Shown here: positions 1 to 64,000 of the stretch, one piece after another
How the letters are laid out: every line of letters starts with the position of its first letter
Position numbering within the stretch: the first letter of the stretch is position 1
Source: Phaeodactylum tricornutum CCAP 1055/1
Taxonomy: Eukaryota > Bacillariophyta > Bacillariophyceae > Surirellales > Neidiaceae
NCBI RefSeq assembly: GCF_000150955.2
Contig: NC_011678.1
Span: forward strand, 887,518 to 951,517
DNA: 64,000 bases
Reading direction: 5' to 3'
Position numbers and translations under genes: made by a program
The notes under the pieces: model-generated
The model's database searches: none
The model's input: only the letters and a program-made list of their open reading frames with translations
What the model was told of the DNA's origin: nothing

Positions 1-1289
1 GGTTCCACTTCCTTTGGACAGCGCAACACGAACGATTCAAAGCCCATGAAACAGGATTCACGCAACTCATTCGCCAAGGACGTGGTAGCCTCGTCATCAC
101 CTGCGAGAGTGCCTGAGTGAAGCTCTTCGCTGTCTGCGTCCTCATCTTGATCGTCGTCACCGGTAACAGCGTCGTCGGGATCGGTAAAGCGCAGGAAAAT
201 GGGCAGAATCCGATCGATTTGGGCCTGTCCGAGTCGGTGTCCGACGGCACCCGAAACGGTACACATGGTGCGAATTAAGGCACGGGTATCCCCAACTGGT
301 TCGCTCGACGCACTACTGTCGTTGGTGGCTGCGGTGATTGCACTGCCGGTCGGTTTTTCGGTTGTTCCTTGAAGCGCCGAACGTGTTTTGCGACGACCTT
401 CCTTCCCGAGACCACCGGCGCGTCCAATCTGACTCAACAAAGCCTCGACCATGCGCGTGAGGAGGGCATCGGAGAGTACCACTGACAGACACCCCATTGC
501 GGTACCGGTTCGCTTGCGGATAACGGGAGATGGCGAGCCGAGACACGCCAAGCACATTTGTAGGATGGGTTCGTGCTGGCGGGTGACCGATACGGAGGAA
601 TGTCCAAAACGCGTGAGCAAGTCCGTGAGCACATCGAGACACGCCAGAACTATTTCGTCGCCGTCGGATCCTGTTGCGTTGGTATTGGCGTTTATATTGG
701 CTTGGTTGGGGTTATGGGAGTTTTGACTTCCAACCCGAATCCCATCCAACAATCGTCCCACGAGTCGCTGCGAAACGCGATGGCCCATACTGGTGGGAAT
801 AGTTTTGACGAGAGTCCGCAGACCAATGGCGTACACATCCCGTAATTCCGATTTGCTCACGTCCAGGACTTGATCCGTCAAGGATTCGGCAATTTCCAAG
901 ACTTGCTCCTGTTGCACCGTTGTGAGGAGGACACCGAGGGTCTTGACGGCAATCGCCTGTACATCGTTGGACTTGTCGTGCAACAACCGCAGCACCGCTG
1001 TGCATATTTGTCGTTCCGTAGTGGCGTCCAGTCCCCCCGTGGGGAGATTGTGGTGATTGGCGGTGCTGTTGCTGTTGTTACGGTAGTTGGTGCTGATGCT
1101 CGCGGGGCTGCTGTTGGCACTGGAAGCTACACTCCCACTGCTGCAACGCTTGAGGACTTCACACAAATCCGACGTCGCCATGTAGCGTTCATCTTTGTCG
1201 TAGTGCTCGGTCTTTTTCAAAAGGGCAGCAATACTCACTTGTGGGGGCTGCTCGTGGCGACTGCCGACGGATCCGCGGCTTCCCGACAT
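1..1289 (-). CDS. CAND1: CAND1/TIP120 cullin-associated protein (partial, N-terminal part)
   Basis: The minus strand reads openly from an ATG at 1289 to the window edge (about 429 codons), so the gene runs off the left end. CAND1 binds unneddylated cullins and exchanges substrate-receptor modules of SCF ubiquitin ligases. The N-terminus has the family pattern: a LLKKTEHYDKDERYMATSDL-like first HEAT repeat, a 'DKSNDVQAIAVKTLGVLL' repeat, and 'ELRDVYAIGLRTLVKTIP'. Near the edge an acidic loop is followed by 'ANELRESCFMGFESFVLRCP', matching the region before the middle HEAT repeats of CAND1. Diatom-specific Ser/Asn-rich inserts lie around residues 50-75 and 290-320. No intron is needed in the visible part. 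Long plus-strand ORFs here (such as 870-1529) are antisense shadows. The identification rests on the family pattern, and the C-terminal two thirds are not visible. Confidence 0.88.
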   Translation of the reverse strand, partial: MSGSRGSVGSRHEQPPQVSIAALLKKTEHYDKDERYMATSDLCEVLKRCSSGSVASSANSSPASISTNYRNNSNSTANHHNLPTGGLDATTERQICTAVLRLLHDKSNDVQAIAVKTLGVLLTTVQQEQVLEIAESLTDQVLDVSKSELRDVYAIGLRTLVKTIPTSMGHRVSQRLVGRLLDGIRVGSQNSHNPNQANINANTNATGSDGDEIVLACLDVLTDLLTRFGHSSVSVTRQHEPILQMCLACLGSPSPVIRKRTGTAMGCLSVVLSDALLTRMVEALLSQIGRAGGLGKEGRRKTRSALQGTTEKPTGSAITAATNDSSASSEPVGDTRALIRTMCTVSGAVGHRLGQAQIDRILPIFLRFTDPDDAVTGDDDQDEDADSEELHSGTLAGDDEATTSLANELRESCFMGFESFVLRCPKEVE

Positions 1290-3025
1290 GATTGTTCCAG
1301 AAAATGCAGAAAAGTTCGATCGATGCTACCTAGAAATCTTCCAGAGCTCTCAAAGGCGTTGTTTACTCTTTTGCGAGCGACGGCAATAGGAAGGACTCGA
1401 AACGACAGAGATCGATCAATGGAGAGAAGAGCAGAGTTACTACTTGTGTGTCACGGTCAACAGTCGCTCATAAATAGAAATCCTGAGGGCTACCGGATTG
1501 CCAAACAGGTAACCTTCGCCGTGCCGTAGGGCGTCGGTAGGTAATCCTGCTATAGTCGAAATCCAAGTTAGGTGTTACTAAGTAGGGTTTCAAGCCCTCG
1601 AAGATCGCGCGCTGTTGCGATCGAGTCACTGAAAGTCAATCCGATCTCTCGTCGATATTCCGGGTATTTCCAGCAGGAGCATCCGGGGTTGGACACCTGG
1701 AGGTAGGTTACAGTTTGTCGACTCTTAACGGTAAAATCGACACCGAGATTCCCGGAGCCTTCCCGCCAAAATAGGCACGAACTAACGGTCGAGACCTTTG
1801 TCACCATGGATCCACACGTGCCGTACCGTACCGTACCGTACCTACTGTCAGAAGTGGTGCTCAGGGACAGAAGCATTCGGTGGTCCCCACAGTAGACTAC
1901 CATGACAAAAGAACCGCTCACTGTCTGCTCTGGCTAGAAGCATTCCGTATCGAAGGGAGACTCGTAGCCTTCTGACGAGAGCCGGAAAATGACGCTTTGT
2001 TGGAATGATTGTCTTTAACGAGACCTTCAACAGACTAGGTTCAATATGTGGAACGAAAGTTTACGCGCGACTGTAGTTGCTTCTCCCGGTTACCACGCCA
2101 GCTTTATCCTCATAGTAAGAGAAATTTAAGTTTTTATGGCGAAAGTACTGTCCTTCATCTCAGCCACCCTAGCCGTTGGAGGCTTTTGCCTGCAGAATGT
2201 ACTCGTGAACCTCCCTTGCAAACTCTCCAATGTATCCTACTGAGCGACTCTACCGCCAGAAGAAACTGTTAAGAAGCCATGATAATTGTATGGATCCTCT
2301 ACCGCTACGGTTGGACGCCAGTCGGGGACGCACAAAGTCTTCAGATTGGGCGAGTGGTAATTGCTCAGTAAGCGAGATCCCTTGTACTTCCGATTGCATC
2401 AGAGACAAACATGAGCCTTTTACGCAGCCTTTAAAGATAGCTGGGTTTTGTCCTTTGGTGTCGACCTGCATGCAGTTTACGATTGCCCACGCCTATTGTC
2501 TCTCCTTGCAGGCATTACTGGGGCTCAAAGGCGCTGCCAATCTAACTCTAAAAGAGAACTTTCAATGAAGAACGGGACACGTGGCGTCTTCTGTTGTTTC
2601 ATCAGGATGGTGGTTTGTGCGGTTGCCATGGCCTTCCTATCCATAAGTAAATCCCTACCAGTAGGCGTGTGTCAACGAATTATTGCGCCGTAAGCTCTTT
2701 GAGTCAAGAATGCAGTTTTTCAACAGAACCAGGATGGATGGAACAATGGACATTGCCTCCAAGTTGTCAGGTCTAGCTAGACTCGGCACAATGGTAGTTT
2801 TAAATTTTTTGCAGAAACGTTTGCCAACCGTAGTGGCGGTATGATTTGAATTTTACAGTTAGTCACCAACAGAAAGGACTCACTGTCAGGGTCACATGAC
2901 CGTCCCGGAAAAAGTCAAAAACAACCAGAATGACGGTTGTCGCAAAAAACGAAAACCTCTTTCCGTTGAGCACAATATCGCGTAGTTACACACACACACA
3001 CATATCTCAATTCTTGACGAGCATC
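1290..3025. other. Intergenic region between divergent CAND1 and CAP
   Basis: This 1.7 kb must hold the promoters of CAND1 (leftward) and CAP (rightward). A perfect (CCGTA)x4 micro-repeat lies at 1821-1840. A CACTGTCAGGGTCACATGAC stretch at 2881-2900 resembles motifs in front of other genes in this window. A CA dinucleotide run lies at about 2990-3002, just before the CAP start. Open frames of 60-117 codons occur (such as 1568-1921 minus and 2230-2568 plus), but they show no recognisable domain and I did not accept them. Confidence 0.5.
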
Positions 3026-4764
3026 ATGTCGTCTGTAAAGTCGTTGGCTGGACTAGATCCTCTCAAGGACCTGTTAGGGGATGTGCTCACCCGTCTAGAA
3101 GCCTTGGAAAGCAAGGTTGGAGGCGGTGCGCCAATTGTCCCCTCTCCCCCCGCCTCTATGCCTCATGGTGGTACGTCTATTTCTATGAGACTCTATGCAC
3201 TGCCGTCTCTAGCGCCATTCTTTGTCACGCTGCGCAGAATCATCGTCCGTAGTCAGTAGTTAGTTGAATTTAGAGCATTACTCATGCCAATTCCTCATCC
3301 TTTTGCAATCTCGTTTGTTGCAGTCGCCGGGGAAGCCCCTGCCGTCAAAGCCTACGACGCCTACGTCAAGAGTGCTGTCGTTCCTTTGGCACAAACGTGC
3401 GATGATCTCGGAGGTCTGAAGAACATGGGTCAACTGCTTCAAGACGCATGGGAAGGCGTCCGCGTCGTCGTTGTGCTCGCGTCCCGTTCGAAAGCGCCAA
3501 CGGATGACTTGGCGACTGCGTTGGGTCCCCACTTGGCGGCCACGCAGAACGCCGTCAAGAGCATTCGCAATCTAAGACTAGACCGGGAATGGGACTGCCA
3601 CTACAAAGCCATTGTCGAATTGCTTGCCTGCCTTTCTTGGATTCTGTACAGGGCACCTCAGGCCCTGCCAGCTGGTTGCGTCAAGGAAGCTTTGGGCAGC
3701 GCAGAATTCTGGTCCAATAGGATTCGTAAGGATTACAAGGGAAAAGATGACCAACAAATTGCCTTTTGCGATAATTTGAAAAAAGCTATTGCGGAATTGG
3801 TGGACTATATCAACGAGTATCACAAAACGGGCTTGACCTGGAACCCCCGAGGTATTAGTTTGGTCGAAGCCGCTATTCGACTCAGCGACGATCCCATCGA
3901 ACAACCCGATCCAAAGTCACCTTTGCAGAAGCGGCATCCGACCCTGGGTGCCGTTGCTGGTGGAGGGAACCTACTCGGTCTCATGGGCGAGCTCAACAAG
4001 CGCAAAAATTCTGATGGCAGCTCGGCAGCAACGGGATTGAAACACGTAAGTCACTTTGACCCTCCGGAATCGCCATGTTCGGCACAGAATTTGACTGACA
4101 CTGACCTGTCAACCGTCCATTGCAGGTTTCGAAAGATCAACAAACTTGGCGTAAGGAATACAAAAAGCCATCCGAAAATGGTAGCTTGCCGTCGGTTCCG
4201 GATTTGGAGGGACCCAAATCGGTGGCACTCAAGAAAAAGAAGACCCCACTCCAAGGTTTGCCAATTTTTGAGTACCAGGACCGAGGATTTAAATGGGTGG
4301 TCGAAAATCACACCAAGGAGTCTGTCATTCGGGAGGCGTCCAAGGACGGCATTCTGACTGTAGATACCACGGATTCGAAGCAGCAAGTCTATCTATACAA
4401 CTGCGAAGGAGTCACAGTCATTGTCAAGGGCAAATTTAAATCCTTGATTCTCGACAAGTGCACGTCGTGTTCGGTCATCTTTGATACAATTATTTCGTCC
4501 ACGGAAACAGTGAATTGCAAAAAGGTGAAGTTTCAGGTCAATGGAATTTGTCCAGCTTTTACAATTGACAAGACGGTCAACATTTTGATCTGGCTGAGTA
4601 AGGAATCCTTGTCGGTCACCAACTTTACGACCAGTCTGAGTTCGGAAATGAACGTGAGTTTTCCCGATGGAGAAGACGTGAAAGAGCTTCCTATTCCGGA
4701 GCAATTTGTGCACAAGCTTGTGGACGGTGTTGTGACTAGCGATGTGTCTGATCTCTATCACTAG
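3026..4764 (+). CDS. CAP1: Adenylyl cyclase-associated protein (CAP/Srv2), actin regulator
   Basis: Three exons: 3026-3170, 3324-4045 and 4126-4764, giving about 501 residues. Phases agree at both introns (donors GTACGT and GTAAGT, acceptors CAG). CAP recycles cofilin-bound G-actin and promotes nucleotide exchange on actin. The N-terminus 'LAGLDPLKDLLGDVLTRLEALES' is the short oligomerising helix. Residues from about 60 to 230 are the helical folded domain (HFD), with 'FWSNRIRKDYKGKD' and 'YIKEYHKTGLTWNP'-type signature segments. A short linker follows. The C-terminal 160 residues are the beta-helical CARP domain, with 'NCEGVTVIVKGKFKSLILDKC' and a final 'EQFVHKL'. The Pro-rich linker typical of animal CAP is very reduced here. 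Length is close to the family norm. The start ATG was chosen because it opens the oligomerisation helix. The next gene lies about 800 bp downstream on the same strand. Confidence 0.93.
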
Positions 4765-5567
4765 GTACCACATCTCAGCCGGTGCCAACTAATTGTAGAT
4801 GTTAAAAGACGTTATCACTTCTCCTGTTGCGCAATAGAGAGATTTGCATTTTCCAAGTCTATGGTCAATCGCTTACTGTCAATCGCAGATGACAACGCGG
4901 CGCCGATGTGGTCTGTGCCGTATCCTGAGGACTACTATCGAACGCATTGCAATGCCGCAGTCTGTAGTGTGCATTGGTGACGCTTGGCAGTAAAAGAGTC
5001 GCTGATTGGCTCTATCGGGATTAATGTTTTGGCGAGCTCACGCACAGGCGCAAAGGATAGAGATGGATGTCAATAAACTTGTTCTTTCGTTGGGATTATC
5101 TGCTAGGTATCGCTGTCATTGATTCCATTGTTTGCTTTGTTTGGAAGGCCGGCCCGGCCGGCCGGCTGGAAGAACACAGGATGAGAAATGTCCGACTGTG
5201 AAAGGAACTGACTGCGACTGCGACTGCGACGGCGTAGGATTGCCACACGTTTATGTATGCGTACGGCGGGTGTGCCAAGTGGTTCGTTTCACCTGTCCGC
5301 TTCCGGGTACTTATTGGAAATCCTTATCCTCCCGTTTTGGAAATTCTCACCACCCTTGATTTTGGGGGAGTTTTTTTTAGATGGCATATACCTCACGGTA
5401 CGGGGGGAAGAAGGAGCCGTCCTTCCTCCGTACAGAGACTACCATAACCTACCCGATAGAGGGTCACACACAGTCCACGAAACCCGTAATCGTCGCCGTG
5501 TCCCACAAAATCCCCCTTCTGTTTGGATATTTTTCTGTTCGGGATTTCGAACGACACGAACGAGATC
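4765..5567. other. Intergenic region before the AT-hook gene
   Basis: An 800 bp gap between two plus-strand genes, holding the CAP 3' end and the promoter of the next gene. It contains a GC-only block of GGCC/GGCCGG units at 5147-5166 and a short CTGCGA repeat at about 5211-5229. No convincing ORF or RNA gene was seen. Confidence 0.5.
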
Positions 5568-7194
5568 ATGAGTTCCTCATCCTACCATGAGCATCCTCAC
5601 CACAATCCCGATCACTTTGTGGTAACGACTAACGCTTCTTTGCCACACGCGCAATCCGCGGAAGACGACGACGACGATGTCGACGCGGAAGAGGAGGAAG
5701 ATATTTCGGATGGCGAAGACGATTCCAACCATTTGCACGACGATCATCAACACACGGATTCCAAGAACATCGTCAAAAAGTTTCCGCGTATGCATGTGCT
5801 GCTGACCCCGCAATACGAACCGGTACGTCGCCTTTCGATACATCGTTGGCAAGGAAGCTGGAGTGTTTACACTTATGCCGCGTTGAAGTAGACACTGGAC
5901 GGATCTGAGATAGCCGAGCTGTGCATCATCTCCCGAAATTCTTCCCATCAATCCGCTCAGCTTTCGCCAGTGAACGCCCCATACAACCAACACACACACA
6001 TGCACAAGATGTACTACATGGAGAACATGTTCAAACCAACATTCTTTGATGTATACTCACTGACCTGATCGTCGTCATCCCCTTTAGCTCTTGGCAGCCC
6101 TTTTGGAAAACGTCGAAAACTCCGGATGCGCAGCCATGATCTCTTCGGGTGCCAACTCACCCTGGCAAGTGGCCTTTGACGCAACCTTCTCGGGAATTGC
6201 CGCGACCTTCTCGTCCAAACCCGTCGGCAAGAACCGCTGCCAAAAGTTCCGTAAGAAAACGGTCCAAATTTGGGAAGCCATGGAAAGAGCTATTCGACTC
6301 GGTGAAAAATCGGAGACGCACCCCTTGTACCGGCTCGCCATGAAGCAGCTCGCGACCTACCGGAGTTTGGCGACGCCTACGGCGACCGGCAAACGGGGAC
6401 GTCCGCGCAAAGTGGATCAGGAATCCTGGTTACAACAGGCCCGCCACGTTGCGGGCCTTTCGGCATGTGTACCGGATATGTATGGTACCGCGACGACGTC
6501 GACAACTACCGCCGCGTCCGTAAGCACAACCACAACACCGCGAATGGTCGATGCCAATCGTGGAGTTACCTCATCCACGGGAAAGGACGTGCACTTTGCC
6601 AATCTCAACAACGCAATGTTGGACGTTTGGAAATCGAGTCTGCTACGCCTAGAAACTGCCTTGGCGAAAAATCAAGCACCCGTCTTGCCGAGTCCCTTGC
6701 ACGAACTGCACCAAATCAAGTCTCGCACGACGAATCCAGAAGAGCTCGAGTTGCTGGAACCACACTACCAGCATGCGCTTGGTAATTTTTTGACACAAGC
6801 GGCCACCCAAGCGGCGACCAGTGCGCATCCCGCCATGCTCCCGAGTCTACTCGAAGGATTGGATGCGTTGCGACAACAGGTCCCACACGATCAGGCTACC
6901 TTGACGTCGATTCAGTATACGTACACGAACGTGTTGCGCACGTACTTGCAGCTCCTTCATCCGAGTCTGCCGAACGCAGCCGCGACACCAATGACCGCCG
7001 GTACCGACGCTCCGCTGCGCAAAAAGAAGCGCTCACTTCCTTTGGTGCCGCTCCCTGCCGACCTCGCGGCTCGGCACAAGGATGACGAAGCCGAACGGAA
7101 TGACGTGGCTCTCCACGACGGGAACATTCAACACCAGGACATGATGCTAAGCGAAGGAGAGGTTTCTCATCACCAAAATAGTCAAATGCTATAA
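5568..7194 (+). CDS. Putative nuclear protein with acidic N-terminus and AT-hook
   Basis: Two exons, 5568-5822 and 6088-7194, joined in phase 0 through a 265 nt GTACGT...TTTAG intron, give about 453 residues. The ATG at 5568 is the first Met of the frame. Residues 25-55 are a run of Asp/Glu with a His-rich stretch after it. Exon 2 opens with an Ala/Leu-rich helix, then a basic segment 'KNRCQKFRKKTVQIWEAMERA'. At about residues 187-193 lies KRGRPRK, a classic AT-hook core (GRP flanked by basics), which binds the minor groove of AT-rich DNA. A Thr/Ser-rich linker and a long helical region follow, with a second basic patch 'RKKKRSLP' near residue 395 that could be a nuclear localisation signal. 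I do not recognise the family beyond the AT-hook. A role in chromatin or transcription is inferred. It converges on the release-factor gene 390 bp downstream. Confidence 0.7.
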
Positions 7195-7584
7195 AGGGAC
7201 TTGCGTCTAAACAAACGTTGTTGCTAGCCGTAAATGGTATTATTGGTGTACTCTAAGTGTGGAAGTCAAAGATTAGTTGCGTAAAACTCCCATCCAATTC
7301 TGGGTTTAAGCAACCTCAAGGATTGTGACTAAGGTTCACAGATGGGCGTCACAAATGTTCCGATTGTCTCGTCTTGTCCACTACGCCATCTCACCTTTTT
7401 CGCGCATTCGTCCGACCCTTGTGTGCGTTACGGAGAAATTCGTTGCCATTGCTGCACCTTTGGAACCTTTTGCCTCGCATCCTTTCGCATGCGTTCTCAT
7501 GCGTTCTGATCCGGTTGGGTTTGCTCCGAATACGTACTTCTAACGTGCATCTTCGTGTCGAAAACGGAGCAACACTGCGATTGA
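7195..7584. other. Convergent intergenic spacer
   Basis: This 390 bp lies between the 3' ends of the AT-hook gene and the release-factor-like gene. Only terminator and UTR sequence is expected. I saw no gene in it. Confidence 0.5.
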
Positions 7585-8355
7585 TCAGAAGTCCACCGGT
7601 CTCCGTCCTTGTTTGACGAGACTGCGTTTCCGCTTGAAATCTTTGCGTTGTTCCTTGGTCTTGACGGATATTCCGGTGCGGATGCTCCGTTCTTTGGGTC
7701 GTTCCCACGCTTGTCGAATCATGTTGCGCAATTTGTCGACGGCTGTCTTGCGATTGGCGGATTGTGTGCGGTGTTCCGACACTTGCATGACGAGGTACTG
7801 TTCCTTACTGACCCGATGACGCTGTTGTTGTTCGAGGCGTTGACGCACTTCGGTGGGAACCCAGGTCATACCGGGCAAATACAATTTGATTTGCACGCAC
7901 GTGTTGACCTTGTTGACGTTTTGTCCGCCGGCTCCGCCACTACGGATGAAGGAGAATTCGAGTTGACTTTCGGGAACGTGAATGGTGTGGGGGACGTTCC
8001 AATCGTCCACGACGTTGTGGGACGCAAAAAGTCGCGTCGATACGATCGGCGTGGGGACCACACGAACGCCGAGATGGGGATACACACGGAGAGTGGGAAT
8101 GGAAGGAATGGTCCGGAGCGTGCGCGTGTAGGAAGCCACCATCCACGAAGTTGCGCAACGCACGAGCGTCATGACGAGCAAAACCACACGCAACGTATGT
8201 GTACACGAACGAATTCTGCTTGGGCTGCTAGTTTTGTGGTTTCTCGGAGACAAGTGGATCGACACGAATCGCATCCAGCCCATTTGGTCGAGCACGAGGT
8301 AACCAACGAACGAACAAAATGCAACGGTAAGCAAGGCACTCTTTGTGTACCCCAC
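7585..8355 (-). CDS. Organellar GGQ peptide release-factor-like protein (ICT1/ArfB type)
   Basis: Single exon of up to 256 residues. Proteins of this class hydrolyse peptidyl-tRNA on stalled organellar ribosomes and carry the catalytic GGQ domain without a codon-recognition domain. The segment 'FIRSGGAGGQNVNKVNT' contains the catalytic GGQ at about residues 145-147. The C-terminus is strongly basic ('KTKEQRKDFKRKRSLVKQGRR'), as in ICT1/ArfB, whose tail sits in the mRNA channel. The first 130 residues look like a targeting region. If translation starts at the ATG at 8172 (residue 62), the N-terminus 'MTLVRCATSWMVASYTRTLRTIP' resembles a mitochondrial presequence. The upstream ATG at 8355 gives a hydrophobic extension instead. 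I favour 8172 but cannot prove it. The gene is divergent from MsrA. The large plus-strand ORF 7609-8616 is its antisense shadow. Confidence 0.85.
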   Translation of the reverse strand: MGYTKSALLTVAFCSFVGYLVLDQMGWMRFVSIHLSPRNHKTSSPSRIRSCTHTLRVVLLVMTLVRCATSWMVASYTRTLRTIPSIPTLRVYPHLGVRVVPTPIVSTRLFASHNVVDDWNVPHTIHVPESQLEFSFIRSGGAGGQNVNKVNTCVQIKLYLPGMTWVPTEVRQRLEQQQRHRVSKEQYLVMQVSEHRTQSANRKTAVDKLRNMIRQAWERPKERSIRTGISVKTKEQRKDFKRKRSLVKQGRRPVDF

Positions 8356-8813
8356 TTATGGTGGCGGCCCTCACTCACTACTCTAGTCGAGTACTGTTTT
8401 GGCAGTGTGTTGTTGGTTGTGATGGTTGTTTCCGCATTCCGAGCGAATCACGGTCACCGTCGACGCAACGCAAGTTTCCATCGGCTGACGCTGACTACCC
8501 GGTGTGTGTGGCGATCAGACGACGGTAGAGAAATCCATTCCCTCAAAAAGACAACGCTGTGTGTGTCGTACGAGATCTTCTTCGAACACGTCAGTCACGA
8601 GTCACGAGAATGCTGATGCAATCCCGACACGGACTACGATAGCGAGAGTAGGCAAGGTAGATCCTCTTTGATATGATTTGTACACAACACGAGAGAGAAA
8701 TCGTACAGTTAACGAGGCATCTCTACAACTCTTTTTCCTCCGCTCTAGTGTAACACCCGCTGCCTCTACCTTTGTTGTCCTTCTTCTTTTGTGTTGTTTG
8801 TTGCGATCGATTC
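8356..8813. promoter_or_regulatory. Divergent promoter region, release-factor-like gene and MsrA
   Basis: Up to about 640 bp separate the two divergent starts (8172 or 8355, and 8814). The region holds both promoters. I could not assign a TATA box or a specific element. Confidence 0.4.
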
Positions 8814-9647
8814 ATGAAGATTCACCGTTCCGCCACTCTGCTGCTCGCTTCGGCCGCGTCGTCGGCCTACGCATTTTCCCTCACCGGCGGCAGTCGCCAC
8901 GGGGGTGCCTTTCTGGGTCGTTCCGTAGCCCGTCACGGCGTCCGTTACCCCACCGTAGCAACACGCCGTCCCGTATCGTCAACTGGCGTCACCATGATTC
9001 TCGACAAACTCTTTGGCAACAGCGGCGGCGGTGCCTACCAATCCCCCATTGCCTACGAGAATTTGGACTTTCCGGGTCCGGAACTAGCCGAATGCGCCCG
9101 CGACGGACGAGTGCCGGCCGTTTCTCCCTCTCAGCCGCACTTGCACTTGGCCACCTTTGCCGGGGGGTGTTTCTGGGGATTGGAACTGGCCTACCAGCGG
9201 GTCCCGGGCGTCGAGTATACCGCCGTGGGGTACGCGCAGGGTCCGGAAACAAACCCTACCTACAATCAAGTCTGCGCGGGGTCCACCGGACACACCGAAG
9301 CCGTCATGGTCTACTACAATCCCGACGAATGCCGTTACGAAGATTTGCTGGATACGTTTTTTGAAAGAGTCGACCCGACCACCGTCAACGGGCAAGGTGG
9401 GGATCGTGGGAAGCAATACCGGACTGGGGTATACTTTCACACGCCCGAGCAGGAACAAGTCGCCCAGGCACGATTCGCTGCGGAACAACCCAAGTACAAC
9501 CGACCCATGGCGTCGGAACTCAAGGCTGCCGCGCCCTTTTGGCCGGCCGAAAAGTACCACCAGCAGTATTTGGAAAAGGGTGGACGATTCAACCAACCCC
9601 AGAACGCCAACAAAGGCGCCACCGACACTATTCGGTGCTACGGATAA
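8814..9647 (+). CDS. MSRA: Plastid peptide-methionine (S)-S-oxide reductase MsrA
   Basis: Single exon, 277 residues. MsrA reduces methionine-S-sulfoxide in proteins, using thioredoxin as electron donor. 'ATFAGGCFWGLELAYQ' carries the catalytic Cys in the GGCFWG signature. 'GYAQGPETNPTYNQVCAGSTGHTEAV' and 'PAEKYHQQYL' are further family blocks. The C-terminal 'TIRCYG' supplies a candidate resolving Cys. The ATG at 8814 gives a signal peptide (Leu/Ala core) that ends in 'SSAYA|FSLTGG', the diatom ASAFAP-type cut with Phe at +1. An Arg/Ser-rich transit-peptide region follows, so import into the complex plastid stroma is likely. The family core begins only at about residue 110, leaving about 65 residues of extra sequence between transit peptide and core. 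The gene converges on the mitochondrial carrier gene 180 bp away. Confidence 0.95.
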   Translation: MKIHRSATLLLASAASSAYAFSLTGGSRHGGAFLGRSVARHGVRYPTVATRRPVSSTGVTMILDKLFGNSGGGAYQSPIAYENLDFPGPELAECARDGRVPAVSPSQPHLHLATFAGGCFWGLELAYQRVPGVEYTAVGYAQGPETNPTYNQVCAGSTGHTEAVMVYYNPDECRYEDLLDTFFERVDPTTVNGQGGDRGKQYRTGVYFHTPEQEQVAQARFAAEQPKYNRPMASELKAAAPFWPAEKYHQQYLEKGGRFNQPQNANKGATDTIRCYG

Positions 9648-9825
9648 TAACCAACAATATGAGTAGCGTTTGGAGTAAAGACCGTTGTCACGGAATGGGT
9701 AGGACTGATTTGCATGCATACGTATGCACCTGGTTGCAACTACTTTTTGGCTTGGTCTTGTGGTTGTTGCTATTGCTGCTGCTTACGGTAGGAAATTAAC
9801 AGTGTATAGGATCAAGGGCGACGTC

Positions 9826-10977
9826 CTACTTCTTGGGAAAGAGGGCTTCTTCAAAATGCTTCCACAAAATCGAAAACAGGATACCCTGTAATCCGTTGGC
9901 CAAAATTTTGGTTTCCAATCCGCGAAAGAACAAGCCCCGGACCCCAGACTCCTGCAAGACGTTGCTTACTACTTTCGCGTAGGTCAGTTGTTCGGGATGG
10001 GACTGTTTGTAGACCTTGACGACACGGATGCTGTTGGAACAAGTGTCGGAAATGGCACTCGAGCAAAATCCCATAATGGCGCGGCGACCGAGTTCGGCCA
10101 ATTGCGTATCCTGTTTCGGAATCTTTTCCGACAAAAAGTTGTACGTGGCGAACCAACTGTGATTGGTGTCGACAAAAAAGGGAGAGCGGTGTGAGAAGAT
10201 AGTTGACAAGGTTGTGGTGGTAACGTTGGGATAGAGCGATTACGAGTACGTACGGGTAGTGTCCCACAAAAGTGGCACTGGCGGCTGCCAAGGATCCATT
10301 GTACAAGGCAAAGGGCCCGTTGACTTTGACCTTGTCCACCACGTTGGAGAATTTTCCGGTGACTTGCATGGTTGTTTTGACGGTATCAATGGGCATAATG
10401 ACGATGCGGAACAAGGCGGCGGCGGTGGACGCCGCTACGGTCTTGAAGCCAATGTTGATATCCTTGGTGGCGTCCAGGGAGTTGAGCATGGTAAGGATAC
10501 CAGTATTGGCCGCCGTGTCACCAAAGCGACTGAGGGGTCCCTGGGCCAAGGCGGGCAGGACCCCCCGGTAGAAACGAGGAATCCCGCCGTCGGCGTAGAG
10601 CGCCCGGAGTGCGACGGGGAAACTGGTACCATTGCGGTACTGGTAGTTGATCTGTGAAAAAGCGAGTGTGGTAACAGCACCGTGAGTGTTTGTGTAGGCA
10701 ATAGTGGTCGACCGCGTCGTGCTGTCGCCCCGCCCCCGGCCTTTTGAGTATCGCGATCCGAGGCACGGAGTTGCGGTGTGTTCCGTTCCAGTCCCTTTCC
10801 ATGACGTACCGTAGTGCGCATCCACATGAGTGCAGCAACATTGGCTCCCATGGCAACAGCTCCGGCGGTACCACCGCGGACGGCACTGGCGGCGGATTTG
10901 TTGAGGATTTCCCGAAAACTGGGTTGTGTCGATTCCTTGCCCGGTGCCGGAGCAGCCGACGAAGCAGAGGATGACAT
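9826..10977 (-). CDS. Mitochondrial carrier family (SLC25) protein
   Basis: Three exons on the minus strand: 10977-10810, 10651-10254 and 10156-9826. Phases agree and the product is about 298 residues, the usual length for an SLC25 carrier. Both introns have GTACGT donors. The product has the three-repeat carrier layout. The second repeat shows the clear signature 'PIDTVKTTMQ' (PxDxxKxxxQ). The first repeat has 'FYRGVLPALAQGPLSRFGDTAAN'. The third has 'GVRGLFFRGLETKILANGLQG'. Signature motifs in repeats one and three are degenerate ('CSNSIRVVKVYKQ' in place of PxDxxR), so the substrate cannot be read from the sequence. The N-terminus is short and Ser/Ala-rich. Localisation to the mitochondrial inner membrane follows from the family, but peroxisomal or plastid carriers also exist. 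It is divergent from the XPRT-fusion gene. Confidence 0.85.
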
Positions 10978-11959
10978 GATGGACAGATGAGCGTGAAGGT
11001 AATCAACCTAGGTGCCAGACAGAATAAGTTCAACAGCAAGTGTCAGGCAGCAGACGGGGTCGACAATTGGTAGTAGGCAGTTGGCAATGCGAGGGTTTGG
11101 GTGTGGAGCCAAGCAAAGAGTGCCAGAGAGGTATATATATATATGTATGTATATCGATCTACCTATAGCTACTCACGGAGAGTCTTTTGCCTATAGAGAA
11201 CTACTACCTAAAAGTAAGGGTTGGACTTCGCAAAGGCACAACCAAGCTGAAGTGGGAGAAAGTGTGCGTAGTGTTTGAACGCTACTGCTTGACCGTAAAC
11301 TCACGGTTGACCATATCGGTGAGAGTGAATTCACAATGTCATTCATGGACGTTCCCCTACAGTACCGTCCCGAGAACGAAACGTAAGCAGGTTTGTGGAC
11401 CGTAAGGAAAACTGCTGGGGCCAACAACGGTCCGAGAGGTCGCGTGGCAGCAAGTAGGACCACCTAACTATAATATCACACAACCTGTGCACAAGAATCC
11501 TCACAGTCAAATGACACGCCACTACCCTACCCTCTCCTTCCTTACCGTTAGTGGGTGCACGGTACCCATGCAGCCCTAGCCCTGAATTTGGCATCTCGAC
11601 CTAGCTCTACTAGCTAGTAGAACGGTAGTTCTCTACTAGAGTCGAGATTACTGTCACGGTGAATCCGCTTCTTATCACTCACTATCTATCACCTACCCTT
11701 ACCCCTGCGTCTCTCTCGAGCTCGCTCCCGTTCATTCTAGCCAGCTCGAGATTCACAAGTGAACGCCAATGGCACACAATCCTCATTGCCAACATGTCCA
11801 CCAAAACCGCCAACAATCTCTCGTAGTGTGATAGACCCTCACAGACAAGTAGTGAGTGAGTGACAGAAAGATTCGACTCCACGTTCCTTTCCCGATTGAG
11901 TTACTAGCTCGCCTCCGTACTCCTCCTTAACGTTTACAGAACGCGACGTCGGTACGAGC
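10978..11959. promoter_or_regulatory. Divergent promoter region, carrier and XPRT-fusion gene
   Basis: About 1 kb between two divergent starts. It holds an alternating TA tract at about 11132-11144. A perfect 16-nt palindrome (TCTACTAG|CTAGTAGA) lies at 11606-11621, nested between outer inverted arms ATCTCGAC (11593-11600) and GTCGAGAT (11641-11648). No gene is supported here. Confidence 0.45.
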
Positions 11960-14356
11960 ATGAGATACAGCAGTCGCCAACCGCGAGCATTGCGGAAACG
12001 ATCACCATCGACAGAGATCGACATTAAGATGCAACGATCAAATCCAGCCTCACTGGGTGTTTCCGTAATGATCGCGTTAGCGATCACGTTGGCGACGGAG
12101 TCAATGCACGACTCCGTTACTCTCCTTGCCATCCCTTGGATCACTGGTGGCCTTCCTGGCCCTTGGGGAGTCGTCTCTGCGTGGGTGCCAACAGTGACGT
12201 TCCCATCCACCTCCGCAAGAACCCGGCAGAATCAGGGCCAGGACTTGGCCTTTTCCTCCGTGACAACGACGACGTGTTGGCTCGCCAAACGCAACAAGAA
12301 ACAGGCCGCCAATCAGGACGCCGACGATCTCGATCGATGGTACGGATCGGTCAACGCCGACGCATCGCCCGACGACGTCTTTTGGGAAGAAATGCAACGG
12401 CAACGACTGCTCGCGCAAGTCGGTGACGCCGTCAATGCCAATCTCCCCGACCCCGTCGCGGCGATCGGTGCAACCAACACCAACACGAATAGTCTCAACA
12501 ACCCCGATAGTCTCAATACTAGTCCCTACCCAACCACCACTACCACGTCGTCGTCGTCCTTTGTTCCCTCCCCCCTATCCTCCTCGCCACGTTCCGGAAG
12601 CAATATCAACCTTGCCATCAATACACCAGCCGCCCGGAGTGTGGAAGCGACCCTTTCCGAGTACGAAGCGTTCTCCCTGACCGATAATTGGTTGGACGAT
12701 GAATTGGCTTGGATGATGCAGGAGGATTTCGTCTTGCACGAGGGAGACCCCAATGCTCACGTCAAATCACTCGACGAGCAAATTGAAGAATGGGAACTAT
12801 CGGAAGACGGCAACATGACCGATGAAGACGATCTGACTGATTCCGACAATGCGTGGATGCAAAGTGACGACCCGTGGGATCACTGGGGAGTCTCGGAAGA
12901 AGAGCAACAAAGAGCCTTACGTGTGTCCAACAAAGCCGACGAATTTTTGTTCGATAGTGACGCCGACGATCGAGAAGACTCGGCTCAGCAAGAAGCCGAC
13001 TTTTGGTCGCGAGTACAAGGTACCGGAATCAAGTCGCGCCGACTCGAACGGGCTCGTGGAAACGCCAAAGCGCAAGCTTTCTTTTCCCGCGAACCCGATG
13101 ACACTGAAGGGTACGATCGGCTCTGGGTGTCGGCTATAGACAACGTCTGCTTCAAAAACCTTGTCGGTACCTTCCGTAATTACGGCGTACAGTTTGCCGA
13201 CAACTTCGGGGATTGGAAGGATGCCTCGGTGCAGGATGGACTCTTGACGATCGAAGACGTGGCGTCCTTTAAGGCTCGACGAGTGCACAACGTAACGGGG
13301 CTTCCCTGTATTGCGAGTCGAACCAGTTTCGAAATTGAACCCGTTCCCGAACTCAACACCGGAAGCGGCTCAGGATCACCGCGCCCCTCTAGCCGCTCCA
13401 CCGTCATCAATACTAATCCCCGTGTCACCTCGGGATACCGCTTCAACGATATTGGTATGCACGTTGATTACGTATGCGACGCCCTGCGTCCCTTGTCGGA
13501 ACCCACGCGAGTCACGCGCTTCAAAACCTGTCTATGTTACTACGATGGAGAAGTCGAGGTCTTTGATTACGGAGTCTGCGATTGTGATTTACTTTTTGCG
13601 GACTCGATGCGCACTTTCATTCCAATGTCGCAAGCCATCAACGAAATGGTCAAAACGCTGGAGTTGACCTTTGGACTAGAGTACCAGCGCTGGTTGCAAT
13701 CGCGGTTGAGTCAGGCCATGTCCGGCATTGATGGAGCTAGTATGAAACTCCGCGACCGAGTACTAAAAGAAGGCAAAGTACTTCCGAACGACATTATTGA
13801 CGTTTCGGCTTTTATGGATTCCAAAATTGATGTCAACCTCATGGACGAGTGTGCAGAGGAATTAGCAAGCCGCTTTGTGTCACAGAAGCCTTCCAAAATT
13901 CTCACCGTTGCCACGACGGGTCTCGTGATTGCCTTGCCCATGGCCAAGTATTTGCAAGTTCCGGTAGTGTACGCGCGGAAGGAGCGAAACGTGGTCATGG
14001 CGGACACGTACAAGGCCAGCTATTCGAGTAAAACGGTGGGACAATTTCGGGAGTTGCTCGTCTCCAAGTCGCATTTGGACGAGGATGATCGAATTTTGAT
14101 CATTGACGATTTTTTGTCGAGCGGAGCTTCACAGGAGGCGTTGCTCCAGCTGGTTTTTGATGCTGGTGCTACGGCGGTCGGCGTAGGAGTCTTGCTCGAA
14201 AAGGTCTACGACTCTGGTCGGCAATCGCTTTCGGGGTTTGATATTCCGATCCACAGCATGTGCCGAGTGGCGTCGGTAGAAAGTGGCGTTATTCAGATGG
14301 TCGAAGAAGAAGGATTCGATCTCATGCAAAAGTCGTCCCAACAAGAAGCGCTGTAA
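11960..14356 (+). CDS. Large protein ending in bacterial-type xanthine phosphoribosyltransferase
   Basis: Single exon, 798 residues from the ATG at 11960 or 775 from that at 12029. The C-terminal 200 residues match bacterial Xpt, which makes XMP from xanthine and PRPP. 'MKLRDRVLKEGKVLPNDIIDVSAFM' parallels the Xpt N-terminus. 'ASRFVSQKPSKILTVATTGLVIALPMAKYL' follows. Then come 'VPVVYARKERN' and the PRPP-binding 'RILIIDDFLSSGASQEAL' (acidic pair then SSGAS in place of the usual ANGQA), and the 'GVGVLLEKVYDSGRQSL' segment. Upstream lie a hydrophobic N-terminus, a Ser/Thr/Asn-rich linker and an Asp/Glu-rich region. Next is a conserved-looking globular domain of about 250 residues ('EGYDRLWVSAIDNVCFKNLVGTFRNYGVQF' to 'LEYQRWLQSRLSQAM') that I do not recognise. 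It contains a short Cys cluster ('TCLCYYDG...YGVCDCD'). The first 50 residues could be a signal or organelle-targeting sequence, but no clear ASAFAP motif is seen. Bacterial origin of the PRTase by transfer is an inference. Confidence 0.82.
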   Translation: MRYSSRQPRALRKRSPSTEIDIKMQRSNPASLGVSVMIALAITLATESMHDSVTLLAIPWITGGLPGPWGVVSAWVPTVTFPSTSARTRQNQGQDLAFSSVTTTTCWLAKRNKKQAANQDADDLDRWYGSVNADASPDDVFWEEMQRQRLLAQVGDAVNANLPDPVAAIGATNTNTNSLNNPDSLNTSPYPTTTTTSSSSFVPSPLSSSPRSGSNINLAINTPAARSVEATLSEYEAFSLTDNWLDDELAWMMQEDFVLHEGDPNAHVKSLDEQIEEWELSEDGNMTDEDDLTDSDNAWMQSDDPWDHWGVSEEEQQRALRVSNKADEFLFDSDADDREDSAQQEADFWSRVQGTGIKSRRLERARGNAKAQAFFSREPDDTEGYDRLWVSAIDNVCFKNLVGTFRNYGVQFADNFGDWKDASVQDGLLTIEDVASFKARRVHNVTGLPCIASRTSFEIEPVPELNTGSGSGSPRPSSRSTVINTNPRVTSGYRFNDIGMHVDYVCDALRPLSEPTRVTRFKTCLCYYDGEVEVFDYGVCDCDLLFADSMRTFIPMSQAINEMVKTLELTFGLEYQRWLQSRLSQAMSGIDGASMKLRDRVLKEGKVLPNDIIDVSAFMDSKIDVNLMDECAEELASRFVSQKPSKILTVATTGLVIALPMAKYLQVPVVYARKERNVVMADTYKASYSSKTVGQFRELLVSKSHLDEDDRILIIDDFLSSGASQEALLQLVFDAGATAVGVGVLLEKVYDSGRQSLSGFDIPIHSMCRVASVESGVIQMVEEEGFDLMQKSSQQEAL

Positions 14357-14429
14357 TGTAAAAAGAAAACGATGCTACTGAATCTTAATTTTCTTACCGA
14401 GCCTACTTAGCTGGGCAAATCCCTGGAAT

Positions 14430-15671
14430 TTATGACTCTTCCAATACTCGAATCTCATCCACAATACGCAGAATTTTGCGAGTCAATAAAAAGCAAATGG
14501 CTGACAAGATGATAATAGCGGCTTGAAGCGTAGCATCGGTCAAGATCGAGACTTTTTCTTCCGGTAGTTGCCGTGCGCCTGACTCCTCCTCCTCTCTTAC
14601 TACGGGAACGAGCGGCTCGTTTAATGCCGCGGGTGCTTGCTGCTGATCCGTCGGAGTTGGTTCCTGTATCCGTACGTTTGGTTCCCTTTCGTTCATATCC
14701 GGAACACTTGCTGCTGGTATTCCACTGCGTTCGTTTGGTACTTCGACAGAGCCGCTCGAGACATGCATGTCATCGTTCAAACGCTCCATTGCTCCTGTTC
14801 GCGGCGAGAGTATGACATCTTCGTCCACGAGGGGTGCCATGTTCGTATCGCTATCCATAACCGCGCCTCCTCCATTGTCTTCGGTTGATGCGTCTGAACC
14901 CTGGGTATCTACCTGTTTCAAAATTGTACTATCCGGCTGGTGAGCCTGCGACTGCATGCGCTGTAGTTCCAAAATTTCTCGTTCAAAGCGATTTTTTGTG
15001 GCCTGTTGTTTCTGGGCGCTGTCCAACTCGGGTAGCAAAGAGGCAATTTTCCCACAATTTGCACAGCAGTAGTCTTGCGATAGCTTGGCAATACGCTTGC
15101 GTTCTTTGCTACTCCAGTTCAACGCACCAATGGCTCCGTCGGAAGGTGTTGGTAAGAAACTGATGAGTGCTTCTAGGATGAGACGAATCCCCCAGGCTGG
15201 TTGCCATAATTCTGGGTGATAAGCTGAAAACGAAAGACAAATCTTCGTGTTGGTTTCGAAGCGACCCGACGGTGTTAGGAACATAATATGAGGAGGCTTG
15301 AAGGGATATTCCGGAGGCAACAAAATTCTACCGTGGTAAATGCCCCCTTCGAAATCCGTACCGTCGGCACCACGAATAGTAAAGTGCCTGGAGGTATTAT
15401 GTAGGAGTGCAACAAAAGAGGAAAACAAGAGACCGGATAGATTGATGTGAGCAATCACGTTGCCGTCGCGAACAATTCCCACACAGTTACTTTCTTTCCC
15501 AATCGTTTCGTACCATTCGAACATGTCGTTTTCCAGAGGCGACGCATTGTAACGATCCGAAGGATCCAACGCCAATTCACGAACGTCGGCTTGAATACGA
15601 CGGAGAGAAGGAGACTTGCTCATGGTGTTGTTGTTCGGCTTTTGTGCCGTTGTTCCGACTCGGCTCGACAC
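14430..15671 (-). CDS. UBE2J: Tail-anchored ER ubiquitin-conjugating enzyme, UBE2J/UBC32-34 type
   Basis: Two exons, 15671-15514 and 15387-14430, about 371 residues (355 if the second ATG at 15623 is used). The enzyme accepts ubiquitin in ER-associated degradation. The UBC fold begins at 'SLRRIQADVRELALDPSDRYNASPLENDMFEW'. Splicing restores 'FEWHFTIRGADGTDFEGGIYHGR', matching plant UBC32-34. The active-site Cys is in 'ETNTKICLSFSAYHPELWQPAW', which has the UBE2J-type TxNGRF/TNTKICLS arrangement instead of HPN. A long Glu/Pro/Gln-rich linker follows. The last 35 residues contain one hydrophobic helix ('ATLQAAIIILSAICFLL'), a C-terminal membrane anchor. The 126-nt intron is a multiple of three and has no in-frame stop, so the unspliced frame is also open. 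The splice was inferred from conservation. Confidence 0.92.
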   Translation of the reverse strand: MSSRVGTTAQKPNNNTMSKSPSLRRIQADVRELALDPSDRYNASPLENDMFEWYETIGKESNCVGIVRDGNVIAHINLSGLLFSSFVALLHNTSRHFTIRGADGTDFEGGIYHGRILLPPEYPFKPPHIMFLTPSGRFETNTKICLSFSAYHPELWQPAWGIRLILEALISFLPTPSDGAIGALNWSSKERKRIAKLSQDYCCANCGKIASLLPELDSAQKQQATKNRFEREILELQRMQSQAHQPDSTILKQVDTQGSDASTEDNGGGAVMDSDTNMAPLVDEDVILSPRTGAMERLNDDMHVSSGSVEVPNERSGIPAASVPDMNEREPNVRIQEPTPTDQQQAPAALNEPLVPVVREEEESGARQLPEEKVSILTDATLQAAIIILSAICFLLTRKILRIVDEIRVLEES

Positions 15672-16077
15672 AGAAACTTCGCAGAAACTCTCGTGACTTT
15701 TTCGGCACGGCCACGTTCAAATTAGGAGTGACGGACAGTCGGAGGAACAGACTAGGTACCTACTACCAGTATGTGTACTACTCGCACAACCGCTACCTCC
15801 AAACGTAAGCAAGGACACAAACACGATGACCGATGAGACACAATTGTCGAGTTTGAATAATAATATTAGGCGCTTGAGCTCTAATTTTACGCTTTTGTTG
15901 CAAGATGCATGTTAAAATCGAACCGCATGGGAAAAGCAATCGAGAGGGTGTGCTACGAGTATTGGTGAATCGGATGTATAAAATCCTGCCTGTCGACGAA
16001 CTCATCTACGATCAGCGACTTGGGCGAAGTCGATCCTATACCTCATAAGAACTGGTTCGAGGTGTGTTAAGTTTGCC
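15672..16077. promoter_or_regulatory. Divergent promoter region, UBE2J and TMEM97-like genes
   Basis: About 400 bp between the divergent starts of the E2 gene and the EXPERA gene, so both promoters lie here. A TATAAA-like stretch (TGTATAAAATCC) at about 15974-15985 is in the right direction for the TMEM97-like gene. No ORF is supported. Confidence 0.4.
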
Positions 16078-16572
16078 ATGAAAGCGTTTCAAGGTGTCAC
16101 ACGAACAGCCTTTTTGGGATTTTTCTCGTCCCATATTGTGTTTACCGTCATTGTCGATTTGCAAGCGCTGCTGCCGGCAACTCTCTTTCCCACACCACTC
16201 CGAAACTTACTGGCATGGTATACTGCGACCTTGAAAGACCCACTCATGTCTGATCCACCGCTGTGGTTCCAATCGCTCATTTGCTTCGAACTCGTGATAC
16301 AGTTGCCCTTTTTCTGCACGGCCTGCTACTATCTGACCAAGTACCGTGTGCTGTACCCGGACAAGTTTCGGATTGCGTGCATCGCCTACAGTGCACACGC
16401 ATGCACTTCCATGGGACCCATATTGGCGTCGCTAGCTACCGCCACAGCCTTGAGCACGGTCGAACGAGCCGTACTCGTCAATCTTTACCTACCTTATTTG
16501 ATCTTTCCGGCCTGGTTGTTGTTGGCTTCCGTATTTTCTTCCGTGCCCACCGAAAGACCCAAGATTTATTGA
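16078..16572 (+). CDS. TMEM97: EXPERA-domain membrane protein, TMEM97 / sigma-2 receptor type
   Basis: Single exon, 164 residues, the usual length for TMEM97. Four hydrophobic segments fit the EXPERA fold, about residues 10-30, 60-84, 100-122 and 133-153. 'DPLMSDPPLWFQSLICFELVIQLPFF' is the family signature, with acidic residues in the first two helices (D at about 27 and E at about 72) that line the ligand pocket in relatives. Animal TMEM97 acts in ER/lysosome sterol handling with NPC1. What it does in diatoms is not known. The short polar tail 'PTERPKIY' may act in ER retention, as basic tails do in relatives. Confidence 0.88.
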   Translation: MKAFQGVTRTAFLGFFSSHIVFTVIVDLQALLPATLFPTPLRNLLAWYTATLKDPLMSDPPLWFQSLICFELVIQLPFFCTACYYLTKYRVLYPDKFRIACIAYSAHACTSMGPILASLATATALSTVERAVLVNLYLPYLIFPAWLLLASVFSSVPTERPKIY

Positions 16573-17531
16573 GTATGACAATGCCACAGCTTTGGAGGTT
16601 TTGGGCGACACCCGTTAATTACTCTGGAAGGGATGTAATTACTGAGCGTCTGCAAATTGCTGGCACCTTGCATCACAGACTCGCTTGACTCTCCAACGTC
16701 TGAATTGTAGAAGTCAGTTTGGACGTCCTGCTTTGCTTCCGACAAAATGGGACACGTAATACTCTCATTTATCTGCCGTACGACAGTGTAGGTAGATTGT
16801 GGGTTTTGCCAGAAAGGGGTGGAAACAGAAACGGAGTGCCTCATGGACCAAGTATTGTTCACTTCTTTCCACGATTGCTGTTGTATACGTAGCGTTCCAC
16901 GTGCAGTATTTCTCTCTGGTGTCCAGCCAAATCGAGCCTGGCCAACGTATAAGTGGTTTGCTAGTGACATATTCACAGGAAACCAATGCGAAGATTCTTC
17001 CTTTACGTGATCTTATAGAGTGCTCGCGTGAGAAAGGTGCTTCCTTTTACGCACGATGTATTTACTGTAAAAAAACGTATCATCTCCTATCATGTATGGT
17101 TACGGGAAGGTTGAGCTTTGTATATGCAAACGAAACATGACTAGGAAAGAGTGCTCATCATCAAAGGGAATCTCGAACTTCCGTTTCAATGATATATCGG
17201 TGGGTAATTTGTTCGCGAAAAGCAAACTGTTGATTCATAAACTACAGACAACGCACTCAAATTGGTCCTTTCTTGTCTGTTGAAATTCTTTTCATTTGTC
17301 ATTGGCATTTCAAATACCAGTTGCAAAGAAGTGAGCGCCAAAAATCCTTGCTGTACTGTTGACTTAACATTCATGTAAGAAGAAAGGGGTTCTCGTCGGT
17401 AGAACAAAATATAGCCCTATTTCCCACCCTGTTGTCAGGGTTCCGAACTCCCACTCTCGGCGGCCTTCGTTCCAGACCAACGTAGATTATCCACTGTCAC
17501 ATTCCGTATCCAACAAAAGACCACGTTGACC
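16573..17531. other. Intergenic region before SEC5
   Basis: Nearly 1 kb between two plus-strand genes. It holds the TMEM97-like 3' end and the SEC5 promoter. A CCACTGTCAC element lies at 17491-17500, 32 bp before the SEC5 ATG, and resembles motifs in front of other genes in the window. Small ORFs on both strands look random. Confidence 0.45.
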
Positions 17532-20500
17532 ATGGCGGACGATATAAAGAATGCAGAACGCTCGTCAATCGAGATAAAAGCGATGCTGCGCAAGCTTCAT
17601 CCCGATCGCGGGAACCACAACGACAGAATTCGGCGCTTCAACAAATTTCGGTCCTTCGTTATGCCTGACTCGGTACGGCCCTCCTTGCGTGTTTCGTTCC
17701 TAATGTCGTTCTCGCTCTGAATAGCGTTACTTCTCCTTGACGCCCGACATTCTCCATCTACTCTTCTCACTTTCACTATTGCGTGTCTCTATTGCTTTGT
17801 AGAAAGGAAAAACACCCGAGTTTTTCGACGATGATATTCCCATTTTGTTTTTGGGATCCAACGCTCCGGCCGCATTCCTCGACGAGGACGACGATACCAT
17901 CGCGGGCCTATACGGTCTCCTTCAAGCTTGCGGAACGCCTTCCGGAGACCACGGTGGCACGCTCAAACGCTCGGCACGACACGCCATGAATTTGCTCAAG
18001 TGGCTCCTGCTGGATTGGAAGGAACTCGGCCAGAAGAAAGCTGACCTCAACATCTTTGCCATCTCTTTCCTTAGTCTTCCCACGCAGTACTACCATCACA
18101 TGCAGTTGGATCTGCACTGCTCTGCCGATCGAAATGATCGCGGGGGATCGCTCGAAGATGCTTGTCACATCATTGTACTGATTCTCACCCGGCACTTATC
18201 CGAAGACGGGGAGCACGCGCAACCAGTGACGCTCGATGAACTCATGTCCAATCCCCGTGGACAGCAAGAATTTGAGATATGGAGTGCTCGGAATACTCCA
18301 GCGTCAATTCAGGAACTAGTCAAGAAAAATACTACGGCCCGCCAATCTGAACTTACCGTCCAACAACGGCAAGAAACCATGGCGAACAAGGCCATGGGAG
18401 TTTCCGAAGAGTATGAAGAGGATTTGGAAGAGGAAGACGAGACGGAAACAGAAAATCATGCGGTGGAAGGTAACGACGATGCAATGATGGCCTTTCGCAA
18501 GCATAAGAAGACTGTGCGCAAGGATCTGAAAGAAGCCGCAGGGCATGGAGATATTACGGCGACTGCCGGAGGGCCTGCCGAGCGTTGGGAAGATTCGCAG
18601 CTGGCCAGGGAACAACGTGCAAGGGCCGCACAAGCAGCCCGAGCTGGCATACATGAAACAGTCCGTGATTCTCAAGAAGCTGCTCAAGAAGCAGCTGACC
18701 GCGAAGAAGAAAAGGCCAGGGCGTTGTCAAAAGATCCGCTCGGTATTGTTGACACGGACGACTTTGATATACGGCACATCGAACGAAGCCAGGCGGAAAT
18801 TATGGAGCAAGCGCTGCACGATTTACTTTTGGAAGTTCAGCAGGCCGAGGCTACCGGCGTGGAAGAGTTGATCACAAGGGTGGTTTCTCAAAAGGAATCG
18901 TTAGAAGCTATGGTGGAGCTCATGGGTGGTATCGAAGGGATGGAGAACACTCCGAATTTAACACATTCGGTTGTACCTACTTCACACAAATTCGATCCCG
19001 TACTTTTTCTTACGCTGGTACATCGAACAACGAGCTATGATGAGTTGACGGGTTCTCTGCAGCGATTGACGAGTAAGTACAAAAGACTGAATCGCCTTCG
19101 ATTTTTCCTCTGGCATTCTTTTCTCACTAATTGTGTTTTCAGACAAGACTGAGAACCAAGCCGAGCAGCTCCAGAATCTGGTCCGCGACAACTTTCCTCT
19201 TTTCGTTCGATGTGCAGAAGGCTTTGAAGACTTTCGTCAAAAGTCTGAATCGGAGGTAGGTCCAGGAGTACATGATCGAATCGACAAGCTGGAAGCCATT
19301 GCTGAGTCCGGAGCGTATCAGGCCAAAAAATCATTTAAGCCATTATTGGATAACACCAGCGAAGTGCGCAAAGTGCAATCCGCCTTGTCGGTCTTACAAC
19401 GCACTGCCCCTATTTTACAAGTCCCTTCCACGATGCGTCAACATGTTGAAAACCGCCGCTACTCTGAAGCCCTCAAGGCGTACCGACGGGTATTGGTCAT
19501 TGACGACAGTTGCAAAATAAAATTGTTTGTTCATGTCAAGTCACAAGCTGAAGAATGCGTGCGGGAGGCTCGCCGCGAATTAGAGCGTCGTCTGGCTCAG
19601 GCTGACGCTTCCGTTGACGAATTGACGGATGGAATTCGTCATCTCGGCGAGCTTCTTGCTCTCGATATACTGCCACCGCCCGATAGCAAAGGAGAGCCTA
19701 AAAATTTCGAAGATGGACCGCAGGAGCGGAGAGGAATTTACGAAATCGGAGAGAGTCTAATCCGAATTCGCGATCACCCTCCGGCTCTAGCTTGTCTCCT
19801 TTTGCAAGCAGCGCATTTTGCTGAAAGGGTCAAGGGACTCATTACAGCAGCTGATGAAAGCTGCGGTCGAATTTTTTCAGGTGAATCCTTGTCGCAGGTC
19901 CACGACGATTTTGTATCATCCGACGCGATCCGCACTCCAGCAATGAAAGCCTCGGGAAAGCAATGGAAATACGATGTGCTCGATGCACGTGTTCTCTCAA
20001 CTGTGGATGCTGTCGGTATGGTGCGTGTTTGGCTTCCCCGACTATTGAGAGTTGGAAATTCTGCAAGAGAGGACGAAAAGCGGAGAGCCGCTCGCGTCGG
20101 TATGCGTTCCCACAAATCCCCCGACATTCATTTGAGTGCATTCGAAGTATTCGTTAGCAATGTTGCGCCTTCTTTGCATCGACTTGTGGAGCATGCATCA
20201 TTTTGTGCTATTGGATCGACTACGCGGAGTGGAGGCAAAGACATTGCTTCAACGTTCGGCCAAAATGTTGACGAAAAGCTTCGAGCTTTGCTGCGGTCTC
20301 CGTTGCCGCCGTCTCAAAGCACAAAGGTCGGCAAGGAGCTTGCGGAACTGGTAGACATCCTTGTCCATGGAACAGCTAATGCCGAAAATCTCCGTCCTGA
20401 ATCTGATACAGCCTCTGTATTTAAATTGTCGCCGTTGGAGGACTCCAAAGCTCTCGCAGACTCGGCTGTCATTACAATCGAGAAAAGGCGATGTATTTAT

Positions 20501-21388
20501 GCATTCGATGTATGCGGAAGAGCATGCTCGAACAGAGCTTCAGGAAGTGGCAAGTTTGACACAGATTCTCTTCTGGGCTGCTTACAAATCCTTTCAGAGC
20601 AGCTCTCGCGACCTGACGAATGCTCCAACGAAGTCGAGAAGGGGTGCGAGCTTGTAGTTCGACGTTGCTGCGAAGGGTTGGCTAGCTACGTGCGAGATCG
20701 CGATGATTTGGGGCGGCTTAGCGCGGTTTCCGAGTGCGCCGATATTGTGGCAAATAGGTTGGAGAAAATTATTGGAGAGGCTTCGTTTTTGACGCCAAAC
20801 ACGAATGCTATTCAAGACGCAATGATGGAAGATATCATGGGACTGGAGAGCCTTATGTTCGATGAGTACTTGGAGAATATTCGAATGAGTGTTGCAAGCA
20901 GCACGCGGATCGCATGGCTGGATATCGAAGCAGACTCATTGGGGCAGGATGGCGACTCTGTTGCTCAGACTTCCTTCCCGTCATATTTGTCGGCATCTTT
21001 GCTCGCCATTGTCCGTTGCCGAGCCCAAGTCGAGCAAACACTAGGAGACAAGGTTCGTCGCTCCGAAGGCGTTCCCTATCAGCACCTTTCAATGAGCACT
21101 GTTGCTGACGGGGTTGTCGAAGGGATTTGTAATGAAGTCATGCAACGTAAACTGAAGCTCAAAGTTCGACAAGCTGATCGGTTGGCCAACGAGTTGGAAT
21201 TTGTGAGAAACACCCTCAATAAGTTTTTGAATGGTGATGTCCTTTCACTTTTGGACTCTACCCTCCAAATGGTTAGTTCCAAAGCTGGACGAGGCCGTGA
21301 TTTTCAACGAGACGGTCCAGAAGGTCTCGCCGCTCTTGAAGAATTGGAACGGCTTGGTCGTGTCTATGTTATGTGTCTTAACGAGTAA
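17532..21388 (+). CDS. SEC5: Exocyst complex subunit SEC5 (EXOC2) with long N-terminal extension
   Basis: Three exons: 17532-17672, 17803-19072 and 19143-21388. Phases agree and the product is about 1218 residues. The exocyst tethers secretory vesicles to the plasma membrane. Sec5 homology starts near residue 444 ('FDPVLFLTLVHRTTSYDELTGSLQRL'). It continues across the second intron ('NQAEQLQNLVRDNFPLFVRC', then 'GAYQAKKSFKPLLDNTSEVRKVQSALSVLQ'), matching plant SEC5 closely. The rest is alpha-helical rod to the C-terminus. The first 440 residues are unlike plant or animal SEC5. They begin with 'IEIKAMLRKLHPDRGNHNDRIRRFNKF', continue through a helical domain, and include a Glu-rich and Gln/Ala-rich coiled-coil stretch (about residues 225-350). 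No TIG domain is visible. The splice between exons 2 and 3 falls inside the conserved core, which supports one gene; the first exon is less certain. Confidence 0.87.
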
Positions 21389-21818
21389 TACTGGAGGTAG
21401 ACCGTTTCTCTTTTTTTTAACGTATGCTGGGAGTTTCTTGTACACACCAACATTTTTCAAGGTGCTTTCCATTCTGGTCCAATTCTTGTCTCATGTTGCG
21501 TCGCATGACAAATCGATGACCGATTATCGAAGAGACGGTGTCATTAGAAATTGAACTACCGGAAAGGAATGTTTCGGAAAGTGAACTACCCGAAGCTTAC
21601 ATGTCGGATACGATTGCTTTATCAATATTCATCATTCACCAATCGGTGCCATAGGAGTGTGATAATGAAGCACGGAGCTCTCTGGCCAAATTCAAGATCA
21701 CTGACGAATTTAGGTAACAAAATGTTCACGATACCACTGAATTGATAGCAATACAAGTTTGGCACCAGGAACATTGCCAAACTTTAAACGTAAATCGGCA
21801 ATGGTCCGTTGCCCAAAA
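21389..21818. other. Convergent spacer between SEC5 and peroxidase gene
   Basis: 430 bp between two 3' ends. I see no gene or RNA in it. A short plus-strand frame at 21551-21745 has no features. Confidence 0.5.
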
Positions 21819-22802
21819 TCAGTAGCGCAATACTGATGTTGCGGTGTTTTCCACCAGCTTCTGGTAGGCGCGTCGGAAGGTCCGAAAATATAAGGACTGG
21901 TCGTCCGCAAATCGTACTACATGGCGATACAAGCCTTTGTCTACGACCAACGCTACATCCGTAGGAATGAACGCCACCTCACCAATAAAAACACTGCGAC
22001 TGTTCCATTTCATCAGTGCTGGAAAATAAGAGTTGTCAAACCGATCCACTGACGAAGAAACAAAGGGCAGGAGTGTGGGTGCCTCTTCTAGGCACTTCTG
22101 GGTCAAGTTTTTCAAGCAACTTGGAGACATGCCCAGCAGAGACACGTGACGCCCTAAGCTATGCGCCCCTGATAGAGCCACAAACTCGGACTCTGACAAG
22201 CCAAGACGCTCAAAATACAAACGAAGCCCGTCCGCATCGAGACCTGGATTTGGCATGGTCTCAGCAACCACAGATCGCTCAGTCTCTCTACGTTGCGTTT
22301 TTCGCAAATAGGTTGGATCGGATCTAGACACATCCGACCGTCCGAGTCGTATGGGAATAAACGGCCCTCCAGCTTGCTCTACAGCGACTGCGCCTGCCAG
22401 GGCGATGGCGTCGGCTAGGGAAATACCGTAGGTTTTGTTGATTTCGCCATGAATTGCCTCGACGACGTGCAAAGGTCGAATCAATCCCCGGTTCTCCATC
22501 TTTTCCAATTCAAAGCGGATGGATCCGTTGGAGCCTCCTGACTGAAAGCCGTTGGAACTTTCGAATGTGGTGGCGTCGTGAAAGGCCAAACGCAACAAGG
22601 GACCTGCCAATGAGGTATCTCGGGCAAGCTGCTCACGGACTCGTTCACGAAGGATCTTGGACCCATTTATAGTTTGTGCGGCTTTTTCTGAGGGAACTTC
22701 GTCGAGTGCTTGGAAATTAGGGAGTCGCTGAAACGGCAGCAACTGTGGCGCGAGTGCTAGTGTGCCGAGGAAGGCTGCCCGCGTGATCGGCAAAAGTTGC
22801 AT
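21819..22802 (-). CDS. Class I-type haem peroxidase (ascorbate-peroxidase-like)
   Basis: Single exon, 327 residues from the ATG at 22802. The frame stays open upstream to 23027, adding a further hydrophobic stretch, so the start is uncertain. The distal site is 'PLLRLAFHDATTF', with Arg and His placed as in plant and fungal peroxidases but Phe in place of the Trp of true ascorbate peroxidases. 'GGSNGSIRFELE' is the calcium/haem-loop signature. 'ISLADAIALAGAVAVEQAGGPFIPIRLGR' matches the class I core. The proximal His lies in 'VALSGAHSLGRH'. Such enzymes reduce H2O2 using ascorbate or another donor. The N-terminus ('ITRAAFLGTLALAPQLLPFQ') looks like a secretory or organelle signal. Ascorbate as the donor is inferred and cannot be read from the sequence. 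A plastid DHAR is encoded 39 kb away. Confidence 0.8.
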   Translation of the reverse strand: MQLLPITRAAFLGTLALAPQLLPFQRLPNFQALDEVPSEKAAQTINGSKILRERVREQLARDTSLAGPLLRLAFHDATTFESSNGFQSGGSNGSIRFELEKMENRGLIRPLHVVEAIHGEINKTYGISLADAIALAGAVAVEQAGGPFIPIRLGRSDVSRSDPTYLRKTQRRETERSVVAETMPNPGLDADGLRLYFERLGLSESEFVALSGAHSLGRHVSLLGMSPSCLKNLTQKCLEEAPTLLPFVSSSVDRFDNSYFPALMKWNSRSVFIGEVAFIPTDVALVVDKGLYRHVVRFADDQSLYFRTFRRAYQKLVENTATSVLRY

Positions 22803-23055
22803 ATTGGGGAAGAAACAACCGTTTTTCGTGCAAGATAGGACTAACTGTAAATGCTCGTGAGAATCAATGCTGCTTCTTACATTCAGAAAGAACAAGGGCA
22901 ACCACCATTTATAACACCGTACACGAGCAATTGTAGCAGGAGGTAATCGACAAGGGTTTGTCTCTAAAAACGCATTATGAAAAAAAGCGAAAATTATTGA
23001 AGAACACAAAACGACGATGGAGATCACAGTTGAGGAAAACGATGAACTACGAAGA

Positions 23056-23361
23056 TTATGAGTCTACATTGTACTCATGGATATTCGTAGGGACTGTGGG
23101 GCCGTGATTCGTTGTGTGTGGGACGGAAGCGACTTGGCTTTTAGCAGTAGGCGATTGAACTTCTGGTGAGACGTTGTCCTTACCAGGAGTTGGATCAACA
23201 AAAATGTCAGTGCGGTTCGTATTCACTGTCAATGTCACTGTAACGTTCGACTTGCCCTCGCCCGTACGAATGGCCGTTACTATGGACGTACCGGCAATCA
23301 AAAGGGCCGCGCAAAACATCACTCCTATGCGCTTTTCTATCGTTCGACAAGGTCTTTGCAA
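23056..23361 (-). CDS. Possible small type II membrane protein (101 residues)
   Basis: An ATG-started frame of 101 residues with a basic N-terminus ('RPCRTIEKRIG'), one hydrophobic helix at about residues 13-32 and then a Thr/Asn-rich segment with potential N-glycosylation sites (NVT, NRT), as expected for a small signal-anchored secretory protein. There is no family match that I recognise. It lies between the peroxidase gene and the sulfotransferase-like gene on the same strand. It could instead be chance. A transcript or homologue is needed to accept it. Confidence 0.35.
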   Translation of the reverse strand: MQRPCRTIEKRIGVMFCAALLIAGTSIVTAIRTGEGKSNVTVTLTVNTNRTDIFVDPTPGKDNVSPEVQSPTAKSQVASVPHTTNHGPTVPTNIHEYNVDS

Positions 23362-23890
23362 TTGCTAGCTCTAGAGCACAAAACGGTGTTCTACTCAGAT
23401 GGGCGAATCGAAGCACACCCCACATTGTACAAACAGTGGCTCACAGACATATGGTATACCGATACACAATTGTAGATCACTTTGTTTGTGATTAATAGCA
23501 AATAACATTGCCCCGAAGAAGGCAGACTATAATGTAAATCAAATTGAAACCAACAAAAACTACGATTCTTTCCAAGGCGAAATAGCTACAGTCACTCACT
23601 GTCACTCGCCTACGATAAATTCTTCGGGTTCATGGAGCAATCTTGATGGTTCCGCTGCTATATTGTACATGATTTTGCCAGCTGTACAGAGAAAAAATCT
23701 GCTGGCTCGGGAGATAGGCTTTCCGCGTTGGCAACGTCTGATAGATCACCGTATTCTTGGTCCAAGTTTCATAGCCTGTCAATGGCCGTCGGATGCCACT
23801 CGTCCGTATGAAATCGCATTCGCGCGTGTTTTGTGGCTCATGCTCGAAGGAGGTAGATGTTACCTCGGATGTGCACCGTTGCCTCTTTAT
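23362..23890. other. Intergenic region with repeated CACTGTCAC-type element
   Basis: A 530 bp gap downstream of the sulfotransferase-like gene. At 23589-23607 lies CAGTCACTCACTGTCACTC, a compact cluster of the CACTGTCAC/CAGTCA element seen in several promoters of this window. No gene was accepted here. Confidence 0.45.
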
Positions 23891-25216
23891 CTACCACAGC
23901 CGTAGCTCGGTGGCTACTCGATCAAGACAATCAAAGCCGCAACCCATATCTTGCCACAAGCAGTCCGTTTCGTTCTCCTGTCGGCGCACTCCTTCGGCCG
24001 AGCAGGGAAGTCGCACCTGAGGAGAACATCGTTCAGTTACCATTTTCTGGGCTTGACGAAACCGGGCTAGGTTGGATTCTATCAGATCACGACCCAAGTG
24101 GTCTATGGTCAAATCTAACGACCGGTTCGCAGCCCGATAAAGTGCTTCCTCGGGACGAACGAAGCTTTGCCACTCATCGCTGGCCAAAAAAGCCTGCATT
24201 CCTTGAGTCAAACGACTTGGCTGGATCCAGACACATCGACGGCGCCACGCACCATCGTCGTACCCACCGTTGGATTTGGCCGCTACATACAGAATATGGG
24301 CCAGCGGTAAACGTAAGATTATCATCAAGGCAATGAGGGACTCATCGAACCGTTCCGTAACGCCCACAAAATCGTAGTCCCTAAAGATTTGGTTGGCAAA
24401 ATTAGTAGCATTGTGAGAGCGAAAATTGTAGCTTCGCGTGGATAACCAAGAAATGTAATGATGATTCATGTGTTTGCTCGTTCGCAAGAAGTTGATGAAC
24501 GCGGCGTCGGTGATGGGGACCCCCTTCCGAGAGACCTCAAAATGAAAAAATTCGCTTGCGGCCCGGTCCGTGGGGTCCCGAACGAGGGTCCACAGGAAAG
24601 ATGCATGGCGCTGACGCGCTCCATAGTCAAACCGCGACGGGCTGGCCTGTCCGTGCAGGAACCGCGTTTTACAAACACTATAATCCGTGTGCTGTTGACG
24701 CGCTGCTACATTCCTGGCGATTCGCAAATGTACCCCTGCGGCCGTGCTGCTTCCCGTTTTCAAAAGCTTCAAAAAGAGAAGTCCCGTTCGCGACGGGGTC
24801 CCTTGAATTTCGCGCCGGTTTGTCCAGTGAACATCTGTGCGATTGTCGGTTGGATGAAAGCAGGGAAGACTGTTGTTGTACACAACAAAAGCACGAGCCT
24901 GAATGCCGTCAAACTCATTAGCCAGAATTTTTGGATTACCTGTAAGGCTGACTGCCACCCTCGGATCTCTGCTCGCAATGCTTTTGTTATTTGCTATGTT
25001 CGACAAAACCAACCTTTCGGAATGCTCTATTGCCGGAGGAAACCATCCATTCATTTCCTCAGCATTTGCAAATCGTATGTCCGGTACTGGCGCTTCCGAC
25101 GAGATGGCACTATCTGTTTGCAAATGGATGGATCGACATAGCTGCCACAACGATAGCAAGAACGAGCAGCACGCCACCGTTGTAATGACCCGACAGGTTC
25201 GGTGACGGGGTATCAT
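23891..25216 (-). CDS. Sulfotransferase-like type II membrane protein
   Basis: Single exon, 441 residues from the ATG at 25216; the frame extends to 25321. A single hydrophobic signal-anchor lies at about residues 10-26 ('ITTVACCSFLLSLWQL'), as in Golgi enzymes. The catalytic domain has a PAPS-binding 5'-phosphosulfate loop ('LLFLKLLKTGSSTAAGVHLRIA') at about residues 148-169. A 3'-phosphate-binding stretch ('LVRDPTDRAASEFFHFEV') follows at about 210-230. This pattern is that of carbohydrate sulfotransferases. Several NxS/T sites suit a lumenal domain. The C-terminus is Cys-rich ('ETDCLWQDMGCGFDCLD'). The substrate is not evident from the sequence; a role in sulfated extracellular polysaccharides is inferred. 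Confidence 0.75.
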   Translation of the reverse strand: MIPRHRTCRVITTVACCSFLLSLWQLCRSIHLQTDSAISSEAPVPDIRFANAEEMNGWFPPAIEHSERLVLSNIANNKSIASRDPRVAVSLTGNPKILANEFDGIQARAFVVYNNSLPCFHPTDNRTDVHWTNRREIQGTPSRTGLLFLKLLKTGSSTAAGVHLRIARNVAARQQHTDYSVCKTRFLHGQASPSRFDYGARQRHASFLWTLVRDPTDRAASEFFHFEVSRKGVPITDAAFINFLRTSKHMNHHYISWLSTRSYNFRSHNATNFANQIFRDYDFVGVTERFDESLIALMIILRLPLAHILYVAAKSNGGYDDGAWRRRCVWIQPSRLTQGMQAFLASDEWQSFVRPEEALYRAANRSLDLTIDHLGRDLIESNLARFRQAQKMVTERCSPQVRLPCSAEGVRRQENETDCLWQDMGCGFDCLDRVATELRLW

Positions 25217-25581
25217 TGATCCTTGTCCATCCCGAAAATGTAGAATCAAAACGCTCCACAAAGCGGACGAGCGTTTTTCAGAAATATAAATCTGGCAATT
25301 TTCCACTGTACACACATTCAAGAGCTATGGTATATTGTCAAGAAACCTGAAATGCACACCGTGCCCTTTGAAGGTCGTTCGGGGATGAAAGAGAAAGCTA
25401 GGAAACGATGGAGAAGAAGAATTCACATCTAGGTAGTATACATATGTATACATGTCGATGCGAACTCTTCTTCGAGGATGCAAGGCTTTGCCATTCACAA
25501 CTAATGTAACTGGTAACAAAATTAACAGTAAGTCTATTTATTTGTTGACCTCGTTAGTTTCTGCCACGCGGCCGTACCATC

Positions 25582-27399
25582 TTATTCCACCAGAAGAGAG
25601 TCGAACGAGCTATCGTATTCCATGCACGGTGCGGAAATAATTGTGTCAGGAGTGGATACTTTTGATACGTCGCGACTAGGATATCGATCTTTACTACCGG
25701 GTGGAAGAATGCGCATATGTTGCCAGCGCATCTCCACACTCGCCAAGGGTGGTAGACCCTTCAGAGTTCGGTCTTCGTTGACAAACAAACACAATACTTG
25801 GCAGAGCAGTCGGGCAGATTGGGTTTTGCGTTTAGCGGCCCATTGGTGCAAGGCTCGTTCCCAACGAGGAGATGGAAAGCGGCTTGTCATATCCAGTGGA
25901 ACAAAGTTGAAGTCGTCCTGGTCTCGAAATGTCTTGGTTTTGACGTAGTGTAATAAATCCACCATTTGCCGAGCATCTCTGGAAGTTTCGTTGGTCGTAT
26001 CGATGTATCCCGTCAAAAAAATGTTGTCGGACACGTGGCCCAGCGTGCCGTACATCACCCAGTATTGGCTTAGTCGCAACCCTTCACCGATATCTCCCCT
26101 ATCGTGCTTTGCAATCCAACCCCGGTTTCCTAGCCAATTGTAGATCATATAGGAGAGGAAAAAGATCTGCAAAGTCCGAGAAAATGCGCTAGCGGACCGC
26201 TTTTTGACCACAGCGTCCTTGTGTTCCGTATTTTCCACACTGTCACCGTCTGTCTTTTTGTAGTCCCCTTCGTCCGTATTACTAAAGCCCAGCCATCTGT
26301 CCCAATATGCCGTTGGAATGAATAATACTTGTATCAGCATACCAATTGGCTGCCAATTGGGGAGATTAAGCGTTAAAAAGAGCCCCAAGTGCATTTGAAA
26401 AAGGACAAGCGCAAACCAATGTCGATACTTTCCTCCCAGTACGCAACCAATTGGCGCTCCGATTTCACCCACCATGGCCATGGCAGTCATAGTCTTGGAA
26501 AGAATAGGCTGGGTACGTATGAGATCGCCGAGAAAATTGTCCCGCGTGGCAAAACTCCCGCTGAGTGCGTAATGGACGGCAGATAAGGACGGCGGCAACC
26601 ATTCGCATTGGTGCCAATTCTTCCATCCGTGTACGTCAATGCGATTCAAAGCAGTACCGAGATACATGAAGGCAATTTGCAGTATCAATCCCAAGCAGGG
26701 CAAGCCGGTACATTGCCAGTGACGGTGACTGGGCTTTTTCGTCTTGTGTTTGCGACGTGATGCGCGCCATTCGTCCACGCTCCAAACGTCCGCGAGTGGC
26801 AGAAAACAGCTCCAAAACAACAAGTGGCGAAGAAAGGAGTCGCTGCCGTCCGTGCCAGGCATATTCCGACTCTGTTGCGCGACTTGAACAATGAATAGAA
26901 CGGTCTTGACGAGACCGCCTACCCTAGCGGTTTGCTGAAACAAACCCACCGTGAAAAAGACCGCCAACAACGTAGAAATACCGAACATTGCAACTTGGAA
27001 AGCCAAGGTTCCTCGGTAGAACCAAAGCTTGTGCAATGGGGCCTGGTGCGGAAAATCTAGATCCGATAGGAAGGAACGACTGGGCGGCAAAGACGTGTAC
27101 CAAGCGAGATCGTACTTTCCCAACGAAGTGCGAGCGTAGATGTCATAGAGCAAGTACAACCCGAGCAATATACGAAACAAAGCTAACGAACGTTTGTCCA
27201 GACAATTCGCTCGTGTTGCCGCGACCCCACTTGGAAGGGTCTCCATCATAGCTTCGCTCTTACATTCAACATCAATAGCTATCAAGCTATCACGGGAGAA
27301 CGAAATGCCATGCAGTATCGGGGGCAATAGAGTGTACAGTTTGGAACGGCGCAGGGCATTGGATTCGTTTCGGATCGGGATGGTTAGGTACCTACTCAC
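25582..27399 (-). CDS. HTTM (vitamin K-dependent gamma-carboxylase-like) membrane protein
   Basis: Single exon, 605 residues from the first ATG. The ATGs at 27249 and 27246 give about 555 residues and place the conserved core near the N-terminus, so they are preferred. The core starts at 'LDKRSLALFRILLGLYLLYDIYARTS', the typical first helix of the HTTM domain. About six further hydrophobic helices follow, including 'GLILQIAFMYLGTALNRIDVHGWKNW' and 'HWFALVLFQMHLGLFLTLNLPNW'. Conserved His/Trp-rich loops ('MPGTDGSDSFLRHLLFWSCFLPLADVWS') are like those of bacterial and algal HTTM proteins. Vertebrate relatives carboxylate glutamate, but most microbial HTTM proteins have no known function. A C-terminal soluble region follows the last helix ('MIYNWLGNRGW...'), and its end ('DDFNFVPLDMTSRFPSPRWERALHQWA') may fold separately. 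It is divergent from MUS81. Confidence 0.82.
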   Translation of the reverse strand: MSRYLTIPIRNESNALRRSKLYTLLPPILHGISFSRDSLIAIDVECKSEAMMETLPSGVAATRANCLDKRSLALFRILLGLYLLYDIYARTSLGKYDLAWYTSLPPSRSFLSDLDFPHQAPLHKLWFYRGTLAFQVAMFGISTLLAVFFTVGLFQQTARVGGLVKTVLFIVQVAQQSRNMPGTDGSDSFLRHLLFWSCFLPLADVWSVDEWRASRRKHKTKKPSHRHWQCTGLPCLGLILQIAFMYLGTALNRIDVHGWKNWHQCEWLPPSLSAVHYALSGSFATRDNFLGDLIRTQPILSKTMTAMAMVGEIGAPIGCVLGGKYRHWFALVLFQMHLGLFLTLNLPNWQPIGMLIQVLFIPTAYWDRWLGFSNTDEGDYKKTDGDSVENTEHKDAVVKKRSASAFSRTLQIFFLSYMIYNWLGNRGWIAKHDRGDIGEGLRLSQYWVMYGTLGHVSDNIFLTGYIDTTNETSRDARQMVDLLHYVKTKTFRDQDDFNFVPLDMTSRFPSPRWERALHQWAAKRKTQSARLLCQVLCLFVNEDRTLKGLPPLASVEMRWQHMRILPPGSKDRYPSRDVSKVSTPDTIISAPCMEYDSSFDSLLVE

Positions 27400-27685
27400 A
27401 TTGACATTGACTGTGACAGTGAAAGTGACACAAAGACTTGTAAATATGGGTTCCGAGTACCGGTTCGTTGTTTCTTTTCCGGGTTGGTTTGGAGCCGTTC
27501 CGGAAATTCCCGACCGGATCCTTTCGACAGTTTACGGTGCCTATCTCTGTAACTATATAGCAACAGTACGTAGTACAACTAGTGGGTATATGCTGCCATT
27601 TTTCTATTCACAGTCACGTCATTGTCACTTGTCCGTCCACAGATTGGACGTGCTCGGCAGTGGATAGCGTTGACAACGACCCACC
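27400..27685. promoter_or_regulatory. Divergent promoter region, HTTM gene and MUS81
   Basis: A short shared promoter. It begins with a dense cluster of GACTGTGACAGTGAAAGTGAC-type elements at 27395-27430 and has a further CACAGTCACGTCATTGTCAC stretch just upstream of MUS81 at about 27609-27628. The direction of action cannot be told. Confidence 0.5.
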
Positions 27686-29896
27686 ATGGCGTACACCAAG
27701 ACGCAGACATTTGGTCGGACGACGAACGGTAGTTCTACGTCCGCTCACTGTAAACCCGTCAAGGCCAAATGCGTAGACAACCAAAGCCTCGTCGACGCAC
27801 TCGTAGCGAAACGATCCACGCTCGGTAGCAACAACTACTCGCGGACGTTACGCAAAGCGACCGAAAGTCTCGCCAAACAGAAAGAAGCCGTCCAATCCTA
27901 CGCCCAAGCCAAGGCACTGAGCGGAATTGGAGATCACGTCGCCAATCTATTGTTTCCCGCCGCGAAGCTGAAATCCGCAGAGTCCCCCGCTTCGTCAGTC
28001 GGGTCCACGAAATCAACCGCTTCCCGATCACGTCCACGGAATACATTGCCAACTGCCGATCCTGTGGAAAAACCAAGCGCGAGAGAGATTGCCTACCAAA
28101 ACGCAGTGCAACACGCCACTGCTTGGAAATCGCTGTCGCTGACTTGGCGGGCGGTACTTCTAATCGACCAGCGGGAGACTCAATCGGACCACGTTATTGC
28201 CAAGTGCCGAATGTCCGGTATTCCTTGTGAAGCACGATCGTTACCCATTGGGGACATGGCTTGGATGGCTCAAGGAATGGACACTGCAGGCAAAATTAAA
28301 GCCGAACTGATGCTGGGGACAATCGTCGAACGTAAAACGGTAGACGATTTGAAAGCATCCCTCTTTGGCACGCGTTACAATGAACAGCAACTTCGATTGA
28401 TGCATTCCGGCTTGCCACAAGTTCTCTTTCTGATTGAAGGAGACTTGACCAAAGATCTGCGTGGTTGCAGTGTGGAAACAATGCATACAGCGACCTGGGA
28501 AATTCGTTTACACAAGGACTTCCAAATTCTGCAAACGGCTCATCTCGACGAAACCGTGCAAACATTGAAACGCATGCATCGACGAGTGCTGCAACGGTCT
28601 TTTCCCCGCGCATTCGTAACTCAGGCCCTGCCAACTTTCTCCGAAACCGATACCTCTGTCAATGACAAGCAAGCTAAGCGGCGAAGTACTGATCAGGCGG
28701 CGCCCAGGAAGAATCGGCGACGTCGGTTGCAGTCGCTCATGGAGATGATGTTTGATGTCGATCCAACGCCCATGCCCGGTACGGAACGTTTCATTACTTA
28801 CGCGGAGCTCAAAGCCAAAGTGGAATACGACAGAGAATTAGGAACCCGTACAATCGGCTCTATTCATAGTGCGATGCTGAAGCAAGTGCAAAGCTTTTCG
28901 GATCGCAAAGTCCAAGCCCTGTGCCGCACGTATTCGACAGCCAACGAACTATTTCTGGCCTACGAAAGTGTAAATGATGTCGCTTCCAAGAAAGCGCTGG
29001 TCACCGAACTTCCCATTTCAGATCCTTCGTCTCATCAACTCCGAAAGACTGGTCCCAAGAGTGCGGAAGAGTTGTACACTGTGTACGGAATGGACGAAGG
29101 AATCTCTCCACCGGCCTCGATATCGAAAGACGGCACTAAACCTTCCCTCACGGCGGCATGGATGCCATCTCCAATACAAGAGGAAGACGATGAAGATCTC
29201 TGGCCGAATGGAGATCCAAATGTGAAAAAGTACGTGGAGAGCCAAATGCCGTTTACTTCTATTGATTCCCAACCGATGGATATACCTTTGGCGCGTTGTC
29301 TAATTTCAAAATCAGCGGCGAGTGAGCAGCAGCCTCTGTCGGAGGTTAATATTGACAAGGCGAGTCGCTCAGAAGCACAGGACGAGGATCTGGGGGACGC
29401 TTTTAAAGGCATCGGAAGTTCAGCCCCCATATCTTCTGTTTGCAAGCGGGGCGTTTCGAAGCCTCTTACGGCGCCAACAAAGGCAGTCAACGTGGACGAC
29501 TATATTGACTTGCTTTCCTCAGACAACGACGAAGGAGGCGAAACAGATACCGCTGAACCATTCGCCAAATGTGAGAAGGAGTTGGACTGTCTGCATTTTT
29601 CCGGCGTCGTGGAACAAAAAGCGGAATTGGCAGAGTTCAATATTCGGTCTCCCGCACCTGTGGTAGTTAGTCAATCTAGAGCCAGCTTTACTGCTCCATC
29701 AAGTTTGTTCAGCAGCGACGATGACGATGCCAGTGTGTTCCAACGGTCTCCGTTGCGAAGCAAACGGAAACCTTTTTCCGCTGTTGGTAACTCCTCATGT
29801 AAGAAAGCAAGGTTTGGGTGCGAAACCGAGCAAACAAGAACAAAGAGATCCGCTGGCAATAAAGCTGCGTCTCCGGAAGTTGTGGTTTTAGACTAG
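27686..29896 (+). CDS. MUS81: Crossover junction endonuclease MUS81
   Basis: Single exon, 736 residues. MUS81 with EME1 cuts 3' flaps and branched recombination intermediates. The N-terminal helix-hairpin-helix region is 'SRTLRKATESLAKQKEAVQSYAQAKALSGIGDHVANLL'. The ERCC4/XPF nuclease domain runs from about residue 155 to 310. It holds 'VLLIDQRET', 'IPCEARSLPIGDMAW' and the catalytic 'GTIVERKTVDDLKASLFGTRYNEQQLRL' with the ERKxxxD motif. A second helical region ('TIGSIHSAMLKQVQSFSDRKVQALCRTYST') corresponds to the C-terminal (HhH)2 part. Beyond about residue 470 lies a long acidic, low-complexity tail, unusual for MUS81 proteins, with repeated Asp/Glu patches and a likely nuclear-localisation segment at the very end. 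The winged-helix part of animal MUS81 is not evident. Confidence 0.92.
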   Translation: MAYTKTQTFGRTTNGSSTSAHCKPVKAKCVDNQSLVDALVAKRSTLGSNNYSRTLRKATESLAKQKEAVQSYAQAKALSGIGDHVANLLFPAAKLKSAESPASSVGSTKSTASRSRPRNTLPTADPVEKPSAREIAYQNAVQHATAWKSLSLTWRAVLLIDQRETQSDHVIAKCRMSGIPCEARSLPIGDMAWMAQGMDTAGKIKAELMLGTIVERKTVDDLKASLFGTRYNEQQLRLMHSGLPQVLFLIEGDLTKDLRGCSVETMHTATWEIRLHKDFQILQTAHLDETVQTLKRMHRRVLQRSFPRAFVTQALPTFSETDTSVNDKQAKRRSTDQAAPRKNRRRRLQSLMEMMFDVDPTPMPGTERFITYAELKAKVEYDRELGTRTIGSIHSAMLKQVQSFSDRKVQALCRTYSTANELFLAYESVNDVASKKALVTELPISDPSSHQLRKTGPKSAEELYTVYGMDEGISPPASISKDGTKPSLTAAWMPSPIQEEDDEDLWPNGDPNVKKYVESQMPFTSIDSQPMDIPLARCLISKSAASEQQPLSEVNIDKASRSEAQDEDLGDAFKGIGSSAPISSVCKRGVSKPLTAPTKAVNVDDYIDLLSSDNDEGGETDTAEPFAKCEKELDCLHFSGVVEQKAELAEFNIRSPAPVVVSQSRASFTAPSSLFSSDDDDASVFQRSPLRSKRKPFSAVGNSSCKKARFGCETEQTRTKRSAGNKAASPEVVVLD

Positions 29897-30119
29897 GTCA
29901 AGTGAAAGTCTACTTATAACGATATAATAAAATAGAGATTGGAGTTCACATACGTTAGACATCCTTGAAATATGAGTCTATTTCAGTGTCAATCGTCTCT
30001 CGAACGCCAGATTTCACCAAGAGACAGGAATGCAAGTCACGCAGTCGCGAAAAGACTCAGTTTTCAGCGAACGACACTTTGTTGTACATCACGAAATCAA
30101 ACGTTTCTCCACTCTCAGG

Positions 30120-30449
30120 CTATCGCTTCAATACAGCCAAAAGGTAGCCTTCGTGTGGTGCTATCATGAGCTCTCGGTGTTGCTTCGATCGGATCTGTAA
30201 GAACGAGATCTCATCGTCTTCCGAAAGCGACGTGAGATATGCGGAAGCGGTCTCCAACAGCTGCTTGGCAAACTTTGCGGCTTCGGGTCCAGCCTGTCGA
30301 GAAACTAGCATATCTCCAGCCCGATTCAGAATCATTACGCTTTGCACTCCTTTGTGCGAGGCGAGCCGGCTGACGGTGTCTTCGAGCTCTTGCAGATTGG
30401 CGTTGTCCACTGTCGTCGGGATCGTGTCCGACGCATGCGCTGTCGACAT
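30120..30449 (-). CDS. DYNLRB: Dynein light chain, roadblock/LC7 type
   Basis: Single exon, 109 residues, near the standard length of roadblock proteins (about 96) plus a short N-terminal extension. 'LEDTVSRLASHKGVQSVMILNRAGDMLVSRQAG' and 'EISFLQIRSKQHRELMIAPHEGYLLAVLKR' are the two halves of the domain. Roadblock light chains dimerise and bind dynein intermediate chains or, in other families, MglB-like GTPase regulators. The gene converges on MUS81, with 223 bp between ends. It sits inside longer minus-strand frames that I did not accept. Confidence 0.9.
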   Translation of the reverse strand: MSTAHASDTIPTTVDNANLQELEDTVSRLASHKGVQSVMILNRAGDMLVSRQAGPEAAKFAKQLLETASAYLTSLSEDDEISFLQIRSKQHRELMIAPHEGYLLAVLKR

Positions 30450-31014
30450 ATTTGGAATTGTCTTGGAGAAAGAAGAATTGCCAACAAGTGCGTCTGGACT
30501 GGGAATCCACTTTCGAGGAATGGACGGATTCGCAAGAACGCGCAGATGACAAGTTTGAGAGACGGTAGACCTCTCGGTAAATATTTCTTTTTTTACAATT
30601 ACCTGTAATTACCGCAACTCACTGTCACACCAAGCTTCATTTGGAGAATCCGAATTTACTATGTCTGAACGACAATTACTTGGATAGTCTTGTTTACCGG
30701 AGGAGAAATTCCGTGTTCTCCGTCGGTTTGAGCGAATAAGGGTACCAATATGGGTACTAGAGGGAAAACTTTTCACATTTGAAATCACTTTCGCTATGTT
30801 TTGAGTCCCGCTCTGGCGAAACAATTAATGCGCAGCGGAGTGGCGGAGTCTCGGAACGAGTCGGTAAGCGATGATGCACCGAAGCAAGCCGACTCTCACG
30901 AAAGTCGTTGGTCGTTGTTCCAATTTAGGTATGAAGCAATTTTGCACTTCCAAAACAACAGGTTGCCTAATGTAAGACAAAGTAACAGTTTTATCGAAAA
31001 AGGCAACCATCGTC
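30450..31014. promoter_or_regulatory. Divergent promoter region, roadblock and first GT92-like gene
   Basis: About 560 bp between two divergent starts. It carries AACTCACTGTCACAC at 30616-30630. At 30884-30918 lies a stretch (GCAAGCCGACTCTCACGAAAG and onward) repeated almost exactly at 34078-34112, before the second GT92-like gene. This shows that the tandem duplication included upstream DNA. Confidence 0.5.
30884..30918 (+). repeat. Upstream element of GT92-like copy 1, repeated before copy 2
   Basis: The 35-base stretch starting GCAAGCCGACTCTC and ending GTCGTTGGTCGTTGT recurs at 34078-34112 with only two mismatches. Copy 1 lies about 100 bp before its ATG. Confidence 0.75.
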
Positions 31015-32433
31015 ATGTTGAGTGGTAGGACGCCTTTGCGGCACCGCTTTTTCTTCATACTGTCACTTGGGACCGTCTTATTCATTTTTGAAACCCGCTG
31101 GACGACACAAGCGATCAGTAAAAGCCTGTCCAGAACGCCGGAAGAAGATATTTGGAATTACTTGTCCTCGTTTGCGTCGACAAGCGACTCTGCCAACTAC
31201 CTCAGTAGTGTTGATAACGGTAATCTTGTCGATCCATTCGAGTCGCCGACAGTCTGGAATACGAGTCAAATTCCTCCCGGTAGAAGGAAAATTGATACAC
31301 TGGACTCCGCTATCTACAATGTCGCTAACGTTTCGGGTGCTTCGGCCATTTTTCCACTCGTGCTGACGGTGAGCTCTCAGAATACCAGCCGGACAACTAC
31401 AACAACCGAGGAACCTAGCCCCGGCCGAATGAAACAACCCGATAATACCTTTTCAGCATGTATCCTCGTCATGGACGACAACCATCGCCTCGTGGAGTGG
31501 ATTGCCTACCACTACTACGCCTTGAATCTGCGGCACTTGGTAGTTACGGTGGATCCTCATTCTAGAACATCTCCGACCGCAGTTCTAGATCGCTGGAGAG
31601 ATCGTATGCAAATTGATGAATGGTCCGATCGAACATTTTTTCCGCGAATTAATTGGCGAAGCGCGAACGATACGGTCGAAAGACGACATTTGAGGCACAG
31701 GTTTCGTCAAGCGCAATTTTACAAGGGCTGTATCCGTAGATTACGAGAATTCAACCGAACGTGGACGGCTTTCATCGACTCCGATGAGTACCTTACCATC
31801 AATAGCCGCCTGGTCGACAACACGGCGCTCCGGATGCAACGACCAGGACACGTCGCCGACTACTTTCACGAGTTAACACAGCAAGCGCACAGCGATCCAA
31901 ACTCCACCTTCGCTGTGAATTTCGGTCAACCCTGCGTTTTACTGTCCCGCACCATGTATGGATCGGTGGAAAGTACAGACGAGGAGATCCGTAGGGACGT
32001 GCCGGATTTTCTGGATCCAGCCCGCTTCGATACGCTGCGATGGCGGCATCGCTCAACCGAGGATGGCCACGTATTAGCCAAAAGTCTGATCGACATCTCG
32101 CAGGTTCACCGATCCCATATGGAAGGTATCAGCAATGCGCACAAAGTGCTTGTCGATATGTGTACGTCCGAATCCTTTTTGGCGTATACACTGCCCATTG
32201 GCATTCATCACTACCTTGGTAGTTGGGAGCAGTATAGCTACCGAGACGACGCTCGCGATGGTGGCGATGCACACAGCTACGAGACGTGGCAAAGGAAGGG
32301 CTCTGCGCTGGTCAGTACGGATGATGAGATTCGCCCTTGGATTCGCGGGTTTGTGGACATGGTGGGCAATGGCACGGCACAGTTTTTGCTGGAAGGGGCT
32401 GGGCTCCCCACAAACCGTACGGCAAAAAGTTAG
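31015..32433 (+). CDS. GT92/DUF23-like glycosyltransferase, tandem copy 1
   Basis: Single exon, 472 residues. A basic N-terminus followed by one hydrophobic stretch ('FFFILSLGTVLFIF') makes a signal-anchor typical of Golgi transferases. A Thr/Ser-rich stem follows. The catalytic domain starts near residue 140: 'NTFSACILVMDDNHRLVEWIAYHYYALNLRHLVVTVDPHSR'. This is the GT92 pattern of a nucleotide-sugar fold start with an E-W-I-A-Y-H motif. The metal-binding DxD is in 'WTAFIDSDEYLTI'. Later blocks include 'GIHHYLGSWEQYSYRDDARDGG'. Family members add galactose or other sugars to protein-linked or lipid-linked glycans; the donor and acceptor here are unknown. Copy 2, 1.8 kb downstream, is very similar in the catalytic domain and clearly diverged in the stem. 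Confidence 0.82.
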   Translation: MLSGRTPLRHRFFFILSLGTVLFIFETRWTTQAISKSLSRTPEEDIWNYLSSFASTSDSANYLSSVDNGNLVDPFESPTVWNTSQIPPGRRKIDTLDSAIYNVANVSGASAIFPLVLTVSSQNTSRTTTTTEEPSPGRMKQPDNTFSACILVMDDNHRLVEWIAYHYYALNLRHLVVTVDPHSRTSPTAVLDRWRDRMQIDEWSDRTFFPRINWRSANDTVERRHLRHRFRQAQFYKGCIRRLREFNRTWTAFIDSDEYLTINSRLVDNTALRMQRPGHVADYFHELTQQAHSDPNSTFAVNFGQPCVLLSRTMYGSVESTDEEIRRDVPDFLDPARFDTLRWRHRSTEDGHVLAKSLIDISQVHRSHMEGISNAHKVLVDMCTSESFLAYTLPIGIHHYLGSWEQYSYRDDARDGGDAHSYETWQRKGSALVSTDDEIRPWIRGFVDMVGNGTAQFLLEGAGLPTNRTAKS

Positions 32434-34204
32434 TGGCAGTCAAGTTTGATTTTGGTGCCACTTGCGATGCTTAAGTATAGCCCCGAAAGAGAGAGTGGGC
32501 GTCAATGTATGTGGAGCACACAACAGGCCTACAAAAAACATGCAGATTGCAAGTTTGAGGGATTGCCTTACTACTTACTTTCTATTTTCGATCCAAAGCC
32601 TCTTAACCTGTTCCTTTGGTTAAGTACAGAGCATTGGTTCATAGTTGGCAGCTAACAAATAATACGTAGATCCAATTTTCACTTCTTTCCATTGTTGGGC
32701 AGGGGCTGTTTGCCTTTGTGCATCCATTGGTATGCTCGCGAATATAGATTTGATCAGATTTCCAACATCTCTCAATCTACAATTTTTCATTGTTGCACGC
32801 TGGGCTACTTCATTTTTCAGATTCTGCTATGCTAAATCCGAATACCGCAGAGAGATCCATCAATCTCATCAATACCGCCGGCGTGGCGCTGTCGGAATCG
32901 CAAAGACTGCAGAACGCTCGCACATGCTTTTTCAAGCGCGTTCCTTCTTCCCCTTATGAAATAACCAAAGCTTTTCTGTATGAATAGTATTTGCTATTCA
33001 CTAGGAAACCAGTACGTACAAGGCTATCTCCGTCACTTGCGAGCCCGAGTGAGGATTGAAGCACGCTAGAAAGACCAAGCGAAGTTGCAGCTACCAGCTG
33101 ACAATGGGATTTCAGTAGTGCTGACATAAAAGCTCGGAAACTGTTCGGTGGCAACGAGACCGACATGTAGAATCATTGTCAAATGGTTCTCCGTGCCCTT
33201 TCCCCAATGAAATATTTTCTTGTTGTTGTTGCTATCCGCCCTTCTTTTCCTTCGCCTCACCGTCAAAAACCTTTTTCGTTTTGATGCCGTGTCATCTTTC
33301 ATGACGAGTGCAAATAATTCTCGACATCACCACAAGGGGTGCTGGTGTTTCTAAGTATACACCAAAAGTCTCAGCACGGAACGAAATTTGGAGGCAATTT
33401 GGTTTCCGTGGAATAAAGCATAAAACTTTTATGCTCCAAGTATCGTCTTCGGTGAGTTCCGAGGGTTTTACCGAATTTCAACAAAACACCTGCTGCTTCA
33501 GAACACCCTTGACTGTTGGACTCGGTCCTGGCCGCAATGACGATTTTCCGAACACCGTGGCTAACAATCTTGATAGCCTCTGCGAGACTGGATTCCACCC
33601 ATGAACCATGTTGCGGTCTCGAGTGAAAGGCACTTAAGCCGTTGGCTATACACATCAAGCGCCATCATCCGTTACAATGAGAAAGTGAAAGGCAGCGCCG
33701 TACACTACTACGAGTGCATGGAATTCTGTACGCCATCCATTGTACGTCTTTATACAAATTTCGTGGGGCAGCCCTACAGGCTCATGGCGTATCAATAAAA
33801 CCCCAACGCATGAATTCGATAGACAGTCTTTCGGCAAACAGTGCAAGCGCGTTGCATTGTTCCATTTGTCAGGACCAAAACACTTCGGGCACAGCAGTCA
33901 TCTGCACAAACGTCTCTGCAGTAACATGTTTCACTGGAAATAGCGAATCGTGACTGACAGAGAGAGTGAGTCGGAACTTATGAGTCACGTGTCTTAAGTC
34001 TCGGTAGACTTCCCTTCACCATTGTTGAGGTAAGATGTCCGCAAATTTCAAACGAAACCAATATGGGTAGAAATCAAGCAAGCCGACTCTCTCGCAAGTC
34101 GTTGGTCGTTGTCCAACAATGCAACATGGTAATCAAACAATTGGCCTTGTAAAGCAAAACAAGCGGAAGACGAGGTACAAATTTATCCACTCACTACACA
34201 TACC
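32434..34204. other. Spacer between the two GT92-like genes
   Basis: 1.77 kb without an acceptable gene. Scattered frames of 60-98 codons on both strands have no recognised domain. The last 130 bp, upstream of copy 2, repeat sequence from upstream of copy 1 (see 34078-34112), so the right edge belongs to the duplicated unit. The rest shows no obvious similarity to the flanks of copy 1, which suggests unrelated or decayed sequence. Confidence 0.4.
34078..34112 (+). repeat. Upstream element of GT92-like copy 2
   Basis: Partner of the stretch at 30884-30918. It lies about 95 bp before the ATG of copy 2, at nearly the same distance as in copy 1. This marks the left flank of the duplicated unit and perhaps a shared promoter element. 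Confidence 0.75.
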
Positions 34205-35614
34205 ATGGCCACCCATACGACGCGATTATTGCACCAATTTCTCCTCATACTAACGCTTGGGACCGTGTCCTTAATTTTTGAAATTTACTGGACTACACAT
34301 GCGATCATTGAAGGCAATGCGAGCACACCGGAAAAAAACCTTTGGAAATACTTTTCTTCATTCGTGTCGACAAGAAATGCCCAAATTTATATCAGCAGTA
34401 TTGGCTTCGATAGCTTCGCTGGCCGATTCACGTCGCCGAAACCATGGAATCACTCTCAGTTCTTTCCTGGAAGAAGGAAAATCGATGCACGCGACTCCGC
34501 CATTTACAGTTTTGCCAACATATCGAGTGCTTCGGCTGCTATTCCACTCGTGCTGACGGTGAGCTCTGAGAATGCTAGCAGCATTACGACGACCAAAGCA
34601 AATACCTCCGGCCGAAAGGAACACCCCGACAATACATTTTCAGCATGCATCCTCGTCATGGACGACAACCATCGACTCGTGGAGTGGATTGCTTACCACT
34701 ACTACGCCTTGAATCTGCGGCACTTGGTAGTTACGGTGGATCCTCATTCCAGAACGCGTCCTACGGCGGTACTAGATCGCTGGAGAGATCGCATGTATAT
34801 CGAAGAATGGAATGATCGATCGTTTCTACCCTCTAATATTGGACGAAGCGCGAACGATACGGTCGAACAACGACATTTAAAGCATAGGTTTCGTCAAGCA
34901 CAATTTTACAAGGGCTGTATCCGAAGACTAAGGGAATTCAACCGATCTTGGACGACTTTCATCGACTCCGATGAGTACCTTACCATCAATAGCCGCATGG
35001 TGGACAACACGGCGCTCCGGATGCAACAACCAGGACACGTCGCCGACTACTTTCACGAGTTAACATGGCAAGCGCACAGCGGACCAAACTACACCTTCGC
35101 TGTGAATTTCGGTCAATCCTGCGTTTTGCTATCACGCGCCATGTACGGATCAGTAGAAAGTACAGACGAGGAGATCCGTAGGGACGTGCCAGATTTTCTG
35201 GATCCAGCCCGCTTTGATACGCTGCGATGGCGGCATCGCTCAACCGAGGATGACCACGTGTTAGCCAAAAGTCTGATTGACGTCTCTCAAGTAAAGCAAC
35301 ACCACTTGGATGGCAAAGCCAATGCGCACAAAGCTCTTGTTGAAATGTGTAAGTCAAACTCGTGGATAGCGTATACACTGCCCATTGGCATTCATCACTA
35401 CCTTGGTAGTTGGGAGCAGTATAGCTACCGAGACGACGCTCGCGATGGTGGCGATGCACACAGCTACGAGACGTGGCAAAGGAAAGGCTCTGCGCTGGTC
35501 AGTACAGATGACGAGATCCGCCCTTGGATTCGCGGGTTTGTAAAGATGGTAGGCAACGGTACGGCACTGTCTTTGTTGGAAGGAGCTGGGCTTCCCACAA
35601 ACCGGACTGCGTAA
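34205..35614 (+). CDS. GT92/DUF23-like glycosyltransferase, tandem copy 2
   Basis: Single exon, 469 residues, same layout as copy 1: signal-anchor ('QFLLILTLGTVSLIF'), Thr-rich stem, then the GT92-like domain with 'NTFSACILVMDDNHRLVEWIAYHYYALNL' and DxD in 'WTTFIDSDEYLTI'. The stem has diverged strongly, while catalytic blocks are almost unchanged. One tract of 116 bases is identical at every position, including third codon positions (35369-35484 against 32182-32297), with diverged sequence immediately upstream of it ('KANAHKALVEMCKSNSWIA' against 'ISNAHKVLVDMCTSESFLA'). Such patchwork suggests gene conversion between the copies. Both frames look intact. Substrate specificity might differ through the diverged segment just before the identical tract. 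Confidence 0.82.
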   Translation: MATHTTRLLHQFLLILTLGTVSLIFEIYWTTHAIIEGNASTPEKNLWKYFSSFVSTRNAQIYISSIGFDSFAGRFTSPKPWNHSQFFPGRRKIDARDSAIYSFANISSASAAIPLVLTVSSENASSITTTKANTSGRKEHPDNTFSACILVMDDNHRLVEWIAYHYYALNLRHLVVTVDPHSRTRPTAVLDRWRDRMYIEEWNDRSFLPSNIGRSANDTVEQRHLKHRFRQAQFYKGCIRRLREFNRSWTTFIDSDEYLTINSRMVDNTALRMQQPGHVADYFHELTWQAHSGPNYTFAVNFGQSCVLLSRAMYGSVESTDEEIRRDVPDFLDPARFDTLRWRHRSTEDDHVLAKSLIDVSQVKQHHLDGKANAHKALVEMCKSNSWIAYTLPIGIHHYLGSWEQYSYRDDARDGGDAHSYETWQRKGSALVSTDDEIRPWIRGFVKMVGNGTALSLLEGAGLPTNRTA

Positions 35615-36109
35615 CGCGTGTTATTTTTTTCAGAGGAGATTCGTCCTAGGCACCAATTTTTTATATGTGACGACAACCACAATTTTCAACGAATCTACCG
35701 AGAAGGTGGACGTTCCATGATATGTATATAGCGCATAGTATGTTAGAACCCACGATCTAAAAGTCAAAATCAGTGACCAGCTGTGAGGGCACGCTATATC
35801 TTTCGGCCACTGTGCTACAGGAAAGAGCGAACCTACGGTTGTCGCCCAAAACATGGAAAACGGTTTACGTCAGGGGTTGTCGTAAAAGAGGGATCGAAAA
35901 GTTCTTTGTCAGTTACGTCCCATCGAGAACGAACGTTTCTGGAACGCCTTCACAGTTCCTTTAAGCGAAAGCGCCATAGCCGATGTCTTCATCTGCAGTG
36001 ACAGCAATAGACACCACTTACTTTGAAGCACAATCAATCCGTTTTATTGACTATACATCATTTCACTTAGAACGCCAACTGTAGGCATTTGACGAGGCAC
36101 AAAAACACG
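35615..36109. promoter_or_regulatory. Intergenic region before USE1-like gene
   Basis: About 495 bp between two plus-strand genes, holding the GT92-like 3' end and the next promoter. No gene or notable repeat was seen. Confidence 0.4.
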
Positions 36110-37441
36110 ATGAAACATTCAGACGACATCCTTGATTCCAGCGAGAACAGCTGGAATGGTAGTATGCCTCACATGGACACTATCGACAGTCATCAAGAAA
36201 CGCAATTGACAGTGGTCAATCTGTATCGTTTGCTGTACGCTATGGAACGGGACGACGCTCCAACTGGTCAGTCGTGGCAGTCGCTCTTGACGCGAGCCGA
36301 ACTGGCACAGTCTTTGTGGCAGCGTATCGCACCTTCCGTTCGCGATAGGCAATCAACCACAAATTTCAAAGCCTGGCAATACCGAGTGGAAAGAGCCTGC
36401 GCCCGGGCTCAGCAAGCTGCTGAGGACCGTCGGCGGCAGGATCCGAACGCCGAAAATGATTTAGTGAAGCAGATATTTTTCGCCAATCGCCAAAGCCCCC
36501 AAGAAACTGGACAGGGTGAAGACGACGAAAACGACGACGACGACGAGAGCACCTCTTCACAACTCGACACGTTTAGTGAACACACGCCATCCCCGTCTCC
36601 AAACGCCGCTACCACGAATCAGCGTTTTTCCAACGCCAGTTTGGAAGACTTACAAAAAGAGCAGCGTAATCAAATCGAACAAGCTATTGGTCAAATGGCC
36701 GCTCAAATGAAAGCGGAGATGTCCCGGATCCACGAAACGCTTCGGAACCAAACCGAAGATCTCGACGACATGGAAGATTTGGCGGCTGATAATGTCCAGA
36801 AGGTTTCTGAGGTGGCGGACGACGTGAAGCATCACGTGTCGGCCAGTTGGTCGCGAACGATTGGCACTTGGACAATGATTTTTGTCATGCTGGGTGCCTT
36901 TTTGTTTTGCCTCGTGACCATTCAAATGGCACCCAAACGAAAAGGGACTTGCTTGTTTTACTGCCCCACGCCAGATACGGAGCTCTTTTGCCGTTTGCTT
37001 CCAACTGGGCAGAAAGAATGCGTTGATAGTGAACAAATCCGCCGTACGAAAGTGGACGAAGCCGCTGAAACCGAGGATAGTTCATTTTTGTATATGGACG
37101 ACACTAATCAATTTGTCTTTGACAATGGAGATCCCCAAGACAAGTTGCCAAGCGTTGCAACGTGTGAGCTTGATATGAACGGCGATTGCGTGGAAGAATA
37201 TTTTGACGACGATGAGGAAGTTTTTGTTCTTCCGCCAGCGGAACAAATACGTCACGAAGCGCTCCGTGATTACACACAAATGCAATGCGCCGCCAACGAT
37301 ATCCAGGCTTCTCTTTCGGAAGCCAGCCACCAAGTCGAGGGTATCCAATACTCTTCACCATCTTCCAAAGATGAAGCTTTAATTCAGAGCACAAAAAAGA
37401 GAGAATCGTTGACAAGCGAAAGAGAGCTTCCAAAAGTTTGA
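36110..37441 (+). CDS. USE1: USE1-like Qc-SNARE with long lumenal C-terminal extension
   Basis: Single exon, 443 residues. USE1 acts in Golgi-to-ER retrograde fusion. The N-terminus 'LTVVNLYRLLYAMERD' matches the family start. The SNARE-like helix spans about residues 180-245 ('LEDLQKEQRNQIEQAIGQMAAQMKAEMSRIHETLRNQTEDLDDMEDLAADNVQKVSEV'). One membrane helix ('TIGTWTMIFVMLGAFLFCLVTIQM') with a following 'APKRKG' resembles the USE1 end. USE1 normally stops soon after the membrane helix. Here about 165 more residues follow, Cys-containing and Asp/Glu-rich ('CLFYCPTPDTELFCRLLPTGQKECVD', 'DDDEEVFVLPP'), which would lie in the ER lumen. The zero-layer residue of the SNARE helix is not certain. The frame ends close to ankyrin-repeat coding that lies in other frames (37438-38119). 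Confidence 0.7.
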   Translation: MKHSDDILDSSENSWNGSMPHMDTIDSHQETQLTVVNLYRLLYAMERDDAPTGQSWQSLLTRAELAQSLWQRIAPSVRDRQSTTNFKAWQYRVERACARAQQAAEDRRRQDPNAENDLVKQIFFANRQSPQETGQGEDDENDDDDESTSSQLDTFSEHTPSPSPNAATTNQRFSNASLEDLQKEQRNQIEQAIGQMAAQMKAEMSRIHETLRNQTEDLDDMEDLAADNVQKVSEVADDVKHHVSASWSRTIGTWTMIFVMLGAFLFCLVTIQMAPKRKGTCLFYCPTPDTELFCRLLPTGQKECVDSEQIRRTKVDEAAETEDSSFLYMDDTNQFVFDNGDPQDKLPSVATCELDMNGDCVEEYFDDDEEVFVLPPAEQIRHEALRDYTQMQCAANDIQASLSEASHQVEGIQYSSPSSKDEALIQSTKKRESLTSERELPKV

Positions 37442-38119
37442 AAAAGGGTACAGCTAAAACCGGGACCCTTTCTAATCCGCTTACAGCAAGGAATGAAGAG
37501 GAATCTATGACGCGTCAAGTTCTGCTCTGTAGCGGCAAATCGTTTAGGGGTAAAGACATTCGGCTAAGCAATGAAGAGGTTGAAGACTTTGCTTGCTTTG
37601 CGGCGCACCGACTGGAACTGATAACAAACAAGATAGCAACGGATGGACCGCGCTTCATCTGACAGCTCGCAACGGAAATTTCAATTTTGTCCAGCTATGT
37701 TTAGAAGCTGGAGCCGACTCGTCATTACAAACTATTGATGGTCGAACGGCACTTGATATCGCCACGAACGTTTTGGATCAAGGTCACCCCATGTTCGGTC
37801 TTCTGTCGGGGGACAGAGTTTCCGGCGACCACGTCGAGCTAGAGCCAGAGGGTGACGATTTAGAAGATGTTTCGAAAGCTGCTATTAGAGATGCAGTCGG
37901 AAGTGGAAATGTCGATCTCCTTAAATGTTTAACGAACCGGATGAGGATGGCCGGACCGTACTTCACCTAGCTGCGGCGATTGGAAATGTGGAGATTGCTA
38001 GCATTCTATTGCAGACAGGAGCCAGTCCTGCACTCGCAACTGACGACGGTAGATCGGTGAGGCAAGTTGTAATTGACTACGCAGGTCACGATCATCCAAT
38101 ACTCGAGCTGTTGTTATAA
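37438..38119 (+). pseudogene. Ankyrin-repeat coding remnant in shifting frames
   Basis: Directly after the USE1-like stop, the plus strand codes for recognisable ankyrin repeats spread over three overlapping frames: 37438-37662 (basic, then 'EEVEDFACFAAHR'), 37593-37970 ('DSNGWTALHLTARNGNFNFVQLCLEAGADSSLQ', then 'AAIRDAVGSGNVDLLKCL') and 37925-38119 ('EPDEDGRTVLHLAAAIGNVEIASILLQTGA'). Each passage from one frame to the next shifts by the same amount, and I see no splice signals that would explain them. One possible shift lies at an A6 run (37393-37398) inside the USE1-like gene. Either this is a decayed host gene (perhaps once fused to the SNARE-like gene), or it reflects base-count errors in the assembly. 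Ankyrin repeats are normally cytosolic, so continuation of a lumenal tail would be odd. Confidence 0.6.
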
Positions 38120-39223
38120 CTCAGGTTCAGCACTAGAATTCGTAACTGCGCTCAATTTTTCTTTCATCAGATGTTTCCGTGCCGGCCCAAGCGTTACCGC
38201 TAACAGACAAGATCCTATCGTAAACCAGAGCATCATCGCCATCCAAAGGCGAACATCCGATAGGCCAACCTCCGGTTCGCCTATGGTTTGGAATACGAGC
38301 AGATCATCAAACCCACTCGTCTTGTCAAATGGCGTACCGAGCGTCAAGTCATGCGTGGGGAGGCTTATTTTCCTTATGTCAAAAAATGTCGCGTTTTGAA
38401 TGGATTTCCTTCCGGAAATCTTGAGGGCCTGATTGAAGTAGCTTCTGTGCTCTCGAAATGCAAAAATAATGCGGGATTCCGGTGATTCGCACTCATGACA
38501 GTCTTCTCCAAAGACTGCTATTTCAAACAAGGCTCTCTTTGGCATGCCCGTGACCTTTGTCACTTTGACAAATGCGATGTCAGTGAATCGCCGTAGAAAC
38601 AGTTCTAAAGATACTTCTACGATATGCTGGTCGTCCGTGGCAACCCCCCATTGCCTGTGCAGTTCCAATTCAAGATGCATCACTACGAGCTCGGGACCGA
38701 CCAGTTCAACATCGACGAACGAAAGTCGACCGTCTTCCCGCTTCTGCAAAAGATTACGAGACACTTGGGCGATTATATATGGAATGTATTTCAGAGTAGT
38801 AATAGACAATGACATCCCGCTGAATGCAATTTGAGTCTCGATTAGCAGGCAGTAATCCGAAACCTTTTCGCCAAGGCTTGCGGTAGAAGGCTTCGAAGGC
38901 TCACAGAAGTCAGTTGGCCTCGAAAATATATTTTGAATATGCAGTGATTTAATCAAAACATCATACCGTTGCAGCTCTAGGACCATCCAACGGGCAAAGA
39001 TGCTGTTCACTAAGGCAGTGGATCGCTGTATAAGTTCAGGAGTAATTCGCAAATGCGGTGGTGCCATGGAGACTCTTGTTATCAGAGAAACAATATGGTT
39101 GGACATGATGAACTTATTGACCCAAAGAGGCGGCCATGCGTTTGATGTTGTGATAGTGTTTGGCTGACAAGGTCTTGTACGACGGGAGATGACCGCGCAC
39201 CTCGAAAGTCCATTCCAATCCAA
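38114..39223 (-). CDS. Unrecognised protein with C-terminal membrane helix
   Basis: Single open frame of 369 residues from the ATG at 39223. Later ATGs (for example residue 53) are also possible. I do not recognise the family. Features that can be seen: a basic N-terminus, a helical middle part, and a segment rich in beta-prone alternation ('LSFVDVELVGPELVVMHLELELHRQWG', 'FTDIAFVKVTKVTGMPKRALFEIAVFG'). A C-terminal hydrophobic helix ('LWMAMMLWFTIGSCLLAVTL') follows and is followed by a basic cytosolic-type tail. The arrangement suggests a C-terminally anchored protein. Its 3' end converges on the ankyrin remnant and overlaps it by a few bases. Its start lies about 190 bp from the 3' end of the next minus-strand gene. 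Codon structure is uninterrupted, which supports a real gene. Confidence 0.6.
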   Translation of the reverse strand: MDWNGLSRCAVISRRTRPCQPNTITTSNAWPPLWVNKFIMSNHIVSLITRVSMAPPHLRITPELIQRSTALVNSIFARWMVLELQRYDVLIKSLHIQNIFSRPTDFCEPSKPSTASLGEKVSDYCLLIETQIAFSGMSLSITTLKYIPYIIAQVSRNLLQKREDGRLSFVDVELVGPELVVMHLELELHRQWGVATDDQHIVEVSLELFLRRFTDIAFVKVTKVTGMPKRALFEIAVFGEDCHECESPESRIIFAFREHRSYFNQALKISGRKSIQNATFFDIRKISLPTHDLTLGTPFDKTSGFDDLLVFQTIGEPEVGLSDVRLWMAMMLWFTIGSCLLAVTLGPARKHLMKEKLSAVTNSSAEPEL

Positions 39224-39410
39224 CTCTAGGATGAAAAGTTACTATAATTTATCGACCCGCAAATAAGTTGCTGTACCGTTGGACATTCGTCACGGCAGTT
39301 ACACGATTCCAATCGAAAGCCACGAAAAAAGTTGAAACAAAAGTGCATGTATTAGGTCGCTGTCAATCCCTACGTTTAGAAGGTTCCAACGAAGGTTCCA
39401 ACAAAAAAAG

Positions 39411-40229
39411 TCAGCGCCTCGATTCAACTTGCTTCGACTTCGCATTCCAACAACATCCGTCGACCATTTCCCCACGCAACAGCTGTCGCGCTGCCCGACA
39501 TTGCAGCAATATTATGAGGTCATCGCTGATTCGGTCTGGGTGTAAAACGACCGTCGCGTTTCGACGCCAAATTACCCACCGTGTACAAGCTGCCGATCGT
39601 TCCTTTCTATTGATGCTCTCTCGGTAGGAACAGTGAAGACACGAAGGAGGTTGTACAAAGCCAAGACGAGCGAAGAAGCACATTTCGACAAAGAGTGTTT
39701 TAATTTCATCCAATGAAAGTTTTCCTTGTACATCTTTAGGACGCAAAATTCTATCCACTCGCTCCAGAATGGCTTGTTTACCCAGTACAGATGGTGCCAA
39801 AGGAACATGAGAATTTTCCTTGTCTTCAAAACTCAATTTCGACAAGAGTTCCGTTGCAGAAGAGTGCTTTGTCCCTCTTAGTGTTTCTTTTGTCGAAACC
39901 ACTTCAAGGTCACGACGGTCTCGATCGACCCAAGTCACGTGCAAAGATCCCGCAGATTTTTTTCGTAGAATCGATGAAGGAGAGGAGCTTGCCAAAGAAG
40001 AGGTGGCTTCAGTAGTCGAGGAGCGACTAGCAGTAGAAGTGGCCGATGACGATGAATCGTGGTGATGCAAGGACTCTTGTCGCGCAATCATCAAATCAAG
40101 CTCGCGCTCTATGTTGGCTCGATAGGAAGGATGCTTTTGTAGGAGTGACTGAAAGTGCACGTAGTCGCGTCGGGATACTTTACCCTGTGCTTCGTACTCG
40201 CCGAGCCTTAATTCCAAAGCGGATTGCAT
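39411..40229 (-). CDS. Unrecognised protein with Cys-containing C-terminal module
   Basis: Single exon, 272 residues. An N-terminal helical part ('LELRLGEYEAQGKVSRRDYVHFQSLLQKHPSY') is followed by a Ser/Thr-rich linker (about residues 50-100). The C-terminal 100 residues look like a compact module with paired Cys, His and Trp ('CFFARLGFVQPPSCLHCSYRES', 'ACTRWVIWRRNATVVLHPD', 'LQCRAARQLLRGEMVDGCCWN'). The CxxC followed by later Cys could bind zinc, but the spacing matches no domain that I can name. Function unknown. It is divergent from the ARL gene. Confidence 0.6.
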   Translation of the reverse strand: MQSALELRLGEYEAQGKVSRRDYVHFQSLLQKHPSYRANIERELDLMIARQESLHHHDSSSSATSTASRSSTTEATSSLASSSPSSILRKKSAGSLHVTWVDRDRRDLEVVSTKETLRGTKHSSATELLSKLSFEDKENSHVPLAPSVLGKQAILERVDRILRPKDVQGKLSLDEIKTLFVEMCFFARLGFVQPPSCLHCSYRESINRKERSAACTRWVIWRRNATVVLHPDRISDDLIILLQCRAARQLLRGEMVDGCCWNAKSKQVESRR

Positions 40230-41015
40230 GGCAATGAGCCAAAGTTAAGGTTTTTTGGGTGGAGTGCTATCGCTAATCGCAAAAGGGCAGATTCACACGA
40301 AAGAGCAGAGGTTAACACAAAAACAAGTACCGGCGTTAGCTCTGTTGGGTACCAGTGAGATGGTGGCTATCGTGATTGCTTTGGATTCTTTCCCATGGTC
40401 GAAGGCAGGAGCTTCGGTGACACAAGGTCAACGGTCGTCAAGCAAGCCGCGCAGATCAATCCAGCGATATGGTTAAATATATCGGAATCAACATGTGGTT
40501 TTTGGTACTATGCACTCACAGTCAACGCTTATGGATCGAAACGTTATATGAAGTTAACGTTCTGTTGAGCTCTTACCATAGTAACTTATTCGATGACAAT
40601 TTTCAAGTTTTAAAGTTGGCCAGTTCAAAGTGAAAACAGGATTACTGCTTTTGTGCATGGTTTCGAAATTCAAATTTGTTGGATTTGGGCTTGTGTCCCA
40701 AACTTTAACATTAACATTTCGGGGCACACACCTAAATGTGAAAGCGGAAAAGCAAGCTCTCCGTGTTGCTGTTAGTGCGGGTCGGCGGCCCTACGGTATG
40801 TTACTGTTAGCCGAGATCCCTCACAAATTGTATTTTTCGTACAGTCTCATCTATATATATGCAGTCTCTGATACGTCTCATCGAGAGCTTGACCCGGTGT
40901 TAGTTTTCTCATCGCCAGATTGGTCGAAATTCCTGTATTGCTTGGCTTCTAGTACCTGCAGCTTTCCTAGCAGAGTGGGCTGCCGAATCCTCATTCATAG
41001 TCATCCGCTGACAAG
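40230..41015. promoter_or_regulatory. Divergent promoter region before ARL
   Basis: About 790 bp between divergent starts. A CACTCACAGTCAACG element lies near 40513-40527. Small frames show nothing recognisable. Confidence 0.4.
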
Positions 41016-41832
41016 ATGGGACAAATCCTCAGCAATCTACTTCAGATCTTCTACACGAAAAAGCTGGATATTGTGGTAATTGGACTCGAGAATAGGTAAA
41101 CTCTGCGTTGCAACAGTCGTCAGTCTCCGGAAACGATGCGTCCTTGTGCTTACTAGCTTCACTGATACTGGATTCTCACATAATCTGTATCTTTCGTTGC
41201 CACTGCTCATCAATGCGTTCTTTTGCACTGCCTGCATTGCGTGTAGTGGGAAAACGACGCTGCTTTCGGTACTGGCACATGGACAAGCCGTCGAGACGGT
41301 GCCAACGATTGGTCTTAATGTCAAGGTCTTCAAAAAGGGCAAGGTCAACATGAAGTGTTGGGATGTAAGTCTTGGTTGTGTTGTGTGCGTGTCTCTTTGT
41401 TGTTACATAGTGGCGAACAACGCTGGTATGATTCATCTTCCTGAAATGTAATTTTACATGTCTCAACCCACTTGTCTTTCGATATGCCTGATGTAGATTG
41501 GTGGTCAAGAACAGTATCGATCAGAATGGTCTAGGTATACAAAAGGATGTGACGTTGTGTTGTACGTCGTCGATGCTGCAGCTCCGCAAAAACTACCGAC
41601 TGCCAAAAAAGAGCTCCACAAGCTACTGGATGACGGGTCCATTGGTGCTACACCCTTGCTTGTATTGGCAAACAAGATTGATCTGCCAGAACACGTAGGT
41701 GAATCGGAATTGATCGAAAAGTTGCAATTGAACTACGTCTTAGAAACGCCTTGGATGGTTCTGCCCATTTCGGCCTTACAGTGTACCAATATGGATCAAG
41801 TTGTGGAATGGTTGACGGCACAAGGAAAATAA
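41016..41832 (+). CDS. ARF/ARL-family small GTPase
   Basis: Three exons: 41016-41095, 41247-41364 and 41497-41832. Phases agree and the product is about 177 residues. The nucleotide-binding motifs are all present: G1 'GLENSGKTT' (split by intron 1), the switch I threonine in 'TVPTIGLNV', G3 'WDIGGQEQYR' (intron 2 falls between the Asp and Ile), 'NKID' for G4 and 'SALQC' for G5. A Gly at position 2 (MGQILSN) and a short amphipathic N-terminal helix suggest N-myristoylation and membrane binding. The switch and C-terminal blocks are closest to ARL1/ARL8-like and ARF-like GTPases. I cannot decide the subgroup from sequence alone. Such GTPases recruit tethers or motors to Golgi or lysosome membranes. 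The gene converges on the RibD-like gene with about 115 bp between. Confidence 0.9.
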
Positions 41833-41948
41833 TTATTCGTTGGTTTAAAAGTACTCACTTGTTTTTCTGGAACGTAAAATTAAGTATTTTGATGTGGCAT
41901 GCTTTTGTCTATTGCACATCTATACGCTCAACTATTGACGCCCTCAGC

Positions 41949-44222
41949 TTAAAGAAACCAAGGCGCGTCTTCTTCGATAATTTTGCGGTCCAACTTTTTC
42001 GTCTTGGCAATGACAAATTCACGAGGCCGATTGGAGTCGACCAATGCTACACGGCAATCTAGTCGAATATGCCGCACTGGACGTCCGTTAATTGTCATAC
42101 TACAGTCGCTGTCAGCCGCAGGCTCATCGCAGTACTCCAGAGAAATGTCCTCTTGGTCGGCAAAAACTTTGACTTTGCGTTCGGGTCCGCATGCCGCTTG
42201 GACCTGTTAATTGTGAACATACATTGCCGAGCAAGAGAAAGAAAGTGAGAGCTAGGCATCAGCGACTTTGGTCACGATGGAACCAGCGCTATTGCAAACG
42301 TACCGCATTCTCCGCCAACATGAGCTGCCAGAACTTTCCGCCCACCGCATCAACAGCCAAGTGAGCCGATACCCATTGAAAAGCACCCGCCAAAATAGAT
42401 TGTACTCCGCGCTCACCCCAGCAGCCCGCTCTCCATACAATTGTGTGCAGACCACTGCGCTCGCCTAAATGTTTCATGACATCGATCGGTTCGCTTCCGT
42501 CCAGCAATTCGACAATAACACCCATTTCCTCCAGGTTACGTTTCAAAGCTTGTGATTTAAGAAGTTCATCCTGAATTTGCTTTGTAGACTCCTCCGCATT
42601 CTTTTGCCATTGAATTGCTGCTTCCGCTGCCTTGGCCGCATCTCCGGTCTCGATGGCGGCCGCCGCCGCTGCGGCCGCTTCGGCGGCTGCTTTAGCCGCT
42701 GCAGCTGCAGCATCGGCAGCAGCTCGAGCCTGAGCTTCGTTTCCCCGACGCAACAATACACGGGTAGGCTTGCGGTGGTTAGCTCGCCAAAACTTTTCAA
42801 TATCCACGTGGTTCGGTAAATCCGGTCCACCATTTTTCAGTGGGAGTTCTTTCAGATCGGTGGCGTCCATGACAACGATACGCTCCACGCCGGCGGGGAG
42901 ATCACATCCGTGCGTCGCCAACCATTTTAACCCACTCAAACGAGCAGCCAAGGAACCATCATCGCTGGGACCGTTCCCTTGTTTGGGGAACGTTGCTACT
43001 ACCGCGTCGGCTTGCTCGTACCATGGCATCATCGGAGTTCCACTCATGTCTCCCTGAAAGTCCTCATCTTCGAATTCGACCGACAAAAATTCTTCGTCGT
43101 CAAAGTCATCATCGTCGCCATCATCAGCCCAGATGACTTCGGGAGGCGGAGCGATTTCGTATGCTCCAAACTTCCGGAAACTCAGATTCTGGCCACCGAA
43201 CTTGGTACCGAAAGCGTTACCCTGACGAGCAAACGCTTCGATATTGTCCGAATCCACCACCGAACAGTGTAAAAATCCGAGAGGTCGTCCAAACAAGTTG
43301 AAATGTGTGCGTGCCATTTTATGGAGCTTGCTGTTCGCGAGCTGAGCATAGGCCACGATCAGATTTTCGCACTCTTCTTCCAATACCGATCCCATGCGGA
43401 CTTCGATGCCCGCAGAGTGCAAGGCGGCGGCACCCTTGGAATGTCGTTCCTGGATCGGGTCGGCACATCCAATGACGACACGAGGAATACCAACGAGCTC
43501 GATCAGCTGTGTTATAGGAGGAAGGGCCGTACCTTCCCGCTCGGACGATGGTTCCAAGGTCACGTACAAAGTACTGGTTTCCAGATCTTTTCGTAGCTGT
43601 TCCGAGGAAGGCCAGGAGACGCACCACTCAGATAATGGTGTTACTTCAAGACCCGCCTGTGCAATCGCAGCCCGAACGGCATCGTTTCTAAAATCACTCC
43701 GTGCCTTTCCGAGGATACGTCCGTCGTCGGCCACCAGAACAGCACCGACAGTCGGCTTGGGGAACGCCGACGCAACACCACGTTCTCCTCCACTGTACCA
43801 GCATAAGAAGAAATATACGAAAGAGGAGTCAATGAGCCAAGGCACGGAAAGCAACACCTATGGATATTTGGTCACAGAACGTACGCTGTTTCAGCCTCGA
43901 GAATAGCGCTAAGCATGTATTCTTCGTCCTGCCGAAATTGCTCTTCCGTGACGGGAACGGGATCGGCAATATGTGTTAGTACCGTCATTTCCCTGTCGGA
44001 AAAAGGCAGCTTTTGCTGCTTCGTGTCTTTCTCTATCTCCATTTCGCCGCCAAAGGTATTTTCGAGCAGGCTACCGCCAGGGCGATGAAATCTGCTCGGC
44101 CTTTCCAGCGTCCGCTGAGACAACACGGTCGATCTGCGCTGCCCCGGGACAAACGCATCCGACAAGAGGCAGGAAAGCGCCCAAAAGACGTGCACACACA
44201 GCCATTTTTGTGCGAGCATCAT
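41949..44222 (-). CDS. Plastid-targeted RibD-like protein with degenerate deaminase centre
   Basis: Three exons: 44222-43885, 43792-42304 and 42203-41949. Phases agree at both GTACGT introns, and the product is about 693 residues. Exon 3 was found from its reading frame and splice sites. The N-terminus 'ALSCLLSDAFVPGQRR' is a plastid import signal with the ASAFAP-type cut before Phe. The RibD/CDA fold is evident in 'FPKPTVGAVLVADDGRILGKA', 'STLYVTLEPSSEREGTALPP' and 'GIPRVVIGCADP'. The zinc ligands are gone: HAE is replaced by NDAV, the first Cys by Ser, and the last Cys of PPC is absent. Plant PYRR also has an inactive deaminase domain. The remaining part is hard to match to the RibD reductase. 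It holds an Ala-rich helix (about residues 450-490) and acidic insertions. Whether it keeps reductase activity in riboflavin synthesis is unknown. Confidence 0.75.
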
Positions 44223-44897
44223 TCTAAATACAGGGGACTAGAACTTATTCCTAATCCAGAGGAATGCAACCCTTTCACAAGTCAAGAGTCGAGGAGGTTT
44301 TGGTACCACCAGTTCCAAACGCGACGACAAAAAGCAGAGATCGAAAGACCATCCAAACTGTGACGTTGAGTTGTCCGTCGCGAACATGATAAGTAATATA
44401 GGTATTGCTAAATAAATGGTGTGCTACAAAATATTTATTGGGAAGTGGTGGTGTGACAAACAGGAGCATTGAAGTAACTGTCCGATTTTGGTATGCGACG
44501 CTTTCTGATGGTCGAGGCGTGATGGACACTCTAGAGACACAATGAATGTAGGTCACCAAAGCTATCAAACGATTACTAACCTCTCGTAAGGTAGAGCACT
44601 CTAAAACAGGATAAGAGCCACCCCCAAGAGGGGGAAAATGTGTCCCGATATACCACATCTGTTTTGATGTCCCCCTATCAACGACGTCAATAGGCAAACC
44701 CCTGAGGAATCTCGAGACCACCCGCATGCATTCGGTCACAGCAACACACAAAATGCTGATTGACGCATCCCCGAGTCAGAACTAAAGTGGCCAAAGCTTA
44801 CGATACGATATTCTCGTCACCCTTTCTTTTCTGTTCATCCCTGTGTCCAAAGAGTAGTTCTCGGCTTTCAAAATTCACTCTCGGCTGGACTTGCCCA
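44223..44897. other. Intergenic region upstream of RibD-like gene
   Basis: About 675 bp between two minus-strand genes. It holds the RibD-like promoter and the 3' end of the ankyrin gene. A minus-strand frame at 44275-44751 (158 codons) has no domain and was not accepted. Confidence 0.45.
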
Positions 44898-46194
44898 CTA
44901 TACTTTCGTGTTAGAAAGGCTTCCTTCCTTGGAAAAGTTTTTTTCACGTTGCCTCTTCTTTTTTGCTGTATACTTGCTAATAATGCGGCTGGCTTCATTT
45001 GCCGGACTGTCTGCCGGGATTGTTGCCATGCTTAGTGGTGAAAACCCATCCCAGTCCTCAATGTCGACGCGTGCATTGTGTTCACCGAGCAAGTGCTGGG
45101 TGGCATCGACGCAATTTTTAAGGACGCATTCGAGGAGGCAGACTTCACCGAGTCGATCCTGTGCGTCGTACAGCTTTACCAACTCTTGAGGTGCTTTCGA
45201 AGGTTGCTGCAACAGTATGTTTTCCGGCTTAATACCGACTATCTTTTTCGTGTCCATTATTAGAACTGCTCGTCGTTTTGTGCTGACTACATAGCCTTTG
45301 GCAATACCGATCTTGCCGTTCATGCTTTCGTTATGCAGACTGTGCAAGACAACCTTTTGATTGAAAAAATGGCTCGACTGGTTTGCAACAATACACAGGT
45401 CAGCAACGTATTGAGTCATGGCTGTCGCCTCTTGGTCCATTCCGTAGTGACACACTGTCTGTTCATATGAAAACAGGGAGAAACGATGGAATGGTTAAAG
45501 TGAGATACAGTCTGTCGCCCATGTCTACCCTTTCGATCGCAACACGTACTTTTCCACAAACATCCTTGGCATCTGGGCGGGCGCCGTACTCCAATAAAAT
45601 CTCCGCAACCTGTCGTTGCTTCTGAGCCAAAGACGTCTTTGGCAATTGCAAACTCTTTCCCATTGACACGATCATGAGCAGCGGAGAAAGCCGCATGGAA
45701 GTTTCTCTCTTTTCCAACGCTTGTATGAGTTTCGTTGGAGCGAATCCCAACGGGTCGTCCAATTGTTGCAACATTTCTCGCACTGCATGTACGGCACCCG
45801 TTACGCACATTTTTGCAAACGGACTGAGTGGCTCGCAGCCCAGGGCGGCTAGCTGACGAATGTCGCCACCCGTCCGAAAGAGCTCACGATAAAACTGTTT
45901 CCCTTGGTGATCCAAGTGAATCGGTGACTGGTCGCCGTCTCCGAACAAGTCTCTGTCGTTAAACCGCACGTCGGTTCCGTGCGACTGCAATCCAGAGCGA
46001 ATGTAAGCTTTCAAAGCTGACAGGGATATTTGCCCCGTCTCGGATTGATGTCGCAGGATACCCTCGATGTCATCATCATCGCTGTCGGAATCCTCCTCCT
46101 CTGTTTGCCTTGGCGTGGCTTGTTCCAGCGTTTCGGCGAGATCTCGGAGCATGCTCCTCAACTTTACAGTGGTTGGGTAGTGCGTGGTGGACAC
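44898..46194 (-). CDS. Ankyrin-repeat protein
   Basis: Two exons, 46194-45550 and 45458-44898, joined in phase 0 through a 91-nt intron (GTACGT...ACAG), giving about 401 residues. The join falls inside an ankyrin repeat ('AEILLEYGARPDAKDVCGK|TVCHYGMDQEATAMTQYVADLC'), which supports it. An acidic stretch lies near residue 35 ('EEEDSDSDDDDIEGIL'). After the first repeats comes a segment ('NGKIGIAKGYVVSTKRRAVLIMDTKKIVGIKPENI') resembling the small SH3-like module often paired with ankyrin and MYND domains in algae. A further repeat is 'CVDATQHLLGEHNARVDIEDWDGFSPLSMA'. A lysine-rich tail ends the protein. No MYND zinc finger is visible. Partners are unknown; a protein-binding adaptor role is inferred. 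It is divergent from TFIIS. Confidence 0.78.
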
Positions 46195-46754
46195 GGAACG
46201 TGTGTCCGGGGAAGCGCTAAGGTAAAGTTGGCAGTGACAACAAGGAAAGATGAAAGGAAATGGCTATCCTGCCAGAAAGACATCTCTGGTTTCCAATTCG
46301 ATGACTTATCGAATTCAAATGTCTCTTATTCTCTGCCATTCACGGTCAGTCAATTTTAAATTCATATTTTCACTGCCAATATCAGACGTTTCATAAGAGG
46401 ATTTCGGCTTGGTCCTGTCGTGAGTGTTTCAGTTAGTCGGTTCGCGAGGATGCCTTGCTGTTGTGAACTGTGATGGCGTCATCCGCGTGTCCATCTTTTT
46501 GGGAAACCATGTCGCAAAGCAAACAAACCTACTTTCGAAGCACACCCAGCAATAGTGGATACGTTTTGAGCCGTCGTTGATTTTTCTACCTAAATCTGTA
46601 GCCATGCTTCCAGCGGCAATGGACCGCGACCGTGAGAGCGCTGTTATTGGTAGCTTGCAATCACTGCTTTGAAAATACTGCGTCTTCCCGCACCGTTCGG
46701 AGACAAAGACGACGACAAATAACTTCTGAAAAGGTTCTATCCACTGTATATGAC
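46195..46754. promoter_or_regulatory. Divergent promoter region, ankyrin gene and TFIIS
   Basis: About 560 bp between two divergent starts. The in-frame region 46632-46754 upstream of the TFIIS ATG is open but lacks family similarity, so I treat it as leader. A CACGGTCAGTCAAT stretch lies near 46341-46354. Confidence 0.4.
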
Positions 46755-47726
46755 ATGTCCGCTTCTGCAACTGCCCGGGTAAAAGACCTGAAAGAGGCAC
46801 TGTCAAAGGAGCTCCCAGTGGATTCTGGTGAGTCTGTCGAACGTGTGCACGATGTACTGCAAGCTCTGGATCGTTGTGAAATGACGCTCGAAATTCTGTC
46901 CGACACTATGATCGGCAAAATAGTCTCGCAACTGAAGTCGCACCCGACGCTGAATACTACAGCCAAAGCGCTGGTGAAAAAGTGGAAGCAGGTTGCCAAG
47001 CATACATCAGAAACGAATAGCCACTCCAATACTACCCCCGGTAGACCAGCGCTGTCTTCGAGCAGTCTGTCCGTTAGTCCCTCCGTCAATAAACCAGAAA
47101 AGCAAACATCTGAGCGTCGAGATAGCAGGGTAAACTCTCCACCCGCAGCTGCAGATTTGGAATGGCAAGGCCTCGCTCCCATGCGACAGAATATTTGCAA
47201 AAAGTTTTACGAGCTGCTGCTTTTGGCGAAACCGGCTCTCACCGAGGCGGGTGTCAACACCGACGCCGTAGATCACTTGATTGGTCCCCGAGCGGTAGAA
47301 ATTGAAGCATCACTAACAGAAAAGTTTAGAGATCGTAAAGGATATACGGACAAGGCTCGATCCCTAGCCTTTAACTTGAAAAAGAATCAATCGCTTTGTC
47401 AAGAAGTCATTCTTGGGCAGGTTTCTGCATCGGAGCTCGTCTCCTTTACATCTGAACAACTCGCGTCGGCCGAAACGCGTCAAGCACGAGCGACCGAAGC
47501 CAAAAAACTTATTGATTCTAGGCGACTTGATTGGGATCAGGCCAACGAAGATAAGATCAACGAAATGTGCGGTATCAAGGGAGACTTGTTGAACGCGTCG
47601 CTCTTTACCTGTGGCCGTTGTAAGTCCGTCAAAACAACAAGTACACAAAAACAAACACGAAGTGCGGATGAACCCATGACAGTTTTCGTTCTCTGCTTAA
47701 ATTGCGGAAATCGATGGAAGTGTTAA
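46755..47726 (+). CDS. TFIIS: Transcription elongation factor TFIIS
   Basis: Single exon, 323 residues from the ATG at 46755. TFIIS rescues backtracked RNA polymerase II by stimulating transcript cleavage. Three domains are in order: the N-terminal LW domain ('VHDVLQALDRCEMTLEILSDTMIGKIVSQLKSHPTLNTTAKALVKKWKQV'), the central Pol II-binding three-helix domain ('MRQNICKKFYELLLLAKPALTEAG' to 'LAFNLKKNQSLCQEVILGQVSASELVSFTSEQLAS') and the C-terminal zinc ribbon. The ribbon has CxxC ('CGRCK') and CxxC ('CLNCGNRWKC'). Between them is the catalytic hairpin 'RSADEPMT' with the essential Asp-Glu pair. Length is normal for TFIIS. I chose the ATG where conservation begins. Confidence 0.96.
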   Translation: MSASATARVKDLKEALSKELPVDSGESVERVHDVLQALDRCEMTLEILSDTMIGKIVSQLKSHPTLNTTAKALVKKWKQVAKHTSETNSHSNTTPGRPALSSSSLSVSPSVNKPEKQTSERRDSRVNSPPAAADLEWQGLAPMRQNICKKFYELLLLAKPALTEAGVNTDAVDHLIGPRAVEIEASLTEKFRDRKGYTDKARSLAFNLKKNQSLCQEVILGQVSASELVSFTSEQLASAETRQARATEAKKLIDSRRLDWDQANEDKINEMCGIKGDLLNASLFTCGRCKSVKTTSTQKQTRSADEPMTVFVLCLNCGNRWKC

Positions 47727-47798
47727 ACCATTTACCGATAAAAAAATCCGCGTATATACGAGCAAGGAAGTAAGTTTACTTTATTGCTCCATATCGTG

Positions 47799-48399
47799 TC
47801 ACACTTCGAATCCATGCGAAGAGTTTAAATCGTCAGTACATTTGTCGATCGTTGAATTTTCTGACCCTTGCTCGTCTTCAAGGGACTCTTCATCCAAATC
47901 AACTATTGTATCCATTATATGCTCAACCATCCCCGGTCCCTAAAACAATCACGAGAAGAAAAACCATTGTCAATAGGTTAGAATAAATTGTTTGATGCTC
48001 TGTCATACGCACACACATACACAAAATGCTTACGATTGAATAGTCCCAGGCCTCAGAATCCAATTCATCGTGAGAATGGTCTTCATTTTCCATGTCGTCG
48101 GAAGCATCGTTTTCGTTAGAACTTTCGGCAGACGAAGGGTCGGAATGTGTATCGTCGAGTGCAATATTGTACACTTTGTTTTCTACTTTCCCCTCGTCAC
48201 GATTGCGGCCAAAGTAGCAAACTATTAAAGCAATTAATGCCCCAGAGGCCAAGGCAATCCCAATCATGACTCCCGACAAAACATACAGCAACGTTCGATT
48301 TCCATCATTGTTCTCAAGCTTTCGAACAAACGACGTTCCGTCCGCGCTGTCAAATGTCTCAAGTGGGGTCAAAGCCGGTCGAATTTGAAACAATTCCAT
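47799..48399 (-). CDS. Small single-pass membrane protein with acidic tail
   Basis: Two exons, 48399-48034 and 47939-47799, phase 0, about 168 residues. Exon 2 was found by joining the GTAAGC donor and TTTTAG acceptor. It continues the acidic composition ('GPGMVEHIMDTIVDLDEESLEDEQG') and ends in a stop. Residues 1-36 are extracytosolic or lumenal. One hydrophobic helix ('LLYVLSGVMIGIALASGALIALIVCYFG') spans about 37-64 and is followed by 'RNRDEGK' as a cytosolic stop-transfer. The remaining 100 residues are Asp/Glu/Ser-rich with several possible CK2-type sites. There is no clear signal peptide, so it may be a type III protein. I do not recognise a family; the layout suits an adaptor or receptor tail. 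Confidence 0.62.
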
Positions 48400-48754
48400 C
48401 TTTTTCCAGCAAATGGAGAGTCCGGGGATAGGAAATCCTACGGTATGTAAGGCACCGTGTCAATACTTCTTAAGAGAAGCTGTCGCTTCCATTCTCTTGA
48501 GCCGCCGAGACCATAACCTAGTCGTGCCCAAATCCATTTCTTTTTTCTCAGGAACTAGCATTCGACAGAGCTGAAAGGATGTGAGTGCGAGAGAATGTCA
48601 ACGCATACCCTTGAGAATATCAAATTTTATCGATGCCATCAAAAACCGTTATTATGATTATAGGCCTATTCAAAAGAACGAAAACCCCGGAGAAGAAAAA
48701 AAGACTCCGGGATCCTGCTTTCATGTGTACACATATATATTTTTTCGACAACAA
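48400..48754. other. Intergenic spacer between two minus-strand genes
   Basis: About 355 bp, holding the promoter of the small membrane protein and the 3' end of the permease gene. Nothing further was identified. Confidence 0.45.
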
Positions 48755-51096
48755 TTACGAGGAGTCTTCTTCCACCACAAAATCTTCCTCCACCATTTCC
48801 GACTTCTTGAGATCCTCGTCACTGCTGGACGCGGAGTCTTGCTGTCCTTTGGCAGCATCCTTGAACCAGTCATCGAACGCGTGTGCCGATTCATCGTCGA
48901 CTTCTTCTTGAATAGTTTCGTCGAAGCGCTTGGCAAGTTCAATGATGCTGAATGTTCCAGCGAGCATCATATACGCAACAAAGAACATCCATTGCTCCGC
49001 TTGGTCCCAGCAAGAAGGAGTGGCGACAACGCCGCTGCTATCCGCAGGTCCGCTGCAGTATTCCCAGTGTGGTTCCGAAAAGAATTCGAATCCAGCTTCC
49101 GGCATGTGAATAATTCCAAACACAGAGAACGCGGCTCCAACGAGGGCCCAAATCAGAGCCTTGGTCCACTTGCGATCGATTACCATGACAATCATCGAAG
49201 TCCAAACCATGGAAACCAAAAGAGCTCCTCGCTTCCACGCCAAAACTCCAATCCAACCACTTCCACCAGGGAAACCTGTATTGTAAGAGCCTCCATCAGC
49301 AGCTGTGCCCTCCAAGGGAGAGCGGTTGGAAATGTTCACTACCCAATCGTATATTGACGGGAATAAACCAACTATGTAAGCAGCATAATGCCGAGAAGGA
49401 ATAAAGTTCAACGCTTCTTCGTTAATCATGATACCAACGAACAGAATGATGGGTCCGATCGTGGCACGATTTACAAAACTCTGGATCAGGGCAAGAACTC
49501 CGATCAAGGACATGACCCTGAAAAGGGATAAAGCGAAATATTTAGAATCTCAAGGATGTGGTTCGCGAAGCCAAGAGCGAAAAAGCCACTTACATGTACA
49601 AAATCCCGTTAGCCAAGGAGTACCCAACCTGGGCTCCAGAGCGCTTGTAAGCTGGGTGTCCAATATAAATCACGGCTCCAAAAGGGTTGCCAAAAAAGGC
49701 TCCAATCATTGTTCCAATTCCATCCGAAATCATAGTTTCGTGTACGGGAAAGGGATCACCCGCTTCCTTGGCACTGACCAGACACATGAGGGTGCTTGAC
49801 GACGCGCTAATTCCGATCGGAATAACGATACCGAGGTAATCAACGACTTCACCAAAGTCTTCAAAAAGCTCGGTTCCAGTCCACTTGAGACCCCACCATT
49901 TGACGAGATCGGAAGCCTCGCGTACATCCTCTTTTTTGTTGAGCCCGGTTGCCCAGCCCAAAACCACTCCCACCAAGATAACCATGACGGCTTCTGGGAT
50001 GCGCCACGGACCCACGCCGACCTTGATTCCGGCGTACCATCCCAGAAAGACCCACATGATGGTACTGTATCCCACCAAGGGTGCGGAGATGGTACCGGTA
50101 AGCTGCTCGAGCCCCAAAAACGCAATCCCAATCCCCGCAATGGGAACCAGCAGGGCAGCGGGAGGGACGATTTTGAGAATGAGACGCCCAAAACAGCCCA
50201 AAAAGACCCCAATGAGACCTGTAATAAAGTTTGCGGCCAAGGCCACCTTGTAGGCCAACAGAAATGCTTCGTCGTTGTTTCCAGCGGCAAAATCGGCTTT
50301 GATGAAATAAACCGTGTACATGATGTTGAAGACAAAGGAAAAGGCGGCAGGAGTGTTGATGCCGTAGGGTTGAGCTGTAAAGATCAAACAAAAGAACCAG
50401 CAGAGAAATTAGGGGGCGTGTCTAAGAGAAAAGTTGGTCGACTCCAAGAAGGAGGTACTGCTGTAGAAGCAGCGGTGGCGCGCGAAGCATCGCGTGTTAA
50501 TACACAGTAAACTTACCCGTGTACTGTCTTCCGAATTTATTTGTCAGCCGAATGGCTTGCCAGGAATAGTAGACGTTGCCGACCAAGAGACTGATTCCCA
50601 CGCCGGGAACAATCTTGCCAAAAACGGTTTCGTTGATAACTCCCCGACTAACGCCAAAGTTTTCCATATCCTGCACAGCAATCAACACACCGAGCAAGGT
50701 TCCTAGGTTATCGAAGAACAGCTGACACCACGCTCCCATATCGGCGCCATTCATGGAAAGCCCTTTGTAAAAGCCGTGAAGTTCCTGTTGAGAGACAAGG
50801 ATGCAGCAGTGAAGAACGAACGAACGAACGGTAAGAAACAATCCATCGGCATTATGTACGTGCACCATCACGCAATCTCAATGTCAATGTCAACCAGTGG
50901 TATCGCGCTTGCTTCTTCCGACAGAGGTAGAGGACACGCGCAACTGGACACGATTGCCTCTGCAACTACCAACGATCTGTCAAAAACAACCAAGTTCCGA
51001 CCTTTCGATGCCAATTCTGCCACGAATACGTACATGTTGCACTCGTCCAAAACCAGAAGGAGCCGGTGCCATGGCGGCATCGTCTTGACCAGGCAT
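48755..51096 (-). CDS. NCS2-type nucleobase permease (xanthine/uracil permease-like)
   Basis: Four exons: 51096-51034, 50784-50517, 50374-49594 and 49517-48755. All phases agree and the product is about 624 residues. The short first exon 'MPGQDDAAMAPAPSGFGRVQH' was placed from its GTACGT donor and in-frame join to 'ELHGFYKGLSMNGADMGAWCQ', so it is inferred. About 12 hydrophobic segments follow. Blocks such as 'YTAQPYGINTPAAFSFVFNIMYTVYF', 'VIPIGISASSSTLMCLVSAKEAGDPFPVHETMISDGIGTMIGAFFGNPFGAVIYIGHPAYK' and 'NRATIGPIILFVGIMI' place it in the NCS2/AzgA-like permease group. These proteins import purines or pyrimidines with H+ or Na+. The C-terminus is a 50-residue Asp/Glu/Ser tail. The substrate is not readable from the sequence. 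A xanthine phosphoribosyltransferase fusion lies elsewhere in the window. Confidence 0.78.
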
Positions 51097-51958
51097 AGTT
51101 TGGAAATTTGCTGACTGTAAGAGACAATCTGTTTCACTACCTTGCCTTGCCTTTGCTCGACACTGACACCCGACGAGAATAACTCGACTGGGGGAGGAAT
51201 TATCTATGGGAAAATCTCGCTGGCCGCGAAAGTGTCCCGAGGGCTCCGCACATCGGATCGTATATGCAAAACAGTACCGTACCGGTCGATCGTAGAAATG
51301 CAACGCGATGGAACGAAACACCTCTGCGACGAGGAGATGAACTTCCTTCGTTTGGTAAGATCGTTTCCCTTGGAAAAGCACGTGTCCAATATACTTCCCG
51401 ATAAATTTCGGGAAGCATAAAACCATACTGGTACGGCATTCGGAAGGACTCGAGTCCATTTCTGATTCTATTCGGATACCGGTTGCCCAGGCAGAGTTCG
51501 AGGAGAGCCATTTACTTATTTGTAGGCAAAACAAATAGTGTTAAATGAAATAATGGGTGCGTCTACTTCCCAAGGATAGAAGGAAGAATAGAAATCAAGG
51601 GACTGCTGGATCGTCGATCCTGTTCCTCTGCGTTGACTCGATTATTCGCTGACACTCTCGCTGGAACTAGTAATCTGGTAGTGACACCTTGGATTCAAAA
51701 TGGAAAACCTAGTGACCCTAGGTCAAAAAGCAAATCAATCGAACTGTTTTGATAGCGAAAGTTTTCCGTTACAGCACAGCAAGGCGCTTGTGACAGTAAG
51801 TTCGCAATAAATTACACTTATAGGTTACCTTGAAGAGGGACAGCGTCAGCCTTCCTCTTGTCAATGGCCTATCTCACAACGTGACGTCGTATCAGTTTGT
51901 CGTGGTGCACAAACACCTCCCGTTTCTTTGTGCCGGGGAAGATTCCGCATGCTATGAT
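51097..51958. other. Intergenic region upstream of permease gene
   Basis: About 860 bp between two minus-strand genes, including the permease promoter. Open frames here overlap on several strands, none with a recognised domain. The minus-strand frame 50980-51534 is a read-through of permease exon 1 and its leader. Confidence 0.4.
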
Positions 51959-52942
51959 CTAGTGCATCACAGTCAATACAGCTTGATTGAGATCCAACCG
52001 ATACTCGGTATCTCGAAATACAGAATGTAGCTCCTCGGCGGAGAAAGAGTAATTGATGCGCGCGGTGTCGGCATCCACACCCAAGCGGGCCAATCTTTCG
52101 CACGCGAACGGTGGTCCATTCGCACGCCATACGTCTCGCGATGGCCGGTCGGCCTCGGCCGCTCGTACCGCGGATCGAATACCATCCCAGTACCGTCGTT
52201 GCGCAGCCAGCGTCCGAGACGAAGCTTCGCATTCCTCAACAGTGTTGTTGCTGCCGATACTACTCGAACTATCAGTCGGTGTATAGTCGCACCCCGTGAC
52301 TCGGTCAGCGTCGTTCACTTTGGCCCAGAGTGCCAAGGACGCGGGAAAATTTGTGATTGCGGTTCCGTCTGGTAGGTGACGCATCGGTGGACTAGGAAGA
52401 AATGATTCGTGGTACCAAGTGGCCACCACAATAGGAAAACTAACGTGGGTAGTATTTCTTTTTCCTTGTTTCTGAATCTGTGATTGTGCTAGTACTTTGA
52501 CGGCTTTGTCCGTTTCCGCCACGGTCAAATCAACCAACCCAGTGTCCGGAGTAATCGACAAGAAACGAGGTTCGTTGTTGAGAACGGCCAAGACTTGACG
52601 GCTGTCTACAGCGTATATCCAGTACTGATTGGCGTGCTCATGGCATCCTGAGACGACCACAACCGAGTTGATGAGCGGCTGTCCCGGTTCAGAAGTATAC
52701 TGACGCCAACCATCCTGCATGACATCCAAATAGGCTTTCGTCCCTCTGACGAGGGCTCGTCCGACAAAGACAGCTCGCACTTCATCGTCTTGGCCACTGT
52801 GATAGTCGAGCTTGACGTGATCCGGAAATCCATCCTGCAGACCACCCGAGACTCCGATGAACACGTAGTCCTCGGCGAATGCCGCCTTGCCCATTACGAG
52901 CAATACGGAGATCAGAAGGCGTACTATACTCGTACTCGGCAT
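51959..52942 (-). CDS. Secreted protein of unknown function
   Basis: Single exon, 327 residues. A classic N-terminal signal peptide is present ('IVRLLISVLLVMGKAAFAED', cut likely after AFA). The mature part is mixed alpha/beta with several possible N-glycosylation sites (NTT, NNT, NYS). Family motifs that I could name are absent. Segments 'NSVVVVSGCHEHANQYWIYAVDSRQVLAVLNNEPRFLS' and 'VSFPIVVATWYHESFLPSPPMRHLPDGTAITNFP' look like folded-core strands. Four Cys occur, at least two likely paired. It is divergent from the amidohydrolase gene. Function cannot be inferred. Confidence 0.68.
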   Translation of the reverse strand: MPSTSIVRLLISVLLVMGKAAFAEDYVFIGVSGGLQDGFPDHVKLDYHSGQDDEVRAVFVGRALVRGTKAYLDVMQDGWRQYTSEPGQPLINSVVVVSGCHEHANQYWIYAVDSRQVLAVLNNEPRFLSITPDTGLVDLTVAETDKAVKVLAQSQIQKQGKRNTTHVSFPIVVATWYHESFLPSPPMRHLPDGTAITNFPASLALWAKVNDADRVTGCDYTPTDSSSSIGSNNTVEECEASSRTLAAQRRYWDGIRSAVRAAEADRPSRDVWRANGPPFACERLARLGVDADTARINYSFSAEELHSVFRDTEYRLDLNQAVLTVMH

Positions 52943-53670
52943 TTTGTATCACCCGATTCCTCCGCAGTTTACGCTCACTATGTATGATTTGTGCGTAGCT
53001 CACTCACAGTCAATTTGTCATATGAACTCGTTGTCCTTCTTGGCTAGGTTCCTGCAGTGGGAGACCAAGGGGATCCCCGAAACGGTCAACTGACAGCCAG
53101 TTGTGTTCGACAGTCTCACCTTGATTCCAAACGACCACCCGACTCGATGACAACAAATCCGGGCTTTTTCGAATGCGCCTATATCCCGAGGGCAAGGTAA
53201 GTTCCGTCCGCTACCCCTCTCCTGTTGGATCACGGATGTGGAGGGAGGGCACGGCGCCACCATGAATGTGCCACGTCAGAGATGATGTCACAATGGGGAT
53301 CTATGTCATCTTGGCGTACTTTCAGGGCCAGAAATCTCTTTCTCCGAAGCCGTAACAAAGAACGCTTTTCATTAATTGTAGAAGAACGACACGGATCGGT
53401 TTGCCTTTGGGTTATAGTTCCTACCCGTACCTTCTTCCTCTGGCCTCTTTCTGTCGCAATTTCAAGTTCCCAGATCCCGATCCCGATATCGGACACGCAC
53501 AGGAATTTCTTCGCGGGAGGAACTGGCCGAGCCCGACGAAAAGTGCGCTCTCCCCTCCTCGACCGGCCTTTGCCTCTTCTTTCCACCGGAAATTGGCCTT
53601 TTCCTACGTCTTCGACCTTGCAGAATCCTTCCTTTGAATTATTTCGAACTAGGTAGCTAGCGAGTCAGTC
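52943..53670. promoter_or_regulatory. Divergent promoter region, secreted protein and amidohydrolase
   Basis: About 730 bp between two divergent starts. A CTCACTCACAGTCAA element lies at 52999-53013, close to the secreted-protein start. Plus-strand frames (such as 53225-53656) lack domains and sit in the presumed amidohydrolase leader. Confidence 0.45.
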
Positions 53671-54470
53671 ATGGTCCAGATAGCACTGTCCATGCAGCCG
53701 CACGTCGGCGAGATAGAGCTGGACTCGGCGGCTTTGATCATAATTGACATGCAGGTAAGCAGCACGAGGGCCCGACGTAATAACGCTATGTACACGGTCG
53801 GTCTATAAAGCGTGAATGGATAAACTCTAGCTTATCCAACGTATTCTTTCTAACCTTTTTCATGGAACAGCGCGACTTTTTGGAACCCCAGGGATTTGGT
53901 GAGCTCCTTGGGAATGACGTTTCCAAGTTGCAAAGAGCGATTGATCCGTGCCAAAAAGTTCTCCAAGCCGCACGAAAAGCAAATCTTACAGTTCTTCACA
54001 CTCGAGAAGGACACCGAGCAGACATGCTAGATGTCCACGGTCACAAACTACAGCGGTTGGGCTGTGCCTCCCAAGTGATTGGTACTCAAGGACCCAACGG
54101 ACGAATCCTCATCCGAGGAGAAATGGGACACGACATTATTCCTGCTCTCTATCCAGTGGACGGCGAAGCGGTGATTGACAAACCGGGAAAAGGTTCCTTT
54201 TACGGTACAGATTTGGAAGTTATTCTGGCGGCGCGCAACATCCGAACTCTCTTTGTGTGTGGTGTTACCACCGAGGTATGCGTGCACACAACCGTTCGCG
54301 AGGCCAATGATCGCGGTATACACTGCGTTGTGGTTTCTGATGCGTGCGCTTCCTTCTTTGACGACTTTCATCGTGTCGCCTTGGAAATGGTTGTCGCACA
54401 GGGAGGAATATTCGGCAGCACGGTGGAGTCCAAGGAACTAGTTGGAGCATTCGAAAGACTCACAAAGTAA
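53671..54470 (+). CDS. Isochorismatase-family cysteine amidohydrolase
   Basis: Two exons, 53671-53754 and 53871-54470, joined in phase 0 inside the catalytic Asp motif 'ALIIIDMQ|RDFLEP', giving 227 residues. Catalytic residues fit the family: Asp in 'IIIDMQRDF', Lys in 'VIDKPGKGSFYGTDLEVIL' and the nucleophile Cys in 'FVCGVTTEVCVHTTVREANDRGIH'. The 'TREGH' loop and 'SFYGTDLE' resemble the RutB/biuret-triuret hydrolase branch more than nicotinamidases. Such enzymes hydrolyse amides or ureides, for example in nucleobase or urea-derivative catabolism. The actual substrate cannot be read from the sequence. No targeting signal is apparent, so the protein is probably cytosolic. Confidence 0.88.
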
Positions 54471-54721
54471 CGGAAAAGGCAACGAATGCAAGCATCGCCG
54501 CAAGAATGTTTGCTGCTTCGGTATTTCGCACATATTGTGTGTTTATACGTGTGAAGTGCTGCAGCTCGGATTTTATGAGCAACCGGTTTTTAAACCACAT
54601 TCTACCATACACTAACACAGTAAAGAGAAATCACCAATGGGTCTACTTTTGCCTCCATGAATCTGACGTAAACATCTTAACTGTCAGACCAATGCTCGTC
54701 TACATAATTGCTGGCATCACC

Positions 54722-57093
54722 TTACTGCGTTTCGATTCCGAGATTTCTGCGAACATTATGAGCAGCTGCAACCATGTGCTTCAAGGCCAAGATCGTCTCT
54801 GGCCACCCTCGCGTCTTTAAACCACAATCGGGGTTGACGACGGTGTGCTCGACGTCAAGAACCTTCAAAAAACTGCTGAGTTTTTCGTACATGATGTCGA
54901 TTGGTGGGACAACAGGTGAATGAATGTCGTACAAGCCAGGGCCAAAACCTTTTTCGTATCCGACGCGCTGAAAGGCTTCTAAGGTCGCGTTGTCACTGCG
55001 TGCGTTCTCGATTGAGTTTACGTCCGTGTCGAGCCTATCAATTGCTTCCATACAGTCGTTAAACTCACAGTAACACATGTGAGTGTGAATCTGTGTCTCG
55101 CTCGCAGCAACCGCAGTTGCCAGGCGAAAGGCGTCAACAGACCACGTCAAATACTCTTCCTTTTGGGCGGTTCGGAGTGGCATTCCCTCACGAAGAGCAG
55201 GCTCGTCCACCTGAATGACCTTGCAGCCAGCACTTTCCAGATCAGCTACTTCATCCCGAATAGCAAGAGCAAGTTGGTACGCTTGCTCTTTGCGAGACAC
55301 GTCGACACGAGGGAAAGACCAATTCAGAATAGTAATTGGACCAGTCAGCATGCCTTTCACCGGTTTTGACGTTAAATCCTGGGCAACCTTGAACTCGCGC
55401 ACTGTCATCGCCTTAGGTCGCTGAATATCTGACCAGATAATAGGAGGACGGACGCAACGAGAGCCGAATGACTGGACCCACCCATGTTCCGAAAAGAGAA
55501 TTCCCTCCATTTGTTGACCAAAGAACTCAACCATGTCCGTCCGTTCAGGCTCACCATGCACCAAGATATCTATGCCGATAGCTTCCTGGATACCAATACA
55601 GTAAGCAATGTGCTGGTCCATGGCCCTCTCGTACGCCTCGTTGGTCAGCCTACCCTTTTTCCATTCCCATCGAAGTCGCCGGATTTCGCTGGTTTGTGGG
55701 AAGGATCCAATAGTGGTCGTGGGTAGGAGTGGTACGCCGACCAATTGCTTCGGACGGCGTTGCTTGTACGGCTCGGGACGGCGAAAATCAGTCTCTTTCA
55801 AGTGCTTGATTCGTTCCTTCGTCAAAGTAGAGCCCGTATGGGCAGAGTGGAAGGTGGTCCAAGCTGCCGTATGCGTATCGAGTGCTGACTTCTCACCCGA
55901 TATTGCCTGCGCTAGAAGCACCAGTTCGTCTAACTTTTGCTTTGCAAAGGAGAGAACCTGAGCTGCCGGGTGGTTGTCCAATTGCATTTCACGATCCAAG
56001 TCCCAAGGAGTGTATTGTAAAGATGTAGAAGGTTGTACACGAAACTCAATCCCTAGAGACTTCAGCTTGTCGGTGAGCGGAAGGACTTTACCGGGGTCGA
56101 CCTTCCAAACATTGCGAGCGTCAACGAGGCCCGCGCCAAGCATCTTAGAGGAGGGAAATCCTCGCTTTTCGATCAATCCAAGTGTATTTCCACGGGTGAA
56201 GTCCATCGAAAGGATGTTAAGTCCGTTCGACTCCGAGATAAGCCAATCATAATTAGCTTTCCCTACATCGTCCATAGCGGTAACGAAATTAATCTTCGGG
56301 CCTTTCGGCAGGATGGCTGGATAAACGGTCTTCAAAGAGGCGATAAGCCCAACTTCTTCGAGGACGATTGCAGGTTCATGAATCTGAATTTCTTTCACTC
56401 CCAGATCGGCAACCTTCTGCAGAAGAGTTTTGTACACAGGAATCAACAAAGCAATCAACTCATGCGTGGTCAGAGCGTCGTCGACGATGCGCGCAAAAAA
56501 GCAGATGGAAACGGGTCCCAACACAACAGGTATGGCGCATTCAGCTCCGAGAACCCCGACGCCTCGCTCAACACTGGAAATGAAGGAGGAAAAGTCAGGC
56601 GCAATCTTAGATGACTTGTCGAACTCAGGAACCATGTAGTGGTAGTTGCTCGTGATCCATTTTTTCATGCCTATTCACATTAGCACAACATGGAAAAGAA
56701 AGAGGCTTGTTAGGAGGATTCTCGTGTCGAATGGATAATATGAGGCGAATCAAGAAAGAGCATCTTACTTAGAGCTTCGGCACCGTCAACACCTCGAGCC
56801 ATGGAAAACATACGCGTCGTCCCAGCCGCCAAATTCTCGAAGCGATGAGGCACTATTCCCAGCGACTCAATCCAAAACAAAACACAATCGTAGAGGTACA
56901 TATCACCCACTGTGATCAGGTCGATACCGGCTTCCTTCTGAAGCTTCCAACCCATAGTCTCAACATCTTCGCTAACCTTGATAAGATCCACTTCACTCAG
57001 CGATCCTTTCCAATGCTTTTCCAGAGCAAACTTGAGCTCGCGATTCGGCCCCATCCGAGGGAATCCAAGCGTAGCGGTGGTTGTGATTTTCAT
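54722..57093 (-). CDS. METE: Cobalamin-independent methionine synthase METE
   Basis: Two exons, 57093-56769 and 56670-54722; the join gives 'GAEALSMKKWITSNYHYMVPEF' and a product of 757 residues, the normal size for MetE. It methylates homocysteine with 5-methyl-tetrahydrofolate without B12. The N-terminal domain begins 'TTTATLGFPRMGPNRELKFALEKHWKG'. The C-terminal catalytic barrel carries zinc ligands in 'QIHTHMCYCEFND' (His and Cys) and in 'VVNPDCGLKTRGW' (Cys). 'YDIHSPVVPP' is another signature. The exon 1 donor is a GTAAGA. The ATG at 57093 was chosen because family similarity starts there; an ATG at 57147 lies upstream. In P. tricornutum, METE expression is known to fall when vitamin B12 is supplied. 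Its upstream region has a repeated motif (57212-57580). Confidence 0.95.
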
Positions 57094-57211
57094 TGTTGAT
57101 CGAGATAGCTTTTTGGAAGTTTGACGGCTGGCATAAAGCTCTATCAAAATTTATGGACGTGTCACAAAAGATCTGCTGCAATTTTGCATTACAGTTCATT
57201 CACTGGTCTAT

Positions 57212-57230
57212 GAAGAACGTGCTTTGAACT
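57212..57230 (-). promoter_or_regulatory. METE promoter motif copy 1 (GAAGAACGTGCTTTGAACT)
   Basis: Closest copy to METE, about 120 bp upstream of its ATG. The core is ACGTGCTTTG on the plus strand, read as CAAAGCACGT towards METE. An ACGT core suits bZIP or bHLH factors. Confidence 0.55.
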
Positions 57231-57342
57231 GATATTGAGCTCCCCGAAATGACACCTATAAAAACGACAGCGTCAGGGAGCAGCTCTAGTAGAGTGCATT
57301 CGAGATCGTGCGTGCCTCAGCCCTCTGAAACTACATTTCTGT

Positions 57343-57358
57343 AGAACGTGCTTTGTGA
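57343..57358 (-). promoter_or_regulatory. METE promoter motif copy 2 (AGAACGTGCTTTGTGA)
   Basis: Shares AGAACGTGCTTTG with copy 1, a 13-base identity, at 129 bp spacing. Confidence 0.55.
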
Positions 57359-57471
57359 TATCCTTGGACGGCAGCGGCCAGGTGGATGGCCCAATGAACC
57401 CGTACACCGCAAAAAGGCTAGTATGCATGTGCTTCATTCAGCAAACGGAAGTGGCTCTTGAAACAACCTTA

Positions 57472-57491
57472 GCGAAGAACGTGATTTGAAC
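57472..57491 (-). promoter_or_regulatory. METE promoter motif copy 3 (GCGAAGAACGTGATTTGAAC)
   Basis: Matches copy 1 over GAAGAACGTGxTTTGAAC with one core mismatch. Confidence 0.5.
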
Positions 57492-57563
57492 ATGTTCTCT
57501 TTTTCCAATTGGCGTCATGCGTAAAACACGACTAACCGTATTTTTCCATTCCGGAGATATCGG

Positions 57564-57580
57564 GAAGCACGTGTTTTGCC
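57564..57580 (-). promoter_or_regulatory. METE promoter motif copy 4 (GAAGCACGTGTTTTGCC)
   Basis: The most diverged copy. It contains a full CACGTG E-box/G-box. Confidence 0.42.
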
Positions 57581-57739
57581 GTTCCGATGGCGCGAATTTT
57601 ACATTTCTCAGTCACTGTGACCTCGGACAAAATGTTTATCCAGTAAGTCCTGGGTCTGTCCCGGCGAAGGCCCATTAAACTTCGTGTCGTTTTCGAATTA
57701 GATAGCTAAGACCCTTACTCAAAGAGATCGACAAGGGTG

Positions 57740-59206
57740 CTATCGGTCAATGCACTCAGTTATTCGGAGTAATTCGGTCTCTAGCTCAACAGCTTTGCAG
57801 GGAAATGGCTTCATTATGAAATAATTCGCGCCGGCTCCAGTAAAAGCTTGCTGTAGGTCGTTCGCGGATAGCCCGCAGACGATGGAGTTTACTCGTCGCG
57901 AACGGAGTTCTCGAACTGTCTCAGTTCCAGTTAGCTGCCGATCGGTACTAGTCATGTATTGATCCATAAAGATTAGATCAAACGACTCACCGCAAGTAAT
58001 CAGCTGGAGGACGGTCTCGCCACTAGCAGCTTCTCGGATTGACCAATCTGGAGCTATTTTGCTAATAGATCGAGACGCAAGTTTTCGAAGGATCCTCTCG
58101 TCATCAACGATCAGCACCGAAAGTTTCGCAGGGAGTGTCCGCGTCTTCTCGATCCTTTTGTCATTGCATTCATCCGCCGAGGCACACAAAGTTTCCAATT
58201 CTGGATTGTCCGAACCTGAACTTTCAATAGGAGGTTTGCGTAGATTGATGACAATCCGGGTACCATCCCCCCCAGCATGTCCACTGATGTAAGATTCGTC
58301 CAGAAATATTGATCCACCCATCAAATCAACGAGTTCCTTGCAAAGATTTAGACCAATCCCAGTTCCTTGACTCAAAGAATCCAAGCTCTCCTGGAAGCGG
58401 CAGAAAAGGTCTTTCCGCTTACCCATTGGAATCGACGGCCCAGAGTCTTCAACATAGATGCAAACATCATCACCAACGCATGTAGCTCGAAGTCGTACAA
58501 ACCCTTGACCGACAAACTTTGCAGCGTTGCGGCCCAAATTTAAGACCACTTGCTGTAGTCGAAGTCTGTCTGCGCACACAACTAAATTCTCGTCGCAGGC
58601 AAGAAGCACTTGAAAATTGTCACTGAAACGCTGCACCAAATCCGGCCGATCACAGACACCAGTGACATTTCGATGAGTGAAAGACGAGTCGACGAACGGC
58701 AAAGAATTGTTTTCGAACGCTGGTCCGATCTCTTCGGGCAAAGTTTGAAAGATTTCAAGCTGATTGACAAACTGAGCCATAGAGAAAAGAGGTAGAATCG
58801 CTTGATGGAGCTGATCGGAGAACCACTGCCCTTTTTCAGCTGCAGCGCGCAACACTTCGCTGCGAATGTCTTCTTCTTCTGAACGGGCCAGCATGAAGGT
58901 CAGAGCAAAGCCGCATGCGCACAACGAGAGGAATACAATAGTGGGAACTACCAAAGTTGCTGGACTTCTCGAGATCAGATGGATATGATGCTGCGCCCAT
59001 TTCTTGGTCAGAATCCAACATCCTAAGAACGGTATCCGCGTAGATGTCCCAGAGCGTCTTACTGGGCTTGTTTCCGGACACACCTCTTTGCCGTTTTCGG
59101 TGGGTTGTGTGGTACGAGTTAAAAAAGTGGACGTTCCAATCTTGCCACAGGATGAAGTCACCGACGAGGATAATTCCGACAATGGAAGATCGCGTTGCAG
59201 TTTCAT
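57740..59206 (-). CDS. Hybrid histidine-kinase-like protein lacking a visible HisKA domain
   Basis: Single exon, 488 residues. One membrane helix spans about residues 84-107 ('LVVPTIVFLSLCACGFALTFML'). The following 85 residues look like the start of an extracytosolic sensor (CHASE-like, 'EEEDIRSEVLRAAAEKGQWFSDQLHQAI'). This ends abruptly near residue 193 and passes straight into an HATPase_c domain: 'CADRLRLQQVVLNLGRNAAKFV' (N box), 'YVEDSGPSIP' (G1, degenerate) and 'GTGIGLNLCKELVDLMGG' (G2). Residues 362-485 are a receiver domain ('SVLIVDDER', phospho-Asp in 'DLIFMDQYM', Lys in 'NYFIMKPF'). A second membrane helix and the dimerisation/phospho-acceptor helices with the H-box, expected between sensor and HATPase, are not seen. 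It may have lost that segment by deletion, or act without a His acceptor. Both ends look intact. Confidence 0.8.
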   Translation of the reverse strand: MKLQRDLPLSELSSSVTSSCGKIGTSTFLTRTTQPTENGKEVCPETSPVRRSGTSTRIPFLGCWILTKKWAQHHIHLISRSPATLVVPTIVFLSLCACGFALTFMLARSEEEDIRSEVLRAAAEKGQWFSDQLHQAILPLFSMAQFVNQLEIFQTLPEEIGPAFENNSLPFVDSSFTHRNVTGVCDRPDLVQRFSDNFQVLLACDENLVVCADRLRLQQVVLNLGRNAAKFVGQGFVRLRATCVGDDVCIYVEDSGPSIPMGKRKDLFCRFQESLDSLSQGTGIGLNLCKELVDLMGGSIFLDESYISGHAGGDGTRIVINLRKPPIESSGSDNPELETLCASADECNDKRIEKTRTLPAKLSVLIVDDERILRKLASRSISKIAPDWSIREAASGETVLQLITCGESFDLIFMDQYMTSTDRQLTGTETVRELRSRRVNSIVCGLSANDLQQAFTGAGANYFIMKPFPCKAVELETELLRITECIDR

Positions 59207-60269
59207 TCGTCAAGGCCAATGTGTGCACAAAGATGGACAAGGGTTTCTCTAACTGACTGGTCTATTGGATTCAAAAAGGCTCTTTCTCTTCGAGTGGGAG
59301 TGGAACAGGCCTACTTGTCGTATGTCAACAGTTGCGTGCATGACAAGGCTTGGGACAGAAGTCAACTTCCTCGGTTTTGCCCATTTGTTTTGCTTTGTCC
59401 TGTTGTTGGTCACGAAGACGCGAGTTGGCAGGTTGGCAGATGTCATCCCAAGCCCTTACCTTTCCCAGTGAATTTCTCTTTGCTGGCACATATTAGTTCC
59501 ATTCGATCGTTTTGTTCCGCTTGGACGTAGGATTCCTGTGCGGTAGGATTACTTTTGACACTTTCATCAAAGTTAATTAACTGTGAGTTTACATTATTAC
59601 GTTCAATCGAAGTCCGTCCGAAAAATTATACATATAAATAGATTTTTCGAAACGCAAGAATGGCATTTGTCTTTTATGTTTTTGTTACAATTAATGTAAC
59701 TGTAAGCCTATATCTTCAAATGGAAGCTCACCAGCCGCATTTCGACAATAACCCCAGGTCGGTGTCGTATTATTCGTGTTCGACCGCAACAGAAGTAAAA
59801 TCACAGTCAACAAACAAACAAACAGTGAAAGCGAAGAAAAACAAAGAACGGAATACAACTATGCATTGATCGGTTATGTCTTATTCATCCAAACATACGT
59901 TGTTTTCTGACGTTCACGGTACGTGACTGCTTCACAAGCTGTAGTCATTCCTTGTATGACAAGTGAATGTGTTCGAGTGCTGGAACGCTGGGTAAACACT
60001 TGTTGCATGCTGTCGGAAAAAAATCAATCAGTCCCGGGAGACTGTCTGACAATATACTCGTCTGTCCATCTTTCGTCAATGCGAGGAAGAATCACGGTCA
60101 ACCCTTTTCCATCGCGGCTTACATAGCGAAGTAGCTCAAACCATCAACACCATCAACGGAATAACAGAAAAAGCACTTCGTCTAGCCAATAATCTCCTGT
60201 GACGCTCTGATTGTTGTTCATTGGATTCTCGATATCAGTCAGCTCTGAAGCTGTTCGCAAACGAGTGCA
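59207..60269. promoter_or_regulatory. Divergent promoter region, histidine-kinase-like gene and DHAR
   Basis: About 1.06 kb between divergent starts. It includes AT-rich stretches around 59560-59720. A 69-codon frame at 59660-59869 (hydrophobic N-terminus, Lys-rich end) has no homologue that I recognise and is not accepted. No RNA gene was seen. Confidence 0.4.
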
Positions 60270-61242
60270 ATGGATCCGCTTCGAATCGCAACCAGCCTGT
60301 TGGTCCTAACGACGGTCAGCTGGAGAACGACGATGGCCTTTCGGCCGATGTCATTCGCTTGTGGTTGGCCACTGCAGTCCACAAAGTCCGCGCTTTGCAT
60401 GGTGCAAAACAGGGGTTTGGAGATCCGCAGAGAAGGAGCCACGCCAACCGGTGAGGAATGGCAGAGAATTTCGTTGGAGTCTTCTGGTAGTCGATTGCCA
60501 TTTTGTCGTCCAAAGATACTGCTTTTTTGACTTGCTTTCTCACTTCGTTGAACATTTTGTTACAGAGGGGGGAATGACGCTGTACTTAAAAGCTGCCGCG
60601 GATGGCACACTTGTTGGCGACTGCCCTTTTGCCCATTTCGTCCGTTTAGTTCTGGAGGAAAAGGGTCTACAATACGAACTTAAACCTTGTACTGAAGATA
60701 CCAAACCTGCCTGGCTGACAGAGTACTACGAGGGCAAACTGCCAGCCCTTCGACATCGAAAGGAATGCTATGTGGAATCGGATGTGATTGCTGACTATCT
60801 CGACTTCTTCTTTCCGGATCCTTCGCTCAAGGGTGGCAAAAAAGAAATGGACGAAGCCGAAGATGCAATTTCTGGATTTTTCCCTTCCGTGGCAAAGTAT
60901 TTAAAGCACATCCCGGATGGAGATGACGAAGACCAGGAAATGAAATGTTCTCTTGAGTCCGTCTTATTGAGGCTAGAGGAACATCTGCAATTGGAAAACC
61001 GAACGGGGCCATACCTCGTTGGAAACGGCGAAAAGCTGACCTTGCTCGACTGCAGCTTGTCACCCAAATTGTATCATTTGCGAACGGGTATTGAAGCGTT
61101 CAAGGACAATGCTATTGACCTCGCCCAGAAATTTCCGGCTGTAAACGAATACCTGGACTCAATGCTTAAACGAGAGTCCTTCCAAAAAACAGTCTATGAC
61201 AAGGACGTTATAATTTGGGGGTGGAGCAATACCCGAAAATAA
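60270..61242 (+). CDS. DHAR: Plastid dehydroascorbate reductase / GST-like protein (DHAR)
   Basis: Two exons, 60270-60450 and 60566-61242, phases agree, about 285 residues. DHAR regenerates ascorbate from dehydroascorbate with glutathione. The N-terminus 'IATSLLVLTTVSWRTTMA|FRPMS' is a signal peptide with Phe at +1, the heterokont plastid motif, so import into the complex plastid is likely. The thioredoxin-like GST domain holds the active-site Cys in 'LVGDCPFAHFVRLVLEEKGLQYE' (CPF, as in DHAR and CLIC). 'LPALRHRKECYVESDVIADYL' is the glutathione-binding region. The C-terminal all-helical domain has 'LTLLDCSLSPKLYHL', typical of DHAR. The donor is GTGAGG, a less common form here. Confidence 0.9.
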
Positions 61243-61424
61243 AATTATTATCAGCACCCTCTTATTCTGAATGCCTGCCCTCAAGATTCAGTGTCGTTTG
61301 TAGCTTACAGTTTAGGAATATAGGTAGCTGACGTGGGAGAGGCTGTCGCCGCGGTGTATGGAATTGCTGAGTAAAAAGACGGCCCCTTTCCGGCATTGGA
61401 TTAGCTTTCGCAGCCAGTTAAGTT

Positions 61425-63110
61425 CTACTGAGAACGGCCATGTTCTTCCGGCAACTGACACATGGAAGGACCCAACCGTGATCGTACGTCGTTGAAGTCA
61501 ATCCTAGACGTATCAGTTCCCATGACCGGCAAGGGGAATGGAACGATACTTTTGCCGCTAATGTCCGGGTTGATTCCGATCCCTTGGATGTCGTTACCGC
61601 TGGGTGTGACGTAGCGGGCTACGGTAAGCACCAGACCCGCGCCATTCTTAAGGCCGTACACCGCTTGAATTAAACCCTTACCGAAGGATTTGTTCCCCAT
61701 GAGTACCGCGCGACAGTTGTCGTGTAAGGATCCTGCCAAGACTTCGGAAGCAGAAGCGGACATTCCGTCAATCCATACGACCATAGGGACTGTGGGATCA
61801 ATTGCGAGGCGGCCTGGAGTTGTTCGAAAAGGCAACTCTACGTTGCCACTGTCGACAACGTAGGTAGCAACGCGGTTTTCGATGAACAAACTTGAAATTT
61901 CAACCGCTGACTGAAAGGCCCCGCCCGTATTCATACGCAAATCCAAAACGAAGGCATTCGCTCCGTCCGCTTTCAGATCCCGCAGAGCATCCTCCAGTCT
62001 GGCTTTGACCAGTGAATTGAACTCGGCTATGCGAATGTATCCAACTTTGGTTCCGTCGGCGCGAGTTTCGGTTATTTTGTAGCGAATGGGATCTTTGATT
62101 TCCTGGAAGAGTCGGTCCATGACGACGACACGCTCCGCTTCAATATCGTTGCTTTTGTTTTTCGGCCGGATCGTCATTGCTACTGTTTGTGCATTGGGAT
62201 TGTCAGATATTTGGTCGATAATGTCAAAGGCGGTACGGCCTTGTGTTGAAACCCCGTTGACAGCCGTGACGTAGTCACCTGTTCGGAGTCCAGCCTTGTC
62301 GGCCGCCGAACCGACGATCGGCGGTGCACCGACGATGATTTGTTTGGCCGAGTTCGGCATAAGCGTGACCCCAACCCCAATCAAGTCAAACTTTTGAATC
62401 GCGGCGTACTGTTCCGCCGATAAAACGCGACTATACTTGTCGTTGAGGGATTTGACCATTTCGGCAATCAGTTTCATTTCTTGGTCGGGGGTGTTGCTGT
62501 TGGCTTTGGATATTTGCATGGTATATTTGGACAGCACGGTGTCCCAATCTTGGCCGTTGAAGGTCCGGTCTATAAAGTAACGATTAACGAGTCCCCAGAC
62601 TTCATTGAGGACAGATTCGGCTTGCACGCTGTTGTCTTGTGACGTAGTTGCAGCACTCGCATGCGGAAGAAGAAAAGATTGATACGGAGCAGTATCGGAC
62701 GACGTTGGCAAAGAAGGCGACTGGATTGGAAGCAAAACCAAATTTCCTACCAGCAGTACGGATGCAGCCACGGATTGGAGTCGTCGCCGCCAGATTCGCA
62801 GTGCGGTAGGAGAATGCAGCTCACCGTCCGTGTGAGTTTCCATTTCAAACCCCTTGAAAGCAGCGAACCATGGAGTAGGGTCGATCCCTGTGGTGCCCAC
62901 CAAATTACTGGCAGCTGGCTGTAACGATGCTGTTGACAGCCGCGTCCAAACGGACGTCAATTTAGGAGTCCAGGCGTGGGCTGCATCATTCTCTAGGCAG
63001 AAAACGAGCACTACTCCCGTAAAACAAAAAAGACTTGACACTCGTCTCATTGCAAGGAAGCGTCGAAAGACGTGGTATAAGGATCCAGCCAAGCAAGGGT
63101 GGGATGTCAA
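61425..63110 (-). CDS. CTPA: Plastid C-terminal processing peptidase CtpA (S41 family)
   Basis: Single exon, 561 residues from the ATG at 63110 or 541 from that at 63050. The latter gives a clean signal peptide ('MRRVSSLFCFTGVVLVFC', ending 'NDAAHA|WTPKL') with an aromatic +1 residue, so it is preferred. CtpA cleaves the C-terminal extension of the photosystem II D1 precursor in the thylakoid lumen. A second hydrophobic stretch ('SVAASVLLVGNLVLLPIQSPSL') at about residues 110-135 may be the thylakoid-transfer signal. The PDZ domain spans about 230-310 ('GVGVTLMPNSAKQIIVGAPPIVGSAADKAGLRTGDYVTAVNGV'). The catalytic Ser is in 'MSASASEVLAGSL' and the Lys in 'LMGNKSFGKGLIQ', the Ser/Lys pair of S41 CTPs. 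The length is normal for plastid CtpA. Confidence 0.93.
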   Translation of the reverse strand: MTSHPCLAGSLYHVFRRFLAMRRVSSLFCFTGVVLVFCLENDAAHAWTPKLTSVWTRLSTASLQPAASNLVGTTGIDPTPWFAAFKGFEMETHTDGELHSPTALRIWRRRLQSVAASVLLVGNLVLLPIQSPSLPTSSDTAPYQSFLLPHASAATTSQDNSVQAESVLNEVWGLVNRYFIDRTFNGQDWDTVLSKYTMQISKANSNTPDQEMKLIAEMVKSLNDKYSRVLSAEQYAAIQKFDLIGVGVTLMPNSAKQIIVGAPPIVGSAADKAGLRTGDYVTAVNGVSTQGRTAFDIIDQISDNPNAQTVAMTIRPKNKSNDIEAERVVVMDRLFQEIKDPIRYKITETRADGTKVGYIRIAEFNSLVKARLEDALRDLKADGANAFVLDLRMNTGGAFQSAVEISSLFIENRVATYVVDSGNVELPFRTTPGRLAIDPTVPMVVWIDGMSASASEVLAGSLHDNCRAVLMGNKSFGKGLIQAVYGLKNGAGLVLTVARYVTPSGNDIQGIGINPDISGKSIVPFPLPVMGTDTSRIDFNDVRSRLGPSMCQLPEEHGRSQ

Positions 63111-63630
63111 CAGATTGGTGCGGCCCGTTTCTTTCTAGTCTAGTTGGATTTCCAGATTGACTTGGGCTTTACGGTTCGATTTTTTGGTTTTCTTTGGGCA
63201 CTTTCGTTTTGCCGTTGGTGTTCCGTTCGAATGCCGATGCAACTGACTGTGACTGACAAGTGCCGCAAACGGCTCGGTGGGTATCTTTGTGGCGCCTTCC
63301 GCGTGGAATTGAACCCCTACTTTAGATAAACCCTATCGTGGAGACGTCGAGATATTTCACTATACAAACAAGCAGAGCGAGGAAGCGGCCCTCGTGAGAG
63401 CCCCACATTTTTCCGTCAGGTGCCTCGGCGTCCCGTCAATGTCGCGCGCTCTTCGACAGAACCTGTCGACGGCGGGTACCATTGGTATCTTGGACTGACT
63501 GTGAGTGACAAGGAGTGATCTTGTCCCTCTACGGACCTGTCGTTCTACCCATTGGACGATCCGATCCGACGGCGGCCGCTGCTAAGTCCACATCCAACAA
63601 AAGCAACGCAAGTCAACAACAGTACAAAAC
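63051..63630. promoter_or_regulatory. Divergent promoter region, CtpA and LeuB
   Basis: About 520-580 bp between two plastid-protein genes. It holds ACTGACTGTGACTGACAAG at 63242-63260 and GACTGACTGTGAGTGACA at 63493-63510, two close copies of the same element 251 bp apart. Confidence 0.5.
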
Positions 63631-64000
63631 ATGGGGCTCCTTACAAAGTCCCCGTTAGCTCTCATCGTTGTTTTGGGAGTCGCGTCTCTTTCCGATGCCT
63701 TTGTCCCTCAACACTCTCGGTTTGCCCGACACCCAAGCGTCAAAGATGCCGTCTCGAAAAAAGATTCTTACGACATTACCTTATTACCAGGCGACGGCAT
63801 TGGTCCGGAAATTACGGAATCCACCAAAAAGGTCCTGACAGCCTTGTGTGAAAAATGTGGATTCGACATGAACCTGAAAGTAGCCTTAATTGGCGGTGCT
63901 GCTATTGACGCCGTCAACGACCCCTTTCCACAAGAGTCTCTGGAACAGTGCCAAGCGTCCGATTCAGTACTCTTGGCTTGCATTGGAGGATACAAGTGGG
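63631..64000 (+). CDS. LEUB: Plastid 3-isopropylmalate dehydrogenase LeuB (partial, N-terminal part)
   Basis: The frame begins at the ATG at 63631 and runs off the right edge (123 codons visible). The enzyme oxidatively decarboxylates 3-isopropylmalate in leucine synthesis. After the targeting region comes 'YDITLLPGDGIGPEITESTKKVLTAL', the clear IPMDH/IDH family start. It is followed by 'LIGGAAIDAVNDPFPQESLEQCQASDSVLLACIGGYKW', which matches LeuB. The N-terminus 'LALIVVLGVASLSDAFVPQ' is a signal peptide with the diatom motif (SDA|FVP), so plastid import is expected. Only the first third of the gene is present. Confidence 0.93.
   Translation, partial: MGLLTKSPLALIVVLGVASLSDAFVPQHSRFARHPSVKDAVSKKDSYDITLLPGDGIGPEITESTKKVLTALCEKCGFDMNLKVALIGGAAIDAVNDPFPQESLEQCQASDSVLLACIGGYKW

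Follow-up and report, generated by a model that had tools for sequence, protein, structure and literature searches.

The promoter of the METE gene of Phaeodactylum tricornutum contains four copies of a motif with an ACGT core, and the locus raises the question of what these repeats do. Vitamin B12 is reported to lower METE transcripts by 97% and those of THIC by about two thirds (PMC9544697), and the initial annotation of this DNA had proposed that the repeats mediate this repression. The repeats themselves have already been published by Hickland et al. (2025; PMC12538271). The present analysis makes three modest additions, namely exact coordinates, evidence that METE is the sole genomic cluster of the 15-mer pattern drawn from it, and a GTP cyclohydrolase I gene as a candidate target. 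It was performed on a window of 64,000 nucleotides, the whole stretch of DNA analysed, and on the genome.

The features of the locus, in window coordinates, are as follows.

54722..56668, minus strand: METE exon 2 (rest of Meth_synt_1 and Meth_synt_2), counted from its first ATG; the 5' boundary is approximate
56776..57093, minus strand: METE exon 1 (first part of Meth_synt_1), with the ATG at 57093 and an approximate 3' splice boundary
57094..57739, minus strand: intergenic region upstream of METE, comprising its promoter and 5'UTR
57212-57229, plus strand: motif copy 1, GAAGAACGTGCTTTGAAC, the sole complete copy within the published 242-bp promoter
57341-57358, plus strand: motif copy 2, GTAGAACGTGCTTTGTGA, which together with copy 1 is contained in the 359-bp construct
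57474-57491, plus strand: motif copy 3, GAAGAACGTGATTTGAAC, identical to copy 1 at 17 of 18 positions
57564-57581, plus strand: motif copy 4, GAAGCACGTGTTTTGCCG, the only copy of the four with a full CACGTG core
57740..59206, minus strand: upstream neighbour with histidine-kinase ATPase and response-regulator domains, in the same direction as METE

The surroundings of the promoter are as the initial annotation had described them. Both flanking genes are on the minus strand, METE with its ATG at 57093 and the next gene with its 3' end at 57740, facing the METE promoter. Gene order and intron count agree with the published P. tricornutum locus. The published 674-bp METE fragment, counted from the ATG at 57093, would end at 57767. 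Comparison of METE exon 2 with genome contigs revealed at least 80 loci, with bacterial titles throughout among the matches listed, and comparison with viral contigs revealed a single locus (L070), which is apparently bacterial judging by its genes and has no motif site at two or fewer mismatches. Exon 1 gave nine matches in phage records, each less than 60% identical.

All four copies announced in the initial annotation were found within a few bases of its coordinates, and the 13 identical bases it had noted in copies 1 and 2 proved to be AGAACGTGCTTTG. The repeated unit is 18 nt long and of the GAAGAACGTGCTTTGAAC type. The copies are co-oriented on the plus strand, antisense to METE, and successive copies are 129, 133 and 90 bp apart. 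All four contain ACGTG, which in copies 1-3 is part of AACGTG without the full palindrome. The exact 12-mer GAACGTGCTTTG occurs in copies 1 and 2 only; copy 3 differs from it by one base and copy 4, the most divergent (72%), by two. The sequences flanking the four copies mostly have little in common, with 3 to 13 of 30 positions alike, which fits maintained binding sites better than recent duplication.

The published motif is 14 nt long and was obtained by MEME from the THIC promoters of six diatoms (PMC12538271). According to the same paper, it was then found in five of six other B12-regulated promoters and was absent from eight genes unaffected by B12. The MEME E-value of 670 indicates that the motif rested on few sequences. 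CBA1, THIC and SHMT1 are among the published motif-bearing promoters, as are METE of F. kerguelensis and, with four copies, METE of P. tricornutum. The repeats described here share with this motif the promoter, the copy number and the counts in truncated constructs, but they fit the printed degenerate string GAAKYACGTKCWKC (consensus GAAGCACGTGCTTC) only with mismatches, namely 1, 2, 1 and 2 in copies 1-4 in the best orientation, and none is an exact match. The likeness also extends further than the published 14 nt, reaching 18 nt in copies 1 and 3.

Constructs of 674, 359 and 242 bp are reported to carry four, two and one copies (PMC12538271), and the same numbers of complete copies are obtained from the coordinates given here. 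The shortest construct is given in that paper as both 242 and 259 bp; a length of 259 bp from the METE ATG would reach 57352, within copy 2, and either length contains one complete copy. Truncation to 359 and 242 bp is reported to lower expression to about 25% and 10%, respectively, with B12 repression remaining complete (PMC12538271), although other sequence is lost together with the copies, which confounds copy number with expression. When both copies of the 359-bp promoter were scrambled, expression was lost with and without B12 alike, so B12 control is unreadable in the scrambled promoter. An FCPA promoter given one copy was about 2.3 times as strong and did not respond to B12. The need of the motif for expression and its enhancer effect have thus been demonstrated in print (PMC12538271); copies 3 and 4 were tested there by truncation only.

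Taken together, the scrambling, FCPA and truncation results indicate that the METE repeats are activator sites and not on their own the repressive element; the idea of repression is supported only in part. In the explanation we favour, with a probability of roughly 0.87, the four repeats are the sites of a sequence-specific transcriptional activator that sets the very high expression of METE without B12, while repression by B12 operates via the proximal 242 bp. The four copies would act together in setting the level of expression. Repression would then work in one of two ways: at copy 1, as placed in the native promoter, B12 may silence the activator itself or a co-activator; alternatively, a separate proximal element may carry the repression. 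A dimeric protein of the bHLH or bZIP class that recognises the ACGTG core is the probable activator; the authors of PMC12538271 likewise propose an activator of one of these two classes. Three bHLH matches at E <= 0.001 are present in the genome. The sequences partly resemble the G-box or E-box (CACGTG) of bHLH and bZIP proteins, as judged from ACGTG in all four copies and the full CACGTG in copy 4 and in sites upstream of CBA1, THIC and GTP cyclohydrolase I; METE copies 1-3 differ in having AACGTG instead of the full palindrome. The repeats enhance a very strong diatom promoter that can be tuned by B12, which makes them relevant for algal engineering, and they bear on how algae respond when a vitamin is scarce in the sea.

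Compatible with activator sites at METE, rather than exclusive of them, is the idea that the motif is the common mark of METE, CBA1, THIC and GTP cyclohydrolase I, a small regulon for B12, folate and thiamine-pyrimidine functions that would be co-activated when the supply of B12 or methyl groups is low. The chances of this are close to even, though slightly below. The pattern GAAGMACGTGHTTY has 13 exact sites in the 27.45 Mb genome, compared with three for the backwards control. Three of these are METE copies, copy 2 being off by one mismatch, and a single site is found at each of CBA1, THIC and GTP cyclohydrolase I. The THIC site is located 237 bp ahead of the first Met of the THIC frame. The CBA1 site is 248 bp ahead of the first Met of a frame identified as CBA1 by its FFNxE and WFE residues and by a fatty-acid desaturase neighbour; Phatr3_J29488, the published gene upstream of CBA1, is presumably a desaturase. 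Both groups of residues are named for CBA1 in PMC10828217.

The third site outside METE is the following.

G000:C14:623562-623575 (L047 1501-1514; L151 2587): exact GAAGCACGTGATTC upstream of GTP cyclohydrolase I, a perfect match

This site lies 213 nt ahead of an open frame that is the single match to the GTP cyclohydrolase I family in the genome (Pfam E 5.4e-73). The gene lies at about 622476-623006 of G000:C14. No clear start codon was apparent: Met first occurs in the frame at residue 114, and the ATG at position 1712 on the reverse strand of L047 belongs to another frame. In the CBA1, THIC and GTP cyclohydrolase I sites CACGTG is embedded in TCACGTG, and three of the four exact genomic sites of the 14-mer GAAGCACGTGATTC are at these genes. 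The published string GAAKYACGTKCWKC, which was used untuned, has seven exact sites in the genome (control, four). THIC, CBA1 and GTP cyclohydrolase I account for three of them and METE for none; two others, both on C5, are in open frames, and the last two, on C8 and C13, stand beside open frames. No mention of GTP cyclohydrolase I as a target of the motif was found in the literature searched, and the main text of PMC12538271 contains none of the words folate, cyclohydrolase, GCH and genome-wide.

Altered folate metabolism has been reported in B12-deprived diatoms (PMC3476827), in line with such a regulon. Against it, the remaining seven GAAGMACGTGHTTY sites have no evident link to these genes. 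Five are in open frames, encoding PHD-finger, Bestrophin-like, VASt and Tex-like proteins and, at C17, a 139-aa product, although an open frame is a weak criterion here, the THIC and CBA1 sites being likewise spanned by stop-to-stop frames. The other two are in a duplicated region of C14. Also unfavourable is the absence of good sites at both MTHFR loci, one of which (L152) has no ACGT-bearing site at three or fewer mismatches and the other (L153) two sites with three mismatches. At the three SHMT loci, each a candidate for SHMT1, there is no clear upstream site: the best ones have two, two and four mismatches to GAAKYACGTKCWKC, and of the two with two mismatches one lacks the ACGT core and the other is far upstream. 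Of the published occurrences, those upstream of CBA1 and THIC were recovered here, but clear confirmation of the one at SHMT1 was not obtained. A METE-type site with two mismatches at an SHMT locus was rejected, as it falls in a coding frame. The palindrome at two or fewer mismatches is not enriched genome-wide either, with 135 places compared with 147 for the backwards control (270 and 294 counting both strands). Another loose genome scan, with 135 matches against 104 in the control, was uninformative.

The two C14 sites are identical copies of GAAGCACGTGTTTC in the mirrored halves of the duplicated region (L045 and L046; G000:C14:143850 and 151610). The one in L045 is about 215 bp before an open frame of a protein without a Pfam match.

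In fungi, Cbf1-Met4-Met28 activates methionine genes via TCACGTG, and these genes are shut off by a metabolite signal. The proposed diatom regulon would be much like the fungal one in its action on methionine genes, and the TCACGTG within the CBA1, THIC and GTP cyclohydrolase I sites suggests a resemblance between the two; the signal reported for METE in the diatom is, however, B12. A more specific form of the proposal, which we put forward tentatively and at somewhat less than even odds, is a compact diatom regulon in which METE, CBA1, THIC and GTP cyclohydrolase I are under one G-box-type activator and METE is the strongest member through multiplication of its site to four. Such a regulon would link methionine synthesis independent of B12 (METE) with the uptake of B12 (CBA1), the synthesis of the thiamine pyrimidine (THIC) and the first step towards folate (GTP cyclohydrolase I). 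If true, GTP cyclohydrolase I as a target would place folate synthesis under the same control as METE, CBA1 and THIC.

The proposal of the initial annotation, that the repeats are themselves the elements of B12 repression, would require either a B12-controlled repressor or an activator inactivated by B12 to bind them. It is in agreement with the occurrence of the motif ahead of three genes that B12 lowers, METE, CBA1 and THIC, and with the presence of copy 1 in the 242-bp stretch sufficient for repression. However, the single copy on the FCPA promoter did not make it responsive to B12, and repression is not weakened when copies are lost by truncation (PMC12538271), which makes this explanation unlikely. 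The FCPA test weakens a repression role for the repeats in general, but copy 1 may have one in its native setting, given that it lies within the sufficient 242 bp.

The remaining explanation, a product of chance or duplication, was addressed with 300 dinucleotide shuffles of the METE promoter, at word lengths of 12, 13, 14 and 15 with up to 2, 2, 3 and 3 mismatches, respectively. The same-strand family of four was matched in one shuffle for 12-mers and in none for the three longer words. With both strands counted, the observed number (four, or five for 14-mers) was matched in seven shuffles for 12-mers and again in none for the others. In the real window, a same-strand family of four 14-mers with up to three mismatches occurs in two of 197 half-overlapping tiles of 646 bp. 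The tile other than the METE promoter is 42314-42959.

The frequency of the exact 12-mer GAACGTGCTTTG in the genome is ordinary (nine sites, two of them in the METE promoter, compared with nine for the backwards control), and the unusual feature is clustering at METE. Three of the four exact genomic sites of the 15-mer GAAGMACGTGHTTTG, and four of its 44 sites at one or no mismatch (control, 32), are in the METE promoter; this pattern was drawn from METE itself, so its METE counts are not independent, and the genome counts are lower bounds. The four METE sites start within 352 bp of each other, whereas elsewhere the nearest pair among the 44 sites is 11,347 bp apart. METE is thus the single cluster of the 15-mer pattern in the genome among the 44 sites listed. 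Copies 2 and 3 are parts of a longer 30-nt block (57326-57355 and 57459-57488) that is 77% alike, and one of them may come from a local duplication. Despite this block and the second tile with a family of four, a chance or duplication product without function is highly improbable given the shuffles and the lack of a second cluster, and for copies 1 and 2 taken together it is refuted by the published loss of expression on scrambling (PMC12538271).

Several minor features of the METE promoter were also observed. At 57422-57435 on the minus strand, GAAGCACATGCATA has two mismatches to the published string, equal to copies 2 and 4, and no ACGT. The sequence GATATTGAGC is found near METE copy 1 and near the CBA1 site; it was considered as a second element beside these sites and rejected, as the two occurrences are in opposite orientations and the match is likely due to chance. 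An inverted 17-nt match (82%) that includes GATATC links 57346-57362 with 57556-57572, at copies 2 and 4. Finally, a fifth ACGTG (GGACGTGTCAC), which outside its core is unlike the four METE copies, is located at 57157-57161, 63 bp before the METE ATG and within the 242 bp that retain B12 repression.
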